A stretch of DNA of 59,427 nucleotides from Roseateles saccharophilus (lineage in GTDB: Bacteria; Pseudomonadota; Gammaproteobacteria; Burkholderiales; Burkholderiaceae_C), in the NCBI RefSeq assembly GCF_004342485.1, contig NZ_SMBU01000032.1, positions 1-59,427 on the forward strand, written 5' to 3'. Below are positions 1 through 59,427 of the stretch, piece by piece. Every line of letters starts with the position of its first letter. The stretch's first letter is position 1. Below the pieces are notes generated by a model. It saw only the letters and a list, made by a program, of their open reading frames with translations. It did not search any database and was not told where the DNA came from. Made by a program: the position numbers and the translations under genes.

Positions 1-83
1 ACCATCCAGACTGTCATCTTCCTGATCGCGGGCAAGCTCGACTTCAGCGCGATCAACCCTCACGCCCGGCAACCCACTTGAAA

Positions 84-350
84 TTCAAGAGAGCCAGCTT
101 TTTGCGCCTGGCCAACAATCGCCAGGTACTCCCGACCGATCGCCCGGCCTTCTTTGGCTATGTCGGGCGCGTCATGCGCAGCGTCGTGATCGACCATGTG
201 CGCGAGCAACAGTCGCTCAAGCGAGGCGGCGGGCAGCAGCTGGTGACGCTGACCACGGGCGCCGAGCCCGGGATGGTCGATGACAGCCGATTGCTGGCCG
301 TGGACGCTGCGCTGGATTTGCTGGAACGCATCGGCTGTGGCTTTCGCGCC
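84..350 (+). pseudogene. Remnant of an ECF-type sigma factor (TIGR02999-like)
   Basis: The translation in this frame carries the middle of an extracytoplasmic-function sigma factor: ASFLRLANN, then DRPAFFGYVGRVMRS, VVIDHVREQ, an SLKRGGG stretch and LLAVDAALDLLERI. These match, from memory, the region 2 to early region 4 part of the TIGR02999 ECF family, which has RAHFF..AARAMRRILVDHAR and KRGGG signatures. The N-terminal start and the C-terminal helix-turn-helix that contacts the -35 element are both missing. After about position 350 the frame runs into sequence antisense to the neighbouring dehydrogenase. The residues NPHARQPT at 55-78 in another frame may be a frameshifted piece of the preceding HTLQPT motif, but this is weak. 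It should be non-functional. Confidence 0.65.
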
Positions 351-437
351 GGCAATCGGACGCAGACCGGCCTACGACTTGAACCCTGTGGCAGCGGATT
401 CCGATCGCCGCGAACAGCCTTGACGATGCCCGAGGCC

Positions 438-1439
438 TCAGGGCACGAGGACGGCGGCGCCGTTGAGCCTGCCCGCGCGCAGATCGCCGACCGCCGCATT
501 CGCATCGGCCAACGCATAGCGGGTCGTGCGCACCCGCAGCGGCAAGCGGGCTGCGGCTGCCAGGAACTCCCGGCCGTCCTGTCGCGTGAGGTTGGCGACC
601 GAAAGGATCCGGCGTTCCTCCCACAGCAGCCGGTAGGGGAAGGAGGGGATGTCGCTCATGTGGATGCCGCCGCAGACCACCCTGCCGCCCTTGCGCACCG
701 CCTGCAGCGCCTGCGGCACCAGTTCGCCCGCCGGCGCGAAGATCAGCGCCGCGTCGACAGGCTCGGGTGGTGCCTCGCCCGAGCCACCGGCCCAGCTGGC
801 GCCCATCGAGAGGGCGAACTGCTGGCCCGCCGTGTCGCCCGCGCGCGTGAACGCAAAGACCTTGCGCCCCTGGTGGGCGGCCACCTGCGCGATCAGGTGA
901 GCGGCGGCACCGAAGCCATACAGGCCCAGCACCCTGGCGCCGTCGCCCGCCGCGCGCAGGGCGCGCCAGCCGATCAGGCCTGCGCACAGCAGGGGCGCCG
1001 TGTGCTCGGGGTCGGCGCATTGCGATGCGCCGAGCGGCAGGCAGAAGGCCGCGCGTGCGAGCACATGAGTCGCGAAACCACCGTCGCGGCTGCAGCCCGT
1101 GAACTGCGGCCGGTCGCACAGGTTCTCGTCGCCATCGATGCAATAGCGGCAGCTGCAACAGGCCCCGCCCAGCCAGGGCAGGCCGACGATCTGGCCGACG
1201 CAGAGGCCATCGGCACCGGGGCCCAGCGCCTCGACCTCGCCGACGATCTCGTGGCCGGGCACGATGGGGTAGCGCGCCTGCGGCAGCTCGCCGTCGATGA
1301 CGTGCAGGTCGGTGCGGCACACGGCGCAGGCCAGCACGCGCAGACGGACCTCCCCGGCCGGCGGTTCGGGCAAGGGGCGGTCCTGCAGCTGAAGCGCCTG
1401 CTTCGGGTGCCCAAGGACCATGGCTTGCATCGTCTTCAT
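438..1439 (-). CDS. Zinc-dependent alcohol dehydrogenase (MDR superfamily)
   Basis: This 333-residue medium-chain dehydrogenase probably oxidises an alcohol or reduces an aldehyde with NAD(P). The catalytic zinc ligands are visible as C41 (AVCRTD), H63 and E64 (PGHE). The structural zinc cysteine cluster lies at C94-C108 (ACCSCRYC then NLC). A Rossmann segment follows around LGLYGFGAAAHL. The glycine pattern is GFGAAA instead of the usual GxGxxG, so cofactor binding may be slightly atypical. The start at 1439 is preceded by a GAGGAG ribosome-binding site. It is divergent from the PaaK-like gene. The family resembles AdhP-type enzymes; the substrate cannot be assigned from sequence. Confidence 0.88.
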   Translation of the reverse strand: MKTMQAMVLGHPKQALQLQDRPLPEPPAGEVRLRVLACAVCRTDLHVIDGELPQARYPIVPGHEIVGEVEALGPGADGLCVGQIVGLPWLGGACCSCRYCIDGDENLCDRPQFTGCSRDGGFATHVLARAAFCLPLGASQCADPEHTAPLLCAGLIGWRALRAAGDGARVLGLYGFGAAAHLIAQVAAHQGRKVFAFTRAGDTAGQQFALSMGASWAGGSGEAPPEPVDAALIFAPAGELVPQALQAVRKGGRVVCGGIHMSDIPSFPYRLLWEERRILSVANLTRQDGREFLAAAARLPLRVRTTRYALADANAAVGDLRAGRLNGAAVLVP

Positions 1440-1601
1440 CACAACTCCTCGCAGCGGTATTCTGGGCGGCGGCGGCGCCCAGGCATTGATCGAGCGCAAG
1501 TGCTGCGGCCGGTGTCGCGCGCAACATGCCAATGGGCGTCCCCGCTGAACGGCCTGCCGCGCAAAATGCTTTCTGCGGTCAATGGCGGGAGCGCTGGCGA
1601 A

Positions 1602-3038
1602 ATGGCCCACATGGCCTCCTTGGCAACCTTGAATCCGGACGCCTGGCTCTACGCGGGCGCATGGTCCGCGACCTGGTGGTCCGGCCTCCATCCGGAGACC
1701 GTGGGGCTGGCCATGCGCCAGCGGCGCCTGGCCAGGCTCATCGACCAGGCCCTGTCGGCCTCGCCCTTCTACAAAAAGCGTGGCGGCGGCAGGCTGTGCG
1801 ACTTCAGGCCGACCACCAAGCACGAGCTGATGGCCTGCTTCGACGACTGGGCGACCGACCGCCGCATCACGCGCGCGGCGCTGGAGTCCTTCGTCGCCGA
1901 TCCGCAGAGGGCCGCCAGCCCCTGGCTGGGCAGGTATCTGGTCTGGACGAGCTCGGGAACATCGGGCGAGATGGGCTACTTCATCCAGGACGCCACCAGC
2001 ATGGCGGCCTACGACGCCATCGACTCGCTGCGCCTGCGCGGGCGCGCGCCGCTGGACAACCTCAACCCGCTGTGGGGCCTGGACCAGCGCTTCGCCTTCG
2101 TGGGGGCCACGGGAGGGCATTTCGCCGGCTTCGTCAGCCTGGAGCGCATGCGGCGTGCCACGCACGGCCGGCCGACGATCCAGGTGGTCTCTGCGCTGGA
2201 GCCGGTCGCGCGCATCGCGGAGCAACTCGCGGTGATCGATCCCACCGTCCTGATCTGCTATCCGAGCGCGGCGGTGCTGCTGGCGGAGCGGCAACTGTCC
2301 GGCACCCTGGGGCTGGACCTGACCGAGGTCTGGCTGGGTGGCGAGCAGTTCACGCCCGGCCAGCGCGCGCTGATCCAGGCAGCCTTCCAATGCCCCGTCC
2401 GAAACAACTACGGTGCCTCGGAGTTCTTCTCCATCGCCTCCGAATGCCGGTTCGGGAACCTGCATGTCAACGAGGACTGGGTGATCCTGGAGCCGGTGGA
2501 CGCCAACCTGCAGCCCCTGTCCGGCGACGGCTTCTCCGCTTCCGTGCTGCTGACGAACCTGGCCAATCTGGTCCAGCCGCTGCTGCGCTATCAGCTCACG
2601 GACCGGGTGCGGTTCGCCCCGCGGCCCTGTCCCTGCGGGGATCGGTTCCGCGTGATCGAGGTCGACGGCCGCTCCGACGACATACTGCGGTTCCAGGACG
2701 CGCAGGGCGGACCGGTCCCGGTCCTTCCGCTGGCCTTGGAGACCGTGATCGAGGAGGGTGCCGGCATCACGCATTTCCAGCTGCTGTGCCGCGGCAGCGC
2801 GGTGATCGAGGTGCGCTTCGACGCCGAGCTACCGGACGCGCCTGCGGCCTACGAGAGGCTGCGGGCGGTGTTGCTGGCGTATCTGCGGCAGCACCGCGTC
2901 GCCGGCCTACGAACCCGGTTCAGCCGGGCCGCACCGCAACGGGAGCAGCGCAGCGGAAAGCTGCGGCGCATTGTCGCGGTCCAGGCCCGGTCTCAGGGCA
3001 GGGGTGAGGTCTCAGGCTCCAGCCCGGCCTCCGCGTAG
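1602..3038 (+). CDS. PaaK-like adenylate-forming enzyme (phenylacetate-CoA ligase family)
   Basis: A 478-residue member of the PaaK/COG1541 group of adenylate-forming ligases, which activate a carboxylic acid with ATP and often transfer it to CoA. The ATP-binding P-loop is WTSSGTSGEMGYF, the aromatic-rich NNYGASEFFS matches the A5 region, and LLRYQLTDRVRF plus a CPCG segment match the conserved region before the C-terminal lid. The substrate is unknown. ATG codons at 1566 and 1611 are also possible starts; 1602 is a compromise with a loose GGCGGGAG upstream. The 3' end overlaps the convergent DUF4015 gene by 46 bases. It is divergent from the alcohol dehydrogenase, suggesting linked use of an alcohol, aldehyde or acid series, which is inference. 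Confidence 0.8.
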   Translation: MAHMASLATLNPDAWLYAGAWSATWWSGLHPETVGLAMRQRRLARLIDQALSASPFYKKRGGGRLCDFRPTTKHELMACFDDWATDRRITRAALESFVADPQRAASPWLGRYLVWTSSGTSGEMGYFIQDATSMAAYDAIDSLRLRGRAPLDNLNPLWGLDQRFAFVGATGGHFAGFVSLERMRRATHGRPTIQVVSALEPVARIAEQLAVIDPTVLICYPSAAVLLAERQLSGTLGLDLTEVWLGGEQFTPGQRALIQAAFQCPVRNNYGASEFFSIASECRFGNLHVNEDWVILEPVDANLQPLSGDGFSASVLLTNLANLVQPLLRYQLTDRVRFAPRPCPCGDRFRVIEVDGRSDDILRFQDAQGGPVPVLPLALETVIEEGAGITHFQLLCRGSAVIEVRFDAELPDAPAAYERLRAVLLAYLRQHRVAGLRTRFSRAAPQREQRSGKLRRIVAVQARSQGRGEVSGSSPASA

Positions 3039-4252
3039 CGGTTGCCCGGGTTCCACAGCATCCAGCCATTGGTGCCCACGGCGTCGGCCGCCTCGATCTG
3101 CGCGCGGATCTCGTGTTCGCCGAAGACGCGCCGGTCGAACGCATAGTCGCGGAAGGCCTGCAGCCAGGGGCGAAAGCGCGTGCCTGGCAGGCCGGTGCGC
3201 GCAAGCGCCCGCTGCAGGCTGCGCTGCACGATCTCGTAGGGCGCGGCAACCGGGTCGCGGTAGCCGGGAATGCCGAAGCTGAACCCCGAGGGGTAGAGCA
3301 TGGGCGAGAGGTAGTCGACATGCCCGGCGATGGCTTCGAGCTGCTGGCCGATGTGCGTGTCGTTGCTGTTCCAGGTCACGTAGCCAAAGATGTCGGCGGC
3401 GACGAAGACGTTGTAGCGCCCCAGCCGCTGCTGGGCCGCGTCGAGAAAGCCGCCGATCGCCGCGATGCGGCGGTCTTCGGTATCGGGCTCCGAGAAGGCC
3501 AGGCCGCTGGCGTCGGGGAAGCGCAGGTAGTCGAACTGGATCTCGTCGAAGCCGAGCACGGCCGCCTCCTCGGCAAGCGCCAGATTGCGCTCCCAGGCCA
3601 TGCGGCGGAACGGGTCTATCCAGGCCAGGCCCTCGCGGTCCTTCCACACGGCGCCCTGGGCGTCGTGCACGGCCCATTCCGGGTGGGCCGTGGCATAGGG
3701 CTCGTCCTTGAAGGTGACGATGCGGGCGATCAGGTAGAGCCCGCGCTCGTGCAGGCTGCGCACCAGGGCCGCCATGTCGCGCACCGTGACCAGCGTCTGC
3801 GCCAGGCCGGCCGCGGTCAGCGCCGCGCTGGGGTAGGGCACCAGGCCGCGGTCGCCCTTCACGTCGATCACCAGCGCGTTCAGCTCCGTGTCGTCGATCA
3901 ACTTCAGCGCATCGCCGCGCAGCTTGGCGCTGCCGATGCCGTAGACCGACAGATACAGGGCCTTGGGCCGCAAGGGCTTCAGCGCGAGCGCGAGCGGCGC
4001 GGACGGCGCGACCGTGCCCCGGTACCTCGCATAGCCCGGCGCGCGCGCGGTGATCGGGCCGCCCGCGACGGGTTCGCCCACCTCGAAGCGGCCCTGGGCA
4101 TCGCAGCGCCGGACCTCGGCGCCGACCACCACGCTGGCGAACGGGATGGGGCGGCCCGTCTCGGCGTCCTTCACCATGCCGTCCAGGGCGCGTGCGGGCA
4201 ACGCCGCGATGCCCAGCACAAGGGCGAGCCAGATCGACGCAGCCGCTCTCAT
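2993..4252 (-). CDS. Secreted DUF4015 putative glycoside hydrolase with N-terminal CarboxypepD_reg-like domain
   Basis: The 419-residue product starts with a signal peptide (MRAAASIWLALVLGIAALPARA). A small beta-sandwich segment follows (GMVKDAETGRPIPFASVVVG), typical of carboxypeptidase regulatory-like repeats. A (beta/alpha)8-type DUF4015 domain then runs from about residue 95 to the end, with ALVIDVKGDRG, DEIQFDYLRFPD, VAADIFGY and YLSPMLYPS. In this family the acidic residues of the barrel strands are thought to be catalytic, but the substrate is not established. The start codon overlaps the stop of the upstream polysaccharide deacetylase by four bases (ATGA), so the two are translationally coupled. 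An extracellular polysaccharide is the obvious substrate class. Confidence 0.85.
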   Translation of the reverse strand: MRAAASIWLALVLGIAALPARALDGMVKDAETGRPIPFASVVVGAEVRRCDAQGRFEVGEPVAGGPITARAPGYARYRGTVAPSAPLALALKPLRPKALYLSVYGIGSAKLRGDALKLIDDTELNALVIDVKGDRGLVPYPSAALTAAGLAQTLVTVRDMAALVRSLHERGLYLIARIVTFKDEPYATAHPEWAVHDAQGAVWKDREGLAWIDPFRRMAWERNLALAEEAAVLGFDEIQFDYLRFPDASGLAFSEPDTEDRRIAAIGGFLDAAQQRLGRYNVFVAADIFGYVTWNSNDTHIGQQLEAIAGHVDYLSPMLYPSGFSFGIPGYRDPVAAPYEIVQRSLQRALARTGLPGTRFRPWLQAFRDYAFDRRVFGEHEIRAQIEAADAVGTNGWMLWNPGNRYAEAGLEPETSPLP

Positions 4253-5103
4253 GGTGGCGCCTCGCTGCTGAAGGCGGCCTGCAGCCGCGCCGCGAGCTGA
4301 TGGGCATCGACGCTGTCGACCATCAGATGGCGCGGCACGGCGAACGGCGGGTCGGCGGCGCTGGCCGAGCGGTTGCCCAGCGCGAACGCCGCCTGGTAGC
4401 CGGCCTCGGCGGCCTGCAGGGCCAGGCCCTCGTCGCTGAGGCCGAAGGGCCAGGCCAGCAGGTCGACGGGGCGTGACAGGCGCTGCTCCAGCGTGCTGCG
4501 CGAACGGGTCAGCTGGTCGGCGGCGAAGCGCCGGAAGGCGTCCGGCGGCATGCGCTCGCGCTCGCGCAGCAGGTTGGGATGCCAGAAGGTGTGCGACTGC
4601 ACCGAGACCAGCGGGCTGGCTGCCAGCTCGCGCAGCTGGGGCCAGGTCATCGCGTAGGCGGCGTTGGAGATGGCGGAGGGGTAAACGAACAGCGTCACCG
4701 GCCAGTTGCGCTCTCGCAGCAGCGGCGCCATCACCTCGAACTGCGACCGGTGGCCGTCGTCGGCCGTGAGCACGACGGCGCGTGGCGGCAGCGACGCGCC
4801 AGCGGCCCCCGCCAACCGCCAGGCCACCCATTCGGACAGCGGGATCACTTGGCAGGAGAAGCGCTCGAGCATGCGCAACTGCGACTCGAAGTTCGCGACG
4901 CGCAGCGTCATGCTGTCGAGGGCGGCAGCCGCGAAACGGTGGAACACCAGAATGGGCACATGCCGCGCCGCCGCTGCCAAGGCGGCAGGCGCGCCAGCCC
5001 AGGCTGCAGCGCCGGCGAGGCTGCAGACGAGGGCGCGGCGCCTGCGGTCGACAAGGCCTGCTCCCGTGGCCGAAAGGCTGCGCGGTGTTGCCGGCAAGGT
5101 CAT
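4249..5103 (-). CDS. Exported polysaccharide deacetylase family protein
   Basis: A 284-residue NodB-fold (carbohydrate esterase 4) protein. The N-terminus has an arginine-rich, Tat-like export signal (DRRRRALVCSLAGAAAWAG). The core begins with the strand PILVFHRF. The metal and base motif appears as VLTADDGHRS (usually TFDDG), and the two metal histidines as QSHTFWHPN. The later LLAWPFG segment matches the conserved arginine/proline motif. Such enzymes remove acetyl groups from N-acetylhexosamine polymers in the periplasm or outside the cell. It is coupled to the DUF4015 gene. The pairing recalls the two-domain PgaB protein (deacetylase plus hydrolase-like domain), here as separate genes; that comparison is inference. 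The start is uncertain; an in-frame alternative lies at 5151. Confidence 0.85.
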   Translation of the reverse strand: MTLPATPRSLSATGAGLVDRRRRALVCSLAGAAAWAGAPAALAAAARHVPILVFHRFAAAALDSMTLRVANFESQLRMLERFSCQVIPLSEWVAWRLAGAAGASLPPRAVVLTADDGHRSQFEVMAPLLRERNWPVTLFVYPSAISNAAYAMTWPQLRELAASPLVSVQSHTFWHPNLLRERERMPPDAFRRFAADQLTRSRSTLEQRLSRPVDLLAWPFGLSDEGLALQAAEAGYQAAFALGNRSASAADPPFAVPRHLMVDSVDAHQLAARLQAAFSSEAPP

Positions 5104-5243
5104 GGGCAAATGATGGTCCCGTTGGCGTCGTGCGGACTTGACGCGGCGCAAGACTCACCTGGAAGCAGGGCAATTGAGGCCCTGCAAGCCCGGAGCGGGT
5201 TCACCCCAGGTAAACCCGTCCGATGAGGGCGTCAGCGGCTGCC

Positions 5244-5249
5244 TAGAAT
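5244..5249 (+). promoter_or_regulatory. Candidate -10 element of phaR
   Basis: TAGAAT matches the sigma-70 consensus TATAAT at five of six positions and lies 28 bases upstream of the phaR start. No convincing -35 is visible at standard spacing, which fits a regulated or weak promoter. The PhaR-like element begins at its last base. Confidence 0.4.
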
Positions 5250-5262
5250 TTGCTGCACTGCA
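5249..5262 (+). promoter_or_regulatory. PhaR operator-like element in the phaR leader
   Basis: TTTGCTGCACTGCA sits between the candidate -10 and the ribosome-binding site of phaR. The identical 14-mer occurs in front of the phasin gene at 19565. PhaR proteins are known to bind TGC-rich sequences in phasin and phaR promoters and to autorepress. Both the shared word and its position immediately after the -10 support an operator. Confidence 0.7.
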
Positions 5263-5276
5263 CAGGAGACATCCGC

Positions 5277-5831
5277 ATGGCGACAGCCCGCAAGAAGGCG
5301 GCGACGACGAACGAGCAAACCGGCGAAGCCAAGCCCGGCCTGCGCGTCCTCAAGAAGTACCCCAACCGCCGCCTGTACGACACCCAGACCAGCAGCTACA
5401 TCACGCTGGCCGACGTGAAGCGCATGGTGCTGGACGGCGTCGACTTCGAGGTGCACGACGCCAAGACCCAGGAAGACCTGACCCGCGCCATCCTGCTGCA
5501 GATCATCCTGGAGGAAGAAACCGGCGGCGTGCCGATGTTCTCCACCGCGTCCCTGGCCCAGATCATCCGCTTCTACGGCCATGCGATGCAGGGCGTCATG
5601 GGCGGCCTGCTGGAGCGCCAGATGCAGGCCTTCACCGACATGCAGCAGCGCTTCACCGAGCAGACGCCCGGCATGCCCTTCACCCCCGAGGCCTGGACGG
5701 GCCTGATGGGCGCTTTGCCGACACAGGTGGCCGAGCAGTCCAAGACGCTGATGAACCAGTGGCAGGAGCAGCTGAAGAACGCCGGCGCGATGTTCCCCTT
5801 CGGCGTGCCGCCGGGCAGCAAAAAGCCCTGA
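5277..5831 (+). CDS. phaR: Polyhydroxyalkanoate synthesis repressor PhaR
   Basis: This 184-residue protein controls polyhydroxyalkanoate storage genes. The N-terminal DNA-binding domain carries the family signature [20 protein letters not shown] and [20 protein letters not shown]. The PHB accumulation regulatory domain follows ([17 protein letters not shown], then [15 protein letters not shown]). The C-terminus, rich in Gln, Met and Phe, is typical of beta-proteobacterial members. In the known mechanism PhaR represses the phasin gene and itself, and leaves DNA when it binds nascent polymer granules. AGGAGA precedes the start at good spacing. A matching operator-like element lies in its own leader and in front of the phasin gene 14 kb away, supporting both autoregulation and a phasin link. 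Confidence 0.95.
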
Positions 5832-5857
5832 AGTCGCACATCGCCGAAAATACGGCG

Positions 5858-7240
5858 ATGAACGAAACGACCACCTCCGTCCCGAAGATCGGCTTCGTCA
5901 GTCTCGGCTGCCCGAAAGCCCTGACCGACTCCGAGCTGATCCTGACCCAGCTCCGCGCCGAGGGCTACGAGACCTCCAAGACCTTCGCCGGTGCCGACCT
6001 GGTGATCGTCAACACCTGCGGTTTCATCGACGACGCGGTCAAGGAGAGCCTGGACACCATCGGCGAGGCCCTGGCCGAGAACGGCAAGGTCATCGTCACC
6101 GGCTGCCTGGGCGCCAAGGCCGGCCATGCCAGCAGCGACGCCGGCAGCCTGGTGCGCGAGATCCACCCCAGCGTCTTGGCCGTGACCGGCCCGCATGCGA
6201 CGCAGGAGGTCATGGACGCGGTGCATACCCATGTGCCCAAGCCCCACGACCCCTTCGTCGACCTGGTGCCCAGCTATGGCATCAAGCTCACGCCCAAGCA
6301 TTACGCCTACCTGAAGATCAGCGAGGGCTGCAACCACCGCTGCTCCTTCTGCATCATCCCCAGCATGCGCGGCGACCTCGTCTCCCGCCCCATCGGCGAC
6401 GTGCTGAACGAGGCGCGCGCGCTGTTCGAGAGCGGCGTGAAGGAGCTGCTGGTCATCAGCCAGGACACCTCGGCCTACGGCGTGGACGTGAAGTACCGCA
6501 CCGGCTTTTGGGACGGCAAGCCGGTCAAGACCCGCATGCTGGACCTGGTCGCCCAGCTCGGCGAGATCGCCAAGCCTTATGGCGCCTGGGTGCGCCTGCA
6601 CTATGTCTACCCCTATCCGCACGTGGACGAGGTGCTGCCGCTGATGGGTCAAGGCCTGGTGCTGCCCTATCTCGACGTGCCCTTCCAGCATTCCCATCCC
6701 GACGTGCTCAAGCGCATGAAGCGCCCGGCCAACGGCGAGAAGAACATGGAGCGCATCCTGCGCTGGCGCGAGGCCTGCCCGGATCTCGTCATCCGCTCGA
6801 CCTTCATCGCCGGCTTCCCCGGCGAGACCGAAGCCGAGTTCCAGCATCTGCTGGATTTCATGCAGGAAGCCAGGATCGACCGCGCCGGCTGCTTCGCCTA
6901 TTCGCCGGTCGAAGGCGCTAGCGCCAACGACATCCCTGGGGCGCTGCCCGACGAGGTGCGCGAGGAGCGCCGCGCGCGCTTCATGGCCGTGGCCGAGCAG
7001 GTGTCGGCCGCCAAGCTGCAGGCCCGCGTGGGCCAGACACTGCAGGTGCTGGTCGATGCCGCGCCGGCGCTGGGCCGCAAGGGCGGGGTGGGGCGGTCCT
7101 ACGCGGATGCGCCCGAGATCGACGGCAGCGTGAAGATCCTGCCGCCCGAGAAGGCCAGCAAGACGATGAAGGTCGGCGACTTCGTGCGTGCCCGCGTCGT
7201 CGCGGCCGATGGCCACGACCTGGTCGCGTCGCTGGTATGA
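5858..7240 (+). CDS. rimO: Ribosomal protein S12 methylthiotransferase RimO
   Basis: RimO adds a methylthio group to the beta-carbon of a conserved aspartate of ribosomal protein S12. The 460-residue product shows all expected parts: an N-terminal MTTase domain with iron-sulfur cysteines in LGCPKA, NTCGF and TGCLG; a radical SAM domain with C158, C162 and C165 (CNHRCSFC); and a C-terminal TRAM domain ending [20 protein letters not shown]. The [18 protein letters not shown] segment is characteristic of the MiaB/RimO group, and PRG-type spacing and length agree with RimO rather than MiaB. It starts 26 bases after phaR, so the two may be co-transcribed. Confidence 0.95.
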
Positions 7241-7292
7241 CGTGGGCCGAGCGCTGGGCCGCTCCCGAGCCGGCCCGCATCCCCTCGGGGAA

Positions 7293-7316
7293 TCGTCCGT
7301 CGTACTCGACGGACGA
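7293..7316 (+). promoter_or_regulatory. Perfect 10-bp hairpin in the leader of the PLP lyase gene
   Basis: Arms TCGTCCGTCG and CGACGGACGA are separated by the loop TACT. The 3' arm touches the ribosome-binding site GAGGGG (7315-7320), nine bases before the following ATG. There is no T-tract, so this is not a classical terminator of rimO. It could influence translation or RNA stability of the next gene. Confidence 0.5.
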
Positions 7317-7325
7317 GGGGCTCAC

Positions 7326-8516
7326 ATGAAAAAGCCGGCGACCGAGCTGATCCACCATCCCTACCGCGCTCCCGAGGGCTGGGACGCGGTGCCGGTGCCG
7401 GTGGCCAAGGCCTCGACCGTGCTCTTCAAGGACACGGCAGACCTGCACAAGCCGAGGCCGCGCGATGGCCTGACCTACCGCTACGGCCTGCACGGCACGC
7501 CCACCAGCTACACGCTGGCGGCGCGGCTGGCGACGCTGGAGCATGCCGAGCACTGCCTGCTCGTGCCCAGCGGCCTGGCCGCCGTCACGCTGCCGTCGCT
7601 GGCCATGCTGCGCCCGGGCGACGAGGTGCTGGTGCCCGACAACGTCTACGGCCAGAATCGCTACCTGACCGAGTCCTGGCTGCCGCAATGGGGCGTCACG
7701 CACCGCTTCTACGACCCGCTGACGGTGCCCGAGCTGCGCGACAACACCCGGCTCGTCTGGCTGGAGGCCGCCGGCTCGATCACGTTGGAGTTCCCTGACC
7801 TGCTCGGCACGCTGGCGGCCTGCCGCGCCCGCGGCGTCGTCACGGCGTTGGACAACACCTGGGGCGCGGGCCTGGCCTTCAACGGCTTCGAGCCGGCGCC
7901 GGGCACGCACCCGGGCCTGGGCGCCGACATCGTCATGCAGGCGCTGACCAAATACCCCAGCGGCGGCGCCGACGTGCTGATGGGCTCGGTCTGCACCCGC
8001 GATCGCCGCCTGCACGACCAGCTCAATTACGCGCACGAGCATCTCGGCTACGGCCTGGGCCAGAACGACGTGGAACTGGTGCTGCGGGGCCTGCCGACCC
8101 TGCCGCTGCGCTATGCGGCCCAGGACCGCGCCACGCGCCAGCTCGCCAGCTGGATGGCCGGCCGGCCCGAGGTGGCGCGGGTCCTCCATCCGGCGCTGCC
8201 GGGCTCGCCGGGCCACGAGAACTGGCTCGCGGTCGGCGCTGCCGGCGCGGCCTGCCTGTTCTCGGCGGTCTTCCAGCCGCAGTACAGCGCCGCGCAGGTC
8301 GACGCCTTCGTCGACGCGCTGCAGCTGTTCGGCATCGGCTATTCCTGGGCCGGCCCGATGAGCCTGGCCGTGCCCTACGACATGAGCCGCAGCCGCAATC
8401 TGCCGCTGCCCTTCGATGGCGGCCGGCTGGTGCGCTTCGCGATCGGCCTGGAGGACGGTGCCGATCTGAAGGCCGACATCGAGCAGGCGCTGGGCATGCT
8501 CGCGGCCCCGGTCTGA
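7326..8516 (+). CDS. PLP-dependent cystathionine beta-lyase-like enzyme (Cys/Met metabolism family)
   Basis: A 396-residue fold-type I PLP enzyme of the Cys/Met metabolism family. The Schiff-base lysine lies in ALTKYPSGGADV, the PLP-stacking region in CLLVPSGLAAV, and the cofactor aspartate in TALDNTWGAG. The YRYGLHGTPTSYTLAARLA segment is the usual subunit-interface loop. These features fit MetC-type cystathionine beta-lyase, which cleaves cystathionine to homocysteine, pyruvate and ammonia in methionine synthesis. Other family members (gamma-lyase, gamma-synthase) cannot be fully excluded. It starts 85 bases after rimO, behind a hairpin that abuts its ribosome-binding site. Downstream lies an HD-GYP gene that looks functionally unrelated. 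Confidence 0.88.
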   Translation: MKKPATELIHHPYRAPEGWDAVPVPVAKASTVLFKDTADLHKPRPRDGLTYRYGLHGTPTSYTLAARLATLEHAEHCLLVPSGLAAVTLPSLAMLRPGDEVLVPDNVYGQNRYLTESWLPQWGVTHRFYDPLTVPELRDNTRLVWLEAAGSITLEFPDLLGTLAACRARGVVTALDNTWGAGLAFNGFEPAPGTHPGLGADIVMQALTKYPSGGADVLMGSVCTRDRRLHDQLNYAHEHLGYGLGQNDVELVLRGLPTLPLRYAAQDRATRQLASWMAGRPEVARVLHPALPGSPGHENWLAVGAAGAACLFSAVFQPQYSAAQVDAFVDALQLFGIGYSWAGPMSLAVPYDMSRSRNLPLPFDGGRLVRFAIGLEDGADLKADIEQALGMLAAPV

Positions 8517-8601
8517 ACTGAACTGAACGTGATCGCGCGAGCCGGCGCGTCGAATCCGTCGCGCTGACCGCCGTAGTCGGCGGCCGGATCGCCTGCGCGT
8601 C

Positions 8602-11559
8602 ATGTCCAGCGCAGATACTGCGCCCATGCAGCAGCTCAAGCCCAGGACGCTCTACTTCACGCTGAGCTTTTTGATGGTCGGCCTGGTGGCCCTGGTGTTC
8701 GGCGTGCTGATGCTGCACGAGCGCTCGCGCAGCGATGCGCTGATGCTGCAGCAGGCCGGTGCCGCGGCAAAGCGCATCGGCCAGGAGGCGGCGGCGACGG
8801 TCGAGGCCGAGCTGAGGCCCGCGCGCGTCAGCGTCGCCCTGCTGGCGGCCGGCGCGCTGGGCCGCGCGGGCAGCGAGGCCGAGCGCCTGGCGGCGCTGCC
8901 GCAGATGGCCGCGGCCCTGCACGGCAATGCTTCGGTGTCGGCCGTGTATGCCGGCACGGCGGACGGCGCCTTCGTGCTGCTGCGCCGCCTGGCCGACCCG
9001 GCCACGCGCTCGCGCATGGACGCGCCGGCCGAAGCTGCCTTCGCGCTGCAGAGCGTGGAGCGCGGCGCCACCGGCAACGCACACGGCGCCTACCGCTTCT
9101 ACGACGCCGCGATGCGCGAACTGCAGCGGCGCGAGCGGCCCGACTACGAGTTCGACCCGCGCACCCGGCCCTGGTATGTGCTGGCGCGGCGTGCGGCCGA
9201 TGGTGGCGTCGTGCAGTCGGCGCCCTACCGCTTCTTCACGACCGGCGAGCCTGGCGTGACGCTGGCCCAGGCGCGTGGCGCCAGCGTCGTCGGGGCCGAC
9301 GTCAGCCTGCAGGCACTCGGCGAGATGTTGGGCAAGCCGCAGATCAGCCACTCGGCGGAACTGCTGATCGCGACCGAGGGCGGCGAGATGCTGGCCGAGG
9401 CGCGGCGCGGGCAGGGGGTGCAGATGAAGGGCGGGCAGAACCTGCCGCGCGTCGTCGAGTCCGCGTCGCCGCTGATGCGCGCGCTCTGGCAGCAGCGCGA
9501 CGCCGGGGGGCGGCTTGCACCGGTGCAGACCCTCGAGGGCCGCGAATGGGTCAGCCATGCGCTTCCGCTGGCCGGGTCCGTCGAGGCCGGCGCGCCGCTG
9601 GTGCTGCTGATGGCCGCACCACGCGACGAGCTGCAGGCCTTCCAGATCGAGAGCCGCCGCCACAGCTTCTACATCTCGCTCGGCCTGGTGCTGTTGCTGC
9701 TGCCGCTGGTGCACCTGCTGGCCGACCGCGTGTCCAGGCCGCTGCGCAATCTGGCGCGCCAGGCCGAGGCCATCGAGCGCTTCGAGTTCGGCGGCCCCGA
9801 CCCGGCACGCAGCCTGATCCGCGAGGTCGACCGGCTGGCCCTCGCGATGACGGCCATGAAGCATTCGCTGCGACGCTTCCTGGACATCAGCGGCGCGCTC
9901 GGCGCCGAGCGCGACTTCGACGCGCTGCTGGACCTGATCCTGCGCGAGACCATCGCCGTGACCGGCGCGAGCGGCGGCGCCGTGCACCTGCTGTCCGAGG
10001 ACGGCCGCACGCTCGAGCCCGTCGCCGCGCGACTGCATGGCGCGGTGGCCCCCGAGGTCGGCTATAGCTGGGACCTGGCCATGGCCGACAGCCTCGGCGC
10101 GCCGGTGCGGGCGCTGCGGGCCGACGACGCGATCGAGGCCGAGCTGCGCTGGGACGACCCGGCCCATCTGGCCGCCTACCAACCCCTGTTCACCGGCCTG
10201 GGCGCGGCGCGGCTGCGTCTGTTGTCGCTGCCGCTGAAGAACCGCCAGCACGAGACCCTGGGCACGCTGACACTGAGCTTCCCGCTGCCCGCCCAGGGCC
10301 GGCCCGAAGCGCTGGGGGCGGCCCTGGTGGCTTTCGTGCGCGCGCTGTCGGGCACGGCGGCGCTGGCCATCGACAACCAGCTGCTGCTGCGCGCGCGCAA
10401 GGAACTGCTGGAGAGCTTCATCCAGCTCGTCGCCGGCGCCATCGACGCCAAGAGCCCCTACACCGGCGGCCACTGCCAGCGCGTGCCGGAGCTGACCCGC
10501 CTGCTGGCCCAGGCCGCCTGCGACGCGACCGAGGGGCCTTATGCCGGCTTCGCGATGGATGCCGAGCAGTGGGAGGCCCTGCACATTGCGTCCTGGCTGC
10601 ACGACTGCGGCAAGGTCACGACGCCGGAATACATCGTCGACAAGGCCACCAAGCTCGAGACCCTCTACAACCGCATCCACGAGATCCGCACCCGCTTCGA
10701 GGTGCTCAAGCGCGACGTGCTGGTCGAGAAGCTGGCGGCCGAGCTCGGCGAGGCGGGCACCGCCCGCGCTCGCGCTGCAGCGGCCGGGCCGCTGGCCGAG
10801 CTGGACGCCGACTACGCCTTCGTCGCCGCCAGCAATGTCGGCGGCGAGACCCTGGACCCCGGCGCGCTGGCGCGGTTGCGCGGCATCGGCGAGCGGCGCT
10901 GGCAGCGCACGCTGGACGATTCGCTGGGCCTGTCGGCCGACGAGTCGCGCCGCCTGCCCCGGCCGCGCCCGCCGCTGCCCGCCGCCGAGACCCTGCTGCA
11001 GGACCGGCCCGAGCATGTCGTGCCGCGCCCGGCCGGCGACAGGCTCGCGGACGACAACCGCTGGGGCTTCAGGCTGGACCAGCCCGGGAACCTGCACCAC
11101 CGCGGCGAGCTGCACAACCTCGCCGTCCCGCGCGGCACGCTGACCGAAGAGGAGCGCTACCGGATCAACGACCATATCGTGCAGACCATCAAGATGCTGG
11201 AGGAGCTGCCTTTCCCCAAGCATCTGCGCGGCGTGCCCGAGATGGCCGGCGGCCACCACGAGCGCATGGACGGCCGCGGCTACCCCAAGGGCCTCAAGGG
11301 CGCCGACATGAGTCCGCAGGCGCGCATGATGGCCATCGCCGACGTCTTCGAGGCGCTGACGGCCGACGACCGGCCCTACAAGCCCGGCAAGCGGCTTTCC
11401 GAGGCGCTGGCCATCATGCAGCGCATGGTCCGCGAGCAGCACCTGGACCCCGAGCTGTTCGCGCTCTTCCTGAGCGCCGGTGTCTGCCTTGCCTATGCAG
11501 AACGCTTCATGCCGGCCGAAAGGGTCGACGTGGCGGACCTCGCGGCCTATCGACCCTAG
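8602..11559 (+). CDS. Membrane-bound Cache/HAMP/GAF/HD-GYP cyclic-di-GMP phosphodiesterase with domain insertion
   Basis: This 985-residue protein is predicted to sense an external ligand and hydrolyse cyclic-di-GMP. One membrane helix lies near residues 19-40 (LYFTLSFLMVGLVALVFGVL). A periplasmic Cache-like region follows (YEFDPRTRPWYVLA), then a second helix (FYISLGLVLLLLPLVHLLA), HAMP and a GAF-like segment to about residue 600. The HD pair is H667-D668 in WLHDCGKV; later ligands lie in AGGHHERMDG and the GRGYPKGL motif is at 891-898. The HD-to-GYP distance, about 225 residues, is far longer than the usual 80-100, so an insertion of roughly 130 residues splits the domain. All key residues are present. 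It ends overlapping the convergent DUF4399 gene by four bases. An alternative start is at 8626. Confidence 0.9.
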   Translation: MSSADTAPMQQLKPRTLYFTLSFLMVGLVALVFGVLMLHERSRSDALMLQQAGAAAKRIGQEAAATVEAELRPARVSVALLAAGALGRAGSEAERLAALPQMAAALHGNASVSAVYAGTADGAFVLLRRLADPATRSRMDAPAEAAFALQSVERGATGNAHGAYRFYDAAMRELQRRERPDYEFDPRTRPWYVLARRAADGGVVQSAPYRFFTTGEPGVTLAQARGASVVGADVSLQALGEMLGKPQISHSAELLIATEGGEMLAEARRGQGVQMKGGQNLPRVVESASPLMRALWQQRDAGGRLAPVQTLEGREWVSHALPLAGSVEAGAPLVLLMAAPRDELQAFQIESRRHSFYISLGLVLLLLPLVHLLADRVSRPLRNLARQAEAIERFEFGGPDPARSLIREVDRLALAMTAMKHSLRRFLDISGALGAERDFDALLDLILRETIAVTGASGGAVHLLSEDGRTLEPVAARLHGAVAPEVGYSWDLAMADSLGAPVRALRADDAIEAELRWDDPAHLAAYQPLFTGLGAARLRLLSLPLKNRQHETLGTLTLSFPLPAQGRPEALGAALVAFVRALSGTAALAIDNQLLLRARKELLESFIQLVAGAIDAKSPYTGGHCQRVPELTRLLAQAACDATEGPYAGFAMDAEQWEALHIASWLHDCGKVTTPEYIVDKATKLETLYNRIHEIRTRFEVLKRDVLVEKLAAELGEAGTARARAAAAGPLAELDADYAFVAASNVGGETLDPGALARLRGIGERRWQRTLDDSLGLSADESRRLPRPRPPLPAAETLLQDRPEHVVPRPAGDRLADDNRWGFRLDQPGNLHHRGELHNLAVPRGTLTEEERYRINDHIVQTIKMLEELPFPKHLRGVPEMAGGHHERMDGRGYPKGLKGADMSPQARMMAIADVFEALTADDRPYKPGKRLSEALAIMQRMVREQHLDPELFALFLSAGVCLAYAERFMPAERVDVADLAAYRP

Positions 11560-12467
11560 CGTTCGTGCCGGTTCACGCCGAAGTGCAGCGGCGTGCCCTT
11601 GAGCAGCAGATTGCCGCCGCCGTCCTGCAGCGCGACCTGCAGCTCGTAGTCACCCAGCGGCAGGTCGACGATGGCCTCGGTACGGCCGTCGGCGAGGTTC
11701 TGGCGCTGCGTGGCGCCGCCCTTCTGGCTGAAGCTCAGCTGAAAGTGGCCGGTGTCCTTGATGCTGCTGCCGGCCGGCGCCACGCCCAGGCCGGCGCCGA
11801 GCACGCCCAGCGACACCGTGAAGGGGCTGGACACCACCTCGTCGTCGCGCAGGTTCTTCACATAGACCTCACGGTTGGCGGAAGCGCGCGGCGTGGCGAG
11901 CTGGTCCTGGTACCAGGCCTCGCAGCTCCCGGCATTGCCTGCCTCGACCCGGGGCGCTGGCATGTCACCGCGCTTGCCCGTGACGACGACTGCGATCTCG
12001 TTGCTGAAGACGAAATAGGGCTTGTGGGCATGGTCGGCGAACAGCAGCCGCAGCGTGTGCCGGCCGGGCGGCAGGTCCAGTTCGGTGCCGGTCTGGCCCT
12101 TGCCGAAGTGGCGGTAGGTGGCGGAGAAGGGGATGGGGGCCGTGTGGTCGCGCGGCAGCGGCGTGTCGATGAGGAGGTGGTGGTGGCCGGCCTTCTCGTT
12201 GGGGTTGCCGGCCGGGATGACGCCCATGCCGCGCACGCCGAACTCGACCCAGAAGGGCGTGCGCACGCGGTAGCCGTTCTTCAGATTGCTGAAGTGCACC
12301 GAGATCGGTTCGCGCAGGTCTACCGCGGCGCGCTGGGCGGTGTGGGCCAGCCAGCACTGGCGTTCCAGCGGGTCGGCGGGCAGGGGCTCGGCGGCGGCCA
12401 GGGCGGGCACGAGGCCCGCCACGCAAAGCAGGACGCGGCCTCGGTTGAGATGAACGGCTGAACCCAT
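11556..12467 (-). CDS. Exported protein with two DUF4399 domains
   Basis: The 303-residue product begins with a probable signal peptide (RVLLCVAGLVPALAAAEP). Two copies of the DUF4399 fold follow. The first has VHFSNLKNGYRVRTPFWVEFGV, then GMGVIPAG and AGHHHLLIDT; the second has VYVKNLRDDEVVSSPFTVSL, then GLGVAPAG and TGHFQLSF. The histidine-rich GHHHLL of copy one is replaced by GHFQLS in copy two, so any metal or ligand site may survive only in the first. The function of DUF4399 is unknown. The protein is likely periplasmic. It converges on the HD-GYP gene with overlapping stop codons (shared CTAG). A nested hairpin lies directly before its start. Confidence 0.8.
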   Translation of the reverse strand: MGSAVHLNRGRVLLCVAGLVPALAAAEPLPADPLERQCWLAHTAQRAAVDLREPISVHFSNLKNGYRVRTPFWVEFGVRGMGVIPAGNPNEKAGHHHLLIDTPLPRDHTAPIPFSATYRHFGKGQTGTELDLPPGRHTLRLLFADHAHKPYFVFSNEIAVVVTGKRGDMPAPRVEAGNAGSCEAWYQDQLATPRASANREVYVKNLRDDEVVSSPFTVSLGVLGAGLGVAPAGSSIKDTGHFQLSFSQKGGATQRQNLADGRTEAIVDLPLGDYELQVALQDGGGNLLLKGTPLHFGVNRHER

Positions 12468-12472
12468 GCGAA

Positions 12473-12522
12473 CCTTCCGTCAAGGACTGCCACCGATTGT
12501 GGTGGCGCCCTGTGACGGAAGG
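12473..12522 (-). promoter_or_regulatory. Nested inverted repeat upstream of the DUF4399 gene
   Basis: Outer arms CCTTCCGTCA (12473-12482) and TGACGGAAGG (12513-12522) are perfect complements. They enclose a second perfect pair, GCCACC (12489-12494) and GGTGGC (12501-12506). It begins five bases before the DUF4399 start codon and overlaps the expected ribosome-binding region. It could be a dimeric operator or a leader RNA fold. Confidence 0.5.
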
Positions 12523-12668
12523 CGTCGTGAAGAGTGCGGACGTGCCAGCCTCTGAACAGGTTCTCGGTGCGCTATGCCGCGTCGCTGCACCCGCGACGCA
12601 TGAAGCCGGGGTACTGCGGGCCGAGCGCCGGGCCTGCCATGGGCCAGAGGCCCAAGGCCTTCCGTAGG

Positions 12669-12696
12669 CACAAGCAGTCCGCAGGGACTGCTTGTG
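12669..12696. repeat. Perfect 12-bp inverted repeat with 4-base loop
   Basis: CACAAGCAGTCC and GGACTGCTTGTG are separated by GCAG. The arms match at all 12 positions. There is no T-run on either side, so it is not a standard intrinsic terminator. Confidence 0.6.
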
Positions 12697-12735
12697 TCCG
12701 ACTCCAGTTCCCAAGCCGGCCCGCGCTGGCGATGT

Positions 12736-12758
12736 GCTTGCGGCTCAATGCCGCAAGC
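12736..12758. repeat. Perfect 9-bp inverted repeat with 5-base loop
   Basis: GCTTGCGGC and GCCGCAAGC are separated by TCAAT. It lies 40 bases from the preceding 12-bp hairpin and shares its GCTTG/CAAGC core. The two could be related palindromic units downstream of ocd. Confidence 0.55.
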
Positions 12759-12830
12759 ATCGCCGTCCCCGCGGGGGACCGACTGGACTCGCTCGCGTTC
12801 AGCGATGCGAGGCCGGGCGAGGGGCAGCTT

Positions 12831-13868
12831 TCAGGCCGCCTGAAGCCGGTGGTTCAGCTGCAGCTCGCCGAACAGATCCTTGGGGTCGGCCATCTGCGGG
12901 ATCAGCTCCAGCGGTGCGCCCAGGCCGAGCTGGCGGCTCAGGTCGTGCAGCAGGCGCAGCGCGGAGAAGTCCTCCAGCGCGAAGCCGACCGAGTCGAACA
13001 CGGTGACCTGGGCATCGCTTTCGCGGCCCGGCGCGGCACCGGCCAGCACGCGCCAGAACTCGGTGACGGGGAAGTCGGCCGGCATCTGCTGCAGGTCGCC
13101 CTCGACGCGCGATTGCGGCTCGTACTCGACGATGACGCGGGCCATCTCCAGCACGCCGCGGTGCAGCTCGGTCTTGCCGGGGCAGTCGCCGCCGACGCCG
13201 TTGATGTGCATGCCGGGCTCGATCAGCTCGGGCGTCAGGATGGTGGCGTTGGTTTTGTCGGCGGTGACGGTGGTGACGATGTCGGCGCCGCGCACCGCCT
13301 CGGCCGTGGAGGTGCAGACCCTCAGCGTCAGGCCGGGCGTGCCCTGGAGGTGGGCGAGCAGCTTGGCCGTGGCGGCCGGGTCGATGTCGAAGAGGCGCAG
13401 CTCGCGGATGCCCAGCAGGTGATGGAAAGCCAGGGCCTGGAACTCGCTCTGGGCGCCGTTGCCGATCAGGGCCATCACGCGGCTGCCCGGGCGGGCCAGC
13501 CGCTTGGCCACCATGACCGAGGTGGCGGCGGTGCGCATCGCGGTGGTCAGCGTCAGCTCGGACAGCAGCGCCGGGGCGCCGGTGTTCACGTCGGCGAGCA
13601 CGCCGAAAGCCATCACGGTCGGCAGGCCGAAGCGGTGGTTTTTGGGGTGGCCGTTGACGTATTTGAAGCTGTAGAGGCTGGCGTCAGCGATGGGCATCAG
13701 CTCGATGACGCCGTCGGGCGAATGGGCGGCGACACGGGGCGTCTTGTCGAACTCGGCCCAGCGCAGATAGTCCGCCTCGAGGTAGGCGACGAGGCGGCGC
13801 AGTAAATCGGGAAGGCCCACGCGCTGCACGAGGCGGGCGACATCGCGGGGGGTGAGGACGGTGGTCAT
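12831..13868 (-). CDS. ocd: Ornithine cyclodeaminase
   Basis: This 345-residue enzyme of the ornithine cyclodeaminase/mu-crystallin family is predicted to convert L-ornithine to L-proline and ammonia using bound NAD. The Rossmann segment VMALIGNGAQSEFQALAF carries the GxGxQ pattern, and DIVTTVTADKTNATIL follows the nucleotide-binding fold. The N-terminal part SPDGVIELMPIADASLYSFKYVNGHPKN is typical of long beta-proteobacterial Ocd proteins. The start at 13868 is preceded by AAGGAGA. The gene is divergent from an Lrp/AsnC regulator with a palindrome between them, so amino-acid-responsive control is likely. Confidence 0.92.
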   Translation of the reverse strand: MTTVLTPRDVARLVQRVGLPDLLRRLVAYLEADYLRWAEFDKTPRVAAHSPDGVIELMPIADASLYSFKYVNGHPKNHRFGLPTVMAFGVLADVNTGAPALLSELTLTTAMRTAATSVMVAKRLARPGSRVMALIGNGAQSEFQALAFHHLLGIRELRLFDIDPAATAKLLAHLQGTPGLTLRVCTSTAEAVRGADIVTTVTADKTNATILTPELIEPGMHINGVGGDCPGKTELHRGVLEMARVIVEYEPQSRVEGDLQQMPADFPVTEFWRVLAGAAPGRESDAQVTVFDSVGFALEDFSALRLLHDLSRQLGLGAPLELIPQMADPKDLFGELQLNHRLQAA

Positions 13869-13947
13869 GGCGGTCTCCTTGGGGCTGTTGGAGCGATTCT
13901 TCCGACGCAGGCCGCCAAACAGAAGCGCAAGTCCTGACCAGTAATGC

Positions 13948-13981
13948 ATTGCCATTTGGCAAAATGGCAATGGAAATTGCC
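13948..13981. promoter_or_regulatory. Overlapping palindromes between ocd and the Lrp-type regulator
   Basis: ATTGCCATTT (13948-13957) and AAATGGCAAT (13962-13971) are perfect complements with a GGCA spacer. GGCAAT (13966-13971) and ATTGCC (13976-13981) form a second, overlapping pair. The region is AT-rich against a GC-rich background. Lrp/AsnC proteins bind arrays of imperfect palindromes, so this is a probable operator for autoregulation and for ocd control. Confidence 0.65.
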
Positions 13982-13993
13982 AATCTGTTCAAA

Positions 13994-14419
13994 ATGGACG
14001 CCCTCGACCAGAAACTCCTCGCGCTGTTGCGCACCGATGCCCGTGCCAGCGTCGCCACGCTGGCGGCCAAGCTCAAGGTGTCGCGCGGCACCGTCACCAA
14101 CCGCATCGCGCGGCTGGAGGACGGCGGCGTCATCACCGGCTACACGGTGCGGCTGCGGCCCGATGCGGTGCCCGACCAGATCCGGGCCTGGATGAGCATC
14201 ACCGTCGACGGCAACCGCACCCGCGAGGTCGTCGCCATGCTGCTCGGCGAGCCGGGCATCACGGGCCTGTTCGACACCAACGGCCGCTGGGACCTGCTGG
14301 CCGAGATCAGCAGCTCCAGCCTGCAGGAGCTGGCCGAGGTGCTGGAGCGTGTGCGCCTCATCAAGGGGATTGCCGGCACCGAGACCAGCATCCATCTGCA
14401 GAGCTACAAGCTGGGCTGA
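13994..14419 (+). CDS. Lrp/AsnC family transcriptional regulator
   Basis: A 141-residue protein with an N-terminal winged helix-turn-helix (MDALDQKLLALLRTDARASV, then LKVSRGTVTNRIARLEDGGVITGY) and a C-terminal RAM ligand-binding domain (GLFDTNGRWDLLAEI and GIAGTETSIHL). Lrp/AsnC proteins form octamers that respond to amino acids. Divergence from ocd suggests that ornithine, arginine or proline is the effector. Upstream ATG codons at 13949 and 13970 are in frame, but they lie inside the palindromic operator and lack ribosome-binding sites. The start at 13994 matches the usual family N-terminus, though it also lacks a clear Shine-Dalgarno sequence. Confidence 0.9.
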   Translation: MDALDQKLLALLRTDARASVATLAAKLKVSRGTVTNRIARLEDGGVITGYTVRLRPDAVPDQIRAWMSITVDGNRTREVVAMLLGEPGITGLFDTNGRWDLLAEISSSSLQELAEVLERVRLIKGIAGTETSIHLQSYKLG

Positions 14420-14467
14420 TATCGTGCGCGGCGCTTTCCGAGGCCAGCTCCTGGCCACCCTTTCGAC

Positions 14468-15388
14468 ATGACCCCTGCCCTGATCCGCCGCGCCTGGCTC
14501 GCGGCTTCCTTCGCGCTGCTGGCCGGCTGCTCCGTGCTGCCCACGCAGACGCCCCAGCCTCCCGTTGTCACGCCGCCGGTCGAGCCGCCGCCCGTCGTCA
14601 AACCCGCGCCCAGGCCACCCCGCGTCGGCCTGGCGCTGGGGGGCGGCGCGGCGCGCGGCTTCGCCCACATCGGCGTCATCCAGGTGCTGGAAGAGCATGG
14701 CATCAAGGTCGACCTCGTCGCCGGCACCTCGGCCGGCAGCCTGGTGGCTTCGCTCTACGCCTCGGGCAAGAACGGCAAGGAGATGCAGACCCTGGCCGAG
14801 TCCATGGACGAGGGTGCGATCACGGACTGGTCCTTCCCGCTGCGCGGCCTGATCCGCGGCGAGGCGCTGGCGCGCTTCATCCGCGAGAAGACTGGCGGCC
14901 GCGGCATCGAGCAGATGGCCCTGCCGCTAGGCATTGTCGCGACCGACCTGTCCGACGGCTCGCCCATCCTGTTCCGCAGTGGCGACACCGGCACGGCCGT
15001 GCGCGCATCGAGTGCGGTGCCGGCCGTGTTCCAGCCGGTCAAGATCGGCCAGCGCGAGTACGTCGACGGGGGGCTCGTGTCGCCCGTGCCGGTGCGCTTC
15101 GCGCGCGAGATGGGCGCCCAGCTCGTCATCGCGGTGGACATCAGCTCGCCGCCCGAGAAGGACCCTCCCGGCGACGCCTTCCGCATGCTGATGCAGACCT
15201 TCTCCATCATGGGCCGCAGCATCAACGGCTTCGAACTGCGGGATGCCGACATCGTCATCCGCCCCCGGCTGGACGGCGTCGGCAGCGCCGACTTCACGGC
15301 GCGGCGCCGTGCCATCCAGGCCGGCCGCGAGGCTGGGCTGGCGATGCTGCCGCTGATCCGGCAGCGCATCGCCGAAAAGACGCGCTGA
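14468..15388 (+). CDS. Patatin-like phospholipase, predicted lipoprotein
   Basis: The 306-residue product has a lipoprotein signal with lipobox LLAGC (C21), a proline-rich tether (residues 28-51) and a patatin domain. The oxyanion loop is LALGGGAARGFAH, the catalytic serine is S88 in GTSAGS, and the catalytic aspartate is D200 in YVDGG. It is thus a Ser-Asp dyad lipid acyl hydrolase anchored to a membrane facing the periplasm. The family resembles RssA/NTE-type proteins. Convergent with the alpha/beta hydrolase gene; the two stop codons sit in one hairpin. Confidence 0.9.
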   Translation: MTPALIRRAWLAASFALLAGCSVLPTQTPQPPVVTPPVEPPPVVKPAPRPPRVGLALGGGAARGFAHIGVIQVLEEHGIKVDLVAGTSAGSLVASLYASGKNGKEMQTLAESMDEGAITDWSFPLRGLIRGEALARFIREKTGGRGIEQMALPLGIVATDLSDGSPILFRSGDTGTAVRASSAVPAVFQPVKIGQREYVDGGLVSPVPVRFAREMGAQLVIAVDISSPPEKDPPGDAFRMLMQTFSIMGRSINGFELRDADIVIRPRLDGVGSADFTARRRAIQAGREAGLAMLPLIRQRIAEKTR

Positions 15389-15400
15389 ACCCTCAGCGCG
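15381..15400. terminator. Hairpin spanning both stop codons of two convergent genes
   Basis: CGCGCTGA (15381-15388) and TCAGCGCG (15393-15400) are perfect complements. The four-base loop ACCC is the whole intergenic gap. Each arm holds a stop codon, TGA on the plus strand and TGA on the minus strand. There is no T-tract, so termination strength is uncertain. Confidence 0.5.
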
Positions 15401-16223
15401 CCAGCCAGCCCATCAGGGCTGCGATGACCTCGGCCTTCTCGGGCTCGTTGAAGATCTCGTGCGCAAAACCCGGCCAGGGGCGGCAGGTGACGACGCTCCT
15501 GGGCGCCGCCGCGGCGAAGGCCTCGCTACCGCGCGGCGCGACGCAGCGGTCCGCGCCGGCCCACATCAGCAGCGTCGGCAGCGTCCAGCGCGGCGCGGCG
15601 GCGATGACCTGGGCACCGCCGTCGACGATGAAGCGCGTCAGCCGCGCGGTGATGCGGTCGTGCACCAGCGGGTCGTTCGTGTAGGCCTGCACGACGGCCG
15701 GGTCGCGGCAGATCCACTCGGGCTTGAGGCCGTTGCCGACGGCCAGGCCGGGGGCCAGCGAGCCGGCCACCGCGAGCAGCAGCTTCTGCAGGCCCGACAG
15801 GCCCGCGTCCAGCGCGGGCGAGGACAGCACCAGCGCATCGAGAGGCCGGCTCCAGGTGGCCGGCTGCGCGGCCAGGGCCTCGGCGGCGAAGCGCGCAGCG
15901 ACGAGGCCGCCCATGCTGTGGCCCAGCATCACGAAGCGCCGGCCGGGCTGGCGCACGGCATCGATGACGCGGGCGGTGTCCCGCAGCAGGGCGTCGTGGT
16001 CGGGGATGTCGCCGCGCCGGCCCTGGCTGCGGCCGTGGCCGCGATGGTCCCAGCCATGTACGTCCCAGCCCTGGGCGTTCAGCGCCGCGGCGACATGGGC
16101 ATAGCGGCCGATGTGCTCGCCCAGGCCATGCACCAGCAGCAGCTGGCCGCGCGCAGGCTCGGCGATGGCGGGCCAGTGGCGCAGCTGGAGTTGCAGGCCG
16201 TCGTCGGTGGTGATCGTCGTCAT
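15393..16223 (-). CDS. Alpha/beta hydrolase, monoacylglycerol lipase-like
   Basis: A 276-residue serine hydrolase of the Hydrolase_4 group. The HG motif is LLVHGLGEHIGRY, the conserved GWDHRGHGRSQG follows, and the nucleophile is S103 in LGHSMGG. The acid is the Asp of MWAGADRCVAP and the base the His of PGFAHEIFNEP. This pattern matches monoacylglycerol lipases and related lysophospholipases, which release fatty acids from small glycerides. No signal peptide is seen, so it is cytoplasmic. It lies downstream of the LytTR regulator on the same strand with a 38-base gap, so read-through is possible. Confidence 0.87.
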   Translation of the reverse strand: MTTITTDDGLQLQLRHWPAIAEPARGQLLLVHGLGEHIGRYAHVAAALNAQGWDVHGWDHRGHGRSQGRRGDIPDHDALLRDTARVIDAVRQPGRRFVMLGHSMGGLVAARFAAEALAAQPATWSRPLDALVLSSPALDAGLSGLQKLLLAVAGSLAPGLAVGNGLKPEWICRDPAVVQAYTNDPLVHDRITARLTRFIVDGGAQVIAAAPRWTLPTLLMWAGADRCVAPRGSEAFAAAAPRSVVTCRPWPGFAHEIFNEPEKAEVIAALMGWLAR

Positions 16224-16261
16224 CGTCGCGTGGTCCGGTGAAGGGCAGGGCGCGATTATGT

Positions 16262-16987
16262 TCAGAGCACGGCGCGCAGCCTGTCGTAGCCGCTGCGGCT
16301 GACGGGGATGCGCTTGCCGTTCTTCATGCGGGCCAGGTAGGCGTCGCTGTCGGTGCGCTCCAGTCCCTGCAGCGCGGCCAGGTTGATGATGAAGCTGCGG
16401 TGCACGCGCACGAAGCGCGCCGGGTCGAGCTGAGCCTCGAGTTCGGAGATGCGCTGGGCCTTCAGGTGCTCGCGGCCGGCGCTGTGGAAGGCGACGTAGT
16501 CGGCCTGGGCCTCGATGTGGTCGATGGCGTCGACGGCCAGCACCAGCAGGCTGCCGCCGTCGCGGTCGGGCACCAGCACGCGGGCCAGCGGCCGCGGCGC
16601 GACCAGCCTGTCCAGCCCCGGCTGGGGCTGGCCCTGCAGGCGGCGCGCGCGCGCCAGCGCCGCGTCGAAGCGCTCCTGCGCGAAGGGCTTGAGCAGGTAG
16701 TCCACCGCATGCAGCTCGAAGGCACGCAGCGCGTGCTGGTCGTAGGCGGTCGTGAAGACGACGCCGTCGCGCCGGCCGGTCAGCTCCAGCACCTCCAGGC
16801 CGGTCAGCCTGGGCATCTGGATGTCGAGGAAGACCAGGTCGGGCCCGAGCTCGGTGATCGCGCGGGCGGCGTCCAGGCCGTTGTCGGCCTCGGCCACGAG
16901 CTCGATGTCGGCATGGGGCCGCAGGTACTCGGCGAGCAGGCGGCGGGCCAGGGTTTCGTCGTCGGCGATGAGCGCGCGCAGGGTCAT
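16262..16987 (-). CDS. LytTR-family response regulator
   Basis: This 241-residue regulator has a receiver domain (ALIADDETLARRLL, phospho-acceptor D55 in VFLDIQMP, Thr in TTAYDQ, Lys in LLKPF) and a C-terminal LytTR DNA-binding domain (IDHIEAQADYVAFHS, then FVRVHRSFIINLAAL and NGKRIPVSRSGYDRLR). LytTR proteins bind promoter DNA through beta-strands instead of a helix-turn-helix. Its start overlaps the kinase stop (ATGA), showing a coupled two-component operon. The targets are unknown. A likely one is its own operon, which begins with the LiaF-like gene. Confidence 0.92.
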   Translation of the reverse strand: MTLRALIADDETLARRLLAEYLRPHADIELVAEADNGLDAARAITELGPDLVFLDIQMPRLTGLEVLELTGRRDGVVFTTAYDQHALRAFELHAVDYLLKPFAQERFDAALARARRLQGQPQPGLDRLVAPRPLARVLVPDRDGGSLLVLAVDAIDHIEAQADYVAFHSAGREHLKAQRISELEAQLDPARFVRVHRSFIINLAALQGLERTDSDAYLARMKNGKRIPVSRSGYDRLRAVL

Positions 16988-18054
16988 GGCTGAACCTCGT
17001 CAATCTTGAACGGCAGGGTGATCTCGACGGCGAAGCCCCCGGGCGTCTCGCCCCATTGCAGGCGGGCGCGGCCGCCGTATTGCGCGTCCAGGCGCTCGCG
17101 CAGGTTGCGCAGGCCGTGGCCGAGGCCGCTCTCACGCGCTGGCGTGGCGGGCATGGGGTTGCGCACGGCCAGGTGCAGCCAGCCGTCGCGTGCCAGGGCC
17201 TCGATCTGCAGCAGGCCGCCGTCATCGCGCGGGCGCAGGCCGTGCTTGAGGGCGTTCTCGGCCAGCGGCTGCAGCGTCAGCGGCGGCAGCAGCGCGGCGA
17301 GGCTGTCGGCGGGCGCGTCGAAGGCGAAGCGCAGCTTGTCGCCCAGGCGCTGCTTTTCGATGGCAAGGTAGTGCTGCACCAGGCCCAGCTCGTCTTCCAG
17401 CCGGATGCGCTCGCGGCCGGCCAGCGCCAGGGTCTGGCGGAAGAACTGGGCCAGGTCGATGGTCATGGCGCGCGCCGCCGGTGGGTCCAGGTGGGTCAGC
17501 GCGCTGATGGAGTTCAGGCTGTTGAACAGGAAATGCGGGTCGATCTGCAGGCGCAGCAGCTGCAGCTCCATGTCGCGGGCCAGCAACCGGGCCCGGGCCT
17601 CGCGCGCGGCGGCTGCCTGAGCCGCCTCGACGGCGATCAGCAGGTCATGGGCCAGCACGGCCAGCAGGAAGAAGCCCAGCGCCGCCACCAGGCCCAGGGC
17701 CCATGTGGCCGGGGCCAGGGCGACGAAGCCGGCGCTGCGCCCGAAGGCCAGGCCGGCCATGTTCCAGGCCGCCGCGATGGCCAGCGCCGCGCCCGCCAGC
17801 AGCGCCACGGCCACCGCACGCGTGGCCAGCGCGCGCTGCCAACGGCCCGCGCCGAACGGCTGGCTGCGGCAGACGTAGTAGACCGACAGCGCGGTGAACG
17901 CGAGCACGGCGGCCAGAGGCAGGGTCCAGGCCAGCGCCCAGCCCGGCGGCGCCAGGCCTTCGGCGGCCAGCAGCGCGGCACCCGCGATGCCGGCCAGGGC
18001 CGCGGCCAGCAGATAGGCCGCGAGGCCGCGCCAGTGCGTCAGCAGCGGGTGCAC
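16984..18054 (-). CDS. LytS/YehU-type sensor histidine kinase
   Basis: The 356-residue kinase has about four hydrophobic helices in residues 10-140 (LAAYLLAAALAGIAGAALLA, TLPLAAVLAFTALSVYYV and others) and little periplasmic loop, so it may sense the membrane itself. The His_kinase domain carries the phospho-acceptor H174 in LQIDPHFLFNSLNSIS. The ATPase N-box is LQPLAENALKHGL, and a G-box GLGHGLRNLRERL follows. A GTG start at 18054 is preferred because the upstream ATG at 18105 would overlap the LiaF-like gene by 41 bases. It lies 10 bases after that gene. Confidence 0.87.
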   Translation of the reverse strand: MHPLLTHWRGLAAYLLAAALAGIAGAALLAAEGLAPPGWALAWTLPLAAVLAFTALSVYYVCRSQPFGAGRWQRALATRAVAVALLAGAALAIAAAWNMAGLAFGRSAGFVALAPATWALGLVAALGFFLLAVLAHDLLIAVEAAQAAAAREARARLLARDMELQLLRLQIDPHFLFNSLNSISALTHLDPPAARAMTIDLAQFFRQTLALAGRERIRLEDELGLVQHYLAIEKQRLGDKLRFAFDAPADSLAALLPPLTLQPLAENALKHGLRPRDDGGLLQIEALARDGWLHLAVRNPMPATPARESGLGHGLRNLRERLDAQYGGRARLQWGETPGGFAVEITLPFKIDEVQP

Positions 18055-18064
18055 GCGGCGCGGC

Positions 18065-18799
18065 TCAGTTCTTGATTTCGACGCTGCCGAACAGGGCCTC
18101 GCCACGCAGCACCAGGCGGTGTGCCGGCGTCATCGGCGGCACGGTCTGGTCGTTGACGGCGCCCATCGTCGGCACGATGTGCACGACCACCTGCCAGTCG
18201 CGCGGCACGCGCAGCTCGATGCCGCTGAAGCGGGCCGAGATCTCCAGCACGGCCTCGGGGGCCTCCATGGCGGCCTGGCGCAGGTCCAGCTCGACGCCGC
18301 CGAAAGCCGCGTCGATGCGGCCGCCCTTGAAGCTGCGCGAATCGTTCTGCTGGCGCATACCGCTGAAGTTGGCATCGATGTTGACCTGGTCGCCATGCTC
18401 CAGCGTCGAGGTGTCGAAGGCACAGGCCATGCCGTCGCGGTGGCGGTGCGGGAAGACGCCGCGCAGCAGGATGGACAGGCCGGCCAGGATGACCAGCACG
18501 GGCCACCAGTCGCGCCAGGCCAGATGGGTGTAGCCGAGGTTCTGCGCCGTCAGCAGGCCGCCGACGGTGATGAGGGCCGTGCCGAACAGCCAGCTGCCGG
18601 CGTGGCGCGGCCAGACCAGGCGGGCCAGCCCGAACAGCACCAGGACCAGCGGCCAGAAGGTGTGCAGCAGTGGCAGCCCGAAGGCCTGCAGGTTGTCCAG
18701 CAGGGCCAGCGCGCCAATGCCGATGACGCCGAGGCCAAAGAGGATGCGGCGGCCGGGGTGGCGCAAGGCGTGGCGGCGGCGGATGCGTTCGGATCTCAT
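18065..18799 (-). CDS. LiaF-like membrane protein (DUF5668 plus LiaF C-terminal domain)
   Basis: A 244-residue protein with four hydrophobic helices in two pairs (ILFGLGVIGIGALALLDNL, LLHTFWPLVLVLFGLARLVW, LFGTALITVGGLLTAQNLG, WWPVLVILAGLSILLRGVF). A cytoplasmic beta-rich LiaF C-terminal domain follows, with FKGGRIDAAFGGVELDLRQA and FSGIELRVPRDWQVVV. In Firmicutes LiaF inhibits the LiaS kinase. Here the adjacent kinase and regulator are of the unrelated LytS/LytTR type. Spacing to the kinase is 10 bases, so this is likely a sensory partner. AGGAA precedes the start. Envelope stress is the expected signal, by analogy only. Confidence 0.82.
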   Translation of the reverse strand: MRSERIRRRHALRHPGRRILFGLGVIGIGALALLDNLQAFGLPLLHTFWPLVLVLFGLARLVWPRHAGSWLFGTALITVGGLLTAQNLGYTHLAWRDWWPVLVILAGLSILLRGVFPHRHRDGMACAFDTSTLEHGDQVNIDANFSGMRQQNDSRSFKGGRIDAAFGGVELDLRQAAMEAPEAVLEISARFSGIELRVPRDWQVVVHIVPTMGAVNDQTVPPMTPAHRLVLRGEALFGSVEIKN

Positions 18800-18916
18800 C
18801 GGTGGCTGTTCCTGGGCTGGCAATGCCGCAAGTAGACACGCGCATCGGGCCCGCGGGGCCGCCGTTCCGGCGAATCGACGCACGGCGTCGACGAATCGAC
18901 AACGGGCGGCGCCAAT

Positions 18917-18944
18917 GAAAAAGCCCGGTGCGGGTGCACCGGGC
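18917..18944 (-). terminator. Intrinsic terminator of the phasin gene
   Basis: On the minus strand GCCCGGTGC, loop ACCC and GCACCGGGC form a perfect 9-bp stem, followed by TTTTT. It lies 25 bases after the phasin stop codon. Confidence 0.88.
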
Positions 18945-18968
18945 TTCTCAGGGGATGACAGCGAGCGA

Positions 18969-19523
18969 TCAGGCGGCGCGCTTGGAGGCGCGGGTGGCCG
19001 TCTGCGTGGCCTTGACGGCTTGGGACGTGGCGGCCTGGAAGTTGGTCTCGGCCACTTCGACGGCTTGCTTGGCGGCCTTCTGGACCGACTCGAAGGCGTT
19101 GTTGGCGGCGGCGACAGCCGACTTCACCAGGGCGACGGCGTTCTCGGTGCCGGCCGGGGCGTTCTTGGCGGCGTTGTCGACGACGGAGGTGAACTTCTTC
19201 TGCGCGTCGGCGAACTGGGCTTCGGCAACCTTGGCGACTTCGGAACCGGTGGCCGAGGCGATGTCGTAGATGTGGCGGCTGTAGGAAGCGGCCTTCTCGG
19301 CGGTCGGCTGCAGCAGGGCGGCCTGCAGGGACAGCAGCTCCTGGGCGTCCTTCACGGACAGCGCGGCGGCGGTCGTGTCGGCGGCTTCGGTCAGCGCGGT
19401 GCGGGCGACTTGCAGGTTCAGCTCGACGAGCTTTTCGACGCCTTCGAAGGCCTTGTTCGTCAGGCCGAAGAGGGTTTCGACGTTGGCCTTGTGGGCGGCG
19501 ATGATTTGTTCAGCGGTCAGCAT
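18969..19523 (-). CDS. phaP: Phasin family protein (polyhydroxyalkanoate granule-associated)
   Basis: This 184-residue phasin coats polyhydroxyalkanoate granules. The Phasin_2 domain covers most of the length, from [20 protein letters not shown] through [20 protein letters not shown] to [20 protein letters not shown]. The C-terminus is alanine- and lysine-rich ([20 protein letters not shown]), a common feature of DNA- or granule-interacting phasins. The gene has a clear terminator and a leader containing the same 14-base element found in front of phaR. It stands alone and should be highly expressed during storage. Confidence 0.95.
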
Positions 19524-19564
19524 GGTAGGACTCCGATCAGTGGGTGAATCGATTGCCGTGCTTG

Positions 19565-19579
19565 TTTGCTGCACTGCAA
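19565..19579 (-). promoter_or_regulatory. PhaR operator-like element in front of the phasin gene
   Basis: TTTGCTGCACTGCAA read on the plus strand; its first 14 bases equal those in the phaR leader at 5249. It lies 10 bases downstream of the predicted phasin -10 and 42 bases before the start codon, so a bound repressor would block initiation. Confidence 0.75.
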
Positions 19580-19589
19580 CATGGAACGA

Positions 19590-19617
19590 ATGATAGGGCC
19601 TCGCCGCCGGAATGCAA
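19590..19617 (-). promoter_or_regulatory. Candidate phasin promoter
   Basis: On the minus strand TTGCAT (19617-19612) and TATCAT (19595-19590) are 16 bases apart. The -10 matches consensus at five of six positions; the -35 only at TTG. The position just upstream of the operator-like element supports it. Confidence 0.45.
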
Positions 19618-19631
19618 GAACTTTTTGTGCG

Positions 19632-19658
19632 GTGCAGCAAAACTAGGGATTGCTGCAC
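19632..19658 (+). promoter_or_regulatory. Inverted TTGCTGCAC half-sites upstream of the histone-deacetylase-family gene
   Basis: GTGCAGCAA (19632-19640) and TTGCTGCAC (19650-19658) are perfect complements with a nine-base spacer. Each holds the TGCTGCAC core of the PhaR-like element. They lie 40 bases before the following start codon and about 70 bases from the phasin operator. Confidence 0.55.
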
Positions 19659-19698
19659 GCGGCGGGCCTGGCGGGCGGGGCGCGGCTATCGTCCGGGC

Positions 19699-20646
19699 AT
19701 GCTGGCCTTCCACTATGACAACCATGTGTTGCCGCTGCCGCCCGGCCACCGTTTTCCGCAGTCCAAGTACCGGCTGCTGCGCGAACACTTCCTGCGCCAG
19801 CCCGGCGGGCTGGGGCTGAGCCTGGCGCCGGCGGCGACCGAGGCCGAGCTGCTGCTGGCGCACACGCCCGAGCATGTCGACGCGGTGCTGCAGGGCCATC
19901 TGGGCGCGGCGGCCCAGCGCGAGATCGGCTTCCCGTGGAGCCCGGCCATGGCCGAGCGTTCGCGGCGCTCGGTCGGCGCGACCATCGCCGCCGCGCGTGC
20001 GGCGCTGGCCGAGGGCGTGGCGGCCAGCCTGGCCGGCGGCACCCACCATGCCTATGCGGACAAGGGATCGGGCTTCTGCGTCTTCAACGACGTGGCCGTG
20101 GCCGCGCGGCTGATGCAGGCCGAATGGTGTCGAAGCCAGCGCAGCCAGCTGCACGTGCTGGTCATCGACCTGGACGTGCACCAGGGCAATGGCACGGCGT
20201 CCATCTTCCGGGGCGACGACACGGTGTTCACCTTCTCGATGCACGGCGAGAAGAACTTCCCCTTCCGCAAGGAGGCGAGCGACCTGGACGTGGGCCTGCC
20301 CGACGGCTGCGGCGATGCCGACTACCTGGCCGCGCTGGACGGCGCGCTGGACGAGGTCTGGCGGCGCCTGGTGCTCTGCCCGCCTGGCCTGGCCTTCTAT
20401 CTGGCGGGCGCCGACCCGCACGAGGGCGACCGCCTGGGGCGGTTGAAGCTGACCCACGCCGGCCTGGCCGAGCGCGACCGCCGCGTGCTGGCGGCGCTGC
20501 GCGAGCGCCGCATCCCGGTGGCACTGAGCATGGCGGGCGGCTATGGCCACGATCTTGCGACGACCGTGGCTGCCCAGGTCAACACGCTGAATCTGGCGGC
20601 CGACTCCTGGGCGGCCTGGCAGCGCATGAAAGAATGCCCCGCATGA
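19699..20646 (+). CDS. Histone deacetylase family protein
   Basis: A 315-residue arginase/deacetylase-fold enzyme. The catalytic histidine pair and tunnel are in GGTHHAYADKGSGFCVFND. Zinc ligands are the Asp and His of VIDLDVHQGNGT and the Asp of LAGADPHEGD. The transition-state residue, usually Tyr or His, lies near SMAGGYGHDL. Bacterial members deacetylate acetyl-lysine on proteins such as acetyl-CoA synthetase (AcuC) or small amides; the substrate here is unknown. The gene heads an eight-gene run and is divergent from the phasin gene. PhaR-type half-sites lie upstream, which links it to storage metabolism by inference. Confidence 0.9.
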   Translation: MLAFHYDNHVLPLPPGHRFPQSKYRLLREHFLRQPGGLGLSLAPAATEAELLLAHTPEHVDAVLQGHLGAAAQREIGFPWSPAMAERSRRSVGATIAAARAALAEGVAASLAGGTHHAYADKGSGFCVFNDVAVAARLMQAEWCRSQRSQLHVLVIDLDVHQGNGTASIFRGDDTVFTFSMHGEKNFPFRKEASDLDVGLPDGCGDADYLAALDGALDEVWRRLVLCPPGLAFYLAGADPHEGDRLGRLKLTHAGLAERDRRVLAALRERRIPVALSMAGGYGHDLATTVAAQVNTLNLAADSWAAWQRMKECPA

Positions 20647-21083
20647 CGTCCCGCCCCCAGCCCGACACCCGCGACGCCTATCCCCGCTTCGTTCCCCTGA
20701 CCACCCGCTGGATGGACAACGACGTCTATGGCCATCTGAACAACGTCGTCTACTACAGCCTCTTCGACACGGCGGTGAACAGCCTGCTGATCGAGGCTGG
20801 CGCGCTGGACATCCATGGCGGCGAGGTCATCGGCCTGGTCGTCGAGACGCATTGCAACTTCTTCGAGTCGCTGGCCTTCCCGCAGCGCATCGAGGCCGGC
20901 GTGCGCGTCGCCCACCAGGGGCGCTCCAGCGTGCGCTACGAGATCGGCCTGTTCGCCGAAGGAGCGCCGACCTGCGCGGCGCGCGGCCACTTCGTCCATG
21001 TCTACGTCGACCGCGACAACCGCCGCCCGGTGGCCGAGCTGCCCACCGCCTACCTTGACGCCCTGAAGACCCTGACCCCATGA
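20643..21083 (+). CDS. Acyl-CoA thioesterase, 4-hydroxybenzoyl-CoA thioesterase family
   Basis: This 146-residue hotdog-fold protein carries the family signature RWMDNDVYGHLNNVVYYSLFD, where the Asp of YGHLNN's upstream DND acts as the catalytic acid in 4HBT enzymes. The helix LGVV-equivalent GLVVETHCNFFESLAFP and the strands RSSVRYEIGLFAEG follow. It is predicted to hydrolyse acyl-CoA thioesters; the chain length is not predictable. Its start overlaps the stop of the deacetylase gene by four bases (ATGA), so the two are coupled. Confidence 0.9.
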   Translation: MTSRPQPDTRDAYPRFVPLTTRWMDNDVYGHLNNVVYYSLFDTAVNSLLIEAGALDIHGGEVIGLVVETHCNFFESLAFPQRIEAGVRVAHQGRSSVRYEIGLFAEGAPTCAARGHFVHVYVDRDNRRPVAELPTAYLDALKTLTP

Positions 21084-21793
21084 GCCGATTCGACATGCCC
21101 ACGCCTGCGCAGACCGCCGCCGTGGACGAAGCCATCACCAGCCGCCACTCGCTGCGCGCCTTCCTGCCGACGCCGGTGCCGCGCCAGACCGTCGAGGACA
21201 TCCTCGCCGTCGCGTCGCGCGCGCCCTCGGGCACCAACACCCAGCCCTGGCAGGTGCATGTGCTGACCGGTGCGGCGCTGGAGCGCGTGCGCTCGCGCCT
21301 GCACGCGGCCTATCTGGACCCCGCGCAGAACGCGGCCAACCAGGAGGAGTACGCCTACTACCCCGTCGAGTGGCGCAGCCCCTACATCGACCGCCGCCGC
21401 AAGGTGGGCTGGGACCTCTACGGCCTGCTCGGCATCGCCAAGGCCGACAAGGCCCGCATGCAGGTCCAGCACGGCCGCAACTTCCTCTTCTTCGACGCGC
21501 CGGTGGGCCTGTTCTTCACGATCGACCGCGTCATGGAGCAGGGCTCCTGGCTGGACTACGGCATGTTTCTGCAGAACGTCATGGTGGCGGCGCGCGCGCG
21601 CGGCCTACACACCTGTCCGCAGGCGGCCTTCACGCAGTTCCATGCACTGATCGCCGAGGAACTGCAGCTCGGGCCCGAGCAGATGCTGGTCTGCGGCATG
21701 TCGCTGGGCCATGCCGACCCGCGGGCCATCGAGAACAGCCTCGTCACCGAGCGTGCGCCGGTGGCCGAGTTCACGCGTTTCCTGGAGCAGTGA
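21080..21793 (+). CDS. Nitroreductase family flavoprotein
   Basis: The 237-residue product belongs to the FMN-dependent nitroreductase family. FMN-contact motifs are visible: SRHSLRAFLPTPVPRQT at the N-terminus, ASRAPSGTNTQPWQVHVL, and MLVCGMSLGHADPRA near the end. SWLDYGMFLQNVMVAARARGLHT is the conserved dimer helix. Such enzymes reduce nitro, quinone or enone groups using NAD(P)H; the physiological substrate is unknown. It overlaps the thioesterase gene by four bases and the following transporter by one base, showing a tight operon. Confidence 0.92.
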   Translation: MSRFDMPTPAQTAAVDEAITSRHSLRAFLPTPVPRQTVEDILAVASRAPSGTNTQPWQVHVLTGAALERVRSRLHAAYLDPAQNAANQEEYAYYPVEWRSPYIDRRRKVGWDLYGLLGIAKADKARMQVQHGRNFLFFDAPVGLFFTIDRVMEQGSWLDYGMFLQNVMVAARARGLHTCPQAAFTQFHALIAEELQLGPEQMLVCGMSLGHADPRAIENSLVTERAPVAEFTRFLEQ

Positions 21794-23133
21794 TGGCGCT
21801 GCACGGAGCCGAACTGGGCCTGGCCTGGGCAACGCCTTTCGCCGGCCTGCTGCTGTCCATCGCCGCGATGCCGCTGGCCGCGCCGGCGGTCTGGCACCAC
21901 CATTTCGGCAAGATCGCCGCGGCCTGGGCGCTGGCGCTGCTGCTGCCCTTCGGCCTGAGCTTCGGCGCCGCGGCGACCGGCGGCGTGCTGGTGCACACGC
22001 TGGTCGAGGAATACCTGCCCTTCACCATCCTGCTCTGCGCCCTCTACACCGCGGCGGGCGGCATCTACATCCGCGGCAACCTGCACGGCAGCCCGGCACT
22101 GAACGCCGGCCTGATGGCGCTGGGCGCCGTGCTCGCGAGCTTCATGGGCACGACGGGCGCGTCCATGCTGCTGATCCGCCCGCTGATCCGCGCGAACGAC
22201 AACCGCCGCCACAACGCGCATGTCGTCGTCTTCTTCATCTTCATCGTCAGCAATGTCGGCGGCTCCCTGACGCCGCTGGGCGACCCGCCGCTCTTCCTCG
22301 GCTTCCTGCAGGGCGTGGGTTTCCTCTGGACCACCGAGCACCTGTGGGCCCAGACCCTGTTCCTGCTCGTCGCGCTGCTGGCCGTGTTCTGCCTCATCGA
22401 TGCCTGGCTCTACAGCCGCGAGGGCGTGACCCGCGTCGACCCCACGCCCGACATGCCGGCTCTGGGCATCGAGGGCGGCATCAACCTGCTGCCGCTGGCC
22501 GCGGCCGTCGGCCTGGTGCTGATGAGCGGTACCTGGAAGCCCGGCGTCGTGCTCGACCTCTGGGGCACGCCGCTGCCGCTGCAGGCCCTGCTGCGCGACC
22601 TGGGCCTCGTCGCGGTGACGGCCGCTTCGCTGTGGCTGACGCCGGCCGGCGTGCGCGAGAAGAACCGCTTCAGCTGGGCGCCGATGGAGGAGGTGGCCAA
22701 GCTCTTCGCCGCGATCTTCCTGACCATGGTGCCCGTCATCGCGATGCTCAAGGCCGGCCCCGCCGGCGTGTTCGCGCCGCTGGCGGCCCTGCTGGGCGGC
22801 ACCGACGGCCAGCCTTCGACCGCGGCCTATTTCTGGCTGACCGGCGGCCTGTCCTCGGTACTGGACAACGCGCCGACCTATCTCGCCTTCTTCAACCTCG
22901 CCGGCGGCGATGCGCAGCGGCTGATGGGCGAGGGCGCCGCGGTGCTGGCCGCCATCTCCGGCGGCGCTGTCTTCATGGGCGCGATGACCTACATCGGCAA
23001 CGCGCCCAATTTCATGGTCAAGGCGATTGCCGAGGAGCGCGGCGTGAAGATGCCGAGCTTCGGCGGCTATCTGCTCTGGTCCGGTGCGGTGCTGCTGCCG
23101 CTGCTCTTCGTGATGGCATGGCTATGGATGTGA
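21793..23133 (+). CDS. NhaD/CitMHS-type sodium:proton antiporter
   Basis: This 446-residue membrane protein has about twelve hydrophobic segments and fits the ion transporter superfamily branch containing NhaD and CitMHS_2. Diagnostic stretches are FMGTTGASMLLIRPLIRAN and IVSNVGGSLTPLGDPPLFLG in the first half, and GGLSSVLDNAPTYLAFFN plus MGAMTYIGNAPNFMVKAI in the second. These are the two inverted hairpin regions that bind the ion or substrate. Sodium/proton exchange is most likely; organic anion transport is the alternative. The start ATG shares a base with the previous stop (TGATG). Confidence 0.85.
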   Translation: MALHGAELGLAWATPFAGLLLSIAAMPLAAPAVWHHHFGKIAAAWALALLLPFGLSFGAAATGGVLVHTLVEEYLPFTILLCALYTAAGGIYIRGNLHGSPALNAGLMALGAVLASFMGTTGASMLLIRPLIRANDNRRHNAHVVVFFIFIVSNVGGSLTPLGDPPLFLGFLQGVGFLWTTEHLWAQTLFLLVALLAVFCLIDAWLYSREGVTRVDPTPDMPALGIEGGINLLPLAAAVGLVLMSGTWKPGVVLDLWGTPLPLQALLRDLGLVAVTAASLWLTPAGVREKNRFSWAPMEEVAKLFAAIFLTMVPVIAMLKAGPAGVFAPLAALLGGTDGQPSTAAYFWLTGGLSSVLDNAPTYLAFFNLAGGDAQRLMGEGAAVLAAISGGAVFMGAMTYIGNAPNFMVKAIAEERGVKMPSFGGYLLWSGAVLLPLLFVMAWLWM

Positions 23134-24110
23134 AACCGAAGATCCTGGTCGCCCGGCGCGCGCCGGCGGCGGTGCTCGAGAAGCTCTCGGCCCATTTCGA
23201 TGTCGACTGCCACGCGGGCGACGCGCCGCTGAGCCCCGAGGAGCTGCGCGCGCGGCTGCAGGGCAAGGCCGGCGTCTACATCACCGGCACCGAGCGCATC
23301 ACGGCCGAACTGCTGGACGCCTGCCCGGCGCTGCGCGCCGTCTGCACGATGACCGTGGGCTACAACCACATCGACCTGGCCGCCTGCACGGCGCGGCGCG
23401 TGCTGGTCAGCAACACGCCCGACGTGCTGACCGAGACGACGGCCGACTTCGGCTTCGCGCTGCTGATGGCCACGGCGCGGCGCATGAGCGAGGGCGAGCG
23501 CCTGCTGCGCGACGGCGGCTGGAAGAGCTGGGCCTGGGATTTCCTGGCCGGCTCGGAGGTCCATGGCACGACGCTGGGCATCCTCGGCATGGGCCGCATC
23601 GGCCAGGCCATCGCGCGCCGCGGGCGTTTCGGCTTTCGCATGAAGGTGATCTATCACAACCGTTCGCCGCTGCCGGCCGGCATCGAGGCCGAGCTCGACG
23701 CTCGCCGTGTCGCCAAGGACGAACTGCTGCGCCAGGCCGACCACCTCGTGCTGGTGCTGCCCTATTCGGCCGAGTCCCACCATTGCATCGCCGCGGCCGA
23801 GCTGGCGCTGATGAAGCCGACGGCGACGCTCGTCAACATCGCCCGCGGCGGCATCGTCGACGAGGATGCGCTGGCTGCCGCGCTGCGCGAGCGCCGCATC
23901 GCGGCGGCGGGCCTGGACGTCTTCGAAGGCGAGCCGCGCGTGAACCCCGCGCTGCTGACCCTGCCCAACGTCGTGCTGACGCCCCATATCGCCAGCGCGA
24001 CGATGCCCACGCGCCTGGCCATGGCCCATCTCGCGGCCGACAACCTCGTCGCCGCGCTGACCGGCGCGGCGCCGCCGACCCCGCTGAACCCGGAAGTCCT
24101 CTCCGCATGA
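23124..24110 (+). CDS. D-2-hydroxyacid dehydrogenase (glyoxylate/hydroxypyruvate reductase-like)
   Basis: A 328-residue D-isomer-specific dehydrogenase. The Rossmann motif is TLGILGMGRIGQAIARRG, the substrate arginine is in LVNIARGGIVDEDAL, the paired Glu in AAAGLDVFEGEP, and the catalytic His in LTPHIASAT. MTVGYNHIDLAA is the conserved substrate-binding loop. The nucleotide pocket with YHNRSPLPA suggests NADPH (Arg after His-Asn), as in GhrB-type glyoxylate reductases. The start at 23124 overlaps the transporter by ten bases; ATG at 23118 is equally possible. The reaction is likely reduction of glyoxylate or hydroxypyruvate. Confidence 0.88.
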   Translation: MDVKPKILVARRAPAAVLEKLSAHFDVDCHAGDAPLSPEELRARLQGKAGVYITGTERITAELLDACPALRAVCTMTVGYNHIDLAACTARRVLVSNTPDVLTETTADFGFALLMATARRMSEGERLLRDGGWKSWAWDFLAGSEVHGTTLGILGMGRIGQAIARRGRFGFRMKVIYHNRSPLPAGIEAELDARRVAKDELLRQADHLVLVLPYSAESHHCIAAAELALMKPTATLVNIARGGIVDEDALAAALRERRIAAAGLDVFEGEPRVNPALLTLPNVVLTPHIASATMPTRLAMAHLAADNLVAALTGAAPPTPLNPEVLSA

Positions 24111-24925
24111 AACGCCGCCTGCTCTACCTGCTCCCCCTGCTGCCCGCGCTCGCCTTCGCCCAGGGCGCCAGGCACAAGGACAAGGCCGAGCCGCCGCCCG
24201 CGCCTGCACTGCTGCCTGCGTCGGCGCCCGCCGAAGACAAGGCGCCGCGCGACGCCAACAAGTTCGCCGCGCTGTCCCTGCTCGGCGACAGCGTGCAGCT
24301 CATCAGCCTGACGCCGGCGCGCGGCGACACCGTGCAGACCGGCGAGTGGACGGCGGCGCCGGCGGGCGGCCTCGACAACGCGGTGCTGCAGGCCGTGAAC
24401 GCCGCCGTCGCGTCCTCGGCCCAGGGCCGCGAGGCCAAGCTCTACACCTCGTCCACGCGCAGCCTGTTCGGCGACCCGGCGGCCCTGTTCGTCGACGGCC
24501 GGCTCAGCCTGCCCGGCAAGCTCGGCGAGGCCGTGCGCCAGAGCGGCGCGGCGCGGCTGCTGCTCGTCACGCGCAGCCGCCAGGAGCCGGCCCTGGCCGG
24601 CGCGCTGCCGGCGCGCATCCTGACCAGCCTGGAAGGCCCCGGCTTCGTGCTCGACCAGCGCCCCGCCGAGCAGATCGGCTTCGATGGCCAGGCGGGCCTG
24701 CCGGTGCTGGCGCCCTATGTGTCCATCCGCGTGGCCCTCGTCGACCTGGCCGACCTCAAGCTCAAGCGTGAGCAGTCGCTCGCGGTGGCGAGCCGCCTGC
24801 CGGTCAGCCGCGCATCGGCGGCCAATCCCTGGGCCGCGACGACGGCCGAGCAGCGCGTGAAGGCGCTGCAGGCGCTGATCGAGACCGAGTTGCCGAAGGC
24901 GGTGCTGTCCCTGGTCCAACCCTGA
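24107..24925 (+). CDS. Exported hypothetical protein
   Basis: I do not recognise this 272-residue protein. It has a signal peptide (MKRRLLYLLPLLPALAFAQG) and then a low-complexity proline/alanine stretch (residues 27-45). A mixed alpha/beta body follows, with FAALSLLGDSVQLISLTPAR, a central RLLLVTRSRQEPA strand and a C-terminal helix (VKALQALIETELPKAVLSLV). No catalytic motif or membrane helix is seen, so a periplasmic role is likely. It overlaps the dehydrogenase stop by four bases (ATGA) and precedes rmuC by 30 bases, so it belongs to the operon. Confidence 0.75.
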   Translation: MKRRLLYLLPLLPALAFAQGARHKDKAEPPPAPALLPASAPAEDKAPRDANKFAALSLLGDSVQLISLTPARGDTVQTGEWTAAPAGGLDNAVLQAVNAAVASSAQGREAKLYTSSTRSLFGDPAALFVDGRLSLPGKLGEAVRQSGAARLLLVTRSRQEPALAGALPARILTSLEGPGFVLDQRPAEQIGFDGQAGLPVLAPYVSIRVALVDLADLKLKREQSLAVASRLPVSRASAANPWAATTAEQRVKALQALIETELPKAVLSLVQP

Positions 24926-24955
24926 CGCGCCGGTCGCTGCTGGGACAATGGCCGT

Positions 24956-26323
24956 ATGAGCCTTTTCGATGTGTTGCTGCTGGGCCTGCTGGCCCTGATC
25001 CTGATCCTGCTGGTCGTCATCTGGGCTCGCCAAAAGGCGCCACAGGGCGTGCCTCCCGAGCTGCTGCAGGGCAACGAGAGGCTGGAGCGCGAACTGCGCG
25101 ACGAGCTGGGCCGCAGCGCCAGCGGCACCCGCCAGGAGCTGGTGCAGGGCCTGGCTCAGTTCCAGCAGGTGCTGACCCAGGGCCTGCAGGGCAGCAATCA
25201 GTCGCTCAGCGCACAGGCGCTGGCCGCGCGCGAGGCCCAGGATGCAGCGGCCCTTCGCAGCGCCCAGGCCCAGGCCGAGGCCATGCAGCGCCTGAACGAC
25301 GCGATGCGCGAGCAGCTGCAGGCGCTGTCGAAGAACAACGACCAGCGCCTGGCCGAGCTGCGCCTGACGGTGGAGCAGCGCCTGACCGCCATCCAGCAGG
25401 ACAACGAGAAGAAGCTCGAGCAGATGCGCGCGACCGTCGACGAGAAGCTGCACGCGACGCTGGAGCAGCGCCTGGGCGAGAGCTTCAAGCAGGTGGCCGA
25501 GCGGCTGGAGCAGGTGCACAAGGGCCTCGGGGAGATGCAGAACCTGGCGCGCGACGTCGGCTCGCTGAACCGCGTGCTGACCAATGTGAAGACGCGCGGC
25601 GTGTTCGGCGAGGTGCAGCTGGCCGGTCTACTCGACCAGGTCTTCACGCCCGAGCAGTACGCGTCCAACGTGGCGACGCTGCCGGGCTCCAGCGAGCGCG
25701 TGGAGTTCGCGATCTCGCTGCCGGGCCAGCGCGACGACGGCAAGCCGCTGTGGCTGCCCATCGACGCCAAGTTCCCGCGCGAGGACTACGAGCGCCTGCT
25801 CGACGCCCAGGAGCGCGCCGACGCGCCCGCCGCCGAGGCCGCGGGGAAGGCCATCGAGACGCGGCTGCGGCTTGAAGCGAAAACCATCCGCGAGAAATAC
25901 ATCGCCCCGCCGCACACGACCGACTTCGGCATCCTCTTCGTGCCGACGGAAGGCCTGTACGCCGAGGCGCTGCGCCGCCCCGGCCTCGTCGAGGGCCTGC
26001 AGCGCGAGCACAAGGTCATGCTCTGCGGCCCCACCACGCTGCTGGCCACGCTGACCAGCCTGCAGATGGGCTTTCGCACGCTGGCGCTGGAGAAGCGCAG
26101 CGCCGAGGTCTGGGAGGTGCTGGGCGCCGTGAAGACCGAGTTCGGCAAGTTCGGCGACGTGCTCGCCAAGGCCAGGAAGAAGCTCGAGGAGGCCGGCAAC
26201 ACGCTGGACGCCGCCGAGGTGCGCACGCGCGCGATGACGCGCAAGCTCAAGACCGTGGAGGCGCTGCCGGACGATGCCGCCCAGCAGCTGCTGCAGCTCG
26301 GCCTCGGCGAGGACGCCGAGTGA
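24956..26323 (+). CDS. rmuC: DNA recombination protein RmuC
   Basis: The 455-residue product starts with one membrane helix (LFDVLLLGLLALILILLVVI), followed by a long coiled coil (about residues 40-200, rich in Gln, Glu, Leu and Arg). The RmuC nuclease-like domain then follows: NVKTRGVFGEVQLAGLLDQV, LPIDAKFPREDYERLL, FGILFVPTEGLYAEAL and LCGPTTLLATLTSLQMGF. RmuC limits inversion and recombination at short inverted repeats and is a PD-(D/E)XK-type predicted nuclease; the D-A-K of IDAKFP fits that motif. The next gene begins at its stop codon (GTGA). Confidence 0.93.
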   Translation: MSLFDVLLLGLLALILILLVVIWARQKAPQGVPPELLQGNERLERELRDELGRSASGTRQELVQGLAQFQQVLTQGLQGSNQSLSAQALAAREAQDAAALRSAQAQAEAMQRLNDAMREQLQALSKNNDQRLAELRLTVEQRLTAIQQDNEKKLEQMRATVDEKLHATLEQRLGESFKQVAERLEQVHKGLGEMQNLARDVGSLNRVLTNVKTRGVFGEVQLAGLLDQVFTPEQYASNVATLPGSSERVEFAISLPGQRDDGKPLWLPIDAKFPREDYERLLDAQERADAPAAEAAGKAIETRLRLEAKTIREKYIAPPHTTDFGILFVPTEGLYAEALRRPGLVEGLQREHKVMLCGPTTLLATLTSLQMGFRTLALEKRSAEVWEVLGAVKTEFGKFGDVLAKARKKLEEAGNTLDAAEVRTRAMTRKLKTVEALPDDAAQQLLQLGLGEDAE

Positions 26324-27483
26324 GCGACGCGGTCCCGTCGCCGAAGCAGAGCCTGCGCCACGCCTTCCCCTGGCTGATCGCCACGCTGATCTGCGTGCAT
26401 GCCTGCATGGCCACGACGCGGGTCACGGCCGCCCTCTGGGTGCTGAACCAGGGCTATGGCGAGGCCTCGGTGGGCCTGCTGCTCAGCCTGTTCGCCGTCG
26501 CGCCCATCGTGCTGTCACTGTGGGCCGGGCGGCTGGCGGACCGGCATGGCTTCCACCGCCCGGTCGGCGTCGGCGTGACGCTGGCCTTCGCCGGCGCGCT
26601 GCTGGCGCTGGCGGTGCAGCAGCTCTGGGCCATCGCCATCGGCTGCCTGCTGTGTGGCGGCGCGATCGCCGTGGCGGCGGTCGCGATGCAGCGCGAGGCC
26701 GGGCTGATGGCCGACCAGCCCGGCGAGCTCAAGCGCATCTTCAGCTGGATGGCCCTCGGGCCGGCGCTGTCCAACTCGCTGGCGCCCGTCATTGCCGGCC
26801 TGCTGATCGACCACGCCGGCATGACGGCCTCCTTCGGTTTCGCCACGCTGCTGCCGCTGCTGGCCTGGGGCCTGGCGCAGAAGGTGCCGCGCCACCGGCC
26901 CGAACCACGGGCCGCGAGCCACCGCGAGCCCGCTGCCTGGGACCTGTTCCGCCTGCCGGCCTTTCGGCGGCTGATGCTGGTCAACCTCGTGCTGTCGGCC
27001 TGCTGGGATGCGCACAGCTTCGTCGTACCGGTGGTGGGCCATGCGCGCGGGCTGTCGGCGTCCAGCATCGGCGTGGTGCTGGGCAGCTTCGCGGTCGCGG
27101 CGACCTGTGTGCGCCTGGCCATCGTGCGCTTCGCCGACGACCTCGACGAGGTCAGGGCGCTGCGCACGGCCATGGTCGCCGCGATGCTGACCTTCCTGGC
27201 CTATGCCTGGCTGCCCGGCACGGCCGGCCTGATGTGCGGCTCGGCCCTGCTCGGCACGGCGCTCGGCTCGGTGCAGCCGATGATCCTCGCGATGCTGCAC
27301 CACGTGACGCCGCCCGAGCGCCATGGCCAGGCCCTGGGCCTGCGCATGTTCGCCGTCAACGGCGCGACGGTGGCCATGCCGGCCGGCTTCGGCCTGCTCG
27401 CGGCGGCCACGGCCCTGGCCGCGCCGATGTGGCTGATGGCCTCGCTGCTGCTGCTTGCGCAGCTGCCCGCGCGCCGGCTTTAG
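26320..27483 (+). CDS. Major facilitator superfamily transporter
   Basis: A 387-residue MFS protein with twelve predicted helices. The loop between helices 2 and 3 reads LWAGRLADRHGFHRPVGVG, matching the GxxxDRxGRR signature. The RFADDLDEVRALR loop between helices 8 and 9 is its counterpart. Helix 5 lies in FSWMALGPALSNSLAPVIAG, resembling drug efflux members. The substrate is unknown. It starts with GTG overlapping the rmuC stop. It is the last gene of the run; no terminator is obvious in the next 140 bases. Confidence 0.87.
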   Translation: MSDAVPSPKQSLRHAFPWLIATLICVHACMATTRVTAALWVLNQGYGEASVGLLLSLFAVAPIVLSLWAGRLADRHGFHRPVGVGVTLAFAGALLALAVQQLWAIAIGCLLCGGAIAVAAVAMQREAGLMADQPGELKRIFSWMALGPALSNSLAPVIAGLLIDHAGMTASFGFATLLPLLAWGLAQKVPRHRPEPRAASHREPAAWDLFRLPAFRRLMLVNLVLSACWDAHSFVVPVVGHARGLSASSIGVVLGSFAVAATCVRLAIVRFADDLDEVRALRTAMVAAMLTFLAYAWLPGTAGLMCGSALLGTALGSVQPMILAMLHHVTPPERHGQALGLRMFAVNGATVAMPAGFGLLAAATALAAPMWLMASLLLLAQLPARRL

Positions 27484-27627
27484 CCGCCCGCGAGCGCTCG
27501 GGCCGTATCGGCAGGGCGCCACCGCCGGCACGAATCGGCGCTTGGCGTGACTTGTGACACCCACCTGTGCCGACCCCGCGGCTAAGCTGGCGCCCTGATT
27601 TTTTCTCTCGGCCATCGCCGCCGGACG
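27484..27627 (+). promoter_or_regulatory. Intergenic region, probable promoter of the TonB receptor module
   Basis: This 144-base gap holds no gene. TAAGCT at 27581-27586 could be a -10, with TTGGCG or TTGTGA-like words upstream at loose spacing. There is no ferric uptake (Fur) box that I can recognise. Confidence 0.25.
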
Positions 27628-29607
27628 GTGACTGACATCGTGACAAGCCGCCCCTTCGCGCCCGCCTGGTATGCCACGCTGGCCCTGTCTTTCGCGGCCC
27701 AGGCCGCGCCCGGCCCCGACGCCTCGGACGACAAGGCGCTCGAAGCGCTCTTGAAGCGGGAAGTCCAAGGTCCTTCCCGCTATGCCCAGAGCCTGATGGA
27801 CGCGCCGGCCTCGGTCAGCGTGCTGGAGCGCGAGGAGTCCGATGCGCTCGGGCACCAGACGGTCGGCGACCAGCTGGCCCGCCTGCCGGGCGTCTACCTC
27901 AGCAATTCGCGCACCTACAGCGCCCTCGGCCTGCGCGGCTTCAGCCGCCCCGGCGACTACAACTCGCGGGTGCTGATGGCCATCGACGGCCAGCGGGTCA
28001 ACGAGGCCATCTTCGACCAGGGCCTGCCCCAGCTGGAGTTCCCCGTCGTCGCGGAATGGGTGCAGCGCGTGGAACTGGTGCGAGGCCCCGGGTCTTCGGT
28101 CTATGGCAGCAATGCGCTGCTGGGCGTCGTCAACGTGGTCACGCTCGACGGGGCCGACGCGCCCGGCCTGAGCACCCAGGGCAGCGTCGGGGAGCATGGC
28201 CTGCGCCGCGTCGAGATGCACTACGGCGCGGCCGACGCGGGCGACCGCGACCTCTTCGTCGGCCTCAACCTGCAGGACTCGGCGGGCGAGAACCTCTACC
28301 TGCCGGAGCTCGGCACGCCCGATGGCTGGGTGCGCCGGCTGGACGGCGAGCAGCAGGCCGCGCTGCTCGTCAAATACCGCGACGGCCCCTGGCGCCTGTC
28401 GCTGAACGCGGTGCGCCGCGACAAGGACGCCGCGACGGCTCCCTATGGCACGGAGCCGGGCGTCGCCGGCACCCGCTACAGCGACAGGGAGGTGCTCACC
28501 GAGCTCGCCTACGACGCCGGCTGGCAGGACGATGTGCGCAGCAGCGTCAGGCTCAACGTGGCGGGCTACGAGTTCCGCGGCCGCTATGTGTTCGGCCCGC
28601 CGCCCGAGCGCATCAACCGCGACGAGGCCTATGCGCAGTGGACGACGCTGGAGGGTCGCGTGCTGTGGCGCGGCGTGCTCAACCACCAGCTGATGGCGGG
28701 CGCGGAGCTGCGCACCGCGCCCATCGGCGTGCAGCGCAACTACGACGTCTCGCCCTACAACGACATCCTGAACACCCGCTCCAGCCAGGATTCCGCCGCC
28801 CTCTATGCGCAGGACCAGTGGCGCCTGGCCCCGACGCTGCAGTTGACGACCGGCCTGCGCCTGGACCGCGTGCGCGGCTTCTCGCCGGCTCTGTCGCCGC
28901 GCGCCGTGCTGGCGCTGCGCCCGGACGAGCGCGAGTCCTTCAAGCTGATGTGGGCCCAGTCCTTCCGCACGCCCAATCTGTACGAGCGCTTCTACGACGA
29001 TGGCGGCGCCACCCAGATCGGCAATGCCGCGCTGAAGCCGGAGCGCCTGAATTCGGCCGAGGCCTCGTGGGAGCACCTGCTGCGCAACGGCCTGGCGCTC
29101 AGCGCCAATGCCTACTGGACGCAGATGAGCCGGCTGATCGAGCAGGTGCCGCTGAGCGACTCGCCCGACGCCGTCGTGCAGTACCGCAATGTGGGGCGGG
29201 TCAGGCTGCGCGGCGTGGACCTGGACATCGAGCAGCGTGCCGGCGGCGGCTGGCTGTGGCGCGGCAGTGCTTCATGGATGGATGCCCGCAACCAGAGTGG
29301 CGAGCGCCTGAGCAACGCGCCGACCTGGATGCTGAAGGGCCATCTGGTGTCGCCGCAATGGCGGGGCTGGCAGCTCGGCGTGGAGGGCAATGTGCTGGGG
29401 CCGCGCCTGGGTCGCGTGGAGGTGCCGACGTCCGTCGTCGTCAACGCCCATCTGCGCTACCGGGTCGATGCGCGCCAGAGCGTCTCGCTGCACCTGAACA
29501 ACGCGCTGGACCGCCATAACCTGGACCCGTCAACGCCCGATACGGCGTTGAGCGCCATCCCGCAGCTGGCGCGCGCCTGGCGTCTGGACTGGCGCATCAG
29601 CCTCTGA
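27628..29607 (+). CDS. TonB-dependent outer membrane receptor
   Basis: This 659-residue outer-membrane protein has an N-terminal export segment (residues 8-27), a plug domain and a 22-strand-type beta barrel. The plug carries DAPASVSVLEREE, LARLPGVYLSN, LRGFSRPGDYNSRVLMAIDG and VELVRGPGSSVYGSNALLGV. The barrel ends with an aromatic/hydrophobic C-terminal strand (RLDWRISL), as needed for BamA-dependent insertion. No convincing TonB box is visible. It is followed by YfiR and GGDEF/EAL genes on the same strand, spacing eight bases, so it may act as the outer-membrane member of a signalling module as well as a transporter. The GTG start is uncertain; a second GTG lies at 27640. Confidence 0.9.
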   Translation: MTDIVTSRPFAPAWYATLALSFAAQAAPGPDASDDKALEALLKREVQGPSRYAQSLMDAPASVSVLEREESDALGHQTVGDQLARLPGVYLSNSRTYSALGLRGFSRPGDYNSRVLMAIDGQRVNEAIFDQGLPQLEFPVVAEWVQRVELVRGPGSSVYGSNALLGVVNVVTLDGADAPGLSTQGSVGEHGLRRVEMHYGAADAGDRDLFVGLNLQDSAGENLYLPELGTPDGWVRRLDGEQQAALLVKYRDGPWRLSLNAVRRDKDAATAPYGTEPGVAGTRYSDREVLTELAYDAGWQDDVRSSVRLNVAGYEFRGRYVFGPPPERINRDEAYAQWTTLEGRVLWRGVLNHQLMAGAELRTAPIGVQRNYDVSPYNDILNTRSSQDSAALYAQDQWRLAPTLQLTTGLRLDRVRGFSPALSPRAVLALRPDERESFKLMWAQSFRTPNLYERFYDDGGATQIGNAALKPERLNSAEASWEHLLRNGLALSANAYWTQMSRLIEQVPLSDSPDAVVQYRNVGRVRLRGVDLDIEQRAGGGWLWRGSASWMDARNQSGERLSNAPTWMLKGHLVSPQWRGWQLGVEGNVLGPRLGRVEVPTSVVVNAHLRYRVDARQSVSLHLNNALDRHNLDPSTPDTALSAIPQLARAWRLDWRISL

Positions 29608-29615
29608 GCATCGGC

Positions 29616-30182
29616 ATGACCCGGCTCCTGGCCATCCCGAGCAGCAGCGCCCGCTGGCGGCGCCGGCTCGGCTGCGCGCTGCTGGCCTGGCTGTCCTGTG
29701 CCGGGCCGGCCCTGGCGCAGACGGGTGGCCCGGAGGCGCTGAAGGCGGAGGTCGTCTACCGCCTGCTGATGTTCGTCAGCTGGCCCGCCGAGCGCGAACA
29801 GCCCGGCCATAGCCTGCAGCTGTGCACGCTGGGCGAGGGGCGCATGGAGGGCGCGCTGCAGGGCCTGGCCGGGCGGCAGATCCGCCAACTCACGCTGGAC
29901 GTTCGCCGCATGGCCCGCGGCGACTCGCCTGCCGGCTGCCATCTGCTCTACCTGCCGGCGCCCCAGGCCGGCCTGCGCACCCAGCTCGCCGAACTGCCGG
30001 TCCTCGTCGTCTCCGACGTGGCCGCGATGTTCGATCAGGGCGCCATGGTCAACCTGCAGGTCGAGGACGGCCGCATCGTTTTCGACGTGGATCTCGACGC
30101 CGCCCGTCATGCGGGTCTTGGCGTCAGCGCCAAGCTGTTGCGGCTGGCGCGATATGTGCGACACCAGGGTGGGGCGCCATGA
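29616..30182 (+). CDS. YfiR family periplasmic protein (DUF4154)
   Basis: The 188-residue product has an N-terminal signal peptide (RLGCALLAWLSCAGPALAQ) and a DUF4154 domain starting with EALKAEVVYRLLMFVSWPAE. Two cysteines (CTLGEG and AGCHLLYL) and the strands PVLVVSDVAAMFDQGAMVNL and GRIVFDVDLDAARHAGLGV, then SAKLLRLA, match YfiR. In Pseudomonas YfiR is a periplasmic inhibitor that binds the inner-membrane diguanylate cyclase YfiN. Here its partner is the next gene, coupled by a four-base overlap (ATGA). Confidence 0.92.
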   Translation: MTRLLAIPSSSARWRRRLGCALLAWLSCAGPALAQTGGPEALKAEVVYRLLMFVSWPAEREQPGHSLQLCTLGEGRMEGALQGLAGRQIRQLTLDVRRMARGDSPAGCHLLYLPAPQAGLRTQLAELPVLVVSDVAAMFDQGAMVNLQVEDGRIVFDVDLDAARHAGLGVSAKLLRLARYVRHQGGAP

Positions 30183-31990
30183 AGCCGGGATTTGCCGATG
30201 CCGTCGACCGCCTGCGCGAACTGATGGTCGCGTTCGCGGCGTTGCTGGCCTTCGGCCTGGTGCTGAGCCTGCTGCAGTACTGGCGCTTGCTGGAGCGCCA
30301 GACCGAGGACCTGCGCACCCAGGCCAGCATCGTTGCGCAGACGGTCTCCGCCGCCATGGTCTTCGACAGTCGCAGCGATGCCGGCGATAGCCTGCTGGCG
30401 CTGGAGCAAAGCCCGGCCATCGTGCATGCCCGGCTGATCCGGACCGACGGCAGCGTCTTCACCCAGTTCATCCGGCTGCCGGCAGAAAGCTCCTGGCTGC
30501 ACGACCTGGCCGGCATCGCACGGGTCGAGGTGCCGGTGACGGCCGACGGCCACCGCGTCGGCCTGCTGGCCGTCGAGGCCAGCCAGCTGCCGATGTGGAC
30601 CGACCTGGTCCGCTTCCTGGCGGCGACCCTGGGCACGCTGCTGGCGACGGCAGGCCTGGCCTGGTGGCTGTCCAAGCGCCTGCGCGTGCAGATCAAGGAG
30701 GTCGAGCGCCGCACGCGCTACATCGCCCGCTTCGACGCGCTGACCGACCTGCCCAACCGCGGGCATATGCGCCACCTGCTGGAGCGCGCCTTCCGCCAGC
30801 AGGAGGCGGCCACGCTGCTCATCCTGGACCTGGACGACTTCAAGCAGATCAACGACCAGCACCGCCACGCCGCCGGCGACGCGGTGCTGCAGGCCGTCAG
30901 CCAGCGCCTTCAGCTGCTGTGCCGCCATGGCGACCGGGCCGCCCGGCTGTCGGCCGACGAGTTCGCCGTGCTGCTGAAGCCGGGCCTGGAGGGCGAGGCG
31001 TTGCGGGCCCATGTCGCCCAGATGCAGAACGAGCTGACGAAGCCGGTTTCCTACGACGGCCAATGGCTGCCCCTGCATGTCTGCGTGGGCGCCGTTTCCC
31101 TGCCCGAGCATGCGCGCGACGCCAGCGAAGCCATGCGCTGCGCCGACGCGGCGATGCGGCATGCCAAGCAGATCGGGCGGGACAGCTTCCAGCCCTTCAC
31201 GCCGCAGATCGGCGAGGCCCTGCACTCGCGGCTGGCGCTGGAGCGCGACATGGTCGAGGCGCTGGCCCAGGACCAGTTCTGCCTGGCCTACCAGCCGCAG
31301 TACGACGCGCAGCGCCGCGTGCTGGGCCTGGAGGCGCTCGCGCGCTGGCGCCATCCCGAGCGGGGCTGGGTATCGCCGGTGGAGTTCATCCCGGTCGCCG
31401 AGAGTTCGGGCCACATCGTCGAGCTCGGCCTCGTCCTGCTCGCCGTGCTGCGCCGGGACCTGGATGCGTGGAAGGCCCTGGGCCTGAAGCCGCCGGCGGT
31501 GTCCATCAACCTGTCCTGGGAGCAGTGCCGCAAGCCCCAGCACCGCGAGCGCTTCCTGCAGCAGCTCAAGCTGCTGCAGCTGGGGCCGGACGAGGTCGAG
31601 TTCGAGCTCACCGAGAGTGCCGACTTCGAGGACATCGACAAGCCCGATTCCTTCGTCTTCACGTTGCAGGGCCTGGGCTACGGCCTGGCCATCGACGACT
31701 TCGGCACCGGCTACAGCTCGCTGGCCTATCTGCGCCGCATCCGCTGCCGCAAGCTCAAGATAGACCGACTCTTCGTGCACGGCCTGTCGGCCAACGCCGA
31801 TTCGCACACCCTGGTCGAATCGATGGTGCGCGTGGCCCATGCGATGCACATGCTCGTCGTCGCCGAGGGCGTGGAGCTGCCGGCCGACGAGGCGGCCTTG
31901 ATCGCGATGGGCTGTGATCTGATGCAGGGCTTCGGCTTCAGCCGGCCCGTCGAGCCGCAGGCGGTGCCGGCGCTGTTCGGCGTGGCTTGA
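30179..31990 (+). CDS. Membrane GGDEF-EAL protein with degenerate GGDEF site
   Basis: A 603-residue cyclic-di-GMP enzyme. Two membrane helices (about 15-34 and 147-164) flank a periplasmic CHASE8-like sensor, the YfiR-docking region in YfiN. A GGDEF domain follows (DALTDLPNRGHM, LILDLDDFKQIND), but its active-site loop reads LSADEF (residues 257-262) instead of GGDEF, so cyclase activity is doubtful. The EAL domain is intact: E385-A386-L387, then FELTES, AIDDFGTGYSS, LKIDRLFV and VVAEGVE. I infer a YfiR-regulated phosphodiesterase. GTP might still bind the degenerate domain and activate it. It is the third gene of the receptor module. Confidence 0.93.
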   Translation: MKPGFADAVDRLRELMVAFAALLAFGLVLSLLQYWRLLERQTEDLRTQASIVAQTVSAAMVFDSRSDAGDSLLALEQSPAIVHARLIRTDGSVFTQFIRLPAESSWLHDLAGIARVEVPVTADGHRVGLLAVEASQLPMWTDLVRFLAATLGTLLATAGLAWWLSKRLRVQIKEVERRTRYIARFDALTDLPNRGHMRHLLERAFRQQEAATLLILDLDDFKQINDQHRHAAGDAVLQAVSQRLQLLCRHGDRAARLSADEFAVLLKPGLEGEALRAHVAQMQNELTKPVSYDGQWLPLHVCVGAVSLPEHARDASEAMRCADAAMRHAKQIGRDSFQPFTPQIGEALHSRLALERDMVEALAQDQFCLAYQPQYDAQRRVLGLEALARWRHPERGWVSPVEFIPVAESSGHIVELGLVLLAVLRRDLDAWKALGLKPPAVSINLSWEQCRKPQHRERFLQQLKLLQLGPDEVEFELTESADFEDIDKPDSFVFTLQGLGYGLAIDDFGTGYSSLAYLRRIRCRKLKIDRLFVHGLSANADSHTLVESMVRVAHAMHMLVVAEGVELPADEAALIAMGCDLMQGFGFSRPVEPQAVPALFGVA

Positions 31991-31991
31991 G

Positions 31992-32237
31992 TCAGTCTGC
32001 TCTGATGAACCAGCGCGAGCGCAGCAGCGCCGCCGCGTCGCCCTCGGAGACGTAGAGCGTGGGTCGGCCGGCATCGAACTCGTAGAGCCGCCCGCTGGCC
32101 ACGCCGCGCACGACGACCGGCGAACTGGCGCGGTAGCGCACCAGCACGCGCCGCTCGGCCGGGCCGGCCGCGGGCCGCTCCGGCGTCGGGCTCGGGGCCT
32201 GGCGCAGCGCCGCGCGGCCTTGTCCGCAACATCCCAT
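31992..32237 (-). CDS. Small uncharacterised protein with N-terminal GCCG motif
   Basis: This 81-residue protein starts MGCCGQGR, is rich in Pro and Ala to about residue 28, and then has a compact beta-rich tail (RVLVRYRASSPVVVRGVASG, RLYEFDAGRPTLYVSEGDAA). I do not recognise a named family. The tail vaguely recalls short accessory proteins of phage or phage-tail-like clusters, but no phage gene is present nearby and I would not rely on it. AAGGAGAG precedes the start. It begins one base after the DUF1360 stop, so it is the last gene of the three-gene unit. Confidence 0.7.
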   Translation of the reverse strand: MGCCGQGRAALRQAPSPTPERPAAGPAERRVLVRYRASSPVVVRGVASGRLYEFDAGRPTLYVSEGDAAALLRSRWFIRAD

Positions 32238-32238
32238 G

Positions 32239-32556
32239 TCATCTCTCCTTGCGTGGCGAGGCGAGGGCGTCCAGCCCCGCCTCGACGATGCAGACCGCGC
32301 CCGACAGCGCCAGCACGCCCAGGGCCCAGCCGAGCGGGTCCTGCGCAATCAGCAGGGCCAGCGGCGCCGCCACCCACAGCGACACGCAGTAGGGGCAGTC
32401 CATCAACTGCCCCCAGGCGCCGTTGCCCAGGCGCGTGCGCAGCTTCAGCACGAGGCCGAAGGGGCCGTCCTCGGCGGCCAGCAGATGCGTGAGCCGCCAG
32501 GCCGCGAGCGTGGCCAGCGCCAGGCGGGGCCAGAAGCCCAGATCCTCCAAGCTCAC
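32239..32556 (-). CDS. DUF1360 family small membrane protein
   Basis: The 105-residue protein has two to three hydrophobic helices (LALATLAAWRLTHLL, LWVAAPLALLIA, LGWALGVLALSGAVCIVEAG) and the DUF1360 hallmark MDCPYCVSLWV, a CxxC pair at the membrane surface. The function is unknown; the CxxC could bind metal or undergo thiol exchange. The GTG start overlaps the stop of the cysteine-rich gene (GTGA), showing translational coupling. It is followed one base later by the small GCCG protein. Its presence beside a cysteine-rich partner suggests that the two act together. Confidence 0.78.
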   Translation of the reverse strand: MSLEDLGFWPRLALATLAAWRLTHLLAAEDGPFGLVLKLRTRLGNGAWGQLMDCPYCVSLWVAAPLALLIAQDPLGWALGVLALSGAVCIVEAGLDALASPRKER

Positions 32557-34925
32557 AGCGGTTCCGGGCCGTTGATGATCTTGATTGGGAACAGCTTCCA
32601 GCCGGAGTAGTGAACCGTTCCTTCGTCGACGACGGTCTTGTCCCAGGCTTCCAGCACGACGACGTAGACGCAGGCCTCGCCGGGGCCGAGCAGTTGGTCG
32701 GCCGGCAGGCCCAGCGGGTTGCTGGCCGCGTCCAGCACCTGCAGGTTCCAGGGCGTCAGCGTGCCGGTGGCCAGGCTCTCGGCCGGCAGGGCCAGCGCGC
32801 GCGCGGGCACCGTGTTGGTCGAGTTGATCAGCATGACCTGGGGCGACACCGCACCCTGCTTGGTGAAGCGCACTTGGTAGCTGTCGAAGTTGTCGCTGGT
32901 CGGCGCGCTCAGGTCGCCGCGGTCGATGTACTGGTCCCAGGCATAGCCGCGGATGTCGACGGTCTTGAAGATGCCCTCGTGGGTCTGGGTGTACATGTCG
33001 GAACAGGGCGCCTGGTTGCCGATGCCGACGACGGCCGCCTGGATGGGCTCGTTGTCGATCCAGGCGCGCTGGATGTCGTAGTAGCTGTTGCCGGCGGTGT
33101 CGATGACCTGCAGCAGGACGCTGAACTTGCCGGTGCCGCCTTGCTGGTGGGGCGGGTCCTGCCTGGGCAGGGAGTTGCTGTCGAAGCCCGCGGGCTCCAG
33201 CGAGGGCACGTTCCAGCAGGTGCAGAAGTTGGTCGAGTCGATGTGTACGCAGATGCATTCGCTGCGCGAACCCCAGACATTGGTGAGGATGCTGGGCAAG
33301 GGGTTGCCGTCCAGCACATTGCTGGCGCGCACCTGGTCGGCCGTGTAGTTGATGGGCGGGCCGCTGGGCTGGGCGATGCTCATCGGGTTGAACTCGATGT
33401 GGGTGACGAGGCGCCAGCCGCCGCCGGGCACGATGCTCGTGAAGGGCGCGGGCTGGGGTTCGCTGAACGTCGGGTCGGGGATGGCCCAGATCGTGTACTC
33501 GCGGATCTTCTCGCCCGCGCAGCCATAGACATTGGCCGCGCCGCGCACATGCAGGCCGCCGCCGACGGTGGACAGCGCCGCCGCCGCGCTGTCGGCCGCG
33601 CGCAGCGGCTCGGCCGGGTTGGGGTAGTCCACCGACCAGGGCGTGCTGACGCGCTTGATGTAGACCTCGTTGACCGACAGCGCGAAGCTGCCCGTGCAGG
33701 GCGGCTGCAGCTCGGCGCCGCTGGCGGAGAAGACGCGCAGCGTCAGCGTGAAGGTGGTGGAGCTGAGCAGCTCGATGCCGGCGTCCACCGCGCACTTGCG
33801 CGTGTCCACCCAGCCGAGGTTGCCGCCCGCGACCGAGAAGTTGCCCTGCGTGGCGGCCACGTCCGGCAGGCCCAGGTTGTTGGGGTAGACAACCACGCCG
33901 CCGAGCAGGCTGCCGCCGGGGCTGCGCACCTCGATGAGGTAATGGCCGAAGCCCGTGCCCTCGGCGTCGCCGCGCACGGCCTCGAGGATGCGGCCGGGCA
34001 GGATGTCGGTCTCGCCGCGCACGCAGCCGGCGGGTGCGGTCAGTGCGCAGTGCAGCGGGCGCTGGCAGCGGCGCAGGCAGGCGCGGTAGCCGCGCAGGCA
34101 GCGGAACACGTCGCGCAGGTTGCGGGCGCGCGCCAGGCAGCAGCCGAAGCGGATGGCGCACAGCGCCCAGCAACGGCAGAACCAGTAGAGGGGATCGGCG
34201 CGGTGCTTGGCGATGAGCTCGCGGCCCATCAGGGCGGCGGCCGTGTCGGTGCTGAGCAGGCGTTCGAGGATCTGCGTGTTGGCGTCGCCATCCTCGAAGC
34301 AGTCCACCTGGCCGGCCAGCACCTGCTCGGGCAAGCCCTGAGTGAACTCGACGCTGGCGAGCTGGTCGTCCAGATAGGGCTTGTAGGCCTCGGCCAGCGC
34401 CTTGACGAGGTGGTTGAAGTCGGCCCGCTCGGCGGCCGTGGGCGGGTTGGCGACCGGCGCGCCCAGCACCTCGCGCACGCAGCGCCAGTAGCGCCACAGG
34501 TAGTAGCTGGAGCCGCGGAAGGAGCGCGGTCCGCGGCACATCAGCCAGCCGAAGACGATGCAGCAGCGCAGGTGCAGCAGGCACCAGCGCCAGCGCTCCA
34601 GCGGCCCGAGCTGCTCGCGCACGGCCGCGGGCAGCACGCGCTGCGCGACCTCCTCGCTGCTGAAGCGCTCGAACAGGGCCATGGCCTGCGCGAACTCGTC
34701 CTCGCAGCTCGGCGGGTTGGCGAGTGCGTCCTTGATGAGGGCGTCGGGCGAGTCGGCGCGTTGCAGGTCGGCGGCCAGCACGGGCTTGTAGGCGGCCAGC
34801 AACTCGCCCAGCACGAAGTGGAAGTCGTCGTCCAGCGGCTCATTGGCATCGTCACCTGCCCCGTCGGCGGGCAGGGCAGCTGTGGGCATGGCGGTGGATC
34901 GGGGCGGCTTGGGGGTGGTGGCCAT
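32553..34925 (-). CDS. Uncharacterised 790-residue cysteine-rich protein with internal duplication
   Basis: I do not recognise this protein. It lacks a signal peptide. The N-terminal part (residues about 25-310) looks like a duplicated helical unit. Copy 1 has SCEDEFAQAMALFERF, RWCLLHLRCCIVFGWLMC and LWRYWRC; copy 2 has DCFEDGDANTQILERL, WFCRCWALCAIRFGCC and CLRGYRACLRRC. Both copies share a Cys-Cys/FG/Arg-rich core. The C-terminal part (about 320-790) is beta-rich with repeated Ig- or jelly-roll-like strands and more cysteines (SECICVHIDS, NFCTCWNV). AAGGAA precedes the start. It heads a three-gene unit with DUF1360 and a small GCCG protein. A structural or surface-associated role is possible but unproven. 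Confidence 0.8.
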   Translation of the reverse strand: MATTPKPPRSTAMPTAALPADGAGDDANEPLDDDFHFVLGELLAAYKPVLAADLQRADSPDALIKDALANPPSCEDEFAQAMALFERFSSEEVAQRVLPAAVREQLGPLERWRWCLLHLRCCIVFGWLMCRGPRSFRGSSYYLWRYWRCVREVLGAPVANPPTAAERADFNHLVKALAEAYKPYLDDQLASVEFTQGLPEQVLAGQVDCFEDGDANTQILERLLSTDTAAALMGRELIAKHRADPLYWFCRCWALCAIRFGCCLARARNLRDVFRCLRGYRACLRRCQRPLHCALTAPAGCVRGETDILPGRILEAVRGDAEGTGFGHYLIEVRSPGGSLLGGVVVYPNNLGLPDVAATQGNFSVAGGNLGWVDTRKCAVDAGIELLSSTTFTLTLRVFSASGAELQPPCTGSFALSVNEVYIKRVSTPWSVDYPNPAEPLRAADSAAAALSTVGGGLHVRGAANVYGCAGEKIREYTIWAIPDPTFSEPQPAPFTSIVPGGGWRLVTHIEFNPMSIAQPSGPPINYTADQVRASNVLDGNPLPSILTNVWGSRSECICVHIDSTNFCTCWNVPSLEPAGFDSNSLPRQDPPHQQGGTGKFSVLLQVIDTAGNSYYDIQRAWIDNEPIQAAVVGIGNQAPCSDMYTQTHEGIFKTVDIRGYAWDQYIDRGDLSAPTSDNFDSYQVRFTKQGAVSPQVMLINSTNTVPARALALPAESLATGTLTPWNLQVLDAASNPLGLPADQLLGPGEACVYVVVLEAWDKTVVDEGTVHYSGWKLFPIKIINGPEPL

Positions 34926-35174
34926 GGCTTGTTTCCTTGCAGAGGTCGTCGTTGAAAGGGAAGGGCGGCGCTGCTGCGCTTCTTGAATCAACCCTAGGCG
35001 CCACCTCGCCCGGCCACCCCCCTAGCGGGCCAAAAAGCCTAGGGAGGGCGGCGGTTCTTATTCACCGATGGTTTCTGCCTGCATGACGTATGCGACGCCG
35101 GGGGGCAGGCGCTCTGCGGTCAGAATCGGCGCCTCATCGACGCGACCGGCGCAGCCGGCCCCTTGGAGACCTGA
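34926..35174. promoter_or_regulatory. Divergent intergenic region with a CTAG cluster
   Basis: This 249-base gap separates the cysteine-rich unit (minus) from the M16 protease gene (plus). CTAG occurs at 34994, 35022 and 35039; outer copies form an 8-bp inverted repeat, CCCTAGGC (34992-34999) and GCCTAGGG (35037-35044). CTAG is generally scarce in proteobacterial genomes, so the cluster may mark an operator. No gene was seen here. Confidence 0.45.
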
Positions 35175-37961
35175 ATGAAGTCCTTGCGAATCGGCCTGCT
35201 CGTGGCCTGCGTTCTGATGGCCGGCCTGCCGCAGGCACAGGCCCAGAAGCCCCAGGCCCCGCATGCGGCCGTGGCGGCGCGGCCCGCGGCGAAAGCGGCG
35301 GCGCTGCAGCCCACCGCCGTGCGCGAGCTCGGCGGCATCGAGGAATACCGCCTGCCCAACGGCCTGCAGGTGCTGCTCTTCCCGGACGCGACGCAGACGA
35401 CGACCACCGTCAACATCACCTACCGCGTCGGCAGCCGCTACGAGGCGCCGGGCGAATACGGCATGGCCCATCTGCTGGAGCACATGCTGTTCAAGGGCAC
35501 GCCGCAGCACAGGGACATCCCCGGCGCGATGGCCCAGCGCGGCGTGCGCTTCAACGGCACGACGACGGTGGACCGCACCAACTACTTCGCGAGCTTCAAC
35601 GCGAACGCCGACACGCTGGCCTTCCTGCTCGGCCTGGAGGCGGACCGCATGGTCAACAGCCGTGTCGCCAAGGCCGACCTCGACACCGAGATGACGGTGG
35701 TGCGCAACGAGTTCGAGCGCGGCGAGAACCAGCCCTTCGCGGTGCTGGCCCAGCGCGTCAACGCGGCGGCCTATGCCTGGCATCCCTATGGCCACGCCAC
35801 CATCGGCCCGAAGAGCGACATCGAGAACCTGCCCATCGAGAAGCTGCAGGGCTTCTACAGGCGCTACTACCGGCCCGACAACGCGACGCTGCTGATCGCC
35901 GGCGCCTTCGACAAGGCCGCCACGCTGGCGCTGATCGCCAGGGACTTCGGCCCCGTCGCCAAGCCCGCGGCGCCCATCCCCCAGCCCTACACGGTGGAGC
36001 CGGCCCAGGACGGCGAACGCTCGGTCGTCGTGCGCCGCGTCGGCGGCCAGCCCCTGCTGCTGGCGGTCTATCACGTGCCGGCCATCACTCACCCGGACAC
36101 GCCGGCCCTCATCGTCTACGGCCTGCTGATGAGCCTGCAGCCCAGCGGCCAGCTCTACAAGCAGCTCGTCGAGCCCAAGCTCGCCGTCGCGGCCGGCATC
36201 GGCGGCGTGGGCGGGACCGACCCCGGCACCGTCAGCGCCTACGCGGCCCTGCCGCCGGACGCCGACGTGGGCAAGGTCGAGGCCCAACTGCTCGACCTCG
36301 TCGAGGGCCGCACGGCCAAGCCCTTCGAGGAGAGCGAGCTCGTGCGCGTGCGCGACATCGCCGTCAACAGCTATCGCCAGCAGATGAAGAACCCCGAGGC
36401 GCTGATCCAGCAGATCTCCGGCCTGATCGCGGCGGGCGACTGGCGGCTGCTGTTCCAACTGATGGAGGACATTCCCAAGGTCACGCTGGCCGACGTTGAG
36501 CGCGTGCGCGCCGCCTACTTCAGGCCGGCCAACCGCACGCTGGGTCGCTATCTGCCGGCCGCGGCGGTGGAGCGCGTCGAGATCCCGGCCGCGCCGGCGC
36601 TGGACGAGCGCCTGGCCGGGCTCAAGGCCCCGCCCAAGGTAGAGGCCGGCGAGCAGCTCGACCCCGTGCCCGCCGTGCTGGAGTCGCGCATGAACCGCAC
36701 GACGCTGCCCAGCGGCATCGCGCTGCACACACTGCGCAAGCAGACGCGCGGCAACAGCGTCGCGCTGATGCTGGGCCTGCGCTGGGGCGAGCGCGACGCC
36801 ACCTTCGCGCGCAACGGCACCGGCATGGTCGGCTCGCTGATGAACGAGGGCAGCGCCGGCTACAGCAAGCAGCAGCTGCAGGACGCCCTCATCAAGCTGC
36901 GCGCCAGCCTCAACATCAGCAGCTACGACCAGGGCGCCACGGTCTTCCTGAGCGCCGAGCGCGACACGCTGCTGCCGGCCCTGCGCGTGGTGGCCGACGT
37001 GCTGCGCCACCCGCTGCTGCCGCAGGATGCCTTCGACCGCGACATCAAGGCCGGCCTGGCCGCCATCGAGGCCTCGCGCCAGGAGCCCGGCGTGCTGCGC
37101 CAGGAGGCCACGCGCGGCCACTACAACCAGGCCCGCGGCGTGCATCTCGGCCAGCCCGACTATGTGATGGGCGTGGACGAGCGCATCGCCAACCTGAAGG
37201 CGACGACGCTGGACGACGTGAGGCGCTTCCATGCCGACTACTGGAGCGCCAACGACGCCCAGGTCAGCGTCGTCGGTGCGCTGCCGGACGGCCTGGCCGC
37301 CGAAGTGGACAAGCTCTTCGGCGACTGGAAGAAGCCCGCCGCGCCGAAGTTCCTGCGCCATATCCCGCGGCATGTGGAGGTGCCGCCGGCGCGCTTCGAC
37401 GCCATCGCGCGCGACAAGGCCAATGCCATCGTGCGCCTGCACGAGACCCTGGCGCTGAACAGCGAGGACGCCGACAACGCGGCGCTGGAGCTGGCCGTGC
37501 ACGTCTTCGGCGGCGGCGGGCTGGAGAGCCGGCTCTCCGAGCGCGTGCGCCAGAAGGAGGGCCTGACCTATGGCATAGCCGCGTCGCTGACGGCGGGCTT
37601 CTGGGGCAACGACGGCGGCTTCGCCATCCAGGCCAGCTATGCGCCGGACAAGCGCGAGCGCGTCATTGCCGTCATCCGCGAGGAGCTGGCCCGCATGACG
37701 GCCGACGGCATCACGGCCGCCGAGCTGGCGCGCGCCAAGCAGGACATGCTGGAAAGCCGCAAGCAGGCCCGCACCGAGATCGGCGCGCTGGCCGGCACCC
37801 TCGGCAGCCTGGCCGAGCGCGCCCAGACCTGGGCCGCCGTGCAGAAGGACGACGACGAGATCGCCGCCGTCACGGTGGAACAGGTCAATGCCGCCTGGCG
37901 CGCCCACATCCGGCCCGATGCCTTCGTCATCTCGACGGCGGGTGATTTCAAGAACCCATGA
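35175..37961 (+). CDS. M16 family zinc metallopeptidase (pitrilysin-like, two-domain)
   Basis: The 928-residue product has a signal peptide (MKSLRIGLLVACVLMAGLPQ) and two M16 halves. The active half carries the inverted zinc motif H99-L-L-E-H103 and the third ligand Glu in the MTVVRNEFERGENQ helix about 76 residues later. The second half (from about residue 500; SVALMLGLRWGERDATFARN) lacks HxxEH but keeps the C-terminal R/Y region (EGLTYGIAASLTAGFWGNDG), as in typical catalytic/inactive pairs. It probably degrades peptides or protein fragments in the periplasm. The length is usual for full-size M16 proteins. Confidence 0.92.
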   Translation: MKSLRIGLLVACVLMAGLPQAQAQKPQAPHAAVAARPAAKAAALQPTAVRELGGIEEYRLPNGLQVLLFPDATQTTTTVNITYRVGSRYEAPGEYGMAHLLEHMLFKGTPQHRDIPGAMAQRGVRFNGTTTVDRTNYFASFNANADTLAFLLGLEADRMVNSRVAKADLDTEMTVVRNEFERGENQPFAVLAQRVNAAAYAWHPYGHATIGPKSDIENLPIEKLQGFYRRYYRPDNATLLIAGAFDKAATLALIARDFGPVAKPAAPIPQPYTVEPAQDGERSVVVRRVGGQPLLLAVYHVPAITHPDTPALIVYGLLMSLQPSGQLYKQLVEPKLAVAAGIGGVGGTDPGTVSAYAALPPDADVGKVEAQLLDLVEGRTAKPFEESELVRVRDIAVNSYRQQMKNPEALIQQISGLIAAGDWRLLFQLMEDIPKVTLADVERVRAAYFRPANRTLGRYLPAAAVERVEIPAAPALDERLAGLKAPPKVEAGEQLDPVPAVLESRMNRTTLPSGIALHTLRKQTRGNSVALMLGLRWGERDATFARNGTGMVGSLMNEGSAGYSKQQLQDALIKLRASLNISSYDQGATVFLSAERDTLLPALRVVADVLRHPLLPQDAFDRDIKAGLAAIEASRQEPGVLRQEATRGHYNQARGVHLGQPDYVMGVDERIANLKATTLDDVRRFHADYWSANDAQVSVVGALPDGLAAEVDKLFGDWKKPAAPKFLRHIPRHVEVPPARFDAIARDKANAIVRLHETLALNSEDADNAALELAVHVFGGGGLESRLSERVRQKEGLTYGIAASLTAGFWGNDGGFAIQASYAPDKRERVIAVIREELARMTADGITAAELARAKQDMLESRKQARTEIGALAGTLGSLAERAQTWAAVQKDDDEIAAVTVEQVNAAWRAHIRPDAFVISTAGDFKNP

Positions 37962-38004
37962 GGCTAGAGTCGACCGCTGGTATGAACTTGCCGAGGAAAC
38001 CGCG

Positions 38005-38430
38005 ATGAAGATCGAACCCTATCTGTTCTTCGACGGCCGCTGCGAGGAGGCCATCGAGTTCTACAGGGCGGCGCTGGGCGCCGAACTGCAGTTCATGATG
38101 CGCAACGCCGAAAGCCCCGAGCCGCCGCCGCCCGGCATGCTGCCGCCGGGCTCCGAGCGCAAGGTCATGCATGCCTCGCTGCGCATCGGTGAAACCGTGG
38201 TCATGATGTCCGACGGCCACTGCGGCGGCGACCCGGCCTTCAAGGGCTTCTCGCTGTCGCTGGACAGCCCCGACGAGGCCGGTGCGCGTCGGCTCTTCGG
38301 TGCGCTGGCCGACGGCGGCCAGGTCGGTATGCCACTGGCCAGGACCTTCTGGTCGCCGCTCTTCGGCATGGTCAGCGACCGCTTCGGCGTGGGCTGGATG
38401 ATCAGCGTCTCGGCGCCGCCCGCAGCGTGA
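38005..38430 (+). CDS. VOC family protein (PhnB/YdcJ-like glyoxalase fold)
   Basis: A 141-residue vicinal oxygen chelate fold protein. The N-terminal strand and helix MKIEPYLFFDGRCEEAIEFY, the middle KVMHASLRIGETVVMMSDGH and the C-terminal WSPLFGMVSDRFGVGWMISV match the PhnB-like subgroup often called 3-demethylubiquinone-9 3-methyltransferase-like. These are usually of unknown biochemical role. GAGGAA precedes the start. The next gene begins at its stop (GTGA). Confidence 0.9.
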   Translation: MKIEPYLFFDGRCEEAIEFYRAALGAELQFMMRNAESPEPPPPGMLPPGSERKVMHASLRIGETVVMMSDGHCGGDPAFKGFSLSLDSPDEAGARRLFGALADGGQVGMPLARTFWSPLFGMVSDRFGVGWMISVSAPPAA

Positions 38431-38939
38431 TCGCGGCGGTGCAGCTTCCGCAGCGCCTGAAGGCCGACTGCTCGGCCTGCGTGGCGCTGTGCTGCGTGAT
38501 CCCGCCCTTCGACGCCGTGCAAGGCTTCGGCTTCGACAAGCCTGCCGAGACGGCCTGCCACCACCTTTGCGCTGACCATCGCTGCGGCATCCACGACCGG
38601 CTCATAGACCTCGGCTTCCCCGGCTGCATCGCCTTCGACTGCCTGGGCGCTGGCCAGCGACTCACGGCCCTGGCCGTCGAGCGCTTCGGCAGCGCCGACT
38701 GGCGCGCACAGCCCGAGGTGGCGCGCTGGCTGTTCGCGGCCTACCCGCGCGTGCGCCAGGTACAGGAGTGGCTGGCGCAGCTGAGCCTCGCGGCAGCGGT
38801 GTCGGGCCAGGCCGGTCTGCAGGCGCTGGCGGACGAACTGGAGGCCGAGGCGCCGCGCTGGGCCGACTGGCGCGCGGACGAGCTGGTCGGCTGGCAGCAC
38901 CGTGTTGCGGATGCGCTCGCGCCGCTGGCCCGAGAATGA
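38427..38939 (+). CDS. Cysteine-cluster protein, YkgJ-like metal-binding domain
   Basis: This 170-residue protein starts with GTG overlapping the previous stop. Its first half is a cysteine/histidine cluster: DCSACVALCCVIPPF, then ACHHLCADHRCGIHDRL and GFPGCIAFDCLGAGQR. The same arrangement is known to me as the N-terminal part of some pentapeptide-repeat proteins; no pentapeptide repeats follow here. It most likely coordinates zinc or an iron-sulfur cluster. The second half is helical. The function is unknown. Confidence 0.75.
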   Translation: MIAAVQLPQRLKADCSACVALCCVIPPFDAVQGFGFDKPAETACHHLCADHRCGIHDRLIDLGFPGCIAFDCLGAGQRLTALAVERFGSADWRAQPEVARWLFAAYPRVRQVQEWLAQLSLAAAVSGQAGLQALADELEAEAPRWADWRADELVGWQHRVADALAPLARE

Positions 38940-39004
38940 AGGCCGTTCAAAAGAAAGGTTGGCGATGTTCGGATTGATGGGCGATGGCCTGGGAGAAGTT
39001 TGAG

Positions 39005-39484
39005 ATGCGCTGGCGCCGCCCCCGCCCCCGCCCCATCCAGGTCGTGGCCCTCGCGGGCAGCGTGCTGGCCGCAGGCACCGTGCTGATGATGTTCAACCGG
39101 ATGTCGGGCTTCATGGGCCGCACCAGGGCCGAGCCGCAGCTGATCGCGACCGTCGACCTGCGACTGGGCAACACCCTTCTCGCGGCCGACCGCGGCGAAG
39201 CCCAGGCCCGCGCGGACATCGAGGCCGGCCTGCTGCAGTTGCAGACCTTCGCGCCGGCCGAGCCGCAGACGCGCGCCGAGGCCGCCAAGACCCGGCAGTG
39301 GAAGCAGCGCTTCGGCGTCACGCGCCTGCACAAGACCGAGGCGCGCACGCCGGTCGCCGAGGCCTACGCCGACGGCTACAACCGCGTGATGCTGGCCGAG
39401 ATCGAACGCCGCCACGGCCGCAGCGCCCTGGACGAGCTGCTGCACGGGCAAGATCGCGCCACGACCGGAGAACCACGCTCATGA
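39005..39484 (+). CDS. Hypothetical membrane-anchored protein
   Basis: I do not recognise this 159-residue protein. It has an Arg/Pro-rich N-terminus (MRWRRPRPRPIQ), one membrane helix (VVALAGSVLAAGTVLMMF) and a charged helical remainder ending in AYADGYNRVMLAEIERRHG. The start at 39005 is chosen over 38984 because GGGAG lies nine bases before it. It is coupled to the GST gene by a four-base overlap. The topology suggests that the C-terminal domain faces the periplasm, but the orientation is uncertain. Confidence 0.65.
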   Translation: MRWRRPRPRPIQVVALAGSVLAAGTVLMMFNRMSGFMGRTRAEPQLIATVDLRLGNTLLAADRGEAQARADIEAGLLQLQTFAPAEPQTRAEAAKTRQWKQRFGVTRLHKTEARTPVAEAYADGYNRVMLAEIERRHGRSALDELLHGQDRATTGEPRS

Positions 39485-40113
39485 AACTGATCGGCATGCT
39501 CGACTCGCCCTATGTGCGCCGCGTCGCCATCACGATGCGCCTGTCTGGCCTTGGCTTCGAGCACGCGGCCATCTCGGTGTTCCGCGGCTTCGACGAGTTC
39601 CAGCACATCAACCCGGTCGTGAAGGCGCCGACCCTGGTCTGCGACGACGGCACGGTGCTGATGGATTCGACGCTGATGCTCGAATACATCGAGGCCCTGT
39701 CCGGCCGCCGTTTCGCGCCGTGCGAGCCCGCGCTGCTGGCCCGCGAGCTGCGCCTCACCGGCCTGGCGCTCGCGGCCTGCGAGAAGACGGCCCAGATCGT
39801 CTACGAGCGCGGCCTGCGTCCGGCCGAGAAGCGCCACGAGCCCTGGATCGCGCGGGTCAGCGGCCAGCTCGACGCCGCCTACCGCGCGCTCGAGGCCGAA
39901 CTCGCCGCGCGGCCGCTGGACGGCACCGAGGCGGGCCTCGGCCAGGCCGGCATCACGACCGCGGTGGCCTGGACCTTCACGCAGTTCGTGCTGCCCGAGG
40001 TCGTGCCGGCCGATGCCTTCCCGCGCCTCGTCGCCCATGCGGCGGCCTGCGAGGCGCAGCCGGTCTTCCGCGCCATCCCCTGCGACGACGGCGTGCAGCT
40101 GCAGGCTTCCTGA
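39481..40113 (+). CDS. Glutathione S-transferase family protein
   Basis: A 210-residue GST. The thioredoxin-like N-terminal domain begins MKLIGMLDSPYVRRVAITMR, with a Ser at the usual catalytic position, then NPVVKAPTLVCDDGTVLMDS (cis-Pro and the glutathione-binding Asp-Ser). The C-terminal helical domain holds GQAGITTAVAWTF. Conjugation or peroxidase activity is possible; the substrate is unknown. It overlaps the preceding gene by four bases and shares its last base with the next start (TGATG). Confidence 0.9.
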   Translation: MKLIGMLDSPYVRRVAITMRLSGLGFEHAAISVFRGFDEFQHINPVVKAPTLVCDDGTVLMDSTLMLEYIEALSGRRFAPCEPALLARELRLTGLALAACEKTAQIVYERGLRPAEKRHEPWIARVSGQLDAAYRALEAELAARPLDGTEAGLGQAGITTAVAWTFTQFVLPEVVPADAFPRLVAHAAACEAQPVFRAIPCDDGVQLQAS

Positions 40114-41216
40114 TGGCGACCCGGCGCCTCCCGCAGACCGTCTATGTCTTCCAGGGCGGCGGCGCCCTGGGCGCCTACCAGGCCGGCGTGGCCGAGGCGC
40201 TGGACGCCGGCGGCATCGCGCCGGACTGGCTGGTGGGCACCTCCATCGGCGCGATCAACGCGACGCTGATCGCCGGCAATGCGCCGGCCGACCGGCTGGC
40301 CGCGCTGCGCGAGTTCTGGTCGCGCGTGACGCGGCCGGGCCTGCCCATGTCCGGTCCCGCCAACCCCTTCAGCGCCGGCCTGCAGACCTGGCAGACGCTG
40401 GTCGGCGGCGTGCCCGGCTTCTTCAAGCCGCGCGGCCCGCTGGCCTGGGACCTGAACCGCCAGGCGCCGCTGACCGAGCTCGGCTTCTACGACACCACGC
40501 CGCTGGCTGCGACGCTGAACGAGCTGGTCGACTTCGACCTTGTCGCCTCCGGCGACACGCGGCTGACGCTGTGCGCCGTCAACGTGCGCTCGGGCGAGCT
40601 GGAGCTGTTCGACAACCGCGACGGCAGCACCCGCATCGCGGCCGAGCACGTGATGGCCAGCGGCGCGCTACCGCCGGGCTTCGCGCCGGTGCGCATCGGG
40701 CGCGAGGCCTACTGGGACGGCGGCATCTACTCCAACACGCCGCTGGACGTCGTGCTCGACGACAGCGAGCGCCGCGACACGCTGTGCTTCATGGTCGACC
40801 TCTGGGACGCCAGCGAGGCCGCGCCGCGCACGATGGCCCAGGCGCTGACGCGCTACAAGGACATCCAGTACGCCAGCCGCATCTGCGAGCACCTTGACGA
40901 CCACGAGCGGCTGCAGAACCTGCGCCGCGCGCTGCGCCTCGTCGGCCGCCAGCTCGGCGCCAAGGCCGCTGCCGACCCGGCCGTGAAGGCCCTGCTGGCG
41001 CTGGGCTGCGACTCGCGCATCGATGTCGAGCACCTCGTCATGCAGGCCCAGCCGGGCGAGGACTCCTGGCGCGACATCGACTTCACCGCCGCACGCCTGC
41101 AGGCCCGCTGGGACGCCGGCTTGCGCGACGGCCGCCGCGTCGTGAAGCGCGCCGCCTGGCGCGAGCCGCCGGGCGACAACGTCGGCATGCGCGTGCACTC
41201 GTTACCGGAGAACTGA
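40113..41216 (+). CDS. Patatin-like phospholipase with DUF3734 domain
   Basis: This 367-residue protein has a patatin domain with oxyanion loop VYVFQGGGALGAYQAG, nucleophile S44 in VGTSIGAIN and acid D202 in YWDGG. The C-terminal third (residues about 250-350) matches the DUF3734 extension common in this subfamily. No signal peptide is seen, so it is cytoplasmic, unlike the patatin lipoprotein at 14468. In some organisms related proteins act as intracellular polyhydroxyalkanoate depolymerase-like or membrane-lipid enzymes; I cannot choose between them here. Confidence 0.9.
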   Translation: MATRRLPQTVYVFQGGGALGAYQAGVAEALDAGGIAPDWLVGTSIGAINATLIAGNAPADRLAALREFWSRVTRPGLPMSGPANPFSAGLQTWQTLVGGVPGFFKPRGPLAWDLNRQAPLTELGFYDTTPLAATLNELVDFDLVASGDTRLTLCAVNVRSGELELFDNRDGSTRIAAEHVMASGALPPGFAPVRIGREAYWDGGIYSNTPLDVVLDDSERRDTLCFMVDLWDASEAAPRTMAQALTRYKDIQYASRICEHLDDHERLQNLRRALRLVGRQLGAKAAADPAVKALLALGCDSRIDVEHLVMQAQPGEDSWRDIDFTAARLQARWDAGLRDGRRVVKRAAWREPPGDNVGMRVHSLPEN

Positions 41217-41217
41217 C

Positions 41218-42453
41218 ATGGACGTCGTGAGATCCATCCTTGATTTCAACGCCGGCCGCGACCCCGAGCGGCTGCGCATGAAGTTCGCGAAGATGCGCCA
41301 GAGCCCCTTCATCTTCCTGCGCGGCACGGCCCATCTCTTCCACGCGGGCGTGCAGCGCCGCGGCGTGCTGAAGAACGCGCCGCCGGCCTGGTGCTGCGGC
41401 GACATGCACCTGGAGAACTTCGGCAGCTACAAGGGCGACAACCGCCTGGCCTATTTCGACCTCAATGATTTCGACGAGGCCGCGCTCGCCCCGGCCGCCT
41501 GGGACCCGCTGCGGCTGCTGACCAGCCTGTGGCTGGCGGCGCAGGAGCTGCACCTGGACACGGCGCACACGCAGCGGCTGTGCCGCGCGCTGCTGGACGC
41601 CTATGCCGATGCGCTGGCCGTCGGCAAGGCCTACTGGCTGGAGCGCGAGACCGCGTCCGGCCCGGTGCGCGAGCTGCTCGATCAGGTCGGCCTGCGCAAG
41701 CGCGCCGATTTCCTCGCCAAGCGCTGCGGTGCGCCGACGCGCGCCGGCCGCTACCGCCGGCTCAAGATCGACGGCCAGCGCTCGCTGGCGGCCAGCGATG
41801 TGCAGAAGCAGCAGGTCGCCGAGTTCATGCAGGGCTTCGCGAAGACCCAGCACGACCCGCAGTTCTTCGAGGTGCTGGACGTGGCGCGGCGCATCGCCGG
41901 CACCGGCAGCCTGGGCCTGCAGCGCTATGTGATCCTGGTGCGCGGCAAGGGCGTGGCCGACGGCCAGTACCTGCTCGACCTGAAGCAGATCCTGCCGTCG
42001 GTGCTCGCGCCGGCGGGCGGCTGCAGGCAGCCGGAATTCGGCGACACGGCGCAGCGCCTCGTGGCCGTGCAGCGCCGCATGCAGGCCGTGTCGATGGCCT
42101 TCCTGCACGCGGTCAGCCTCGATGGCCAGCCCCATGTGCTGCGCGGGCTGCAGGCCAACGAGGACAGGCTGGACCTCGCCGCCCTCTCGGAGCACGGGCA
42201 TGCGCTGGCCGACAGCCTCGTCACGATGGGGCGGCTGATGGCCTGGGCGCAGCTGCGCTCGTCGGGCCGCCAGGGGGCCGCCACGGCGGACGAGCTGATC
42301 GATTTCGGCCGGCGCGGCGGCGGCGAGGGCAAGTGGCGCGACCGGCTGGTGGCGCTGTCGCGCGCGACGGCCGAGCAGGCGCGCGAGGACTGGGTCACCT
42401 ATTGCCGGGCCTTCGACCAGGGCGCCTTCGACATCGTGAACCATGGCAGCTGA
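41218..42453 (+). CDS. DUF2252 family protein, kinase-like fold
   Basis: A 411-residue DUF2252 protein. WCCGDMHLENFGSY resembles the catalytic-loop D-x-H-x-x-N of aminoglycoside phosphotransferase-like kinases, and AYFDLNDFDEAALAP resembles the metal-binding D-x-D segment, so an ATP-dependent phosphotransferase is plausible. The substrate is unknown. SPFIFLRGTAHLFH at the N-terminus is typical for the family. The gene begins one base after the patatin stop and overlaps the SulP gene by eleven bases. Confidence 0.87.
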   Translation: MDVVRSILDFNAGRDPERLRMKFAKMRQSPFIFLRGTAHLFHAGVQRRGVLKNAPPAWCCGDMHLENFGSYKGDNRLAYFDLNDFDEAALAPAAWDPLRLLTSLWLAAQELHLDTAHTQRLCRALLDAYADALAVGKAYWLERETASGPVRELLDQVGLRKRADFLAKRCGAPTRAGRYRRLKIDGQRSLAASDVQKQQVAEFMQGFAKTQHDPQFFEVLDVARRIAGTGSLGLQRYVILVRGKGVADGQYLLDLKQILPSVLAPAGGCRQPEFGDTAQRLVAVQRRMQAVSMAFLHAVSLDGQPHVLRGLQANEDRLDLAALSEHGHALADSLVTMGRLMAWAQLRSSGRQGAATADELIDFGRRGGGEGKWRDRLVALSRATAEQAREDWVTYCRAFDQGAFDIVNHGS

Positions 42454-44059
42454 TACCCCGGGCCTGCGCTGGCGCGCCGACCTGACCGCCGGCCTGTGCG
42501 TGGCCGGTCTGCTGCTGCCCGAGGGCGTGGCCTATGCCGGCCTGGCCGGCCTGCCGGTGGCGCATGCCTTCGCGGCGGCCCTCGTCGGCCTGGCCGTCTA
42601 CGCGCTGTTCGGCCGCAGCCGCGACGCCATCGTCGCGCCCACCTCGTCCAGTGCCAGCCTGGCCGCTGCCGCGGCGGCGGGCCTGGCCGGCATCGCGCCC
42701 GCCGAGGCGCTGCTGGCCCTGACGCTGGCGGCTGGCGGCGTGCTGCTCGCGCTGGCCGCGGCGCGCCAGGGCCAGCTGTCGGCCTTCGTGTCGCGGCCGG
42801 TGCTGCGTGGCTTCGCGTTCGCGCTGGCCATCACCATCGTCATCAAGCAGCTGCCCGACGTGCTCGGCCTGCACCCGCCGCCGGGCCTGGATGCGCCGCA
42901 CCTGCTCGTCTGGGTGCTGGCCCACACGGCCGGCTGGCACGGCCTGAGCCTGCTCGTGGCGCTGGCGGCCGGCGGGCTGATCGCGCTGCTGCGGCGCTGG
43001 CCGACCTGGCCGGCCTCGCTGATCGCGCTGGTGGCCGCCATCGCCGCGACGCGCTGGCTGGGCCTGCAGGCCGAGGGCGTCGAGGTGGTCGGCACGGTCG
43101 CGCCGCCGGCCTTCGCGCTGCACCTGCCGGATCTGGAGCGTGACGCCTGGCTGCGCGTGGCCGAGCTGGCGGTCGGCCTGGTCGTGCTGCTGTTCGCCGA
43201 GTCCTGGGGCAGCATCCGCGCGCTGGGCCTGCAGCGTGGCGACGCGCCGGACGCCAACCGCGAGCTGATGGCCCTGGGTGCGGCCAATGTGGCCGCCGGG
43301 CTGTTGCAGGGCATGCCGGTGGGCGCGGGCTTCTCGGCCAGCGCGGCCAACCACAGCGCCGGCGCGCAGAGCCGCCGTGCCGGCCTCATCGCCTGTGCCG
43401 TGCTGGGGCTGGCCATCGCCGTCGCGCTGCCGGCCCTGCAATGGCTGCCGCGGCCGGTGCTGGCCGTGGCCGTCATCGCGGCGCTGTGGCATGCGCTGTC
43501 GCCGCGGCCGCTGCTGGCCACCTGGCGTCTCGGTCGCGACCGCCTGCTCATCGCCGGCGCCGTCGTCGCCGTGCTGGCCCTGGGCCTGCTGCACGGCATG
43601 CTGGCTTCGGTTGCGCTGTCCATCGTCGAGGCGCTGCGCCGCTTCAGCCAGCCGGTGCTGCACGAGCTCGGCGCCATGCCGGGCACGCGCAACTTCGTCA
43701 ACCGGCCCGAGCACCCCGATGCCGTGCCGGTGCCGGGCGCGCTGATCCTGCGCCCGCAGGAGCCGCTGTTCTTCGCCAGCGCCGAGCGCGTGATGGCCGA
43801 GGCCGCGGCGCGGCTGGCCGCGAGCGGCGCAGCCACGCTGGTGATGAGCCTGGAGGAGAGCGGCGACCTCGACAGCACGGCGCTGGAATGCCTGCTGGAG
43901 CTGGACCAACGCCTCGCGGCGCGCCAGCAACGGCTGCTGCTGGCGCGCGTGAAAGAGCCGGTGCGGGCCCTGCTGCATGCGAGCGCGCCGGATGGGCTGG
44001 GCCGCGAGGACCGGCAGTTCTGGAGCGTGGCGGACGCGGCGACCAGCCTGGGAGGCTAG
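42443..44059 (+). CDS. SulP family anion transporter with STAS domain
   Basis: The 538-residue product has ten or more hydrophobic helices in a SulP core (LTAGLCVAGLLLPEGVAYAG is the family signature, FGRSRDAIVAPTSSSASLAA the substrate-site helix). A cytoplasmic STAS domain follows at about 430-525 (GALILRPQEPLFFASAERV, MSLEESGDLDSTALECLLEL). It probably moves sulfate, bicarbonate or dicarboxylates by proton symport. It is the last gene of its run. A perfect palindrome, GAACCGGTTC, covers its stop codon region (44059-44068). Confidence 0.88.
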   Translation: MAADTPGLRWRADLTAGLCVAGLLLPEGVAYAGLAGLPVAHAFAAALVGLAVYALFGRSRDAIVAPTSSSASLAAAAAAGLAGIAPAEALLALTLAAGGVLLALAAARQGQLSAFVSRPVLRGFAFALAITIVIKQLPDVLGLHPPPGLDAPHLLVWVLAHTAGWHGLSLLVALAAGGLIALLRRWPTWPASLIALVAAIAATRWLGLQAEGVEVVGTVAPPAFALHLPDLERDAWLRVAELAVGLVVLLFAESWGSIRALGLQRGDAPDANRELMALGAANVAAGLLQGMPVGAGFSASAANHSAGAQSRRAGLIACAVLGLAIAVALPALQWLPRPVLAVAVIAALWHALSPRPLLATWRLGRDRLLIAGAVVAVLALGLLHGMLASVALSIVEALRRFSQPVLHELGAMPGTRNFVNRPEHPDAVPVPGALILRPQEPLFFASAERVMAEAAARLAASGAATLVMSLEESGDLDSTALECLLELDQRLAARQQRLLLARVKEPVRALLHASAPDGLGREDRQFWSVADAATSLGG

Positions 44060-44074
44060 AACCGGTTCAGGGCT

Positions 44075-45808
44075 TCAAGGCAGGAGCAGCGGCAGGCGCA
44101 GCGAGAAACAGGCGCCGGTGCCGACGCTGGGCTCGATGCCGAGCTGGCCGTGCATCAGCTCGGCCAGCGCGCGCGACAGCGCCAGGCCCAGGCCGGTGCC
44201 GCCATGTTGGTAGCTGACGCTGGCATCGCCCTGGCGGAACTTCTCGAAGATCTGCGCATGTTTCTCGGCCGGAATGCCGGGGCCGGTGTCGATGACCTGC
44301 ACGAGCAGGCTGTCGCCGTCGCGGGCCATGCGCAGGCGCACGCCGCCCTGCTCGGTGAACTTGATCGCGTTGGAGAGCAGGTTGTTGAGGATCTGCTTCA
44401 GGCGCAGGCCGTCGCAGAGGATGGCCGGGGGCAAGGCGGGGTCGAACTCCTGCGTCAGCGTCAGGCCCTTGCTCTGCGCGCTCAGCGCGAAGAAGTCGGC
44501 CGTGCCGTTCAGCAACTGCTGCAGGTCGACGGGTTCGGGGCTGAGCTGCATCGAGCCGGCCTCGACTTTGGCGAGGTCGAGGATCTCGGTCAGCAGCTTG
44601 TTCAGATGCTCGGCGCCCTTGCGGATCAGGCCGGCGGCCTCGCGGTAGCGCGGTTCCTGCAGGCGCTGTTCCATCAGCTCGGCATAGCCGCGGATGCTGG
44701 TCAGCGGCGTGCGCAGTTCGTGCGAGATGGCGGCCAGGAACTCGCTCTTGGCCTGGTTGGCGGCCAGCGCCTCGGCCTCGCTGATCTTCAGCGCATCATG
44801 GCTCTGCTCGAGCCGGCGCAGTCCGGTGACGAAGAGCACGGCCGAGGCGACGATGGCCAGGCTCAGCACGGCGGTCAGGCCGATCATGCCGTCGCGCGTG
44901 GCCCGCCAGTCGCGCAGGGCCTCCTCCTCGCCGATGCTGACGAGGGTCAGCAGCGGGAGGCCGGCGACGTGGCGGAAGGCGTAGATGCGCCTCACGCCGT
45001 CCAGGCTGCTGGTCGAGCGGTAGTTGCCCTCTGGCTCGCCCAGGTGCTGGCCCAGCGCCGAGCCGGGCGGCAGCTGCCTGCCCATGCCGTCGGGCTTGCC
45101 ACCGATCACGCGGGCGCGCACGTTCATGTCCTGGCCGATCAGGGCGACGCTGCCGGTCTGGCCCACGTCCACGTCGGCATAGACGCGCTCGAAATAGCTC
45201 GGGTCCAGAGAGGCGACGATGACGCCGTCGATGTGGCCGTTCGCGTCGCGCAGCGCGCGCGAGAGCTGGATGGTCCAGCGGTTGGACACCTTGCCGAGCA
45301 CGGGGCGGCCGACGAAGAGCCGGTCCTGGTCGGCGGGGCGGTCGGGCTGGCCGAGATGGGCCTTGACGTGTTCGCGGTCGGAGAGGTCGATGCGGCCGTT
45401 CTTCCTGCCGCTCGGGTCCAGGTTGCTGCCGACGAGGACGCCCTGGGCATCGACCAGTGAGAGCTGCACGAGGATCAGCGGCGCCAGGCCGGTCTCGTTG
45501 GCGAAGCGGATCAGGTCCTCCGGCCGCAGTTGGGCGGCGCCGTGGTCCTGCACGACGCGCAGCATCGCCTGGTCGGCCGCGGCCAGCACGCGCAGGGTCT
45601 GCTCCGACAGCACGCGGGCGAGGTTGCGACCCTGCTGGTCCTGGGCCTGCAGGGCGTCGCGCCGCTTCAGCCCCAGCACGGCCGCGACCGAGCCCCAGGC
45701 GACGATCAGCGCGAAGGCCGCGAACAGCAGCACCATCGCGCTGAGCGTCAGGCGCCGGCCGGTGGCGTGGTTCCGGGGTGGGGCTGGCGGCAGGGAAGCG
45801 GCGGGCAT
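44075..45808 (-). CDS. Sensor histidine kinase with Cache-like periplasmic domain
   Basis: This 577-residue kinase has a membrane helix near 24-46, a large periplasmic double-Cache region (about 47-300; VLVGSNLDPSG, SDREHVKAH, GVIVASLDPSYFERVY), a second helix (307-330), a short coiled coil and the kinase core. The phospho-acceptor is H363 in AISHELRTPLTSIRGY. The ATPase boxes are NNLLSNAIKFTEQGG (N), IDTGPGIPAE (G1), FEKFRQGD (F) and GGTGLGLALSRALAE (G2). No receiver domain or neighbouring response regulator is present, so it is an orphan. Cache domains typically bind small organic acids or amino acids. Confidence 0.92.
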   Translation of the reverse strand: MPAASLPPAPPRNHATGRRLTLSAMVLLFAAFALIVAWGSVAAVLGLKRRDALQAQDQQGRNLARVLSEQTLRVLAAADQAMLRVVQDHGAAQLRPEDLIRFANETGLAPLILVQLSLVDAQGVLVGSNLDPSGRKNGRIDLSDREHVKAHLGQPDRPADQDRLFVGRPVLGKVSNRWTIQLSRALRDANGHIDGVIVASLDPSYFERVYADVDVGQTGSVALIGQDMNVRARVIGGKPDGMGRQLPPGSALGQHLGEPEGNYRSTSSLDGVRRIYAFRHVAGLPLLTLVSIGEEEALRDWRATRDGMIGLTAVLSLAIVASAVLFVTGLRRLEQSHDALKISEAEALAANQAKSEFLAAISHELRTPLTSIRGYAELMEQRLQEPRYREAAGLIRKGAEHLNKLLTEILDLAKVEAGSMQLSPEPVDLQQLLNGTADFFALSAQSKGLTLTQEFDPALPPAILCDGLRLKQILNNLLSNAIKFTEQGGVRLRMARDGDSLLVQVIDTGPGIPAEKHAQIFEKFRQGDASVSYQHGGTGLGLALSRALAELMHGQLGIEPSVGTGACFSLRLPLLLP

Positions 45809-45904
45809 GGCGCCATGCTAGGGCCAGGCGGGCACCGCGCCACCGGCCGCGGCGGCCCGTCTGTGCAGCATTTGGGTGCCGCGGCGCCTGCGCGGCACCG
45901 GCAG

Positions 45905-46420
45905 CTAGGCCAAAGCCAGCACCCTGAGCTTCTCGACCGTCGCCCAGTTGCGCGTCGTGCCGGCCTCGCCGAGCCGCTTCAGCAGCGCGACGCCGGCCTT
46001 GCTTTCGAGGATGCCGTGGGCGCACCACAGGTAGGCCGCGTGCGCGGTGACGACGAGGCGCTCGTCACCCTGGGTGGCGATGCCGGCCACGGCCTGCAGC
46101 GTGGCGGCATCTCCCGTCACCGCGACGAGCAGGCGGCTCGCGTCGTCGGCCTCGGCGATCGGCTGCGAGGCCGCGATGGCGGCCCATTCGTCCGCGGTCT
46201 TCACGATGACGGCGGCGTCGACGCCGAGCCGCTCCAGCACGGCCGCGCGGATCCGGTCCGCCGTGAGCTTCCTGCGGGTGTCGAAGACGGCGTTGCCGCT
46301 GTTCAGCAGCGTTGCCACATTCGTCGCGCCGAGTTCGGCCAGCAGGGCCTTGAGGTCGGCCATCGCGAGGCGCTTGGCCTTGCCGACATTGATGCCGCGC
46401 CAGAGGGCGATGGTGCGCAA
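45905..46420 (-). CDS. DUF1697 family protein
   Basis: A 171-residue DUF1697 protein. The signature is TIALWRGINVGKAKRLAMADLKALL, then GATNVATLLNSGNAVFDT and a C-terminal TTRNWATVEKLRVLA. The function is unknown. I choose the TTG start at 46420, because GGAGAA lies seven bases upstream and the family usually starts at this point. An upstream in-frame TTG at 46456 is less likely. It follows the oligopeptidase gene with a 57-base gap and may be part of that operon. Confidence 0.82.
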   Translation of the reverse strand: MRTIALWRGINVGKAKRLAMADLKALLAELGATNVATLLNSGNAVFDTRRKLTADRIRAAVLERLGVDAAVIVKTADEWAAIAASQPIAEADDASRLLVAVTGDAATLQAVAGIATQGDERLVVTAHAAYLWCAHGILESKAGVALLKRLGEAGTTRNWATVEKLRVLALA

Positions 46421-46477
46421 GTCAGTTCTCCGCGGTGTGGACGAGCTTGCCGCCAACCCTGGATTGCAGCACGCAGC

Positions 46478-48466
46478 TCAGCTCATGCCCTGATGGCGCA
46501 GCAGGGCGTCGATGCGCGGCTCGCGGCCACGGAAGGCCTTGAAGTTGTCGATGGCGTCGCGCGCGCCGCCCTGTTCCAGCACCTCGTGCAGGAAGCGCCG
46601 GCCGGTGGCAGCGTTGAAAACGCCTTCCTCCTCGAAGGCGCTCCAGGCGTCGGCGCTGAGCAGCTCGGCCCACTTGTAGCTGTAGTAGCCGGCCGCATAG
46701 CCACCCGCGAAGATGTGCGAGAAGCTGTGCTGGAAGCGGTTGAAGGCGGGCGGGATCAGCACGGCGACCTCGTCGCGCACCTCGTCGAGCAGCTTCTGCA
46801 CGTCGGCCTCGCTGCCCGGCTCGCCGTGCAGGCGCATGTCGAACAGCGCGAACTCGATCTGGCGCAGCGTCATCAGCCCGCTCTGGAAGTTCTTGGCCGC
46901 GAGCATCTTCTCGAACAGCTCGCGCGGCAGCGGCGCGCCGCTGTCGACATGGCCGCTGAGCTGCTGCAGCACATCCCATTCCCAGCAGAAGTTCTCCATG
47001 AACTGGCTGGGCAACTCGACGGCGTCCCACTCGACGCCGGAGATGCCCGACACGCCGAGGTCGTTCACCTGCGTCAGCATGTGGTGCAGGCCGTGGCCGA
47101 ACTCGTGGAAGAGGGTGATGACGTCGTCGTGCGTCAGCAGGGCCGGTTTAGCCCCCACGGGGGAAGCGAAGTTGCACACCAGCTGGGCCACGGGCAGCTG
47201 CTGCTCTCCCGAGGGCCTGAGCCAGCGGCTGCGCACATCGTCCATCCAGGCACCGGGGCGCTTGCCCGGGCGGGCGCAGAGGTCGAGGTAGAACTGCGCG
47301 ATGGGCTTGCCACTGCGACGCAGCTCGTAGAACTTGACGGTGTCGTTCCAAACCGGGGTGCTGGCCTCGGTGATGGACACGTCGAACAGCCGCTCGATGA
47401 TGGAGAACAGGCCGGCGACGACCTTGGGCGCGGTGAAGTATTGCTTCACCGTCTGGTCGCTGAAGGCGTAGCGGGCCTCCTTGAGCTTCTCGCTCCAGTA
47501 GGACACGTCCCAGCTCTCCAGCGCGGCGCCCTTGGCGAAATCGCGCAGCTCGGCCAGATCCTTCTCGGCGAAGGGGCGGGCGCGTCCGGCAAGGTCGCGC
47601 AGGAAGTGCATGACCTCGGCCGGCGTCGACGCCATCTTGGGCGCGAGCGACACCTCGGCGAAGCTGGTATAGCCCAGCAGTTGCGCCTCCTCCTGGCGGA
47701 GTGCCACGATTTCGCGCATCGCGGCCGTGTTGTCCCATTCGGGCTTGCCCTGCTCGCTGGCGCGGGTCACGTAGGCGCGGTAGAGGGTCTCGCGCAGCGC
47801 GCGGTTCTCGGCGTACTGCATGACGGGCAGGTAGACCGGGAAGTGCAGCGTGATCTTGTAGCCGCCATCGTCGAGCCGGGTGGCGTCCAGCACGTCCTGC
47901 GGCACGCCGGCCAGCTCCTCGGCGCTGGCGATGATGTGCCAGCCATCGGTCGCGTCCAGCACATGCTCGCTGAACTGCTGCTGCAGCTCGGCGCTGCGCT
48001 CCTGGATGGCGGCATAGCGCTCGCGGGCCGTGCCCTGCAGCTCGGCGCCGGACAGCACGAAGTCGCGGATCGCGTGCTTGAGCAGTTGCCGGCGCGGTGC
48101 GCTCAGGGCCTCGCCCTGCGCGGACATCACGGCCTTGTACTTCGCGAACAACGCCTCGTTGGCGCCCATCGCGGTGCTGAACTCGGTGACGGCCGGCAGC
48201 ATCGCGTTGTAGGCCTCGCGCAGGGCCGGCGTGTCGGCGACGGCGTTCAGATGGCCGACCGCGCCCCAGGCCGCGCCCATGCGCTCGGTGGCCGTGTCGA
48301 GGATGCGCGAGAGCGCGTCGTAGTCGGCCGGCGTCTCGGGCTTCACGGCCTCGTCCAGCGCGGCCTGGGCGGCGGCCAGCAGCTGGTGAATGGCGGGCTG
48401 CACATGCTCGGGCCGGATGGCCGCGAAGTCGGGCAGGGCGGCGGTGGAGAGCAGGGGATTGGTCAT
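46478..48466 (-). CDS. prlC: Oligopeptidase A (M3 family metallopeptidase)
   Basis: The 662-residue protein is a cytoplasmic zinc oligopeptidase that trims signal-peptide fragments and other short peptides. The active site is H454-E-F-G-H458 in TLFHEFGHGLHHML, with the third ligand in the GVEWDAVELPSQFMENF helix about 25 residues later. The N-terminus MTNPLLSTAALPDFAAIRPE and C-terminus (FEEEGVFNAATGRRFLHEVL) match the PrlC/OpdA group. It begins two bases after folD, so the two are co-transcribed. Confidence 0.95.
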   Translation of the reverse strand: MTNPLLSTAALPDFAAIRPEHVQPAIHQLLAAAQAALDEAVKPETPADYDALSRILDTATERMGAAWGAVGHLNAVADTPALREAYNAMLPAVTEFSTAMGANEALFAKYKAVMSAQGEALSAPRRQLLKHAIRDFVLSGAELQGTARERYAAIQERSAELQQQFSEHVLDATDGWHIIASAEELAGVPQDVLDATRLDDGGYKITLHFPVYLPVMQYAENRALRETLYRAYVTRASEQGKPEWDNTAAMREIVALRQEEAQLLGYTSFAEVSLAPKMASTPAEVMHFLRDLAGRARPFAEKDLAELRDFAKGAALESWDVSYWSEKLKEARYAFSDQTVKQYFTAPKVVAGLFSIIERLFDVSITEASTPVWNDTVKFYELRRSGKPIAQFYLDLCARPGKRPGAWMDDVRSRWLRPSGEQQLPVAQLVCNFASPVGAKPALLTHDDVITLFHEFGHGLHHMLTQVNDLGVSGISGVEWDAVELPSQFMENFCWEWDVLQQLSGHVDSGAPLPRELFEKMLAAKNFQSGLMTLRQIEFALFDMRLHGEPGSEADVQKLLDEVRDEVAVLIPPAFNRFQHSFSHIFAGGYAAGYYSYKWAELLSADAWSAFEEEGVFNAATGRRFLHEVLEQGGARDAIDNFKAFRGREPRIDALLRHQGMS

Positions 48467-48468
48467 GG

Positions 48469-49329
48469 TCAGGCGGACTTGGCGGCGCGTTCCGCCGATT
48501 CAAGCGTATTGACGAGCAGCATGGCGATGGTCATCGGGCCGACCCCACCGGGCACGGGGGTGATCCAGCCGGCGACTTCCTTCACGCCGTCGAAATCCAC
48601 GTCGCCGCAGAGCTTGCCCTCGTCGTTGCGGTTCATGCCGACGTCGATGACGACGGCGCCGGGCTTGACCATGTCGACCGTCAGCACATTGCGCTTGCCC
48701 ACCGCCGCGACGATGACGTCGGCCTGGCGGGTCATCGCGCCGAGGTCGGCCGTGCCGCTGTGGCAGACGGTGACGGTGGCGTTGGCGGCCAGCAGCATCA
48801 TGGCCATGGGCTTGCCGACGATGTTGCTGCGGCCGATGACGACGGCGTGCTTGCCCTTCAGGTTGGCCATGCCGATGCTTTCCAGCATCTTCATGCAGCC
48901 ATAGGGCGTGCAGGCCTTGAAGCCCGGCTCGCCCACCATCAGCGCGCCGGCGCTGGCGACGTGGAAGCCGTCCACGTCCTTGGCCGGCGAGATGGACTCG
49001 ATGACCTTGTGGTCGTCGATGTGCTTGGGCAGGGGCAGCTGCACGAGGATGCCGTGGATGGCGGGATCGTTGTTCAGCGCCTCGACGCGGGCCAGCAACT
49101 CGGCCTCGGTCATGCTCGCCTCGTACTTCTCCAGCACGGAGCGGATGCCGGCTTCCTCGCAGGCCTTGACCTTGTTGCGCACATAGACCTGGCTGGCCGG
49201 GTTGTCGCCGACGAGGATGACGGCGAGGCCGGGCTGGCGGCCCTGGGCGGTCAGCGCGGCGGCGCGTTGGGCCACTTGGGCGCGGGTGGCCTTGGACAGG
49301 GCGAGGCCGTCGATCAGTTGGGCGGTCAT
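48469..49329 (-). CDS. folD: Bifunctional methylenetetrahydrofolate dehydrogenase/cyclohydrolase FolD
   Basis: FolD interconverts 5,10-methylene-, methenyl- and 10-formyl-tetrahydrofolate. The 286-residue protein has the catalytic lysine in [17 protein letters not shown], the signature [12 protein letters not shown], the NADP loop [17 protein letters not shown] and the C-terminal GDVDFDGV with [18 protein letters not shown]. The length is as expected for bacterial FolD. It heads the folD-prlC operon. An inverted repeat, GGACAGA and TCTGTCC (49352-49358 and 49381-49387), lies just upstream. Confidence 0.97.
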
Positions 49330-49351
49330 GGAACAGTCCTTTGTTTTTGCG

Positions 49352-49387
49352 GGACAGACCGCCCGAGCGAAGCGAGTAGCTCTGTCC
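49352..49387. repeat. Inverted repeat in front of folD
   Basis: GGACAGA and TCTGTCC enclose 22 bases containing GAGCGAAGCGAG. It lies 23 bases upstream of folD and 19 bases from the neighbouring terminator. It could be an operator or part of a dispersed palindromic repeat. Confidence 0.35.
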
Positions 49388-49394
49388 TCAACTG

Positions 49395-49428
49395 ACTAAA
49401 ACAAAAGAGGCCGCATGCAGCGGCCTCT
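49395..49428 (-). terminator. Intrinsic terminator of the FixJ-type regulator operon
   Basis: On the minus strand AGAGGCCGC, loop TGCAT and GCGGCCTCT make a perfect 9-bp stem followed by a T-rich run (TTTGTTTTAG). It lies 18 bases beyond the response regulator stop. Confidence 0.88.
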
Positions 49429-49445
49429 GTATGAGATGCGGGTGT

Positions 49446-50069
49446 TTAAGCCTTGGCGGTGGCACCGAGGGCGATCTTCAGCAGATCGGCCACGGTGTTG
49501 GCGTTGAGCTTCTCCATGATGTTGGCGCGATGCGCCTCGACCGTCTTGATGCTGATGCCGAGGTCGTCGGCGATCTGCTTGTTCAGGCGGCCGGCGACGA
49601 TGCGCTCCAGCACCTGGGCCTCGCGGGTCGTGAGCCGGGCCAGCAGCGCGTCGCGGCTGGCGGCTTCCTGGTGGCTGGAGAAGGCGTCGCGGGCCTGGTC
49701 GAGCATGCGCTCCACCAGGGCCAGCAGCTCTTCTTCCTTGAAGGGCTTCTCGATGAAGTCCATCGCGCCCTTCTTCATCGTCTGCACGGCCATCGGCACG
49801 TCGCCGTGGCCGGTGATGAAGACGATGGGCAGGGGGCTCTTTCGCTCGATGAGGCGGTCCTGCAGCTCCAGGCCTGTCATGCCGTCCATGCGGATGTCGG
49901 CGATCAGGCAGGCCACCTCGCGGGGGTCGTAGCGGGCCAGGAAGGATTCGGCGGAGTCAAAGCACTTGACCCGGTAGTCCTTGCCTTCGAGCAGCCATTG
50001 CAGGGAGTCGCGGACCGCTTCGTCGTCGTCGACAACGTAGACGTTGCCCTTCTTCGGGATCAAGCTCAT
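49446..50069 (-). CDS. FixJ-family response regulator
   Basis: A 207-residue regulator with a receiver (VYVVDDDEAVRDSL, acceptor D58 in CLIADIRM, Thr in FITGHGD, Lys in FIEKPF) and a LuxR-type helix-turn-helix (LTTREAQVLERIVAGRLNKQ, then LGISIKTVEAHRANIMEKL). Its start overlaps the kinase stop by four bases (ATGA). With the divergent pyruvate dehydrogenase operon next door, control of acetyl-CoA or redox metabolism is plausible; this is inference from position. Confidence 0.93.
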   Translation of the reverse strand: MSLIPKKGNVYVVDDDEAVRDSLQWLLEGKDYRVKCFDSAESFLARYDPREVACLIADIRMDGMTGLELQDRLIERKSPLPIVFITGHGDVPMAVQTMKKGAMDFIEKPFKEEELLALVERMLDQARDAFSSHQEAASRDALLARLTTREAQVLERIVAGRLNKQIADDLGISIKTVEAHRANIMEKLNANTVADLLKIALGATAKA

Positions 50070-52651
50070 GGTGTGGTGGGTTCGGTTCTCTGAGCGCCGC
50101 TGGCGTTGTCCGCACGCAGCTGTTCTGAGGAGATGGTGACCGGGATCGTGAAGGCGAATCGGCACCCGACGACAAGGGAGCCATTGTAGAGGTTCTCGGC
50201 TTTTATCCGGCCCTGGTGGGACTCGACGATGGACCGGCATAACCCTAATCCGATGCCCAGGCCGTCGGCCTTGGTCGAGAAGAAGGCCTCGTACATGCGG
50301 GCCAGCACCTCATCGGGCAAACCCGGCCCCATGTCGGTCACCGAGAACTCGATCTGGCCGCCCAGGTCGGCGCTGTGCTTGGGCACGACGCGCAGCTCGA
50401 TGTGGCGGCGCGAGGTCGGCAGCGAGGCGTTGTCGATGGCCTCGGCGGCGTTCTTCAGCAGGTTCATCAGCACCTGCTCGATGAGGATGGGGTCCACCAT
50501 CAGCTGCGGCAGGCGCTGAGCGACATAGGTGTGGATGGCCACGCTGCGCCGGCGCAGCTCGATGCCGGCCAGCTCGACGGCGTCCTCGACGATGTCGGCC
50601 GCATTCGCCGGCTGGCGCTGCGGCTCGCTGCGCTTCACGAAGGCGCGGATGCGGTGAATGATCTGGCCGGCACGCTCGGCCTGGCGGGCGGTCTTCTCGA
50701 GCGCCGCCATCAGCGAATCCTTGTCGATGTTGTCGGCGCGCACGCGGCTGACCATGCCGTTGCAGTAGTTGGTGATGGCGGTCAGCGGCTGGTTCAGCTC
50801 GTGGGCGACGCTGGAGGCCATCTCGCCCATCGTCATCAGCCGGCTCGTCACCTGGGCCTTCTCGGCCTGCAGCGCGGCCTGGTGCTCGGCGTGGCGGCGC
50901 ATCGTGATGTCGGTGGCGATCAGCATCTGCGCCAGGCGCCCGTCCGTCCACTGCAGGTAGCGGGCGCGCACGTCGAACCACATGGCCAGCGACTCGACGT
51001 AGACCTCGCGCGGGTCGGAGCCGATGTCGGTCAGCGCCTCGGCGGGCAGGCCGGAGTAGTCGTCGACCTCGTCGGAGGCGTCGGGCAGGCCGCGCCGGCT
51101 CGTCGTGCCGACCAGCTGGCCGCCGGCCAGCAGCGCGTGGCCGGCCGGGTCGGCGCCGAACCACAGCCGGTAGCTGCGGTTGGCGAACAGCAGCTCGGGC
51201 GGCTGCACCGACAGCACCGACACGGCCGCGTCCAGGCCTTCCAGCACGGTCGTGAAGCGCTCGTGCGAGGCCGAGAGCTGGTCGCGCACACGCTTGGCCT
51301 CGGTGATGTTGGTCATCGAGGTCATCCAGCCGGTCTGCTTGCCCTTGGTGTCCACCAGGGGCGAGACATAGACGCGGGCGTCGAACTGGCTGCCGTCGCG
51401 GCGCTGGATCTTGACCTCGACGCCGCCCGAGGGGCTGCGACCCTGCAGCTCCTGCTGCAGCAGGCGCGCGTTCTCCTCGCGGCGGTCGCTGGGCCAGAAG
51501 GGGTAGGGCGGCGTGCGGCCGACGAGGTCGGCCTCCGAGAAGCCCGTCATCGCGCAGAAGGCCGGGTTCACGTAGGTGATGCGCGTGTCCATGTCCATCG
51601 CGCGCATGCCGGTCAGCATGGAGTTCTCCATCGCGCGGCGGAAATTGGTTTCCAGCGTCAGCGCGTTCTGGATCTGGGTGCGGCGACGCATGTGGCGCCA
51701 GGTGCCCAGCAGCATCCACACCGTCAGGCCGGCCAGCGCCAGCACCAGCCAGAACAGGGCATTGCTGATCAGGCCGATGGAGGTGCGCCAGCCCTGGCCG
51801 CGCAGCACCAGGCCGTTCAGCGCCGGGGCCAGCGGCACGTCGTGCAGCAGGGCCGCGCGGCGCAGCACCTGGCCGGGCATGGGCGTGACGGTGCTGCTGA
51901 CGACCTGGTCGCGCGCATCCAGCACGGCGATGCTGTGGCGCGTGGCGACCTCGCTGGGCACGTAGTAGCGCAGCAGCGCCTCGACCGTGTATTCGGCGAT
52001 CAGCACGCCGGCGAAGCCGCCGCGGTCGATCAGCGGGATGTGCAGCTGGAAGACTGTGGTGCCGTTGGCGTCGGCGAAGGGCGGCGAGTAGACCGGCTGG
52101 CGCCTTTCCTTGGCGGCCTCGAAGGCGATCTCGGCCGCGTTGGACTGGTTGGGCAAGGGCATGGACGGGTCGTCGCCGTCCGCCGTCATCAGCCCGTCGG
52201 CCTGGAAACCGGCCGCGCCGACGCTGCTGCGGCGCTCGCGGTGCGCGCTCAGCCAGGTCACATGGGTCAGCTCGGGCCGCTCGCGCGCGAAGGCCTGGGC
52301 CTGGGCGGAGAACTCGTGGGCGTCGATCTGGCGCGTGACGACCTCGCGCGCGATGCGCACGAGCTGCTCCTGGTTCTCGATCAGGCGCAGGCGGATCTGC
52401 TGCTGGGCGATCTCGGTGTCGCGCTTGACGCTCTCGGTCTCGCGCTCGATCTCTTCGTTGCGCAGATACCAGAAGGCCGAAATGATGGCTGCGAGGAAGA
52501 GCAGCACCGAGATCAGCGGGCCCAGCGTGGCCAGGCGGTCCTGGCGCGAGGGCGATTGCCGGAACCACCAGGTGGCGACCAGGCGGCGCAGCGGCGCCAG
52601 CATGCGCTGGCTGCGGGAGCGGGTCTCGGGGGCGGGAGAGTCGACGGACAT
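50066..52651 (-). CDS. PAS-domain sensor histidine kinase
   Basis: The 861-residue kinase has a membrane helix near 45-66 (LISVLLFLAAIISAFWYL), a large periplasmic Cache-like domain (residues about 67-290), a second helix (LISNALFWLVLALAGLTVWM), two PAS domains (DTRITYVNPAFCAMTGFSEA and a degenerate one) and a kinase core. The acceptor is H617 in SSVAHELNQPLTAITNY; the N-box is LMNLLKNAAEAIDNAS, then DMGPGLPDE and GLGIGLGLCRSIVE. The HELNQPL variant is typical of FixL/DctB-type kinases. It is co-transcribed with the FixJ-type regulator and divergent from aceE. Confidence 0.92.
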   Translation of the reverse strand: MSVDSPAPETRSRSQRMLAPLRRLVATWWFRQSPSRQDRLATLGPLISVLLFLAAIISAFWYLRNEEIERETESVKRDTEIAQQQIRLRLIENQEQLVRIAREVVTRQIDAHEFSAQAQAFARERPELTHVTWLSAHRERRSSVGAAGFQADGLMTADGDDPSMPLPNQSNAAEIAFEAAKERRQPVYSPPFADANGTTVFQLHIPLIDRGGFAGVLIAEYTVEALLRYYVPSEVATRHSIAVLDARDQVVSSTVTPMPGQVLRRAALLHDVPLAPALNGLVLRGQGWRTSIGLISNALFWLVLALAGLTVWMLLGTWRHMRRRTQIQNALTLETNFRRAMENSMLTGMRAMDMDTRITYVNPAFCAMTGFSEADLVGRTPPYPFWPSDRREENARLLQQELQGRSPSGGVEVKIQRRDGSQFDARVYVSPLVDTKGKQTGWMTSMTNITEAKRVRDQLSASHERFTTVLEGLDAAVSVLSVQPPELLFANRSYRLWFGADPAGHALLAGGQLVGTTSRRGLPDASDEVDDYSGLPAEALTDIGSDPREVYVESLAMWFDVRARYLQWTDGRLAQMLIATDITMRRHAEHQAALQAEKAQVTSRLMTMGEMASSVAHELNQPLTAITNYCNGMVSRVRADNIDKDSLMAALEKTARQAERAGQIIHRIRAFVKRSEPQRQPANAADIVEDAVELAGIELRRRSVAIHTYVAQRLPQLMVDPILIEQVLMNLLKNAAEAIDNASLPTSRRHIELRVVPKHSADLGGQIEFSVTDMGPGLPDEVLARMYEAFFSTKADGLGIGLGLCRSIVESHQGRIKAENLYNGSLVVGCRFAFTIPVTISSEQLRADNASGAQRTEPTTP

Positions 52652-52834
52652 CGACAAATTATCCGGGTGGCTGATGCCATCAGAATTTCATAATAAGAAA
52701 TCGAATCGCACCATTTGGAAAATTCCGAGGCCTGTGAGACACTGCGGCCGCTCGCGGACCGAGGTCCTGCGTCTTGCCCCTGTTAGAACAGCCACTTCCG
52801 CACGAAAGAGGCGGAATTCACTAGGAGACCGGCC
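52652..52834. promoter_or_regulatory. Divergent promoter region of the sensor kinase and the pdh operon
   Basis: This 183-base gap is AT-rich for the window between 52680 and 52726. TATTAT on the minus strand (52695-52690) is a candidate -10 for the kinase. GGAA-AA-TTCC at 52717-52726 is a small palindrome. No E. coli-type PdhR box was recognised. AGGAGA precedes aceE. No gene was seen here. Confidence 0.4.
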
Positions 52835-55546
52835 ATGTCAGCCCAGCCGCAAGAGTTTCTCGGCGCCGCCGCGAACGACAACGATCCGCAAGAGACCAAG
52901 GAGTGGCTGGACGCCCTCTCGGCCGTCATCGACCGCGAGGGCGCGGAGCGCGCCCACTTCCTGATCGAGGAACTGCTGGAGCACGCCCGCCAGCACAGCA
53001 TCGACCTGCCGTTCTCGGCCACGACCGGCTACGTCAACACCATCGAGGCCTCGGCCGAGGCGCGCTGCCCCGGCAACATCCAGATCGAGAAGCGCCTGCG
53101 CGCCTATATGCGCTGGAACGCGATGGCCATGGTCGTGCGCGCCAACCGCCTGAATCCGGCGGATGGTGGCGACCTGGGCGGCCACATCGGCTCCTTCGCG
53201 TCGCTGGCCTCGATGCTGGGCGCCGGCTTCAACCACTTCTGGCATGCCGAGAGCGAGGGCCATGGCGGCGACTGCCTCTACATCCAGGGCCACAGCGCGC
53301 CCGGCATCTATGCCCGCGCCTTCCTGGAAGGCCGGCTGACCGAGGATCAACTGGACAACTTCCGCCAGGAAGTCGACGGCCACGGCCTGTCCAGCTATCC
53401 GCACCCGAAGCTGATGCCCAACTTCTGGCAGTTCCCGACCGTCTCGATGGGCCTGGGCCCCTTGATGGCCATCTACCAGGCGCGCTTCCTGAAGTATCTG
53501 CACGCCCGCGGCATCGCCAACACCGAGAACCGCAAGGTCTGGGCCTTCATGGGCGACGGCGAGATGGACGAGCCCGAGAGCCTGGGCGCCATCGGCCTGG
53601 CGGCGCGCGAGGGCCTGGACAACCTGGTCTTCGTCGTCAACTGCAACCTGCAGCGCCTGGACGGCCCGGTGCGCGGCAACGGCAAGATCATCCAGGAGCT
53701 CGAAGGCGAGTTCCGCGGCAGCGGCTGGAGCGTCATCAAGCTGGTCTGGGGCAAGGGCTGGGACGAGCTGCTGGCGCGCGACAAGACCGGCAAGCTCAAG
53801 CAGCTGATGATGGAGACGCTGGACGGCGACTACCAGGCCATGAAGGCCAATGACGGTGCCTACGTCCGCAAGCACTTCTTCGGCAAATACCCCGAGACCG
53901 CCAAGCTCGTCGCCCACATGAGCGACGAGGAGGTCTTCGAACTGCGCCGCGGCGGCCACGAGCCCGAGAAGGTCTACGCCGCCTTCCACGCCGCCCACAA
54001 CAACACGACGGGCCAGCCCACCGTGCTGCTGGTCAAGACCGTCAAGGGCTATGGCATGGGCAAGGCCGGCGAGGGCAAGAACACCGTCCACCAGACCAAG
54101 AAGCTGACGGACGAGGACATCAAGTACATCCGCGACCGCTTCAACATCCCGGTGCCGGACAGCGAGCTGCCCAAGCTGCCCTATTACAAGCCGGCCGAAG
54201 ACACGCCCGAGATGCGCTATCTGCACGAGCGCCGCCAGGCCCTGGGCGGCTATCTGCCGCACCGCCGCGCCAAGGCCGACGAGCAGTTCAAGACGCCCGA
54301 GCTGGCCACCTTCCAGGCCGTGCTCGACCCGACCGCCGAGGGCCGCGAGATCTCGACGACCCAGGCCTATGTGCGCTTCCTGACCCAGCTGCTGCGCGAC
54401 AAGGAGATCGGCCCGCGCGTCGTGCCCATCCTCGTCGACGAGGCCCGCACCTTCGGCATGGAAGGCCTGTTCCGCCAGATCGGCATCTACAACCCCAAGG
54501 GCCAGCTCTACACCCCGGTCGACAAGGACCAGGTGATGTACTACCGCGAGGACAAGGCCGGCCAGATCCTGCAGGAAGGCATCAACGAGGCCGGCGGCAT
54601 GGCCAGCTGGATCGCGGCGGCCACGAGCTATTCGACGAGCAACCGGATCATGATCCCGTTCTACGTCTACTACTCGATGTTCGGCTTCCAGCGCATCGGC
54701 GACCTGGCCTGGGCCGCCGGCGACATGCAGGCCCGCGGCTTCCTGCTCGGCGGCACGTCCGGCCGCACGACGCTGAACGGCGAGGGCCTGCAGCACGAGG
54801 ACGGCCACAGCCACATCCTGGCCGGCACCATCCCCAACTGCGTGAGCTACGACCCGACCTTCGCGCACGAGGTGGCGGTCATCATGCAGCGCGGCTTGAA
54901 GCGCATGGTCGAGGACCAGGAAAACGTCTTCTACTACATCACCCTGCTGAACGAGAACTACCCGATGCCGGGCCTGAAGGCCGGCACCGAGGAGCAGATC
55001 CTCAAGGGCATGTACCTGCTGGAAGAAGCCGACGCCGGCAAGACGATCAGCGTCAACCTGCTGGGCTCGGGCACCATCCTGCGCGAGAGCCAGGTCGCCA
55101 AGATGCTGCTGGAGGAGGACTGGGGCGTCGGCGCCAATGTGTGGAGCTGCCCGAGCTTCAACGAGCTGGCCCGCGACGGCCAGAACGCCGAGCGCTGGAA
55201 CCTGCTGCACCCGACCGAGCTGGCCTGCGTGCCCTTCGTCACGCAGCAGCTGGGCCGTACGACCGGCCCGGTCATCGCGTCGACCGACTACATGAAGAAC
55301 TATGCCGAGCAGATCCGTGCCTTCGTGCCCAAGGGCCGTTCGTACAAGGTGCTGGGCACCGACGGCTTCGGCCGCAGCGACTTCCGCTCCAAGCTGCGCC
55401 AGCACTTCGAGATCAACCGCCACTACATCGTCGTCGCCGCGCTGAAGGCGCTGGCCGATGACGGCGCCATCCCGATGGCGCGTGTGGCCGAGGCCATCGC
55501 GAAGTACGGCATCGACGCCAACAAGATCAACCCGCTCTACGCCTGA
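52835..55546 (+). CDS. aceE: Pyruvate dehydrogenase E1 component, homodimeric type
   Basis: AceE decarboxylates pyruvate on thiamine diphosphate and acetylates the lipoyl groups of E2. The 903-residue length is that of the single-chain Gram-negative E1. The thiamine motif is GDGEMDE at 240-246 followed by VFVVNCNLQRLDGPV. The N-terminal GGHIGSFASLASMLGAGFNH with active-site His, and the central SWIAAATSYSTSNRIMIPFY and LQHEDGHSHILAGTIPNCVS regions match AceE. It heads aceE-aceF-lpdA, with an 18-base gap to aceF. The FixL/FixJ-like pair diverges from its promoter. Confidence 0.98.
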   Translation: MSAQPQEFLGAAANDNDPQETKEWLDALSAVIDREGAERAHFLIEELLEHARQHSIDLPFSATTGYVNTIEASAEARCPGNIQIEKRLRAYMRWNAMAMVVRANRLNPADGGDLGGHIGSFASLASMLGAGFNHFWHAESEGHGGDCLYIQGHSAPGIYARAFLEGRLTEDQLDNFRQEVDGHGLSSYPHPKLMPNFWQFPTVSMGLGPLMAIYQARFLKYLHARGIANTENRKVWAFMGDGEMDEPESLGAIGLAAREGLDNLVFVVNCNLQRLDGPVRGNGKIIQELEGEFRGSGWSVIKLVWGKGWDELLARDKTGKLKQLMMETLDGDYQAMKANDGAYVRKHFFGKYPETAKLVAHMSDEEVFELRRGGHEPEKVYAAFHAAHNNTTGQPTVLLVKTVKGYGMGKAGEGKNTVHQTKKLTDEDIKYIRDRFNIPVPDSELPKLPYYKPAEDTPEMRYLHERRQALGGYLPHRRAKADEQFKTPELATFQAVLDPTAEGREISTTQAYVRFLTQLLRDKEIGPRVVPILVDEARTFGMEGLFRQIGIYNPKGQLYTPVDKDQVMYYREDKAGQILQEGINEAGGMASWIAAATSYSTSNRIMIPFYVYYSMFGFQRIGDLAWAAGDMQARGFLLGGTSGRTTLNGEGLQHEDGHSHILAGTIPNCVSYDPTFAHEVAVIMQRGLKRMVEDQENVFYYITLLNENYPMPGLKAGTEEQILKGMYLLEEADAGKTISVNLLGSGTILRESQVAKMLLEEDWGVGANVWSCPSFNELARDGQNAERWNLLHPTELACVPFVTQQLGRTTGPVIASTDYMKNYAEQIRAFVPKGRSYKVLGTDGFGRSDFRSKLRQHFEINRHYIVVAALKALADDGAIPMARVAEAIAKYGIDANKINPLYA

Positions 55547-55564
55547 AGCCGAGGGAGACAAGAC

Positions 55565-57214
55565 ATGGCAATGGTTGAAGTCAAGGTTCCCGACATCGGC
55601 GATTTCGACGAAGTCGGCGTCATCGAGGTGCTCGTCAAGGTGGGCGACCGCATCAAGGTCGAGCAAAGCCTCGTGACGGTGGAGAGCGACAAGGCCTCGA
55701 TGGAGATTCCGTCGTCCACGGCAGGCGTCGTCAAGGAGATCAAGGTCGCCGTCGGCGACAAGGTCAGCGAGGGCAGCCTGCTCGTCGTCGTCGAGAGCGA
55801 AGGCGCGGCTGCGCCCGCTCCGGCCGCCGCTCCGGTAGCCGCCGCTGCTGCGCCGGCCGCGCCCGCCCCGGCGCCTGCCGCTGCGGCGCCCGCGCCGGTC
55901 GCCGCCGGTGGCTCGGTCACCGTCGAGGTGCCGGACATCGGCGACTTCGACGAGGTGGCCGTCATCGAGCTGCTCGTCAAGGTCGGCGACACCGTCAAGG
56001 TCGAACAGAGCCTGGTGACGGTGGAGAGCGACAAGGCCTCGATGGAGATTCCGTCCTCGACGGCCGGTGTCGTCGAGGAGCTGCTGGTCAAGATCGGCGA
56101 CAAGGTCAGCAAGGGTTCGGCGCTGGCACGCGTGAAGGCTGCCGGCAGCGCTGCTGTGCCGGTGCCTGCCGCCGCGGCACCCGCTCCGGTCGCCGCCGCA
56201 CAGGCCCAGCCGGCCGCGGCTGCCGCCCCCGCCGTGGCTGCTGCGCTGCCCGCCCACCAGCCCACGGCCCCCACGGGCCAGCTGCCCCACGCCTCGCCCA
56301 GCATCCGCAAGCTGGCGCGCGAACTGGGCGTGCCGCTGGCCGAGGTCAAGGGCAGCGGAGCCAAGGGCCGCGTCACCGAAGCCGACCTGCAGGGCTTCGT
56401 CAAGGCCGTCATGGCCGGCGCGGTGCAGACCGGCGCGCAGAAGGCCGTCGCCCCCGCGGCTGCCGCCGGTGGCGGCACGGGCCTGAACCTGCTCGCCTGG
56501 CCCAAGGTCGACTTCGAGAAGTTCGGCGCGGTGGAGCGCAAGGAGCTGTCGCGCATCAAGAAGATCTCGGGCGCCAATCTGCATCGCAACTGGGTCGTCA
56601 TTCCGCACGTCACCAACCACGACGATGCCGACATCACCGAGCTCGAAGCCTTCCGCGTGCAGCTGAACAAGGAGAACGAGAAGGCCGGCATCAAGGTCAC
56701 GATGCTCGCCTTCATGATCAAGGCGGCCGTCGCGGCGCTGAAGAAGTTCCCCGAGTTCAACAGCAGCCTCGACGGCGACACGCTGGTGCTGAAGAACTAC
56801 TTCCACATCGGCTTCGCGGCCGACACGCCCAACGGCCTCGTCGTGCCCGTCATCAAGGACGCCGACAAGAAGGGCATCTTCCAGATCAGCGCCGAGATGT
56901 CGGAGCTGGCCAAGAAGGCGCGTGACGGCAAGCTGGGCCCGGCCGACATGAGCGGCGGCTGCTTCTCGATCTCGTCGCTGGGCGGCATCGGCGGCAAGTA
57001 CTTCACGCCCATCATCAACGCGCCGGAAGTGGCCATCATGGGCGTCTGCAAGAGCTCGACAGAGCCGGTCTGGGACGGCAAGGCCTTCGTGCCGCGCTTG
57101 ATCCTGCCGCTGTCGCTGAGCTGGGACCACCGCGTCATCGACGGCGCCGCGGCTGCGCGCTTCAACGTCTACTTCGCCAGCCTGCTGTCCGACTTCCGTC
57201 GGATCGCACTCTGA
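55565..57214 (+). CDS. aceF: Dihydrolipoyllysine acetyltransferase (E2) with two lipoyl domains
   Basis: AceF transfers the acetyl group to CoA and forms the core of the complex. The 549-residue protein has two lipoyl domains with modified lysines K43 and K157 (each in [10 protein letters not shown]), Ala/Pro-rich linkers, a peripheral subunit-binding domain ([20 protein letters not shown]) and a catalytic domain ending with H522-R-V-I-D526-G. The first lipoyl domain is closer at the DNA level to that of lpdA than to the second one in the same gene. It is followed by lpdA after 15 bases. Confidence 0.98.
55586..55626 (+). repeat. 41-base segment of aceF repeated exactly in lpdA
   Basis: Positions 55586-55626 and 57251-57291 are identical at all 41 bases, including silent sites, and encode the start of the first lipoyl domain ([14 protein letters not shown]). 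The matching part of the second aceF lipoyl domain (from about 55929) differs at several silent sites. Recent gene conversion would explain this. Confidence 0.85.
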
Positions 57215-57229
57215 TCGGGAGCTGAACTC

Positions 57230-59017
57230 ATGGCGATCATTGAAGTTCAAGTTCCCGACATCGGCGATTTCGACGAAGTCGGCGTCATCGAACTGCTGGT
57301 CAAGGCCGGCGACAGCGTCAAGGTCGAGCAGAGCCTGATCACCGTCGAGAGCGACAAGGCCTCGATGGAGATTCCCTCGTCCGCCGCTGGCGTCGTCAAG
57401 GAGATCAAGGTCAAGCTGGGCGACAAGGTCAGCAAGGGCTCGGTCATCCTGGCGCTGGAGGCCGAGGGCGCCGCGGCGCCCGCTCCGGCGCCCGCTCCGG
57501 CGCCCGTGGCTGCGGCGCCGGCTCCGGTTGCTGCAAGCTACACCGGCAGTGCCGACCAGGCCTTCGACCTCGTCGTTCTCGGCGGCGGCCCCGGCGGCTA
57601 CTCGGCCGCCTTCCGCGCCGCCGACCTCGGCCTCAAAGTCGCGATCGTCGAGCGCTATGCGACGCTGGGCGGCGTCTGCCTGAACGTCGGCTGCATCCCG
57701 TCCAAGGCTCTGCTGCACGTCGCGGCGGTCATGGACGAGGTCGGTCACATGGCCGACCTGGGCATCGCCTACGCGGCCCCCACCGTCGACATCGACAAAC
57801 TGCGCACGCACAAGAACAAGGTCACGGGCAAGCTGACCGGCGGCCTGGCCGCGATGGCCAAGATGCGCAAGGTCACCGTGCTGCGCGGCTATGGCGCGCT
57901 GCTGGATGCCCAGCACCTCAAGGTCGAGGCGACCGAAGGTACGGGCCAGGCCAAGACCGGCACGACCCAGACCGTCGCCTTCAAGCGCCTCATCATCGCG
58001 GCCGGCTCGCAGGCCGTGCGCCTGCCCTTCCTGCCGGACGACCCGCGCATCGTCGACTCGACCGGCGCGCTGGAGATGGGCGTGAGGCCGCAGAAGATGC
58101 TGATCGTCGGCGGCGGCATCATCGGCCTGGAGATGGGCACGGTCTATTCGACGCTGGGTGCGCGCCTGGACGTCGTCGAGATGCTGCCCACGCTGATGAC
58201 CGGCGCCGACCGCGACCTCGTCAAGGTCTGGCAGAAGTTCAACCAGCACCGCTTCGACAACATCATGTTGAACACGAAGACGGTGGCGGCCGAAGCCCGG
58301 CCGGACGGCATCTACGTGAGCTTCGAAGGCGAGGGCGCCCCGAAGGAGCCGCAGCGCTACGACCTCGTGCTGCAGGCCGTGGGCCGCACGCCCAATGGCA
58401 GGAAGATCGCCGCCGAGAATGCCGGCGTCGTCGTGACGGACCGCGGCTTCATCCCGGTCGACGTGCAGATGCGCACCAATGTCGCCAACATCTTCGCCAT
58501 CGGCGACATCGTCGGCCAGCCCATGCTGGCCCACAAGGCGGTGCACGAGGGCCATGTGGCGGCCGAGGTCTGCGCCGGCGAACTGCTGGGCGAGGACAAG
58601 CTCAGGAAGAGCCAGTTCGACGCCCGCGTGATCCCGAGCGTGGCCTACACCGACCCCGAGGTCGCCTGGGTGGGCATCACCGAGGACGAGGCAAAGGCCA
58701 AGGGCATCAAGATCACCAAGGGCCTGTTCCCCTGGAACGCCTCGGGCCGCGCCATCGCCAACGGCCGTGACGAAGGCTTCACCAAGCTGATCTTCGACGA
58801 GGAGAGCCACCGCATCATCGGCGGCGGCATCGTCGGCACCCATGCCGGCGACATGATCGGCGAGATCGCGCTGGCCATCGAGATGGGCGCGGACGCGGTG
58901 GACATCGGCAAGACCATCCACCCGCACCCGACGCTGGGCGAGTCGCTCGGCATGGCTGCCGAGGTCGCGCATGGCTCCTGCACGGACGTGCCGCCGGTGC
59001 GCAAGCCGGCACGCTGA
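57230..59017 (+). CDS. lpdA: Dihydrolipoyl dehydrogenase (E3) with N-terminal lipoyl domain
   Basis: Lpd reoxidises dihydrolipoyl groups with NAD. The 595-residue protein is longer than usual because of an N-terminal lipoyl domain (K43 in [10 protein letters not shown]) and an Ala/Pro linker to about residue 105. The FAD fold follows ([20 protein letters not shown]), the redox pair C150 and C155 in [13 protein letters not shown], the NAD loop [20 protein letters not shown], and the dimer-interface catalytic H566 in IHPHPTLGE. Such lipoyl-bearing E3 proteins are known in beta-proteobacteria. A strong terminator follows 23 bases after the stop. Confidence 0.97.
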
Positions 59018-59039
59018 GCACGAGCCGGCCTCCTGCCTG

Positions 59040-59077
59040 AAAGCTCCTGTGCCGCCCGGCGGCCAGGAGCTTTTTTT
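59040..59077 (+). terminator. Intrinsic terminator of the aceE-aceF-lpdA operon
   Basis: AAGCTCCTG and CAGGAGCTT form a perfect 9-bp stem around a GC-rich loop (itself containing GCCGCC/GGCGGC), followed by seven T residues. Confidence 0.92.
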
Positions 59078-59078
59078 C

Positions 59079-59333
59079 GAGCAGCAGTCGGTACTCTCAC
59101 TGCACCGCGTCCGCCAGGCCTTCGTGAAGGCCCGCACTGCGCAAGCCAACCAGATTCGGGGCCTGCTCGGGGAGTACGGCCTGGTGGTGCCGCAGGGGAT
59201 CGCCTACATCGCTCAACGCGTGCCGGCGCTGATCGAGGATGCGGAGAACGAGTTGCCCGGCTCCTTTCGATTGCTCATCCAGCGACTGCTCGAGCACCTG
59301 AAGGTGCTGCAACAGCAGGTCGACGAGATCGAG
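59079..59333 (+). pseudogene. Internal fragment of an IS110-family transposase
   Basis: The translation reads EQQSVLSLHRVRQAFVKART, then AQANQIRGLLGEYGLVVPQG, RVPALIEDAENELPGSFRLL and LEHLKVLQQQVDEIE. This is the central region of IS110/IS116/IS902-type transposases, between the DEDD catalytic part and the C-terminal Transposase_20 domain. Both ends are missing; after 59333 the frame no longer resembles the family. It begins right behind the T-tract of the pdh terminator. I infer the remains of an old insertion. Confidence 0.82.
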
Positions 59334-59427
59334 TGTTACGTCCCGCGTAGATTTCGGCTCGCGATCCCAAGCTATTCGAGGTTGAGTCAAGGCTGCTGTC
59401 TCGCGAAGAATTGGACGGGACTCGCAC
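59334..59427. other. Window end, nothing recognised
   Basis: The last 94 bases show no recognisable gene or terminal inverted repeat. The lower GC content may mark foreign or decaying sequence beyond the IS110 remnant. Confidence 0.4.

Follow-up and report, generated by a model that had tools for sequence, protein, structure and literature searches.

A phage-shared DUF1360 and small MGCC protein pair as a candidate docking module for exchangeable large proteins

Results

The three-gene locus

In the window, by which we mean the whole stretch of 59,427 nucleotides that was analysed, the minus strand carries three consecutive genes in tandem at positions 34925-31992 (Table 1). They encode a large cysteine-rich protein (BIG), a DUF1360 protein and a small MGCC protein (SMALL). 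The GTG start of the DUF1360 gene lies within the TGA stop of BIG, giving a GTGA overlap, and a single base separates the DUF1360 stop from the SMALL start, immediately 5' of which stands AAGGAG. Coordinates, lengths, motifs, overlap, one-base gap and internal SD are all as an earlier sequence-only reading of this DNA had given them, which we checked by re-reading the sequence. All three genes are under purifying selection, with dN/dS values of 0.15-0.42 in four pairwise comparisons per gene (BIG 0.15-0.28; DUF1360 0.24-0.42; SMALL 0.15-0.25), and the trio is therefore more than a chance arrangement. The repeats 5' of BIG were compared by aligning four sequences, those of the window and of three close relatives.

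Table 1. Positions of the genes and other features at the locus, in window coordinates
Feature	Position	Strand	Description
BIG gene (790 aa)	32553..34925	-	Cys-rich helical half ~28-292, then Ig/FnIII-like domains ~292-787
Duplicated Cys-rich helical region of BIG, residues 28-292	34050..34844	-	From hhalign and AlphaFold2
DUF1360 gene (105 aa)	32239..32556	-	PF07098; three hydrophobic stretches; MDCPYCVSLWV (CxxC) motif
SMALL gene (81 aa)	31992..32237	-	MGCCGQGRAALR head and C-terminal VRGxxSGRxYxF domain
CTAGG...CCTAGG repeats 5' of BIG	34989..35047	.	Candidate regulatory site; alike in L034, L035, L036

One flank of the trio holds genes for a TonB receptor, a YfiR-like protein and a GGDEF-EAL protein, the other an M16 peptidase gene, a glyoxalase-type gene and one gene without match. 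None of the six flanking proteins scanned belongs to a phage family, in agreement with the earlier remark that the trio has no phage neighbour. As a separate observation, the TonB receptor, YfiR-like and CHASE8-GGDEF-EAL genes are consecutive at 27628-31990 and resemble a YfiR-type c-di-GMP control operon adjoining a receptor.

BIG and its cysteines

The duplicated, cysteine-rich helical region that had been read from the sequence of BIG is real: in a profile-profile comparison (hhalign), residues 28-160 align with residues 161-292 over 119 columns at an E-value of 4.7e-16. AlphaFold2 modelled the protein with a mean pLDDT of 90.1 (88.3 for residues 1-300). In this model, the second half resembles Ig/FnIII arrays, including adhesin, S-layer and similar domains, and the N-terminal half has no confident match in the PDB. 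Neither BIG nor SMALL has a significant match to a named or curated family: Pfam returned nothing for the two up to an E-value of 1, NCBIfam nothing for the trio, and the one PHROGs match of BIG, at 0.36, is meaningless. Relatives of BIG at E <=1e-3 numbered 264 among the candidates scored, 120 of them being listed.

Cysteine conservation was counted over 81 aligned homologues, the figures for the N-terminal half referring to the 68 rows that have the cysteine-rich half. Eight cysteines of this half (C115, C130, C250, C252, C262, C263, C276 and C287) are invariant in all 68 rows; C121 and C149 are kept in 67, C122 and C256 in 61, C283 in 60, and C74 and C209 in 53. Another four (C293, C469, C641 and C752) are kept in 81 of 81 homologues. 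Conspicuous cysteine motifs had been noted in all three proteins of the unit, and conserved cysteines are indeed present in each, but those of the SECICVHIDS/NFCTCWNV motifs of BIG are badly kept (C557 in 54, C559 in 22, C568 in 21 and C570 in 52 of 81).

The cysteine-rich half is missing from 13 of the 81 homologues, two of which (P0052 and P0055) are named Bacteroidales, and all 13 have a two-helix hydrophobic hairpin in its place. These proteins carry 3-7 lysines and arginines before the first hydrophobic window, 0-3 between the two windows and 1-3 after the second. No membrane-like window was found in residues 1-300 of BIG and of the three other long homologues tested. We infer that the cysteine-rich half also serves membrane attachment, either directly or via partners.

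The DUF1360 protein and SMALL

The middle gene encodes a member of DUF1360 (PF07098), a family without known function, whose Bacillus subtilis member we take to be YngL. Its Pfam match (E 6.1e-7, 29.8 bits) exceeds the gathering cut-off of 21, as does the PF07098 match in the genome search (24.3 bits), and in PHROGs it matches phrog_781 (E 7.2e-7). An alignment of 10 rows has A8, C54, C57, S59 and W61 invariant. The protein has the CxxC-x-S-x-W core of the family, which is common to its phage members, and three hydrophobic stretches, the latter recognized by reading; the membrane component that had been proposed for the unit is supported by this. In the literature searched, DUF1360/PF07098 occurs in one paper, PMC10551460, which lists it in a table row.

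The loop with the CxxC motif holds a total of 83 K+R against 4 in the opposite loop, as counted in 25 of 26 proteins (the pattern missed L097) with loops cut at fixed offsets. The CxxC loop is also longer, at 27-35 residues against 10 each, but the K+R densities still lie about sevenfold apart. By the positive-inside rule, these charges would place the CxxC motif on the cytoplasmic side. In SMALL, no hydrophobic window was seen on inspection by eye.

Conservation and spread of the unit

The order BIG-DUF1360-SMALL is kept in all 11 distinct loci that carry BIG, namely the window, G001, G005, G008, G016, G471, G523, G695, G730, G788 and the MAG contig L011; these were drawn from genome searches and one contig scan, with duplicates removed. 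Of 16 window genes searched in L010 and L011, only the trio was found, and L028-L033 have other flanking genes around it. Since the flanks differ, the common order is not merely shared synteny. The distribution is patchy: with the window's own genome included each time, BIG is present in 5 of 20 genomes of the genus, in 8 of the 399 genomes of the family sample (4 of 141 genera) and in 1 of 398 genomes of the phylum sample. The proposal of a jointly kept three-gene unit, for which a conserved order across genera had been named as a check, is thus borne out.

DUF1360 and SMALL as the constant pair

In the family sample, SMALL occurs in 20 genomes, and the 8 with BIG and the 8 with PF07098 all fall among these; no PF07098 match is more than about 150 bases away from SMALL (8/8 genomes). 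Of the 20 SMALL genomes, 8 have BIG, 5 have another large protein just upstream of DUF1360 and 7 have neither. The large partners are lettered by type, and the five alternative ones, which all immediately precede DUF1360 and share its strand, are of type B (L089, L091, L092), type C (L090) and type D (L096). L094, L097 and L099 have the pair without a visible cysteine-rich large ORF upstream, and L093, L095 and L100 have a SMALL-type domain without a DUF1360-like frame by pattern. At L098, two genes beside the pair are related to neighbours of the type B unit (identity 83% and 88%), with no match to the type B protein. In the order sample, SMALL was found in 2 of 320 genomes, the window's own and G901 from another family (L102), where the gene before DUF1360 and SMALL encodes a large protein sharing about 60% identity with type B. 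The expectation that the partners are found together consequently holds for BIG, which accompanies the pair in 11 of 11 loci, but not for SMALL, which is without BIG in 12 genomes and, by pattern, without a DUF1360 frame in 3 of these. As an observation made by eye, the SMALL-type C-terminal domains of L095 and L100 have no CCG head and lie between FIST-like and FAD-oxidase-like genes.

The alternative partners are cysteine-rich as well. Among 189 long coding-like ORFs, which come from these loci and of which some are possibly spurious, 15 of the 17 highest in cysteine content are of type A or B, and types C and D reach 2.1% and 2.3% against a median of 1.24%; the arrangement of the cysteines in types B-D is another one. 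We rejected types B, C and D as homologues of BIG, as overall homology was not found and a short C-terminal stretch was all that matched. When a profile of the BIG C-terminus was run against 1023 ORFs of 12 loci, the best three matches were type B proteins (E 0.0015-0.0056), which have the stretch CCxYxLxLxxxxRTT in common with BIG; type C came fifth (E 3.8), behind an unrelated ORF, and type D did not appear. The type B proteins of L089, L091 and L092 are 85-87% identical, so their three matches amount to one independent case. Against curated families, types B-D gave at most a sub-threshold match (Big_6 in type C).

In a tree of DUF1360 proteins, built on 77-79 residues and weakly supported, type A is spread over more than one group: L028 groups with the partnerless L094 (0.97), and L030-L033 group with the type C locus L090 (0.75). 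This spread suggests partner exchange, short of proof.

Viral and phage links

The pair was also found in four viral contigs (L019, L050, L051 and L104). In L019, the SMALL gene overlaps the end of the DUF1360 gene about 2.4 kb before a gene for the terminase large subunit. A scan of viral contigs with the DUF1360 pattern gave five stretches, four of which have an MGCC small gene behind DUF1360, in L050 with one ORF separating the two; L105 was rejected, having no DUF1360 frame. The corresponding SMALL scan gave 17 stretches, of which 3 are SMALL genes (L050, L051 and L058, the same as L019) and 13 were rejected as short unrelated frames on translation. The remaining stretch, in L056, may hold a distant member and was left uncounted; at 1555-5455 of this viral contig, several short genes look similar to the C-terminal domain of SMALL on inspection. 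A gene of about 90-110 aa precedes DUF1360 in L019, L051 and L104, and a KTSC-type gene is Pfam-confirmed in L019 and similar by eye in L050, L051 and L104; because of these shared genes, the four contigs may not be independent.

In annotated phages, DUF1360 has weak matches in four (E 0.04-0.09), and in the three examined the gene immediately precedes that for the portal protein; neither BIG nor SMALL has a match among annotated phages. A search of 50,697 phage records and 72,556 plasmid records gave no match to BIG, on which grounds we rejected a phage or plasmid origin of BIG itself, and the plasmids gave no match to types B and C. Six viral loci from a profile scan were rejected as well: the frames among those listed look like phage capsid-type proteins and share a QRAWIDNE stretch alone.

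DUF1360 and SMALL can stand behind a different large protein or behind none, and they turn up in viral contigs too; BIG is therefore not what the unit is built around, which changes the picture given by the sequence-only reading. The constant part of the system is the pair of DUF1360 and SMALL.

Discussion

A docking pair for large clients

As judged from sequence features, the explanation that we favour, with a probability of roughly 40%, is a membrane/adaptor pair shared with phages that would work on the cytoplasmic face of the inner membrane and serve large client proteins which can be exchanged. DUF1360 would span the inner membrane with three helices and have its CxxC facing the cytoplasm, and SMALL would be soluble, an adaptor bridging DUF1360 and the client by means of its CCG head and its C-terminal domain. 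BIG would be synthesized without a signal peptide and tethered at this cytoplasmic face via its duplicated cysteine-rich half, whose contacts with the CxxC and CCG motifs would be of the thiolate/metal or the disulfide kind; in this position, it would present its Ig/FnIII-like domains. Given the charges around the CxxC and the lack of a hydrophobic window in SMALL and in residues 1-300 of BIG, all three cysteine-bearing parts would lie on the cytoplasmic side, and this shared side favours docking of the large client by the pair.

We count for docking the order kept in 11 of 11 BIG loci despite different flanks in several, the presence of SMALL in every BIG and every PF07098 genome of the family sample, the hydrophobic hairpin that stands in place of the cysteine-rich half in 13 of 13 homologues, the recurrence of the same architecture with other large proteins, the cysteine-rich partners, the DUF1360 loop charges and the viral pairs. 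Against it, we count the lack of any membrane-like window in residues 1-300, both in BIG and in the three other long homologues tested, a topology derived from charges and from loops cut at fixed offsets, and the small charge difference in the hairpin homologues (0-3 K+R in the loop, 1-3 after the hairpin). Furthermore, types B, C and D are not BIG homologues overall, and there are loci where the pair has no large protein in its vicinity. A broader version, which we regard as doubtful, is a general client-loading system in which the CxxC membrane protein and the CCG adaptor receive large, signal-less, cysteine-rich proteins in order to anchor, mature or export them. Clients would be recognized by the cysteine-rich module and/or the short C-terminal motif, and bacteria would exchange the client gene while retaining the phage-shared pair.

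Alternative explanations

The resemblance of the second half of BIG to adhesin, S-layer and similar domains would also fit non-canonical export, with DUF1360 and SMALL helping large signal-less, Ig-like, surface-type proteins across the membrane by recognizing the C-terminal CCxYxLxLxxxxRTT stretch. The three best matches of the C-terminal profile agree with this; however, they represent one independent case, types C and D do not follow suit (E 3.8 and absent), and DUF1360 is very small for a transporter, so we hold export to be unlikely. The cysteines themselves could also point to metal handling, in which the cysteine-rich half of BIG would store or buffer a soft metal that the two small proteins load or sense. 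Eight invariant cysteines, several of them adjacent (CxC, CC), and the CxxC and CCG motifs of the partners speak for such a role, which nevertheless seems improbable to us in view of the other cysteine arrangements in types B-D, the lack of a metal gene among the six flanking proteins scanned and the lack of a confident PDB match for the N-terminal half.

The viral occurrences bear on two further explanations. A phage-derived pair could act in exclusion of or defence against other phages, the large protein serving as its sensor or effector, and both the patchy presence and the three annotated phages in which DUF1360 adjoins the portal gene would fit. Yet a PADLOC scan of eight proteins matched 0 families at an E-value of 0.01, and no other defence gene was seen in the scanned flanks, which leaves this role about as improbable as metal handling. 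Finally, viral contigs and patchiness would also be seen if a phage-derived pair merely happened to sit behind unrelated genes, with no joint function at all. This is largely contradicted already and appears very improbable: the order is kept in 11 of 11 BIG loci, dN/dS values are 0.15-0.42, there are no internal stops among the BIG matches listed, and the same architecture recurs with other large proteins.

Relation to known systems and significance

In the searches run here, no described system matched this architecture, and within these limits the system is undescribed; a combined literature search found nothing on it within its coverage, outside which lie subscription papers and preprints. 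Once the function is established, the system may nonetheless turn out to belong to a known kind. The closest likenesses concern single components. The DUF1360 family is here tied to SMALL and a large cysteine-rich protein. In the actinophages Xkcd426, Sixama and Big4, a small membrane-type protein with the CxxC core is encoded directly before the portal gene, but the similarity is weak (E 0.04-0.06) and no SMALL was recognized among the neighbouring small genes translated. The second half of BIG resembles RTX adhesin repeats (6xi1), FnIII-like modules of CbhA (3pdd) and a Deinococcus S-layer protein (8cka), at middling scores and in a fold that is common; unlike proteins with such Ig/FnIII arrays, BIG has no recognizable signal peptide, but a cysteine-rich helical half. 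Copper storage proteins (Csp), which carry many cysteines in helices, may resemble this N-terminal half, whose model gave no confident PDB match of any kind.

If docking by the pair holds true, DUF1360 and the small MGCC protein, both without known function, would gain a directly testable joint role. A set of large unannotated proteins would become recognizable as clients of one system, and a link would be drawn between bacterial cell biology and a gene pair that occurs close to the head and packaging genes of phages.

Gene neighbourhoods of the type B loci

The surroundings of type B units have features of their own. An AraC/response-regulator gene lies upstream in L089, L091, L092 and L098, and a 434-aa CCPPL protein is encoded downstream in L089 and L102 and, in part, in L098. 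The MAG contig L098 keeps the regulator, DUF1360, a shortened-looking SMALL and a downstream gene but shows no gene for the large type B protein. Near the type B unit of L091 and L092 lies a protease-like gene whose Pfam match, to Nal1_C, is sub-threshold, and in L092 a calcineurin-type phosphoesterase gene lies downstream of the unit at 6087-7298.
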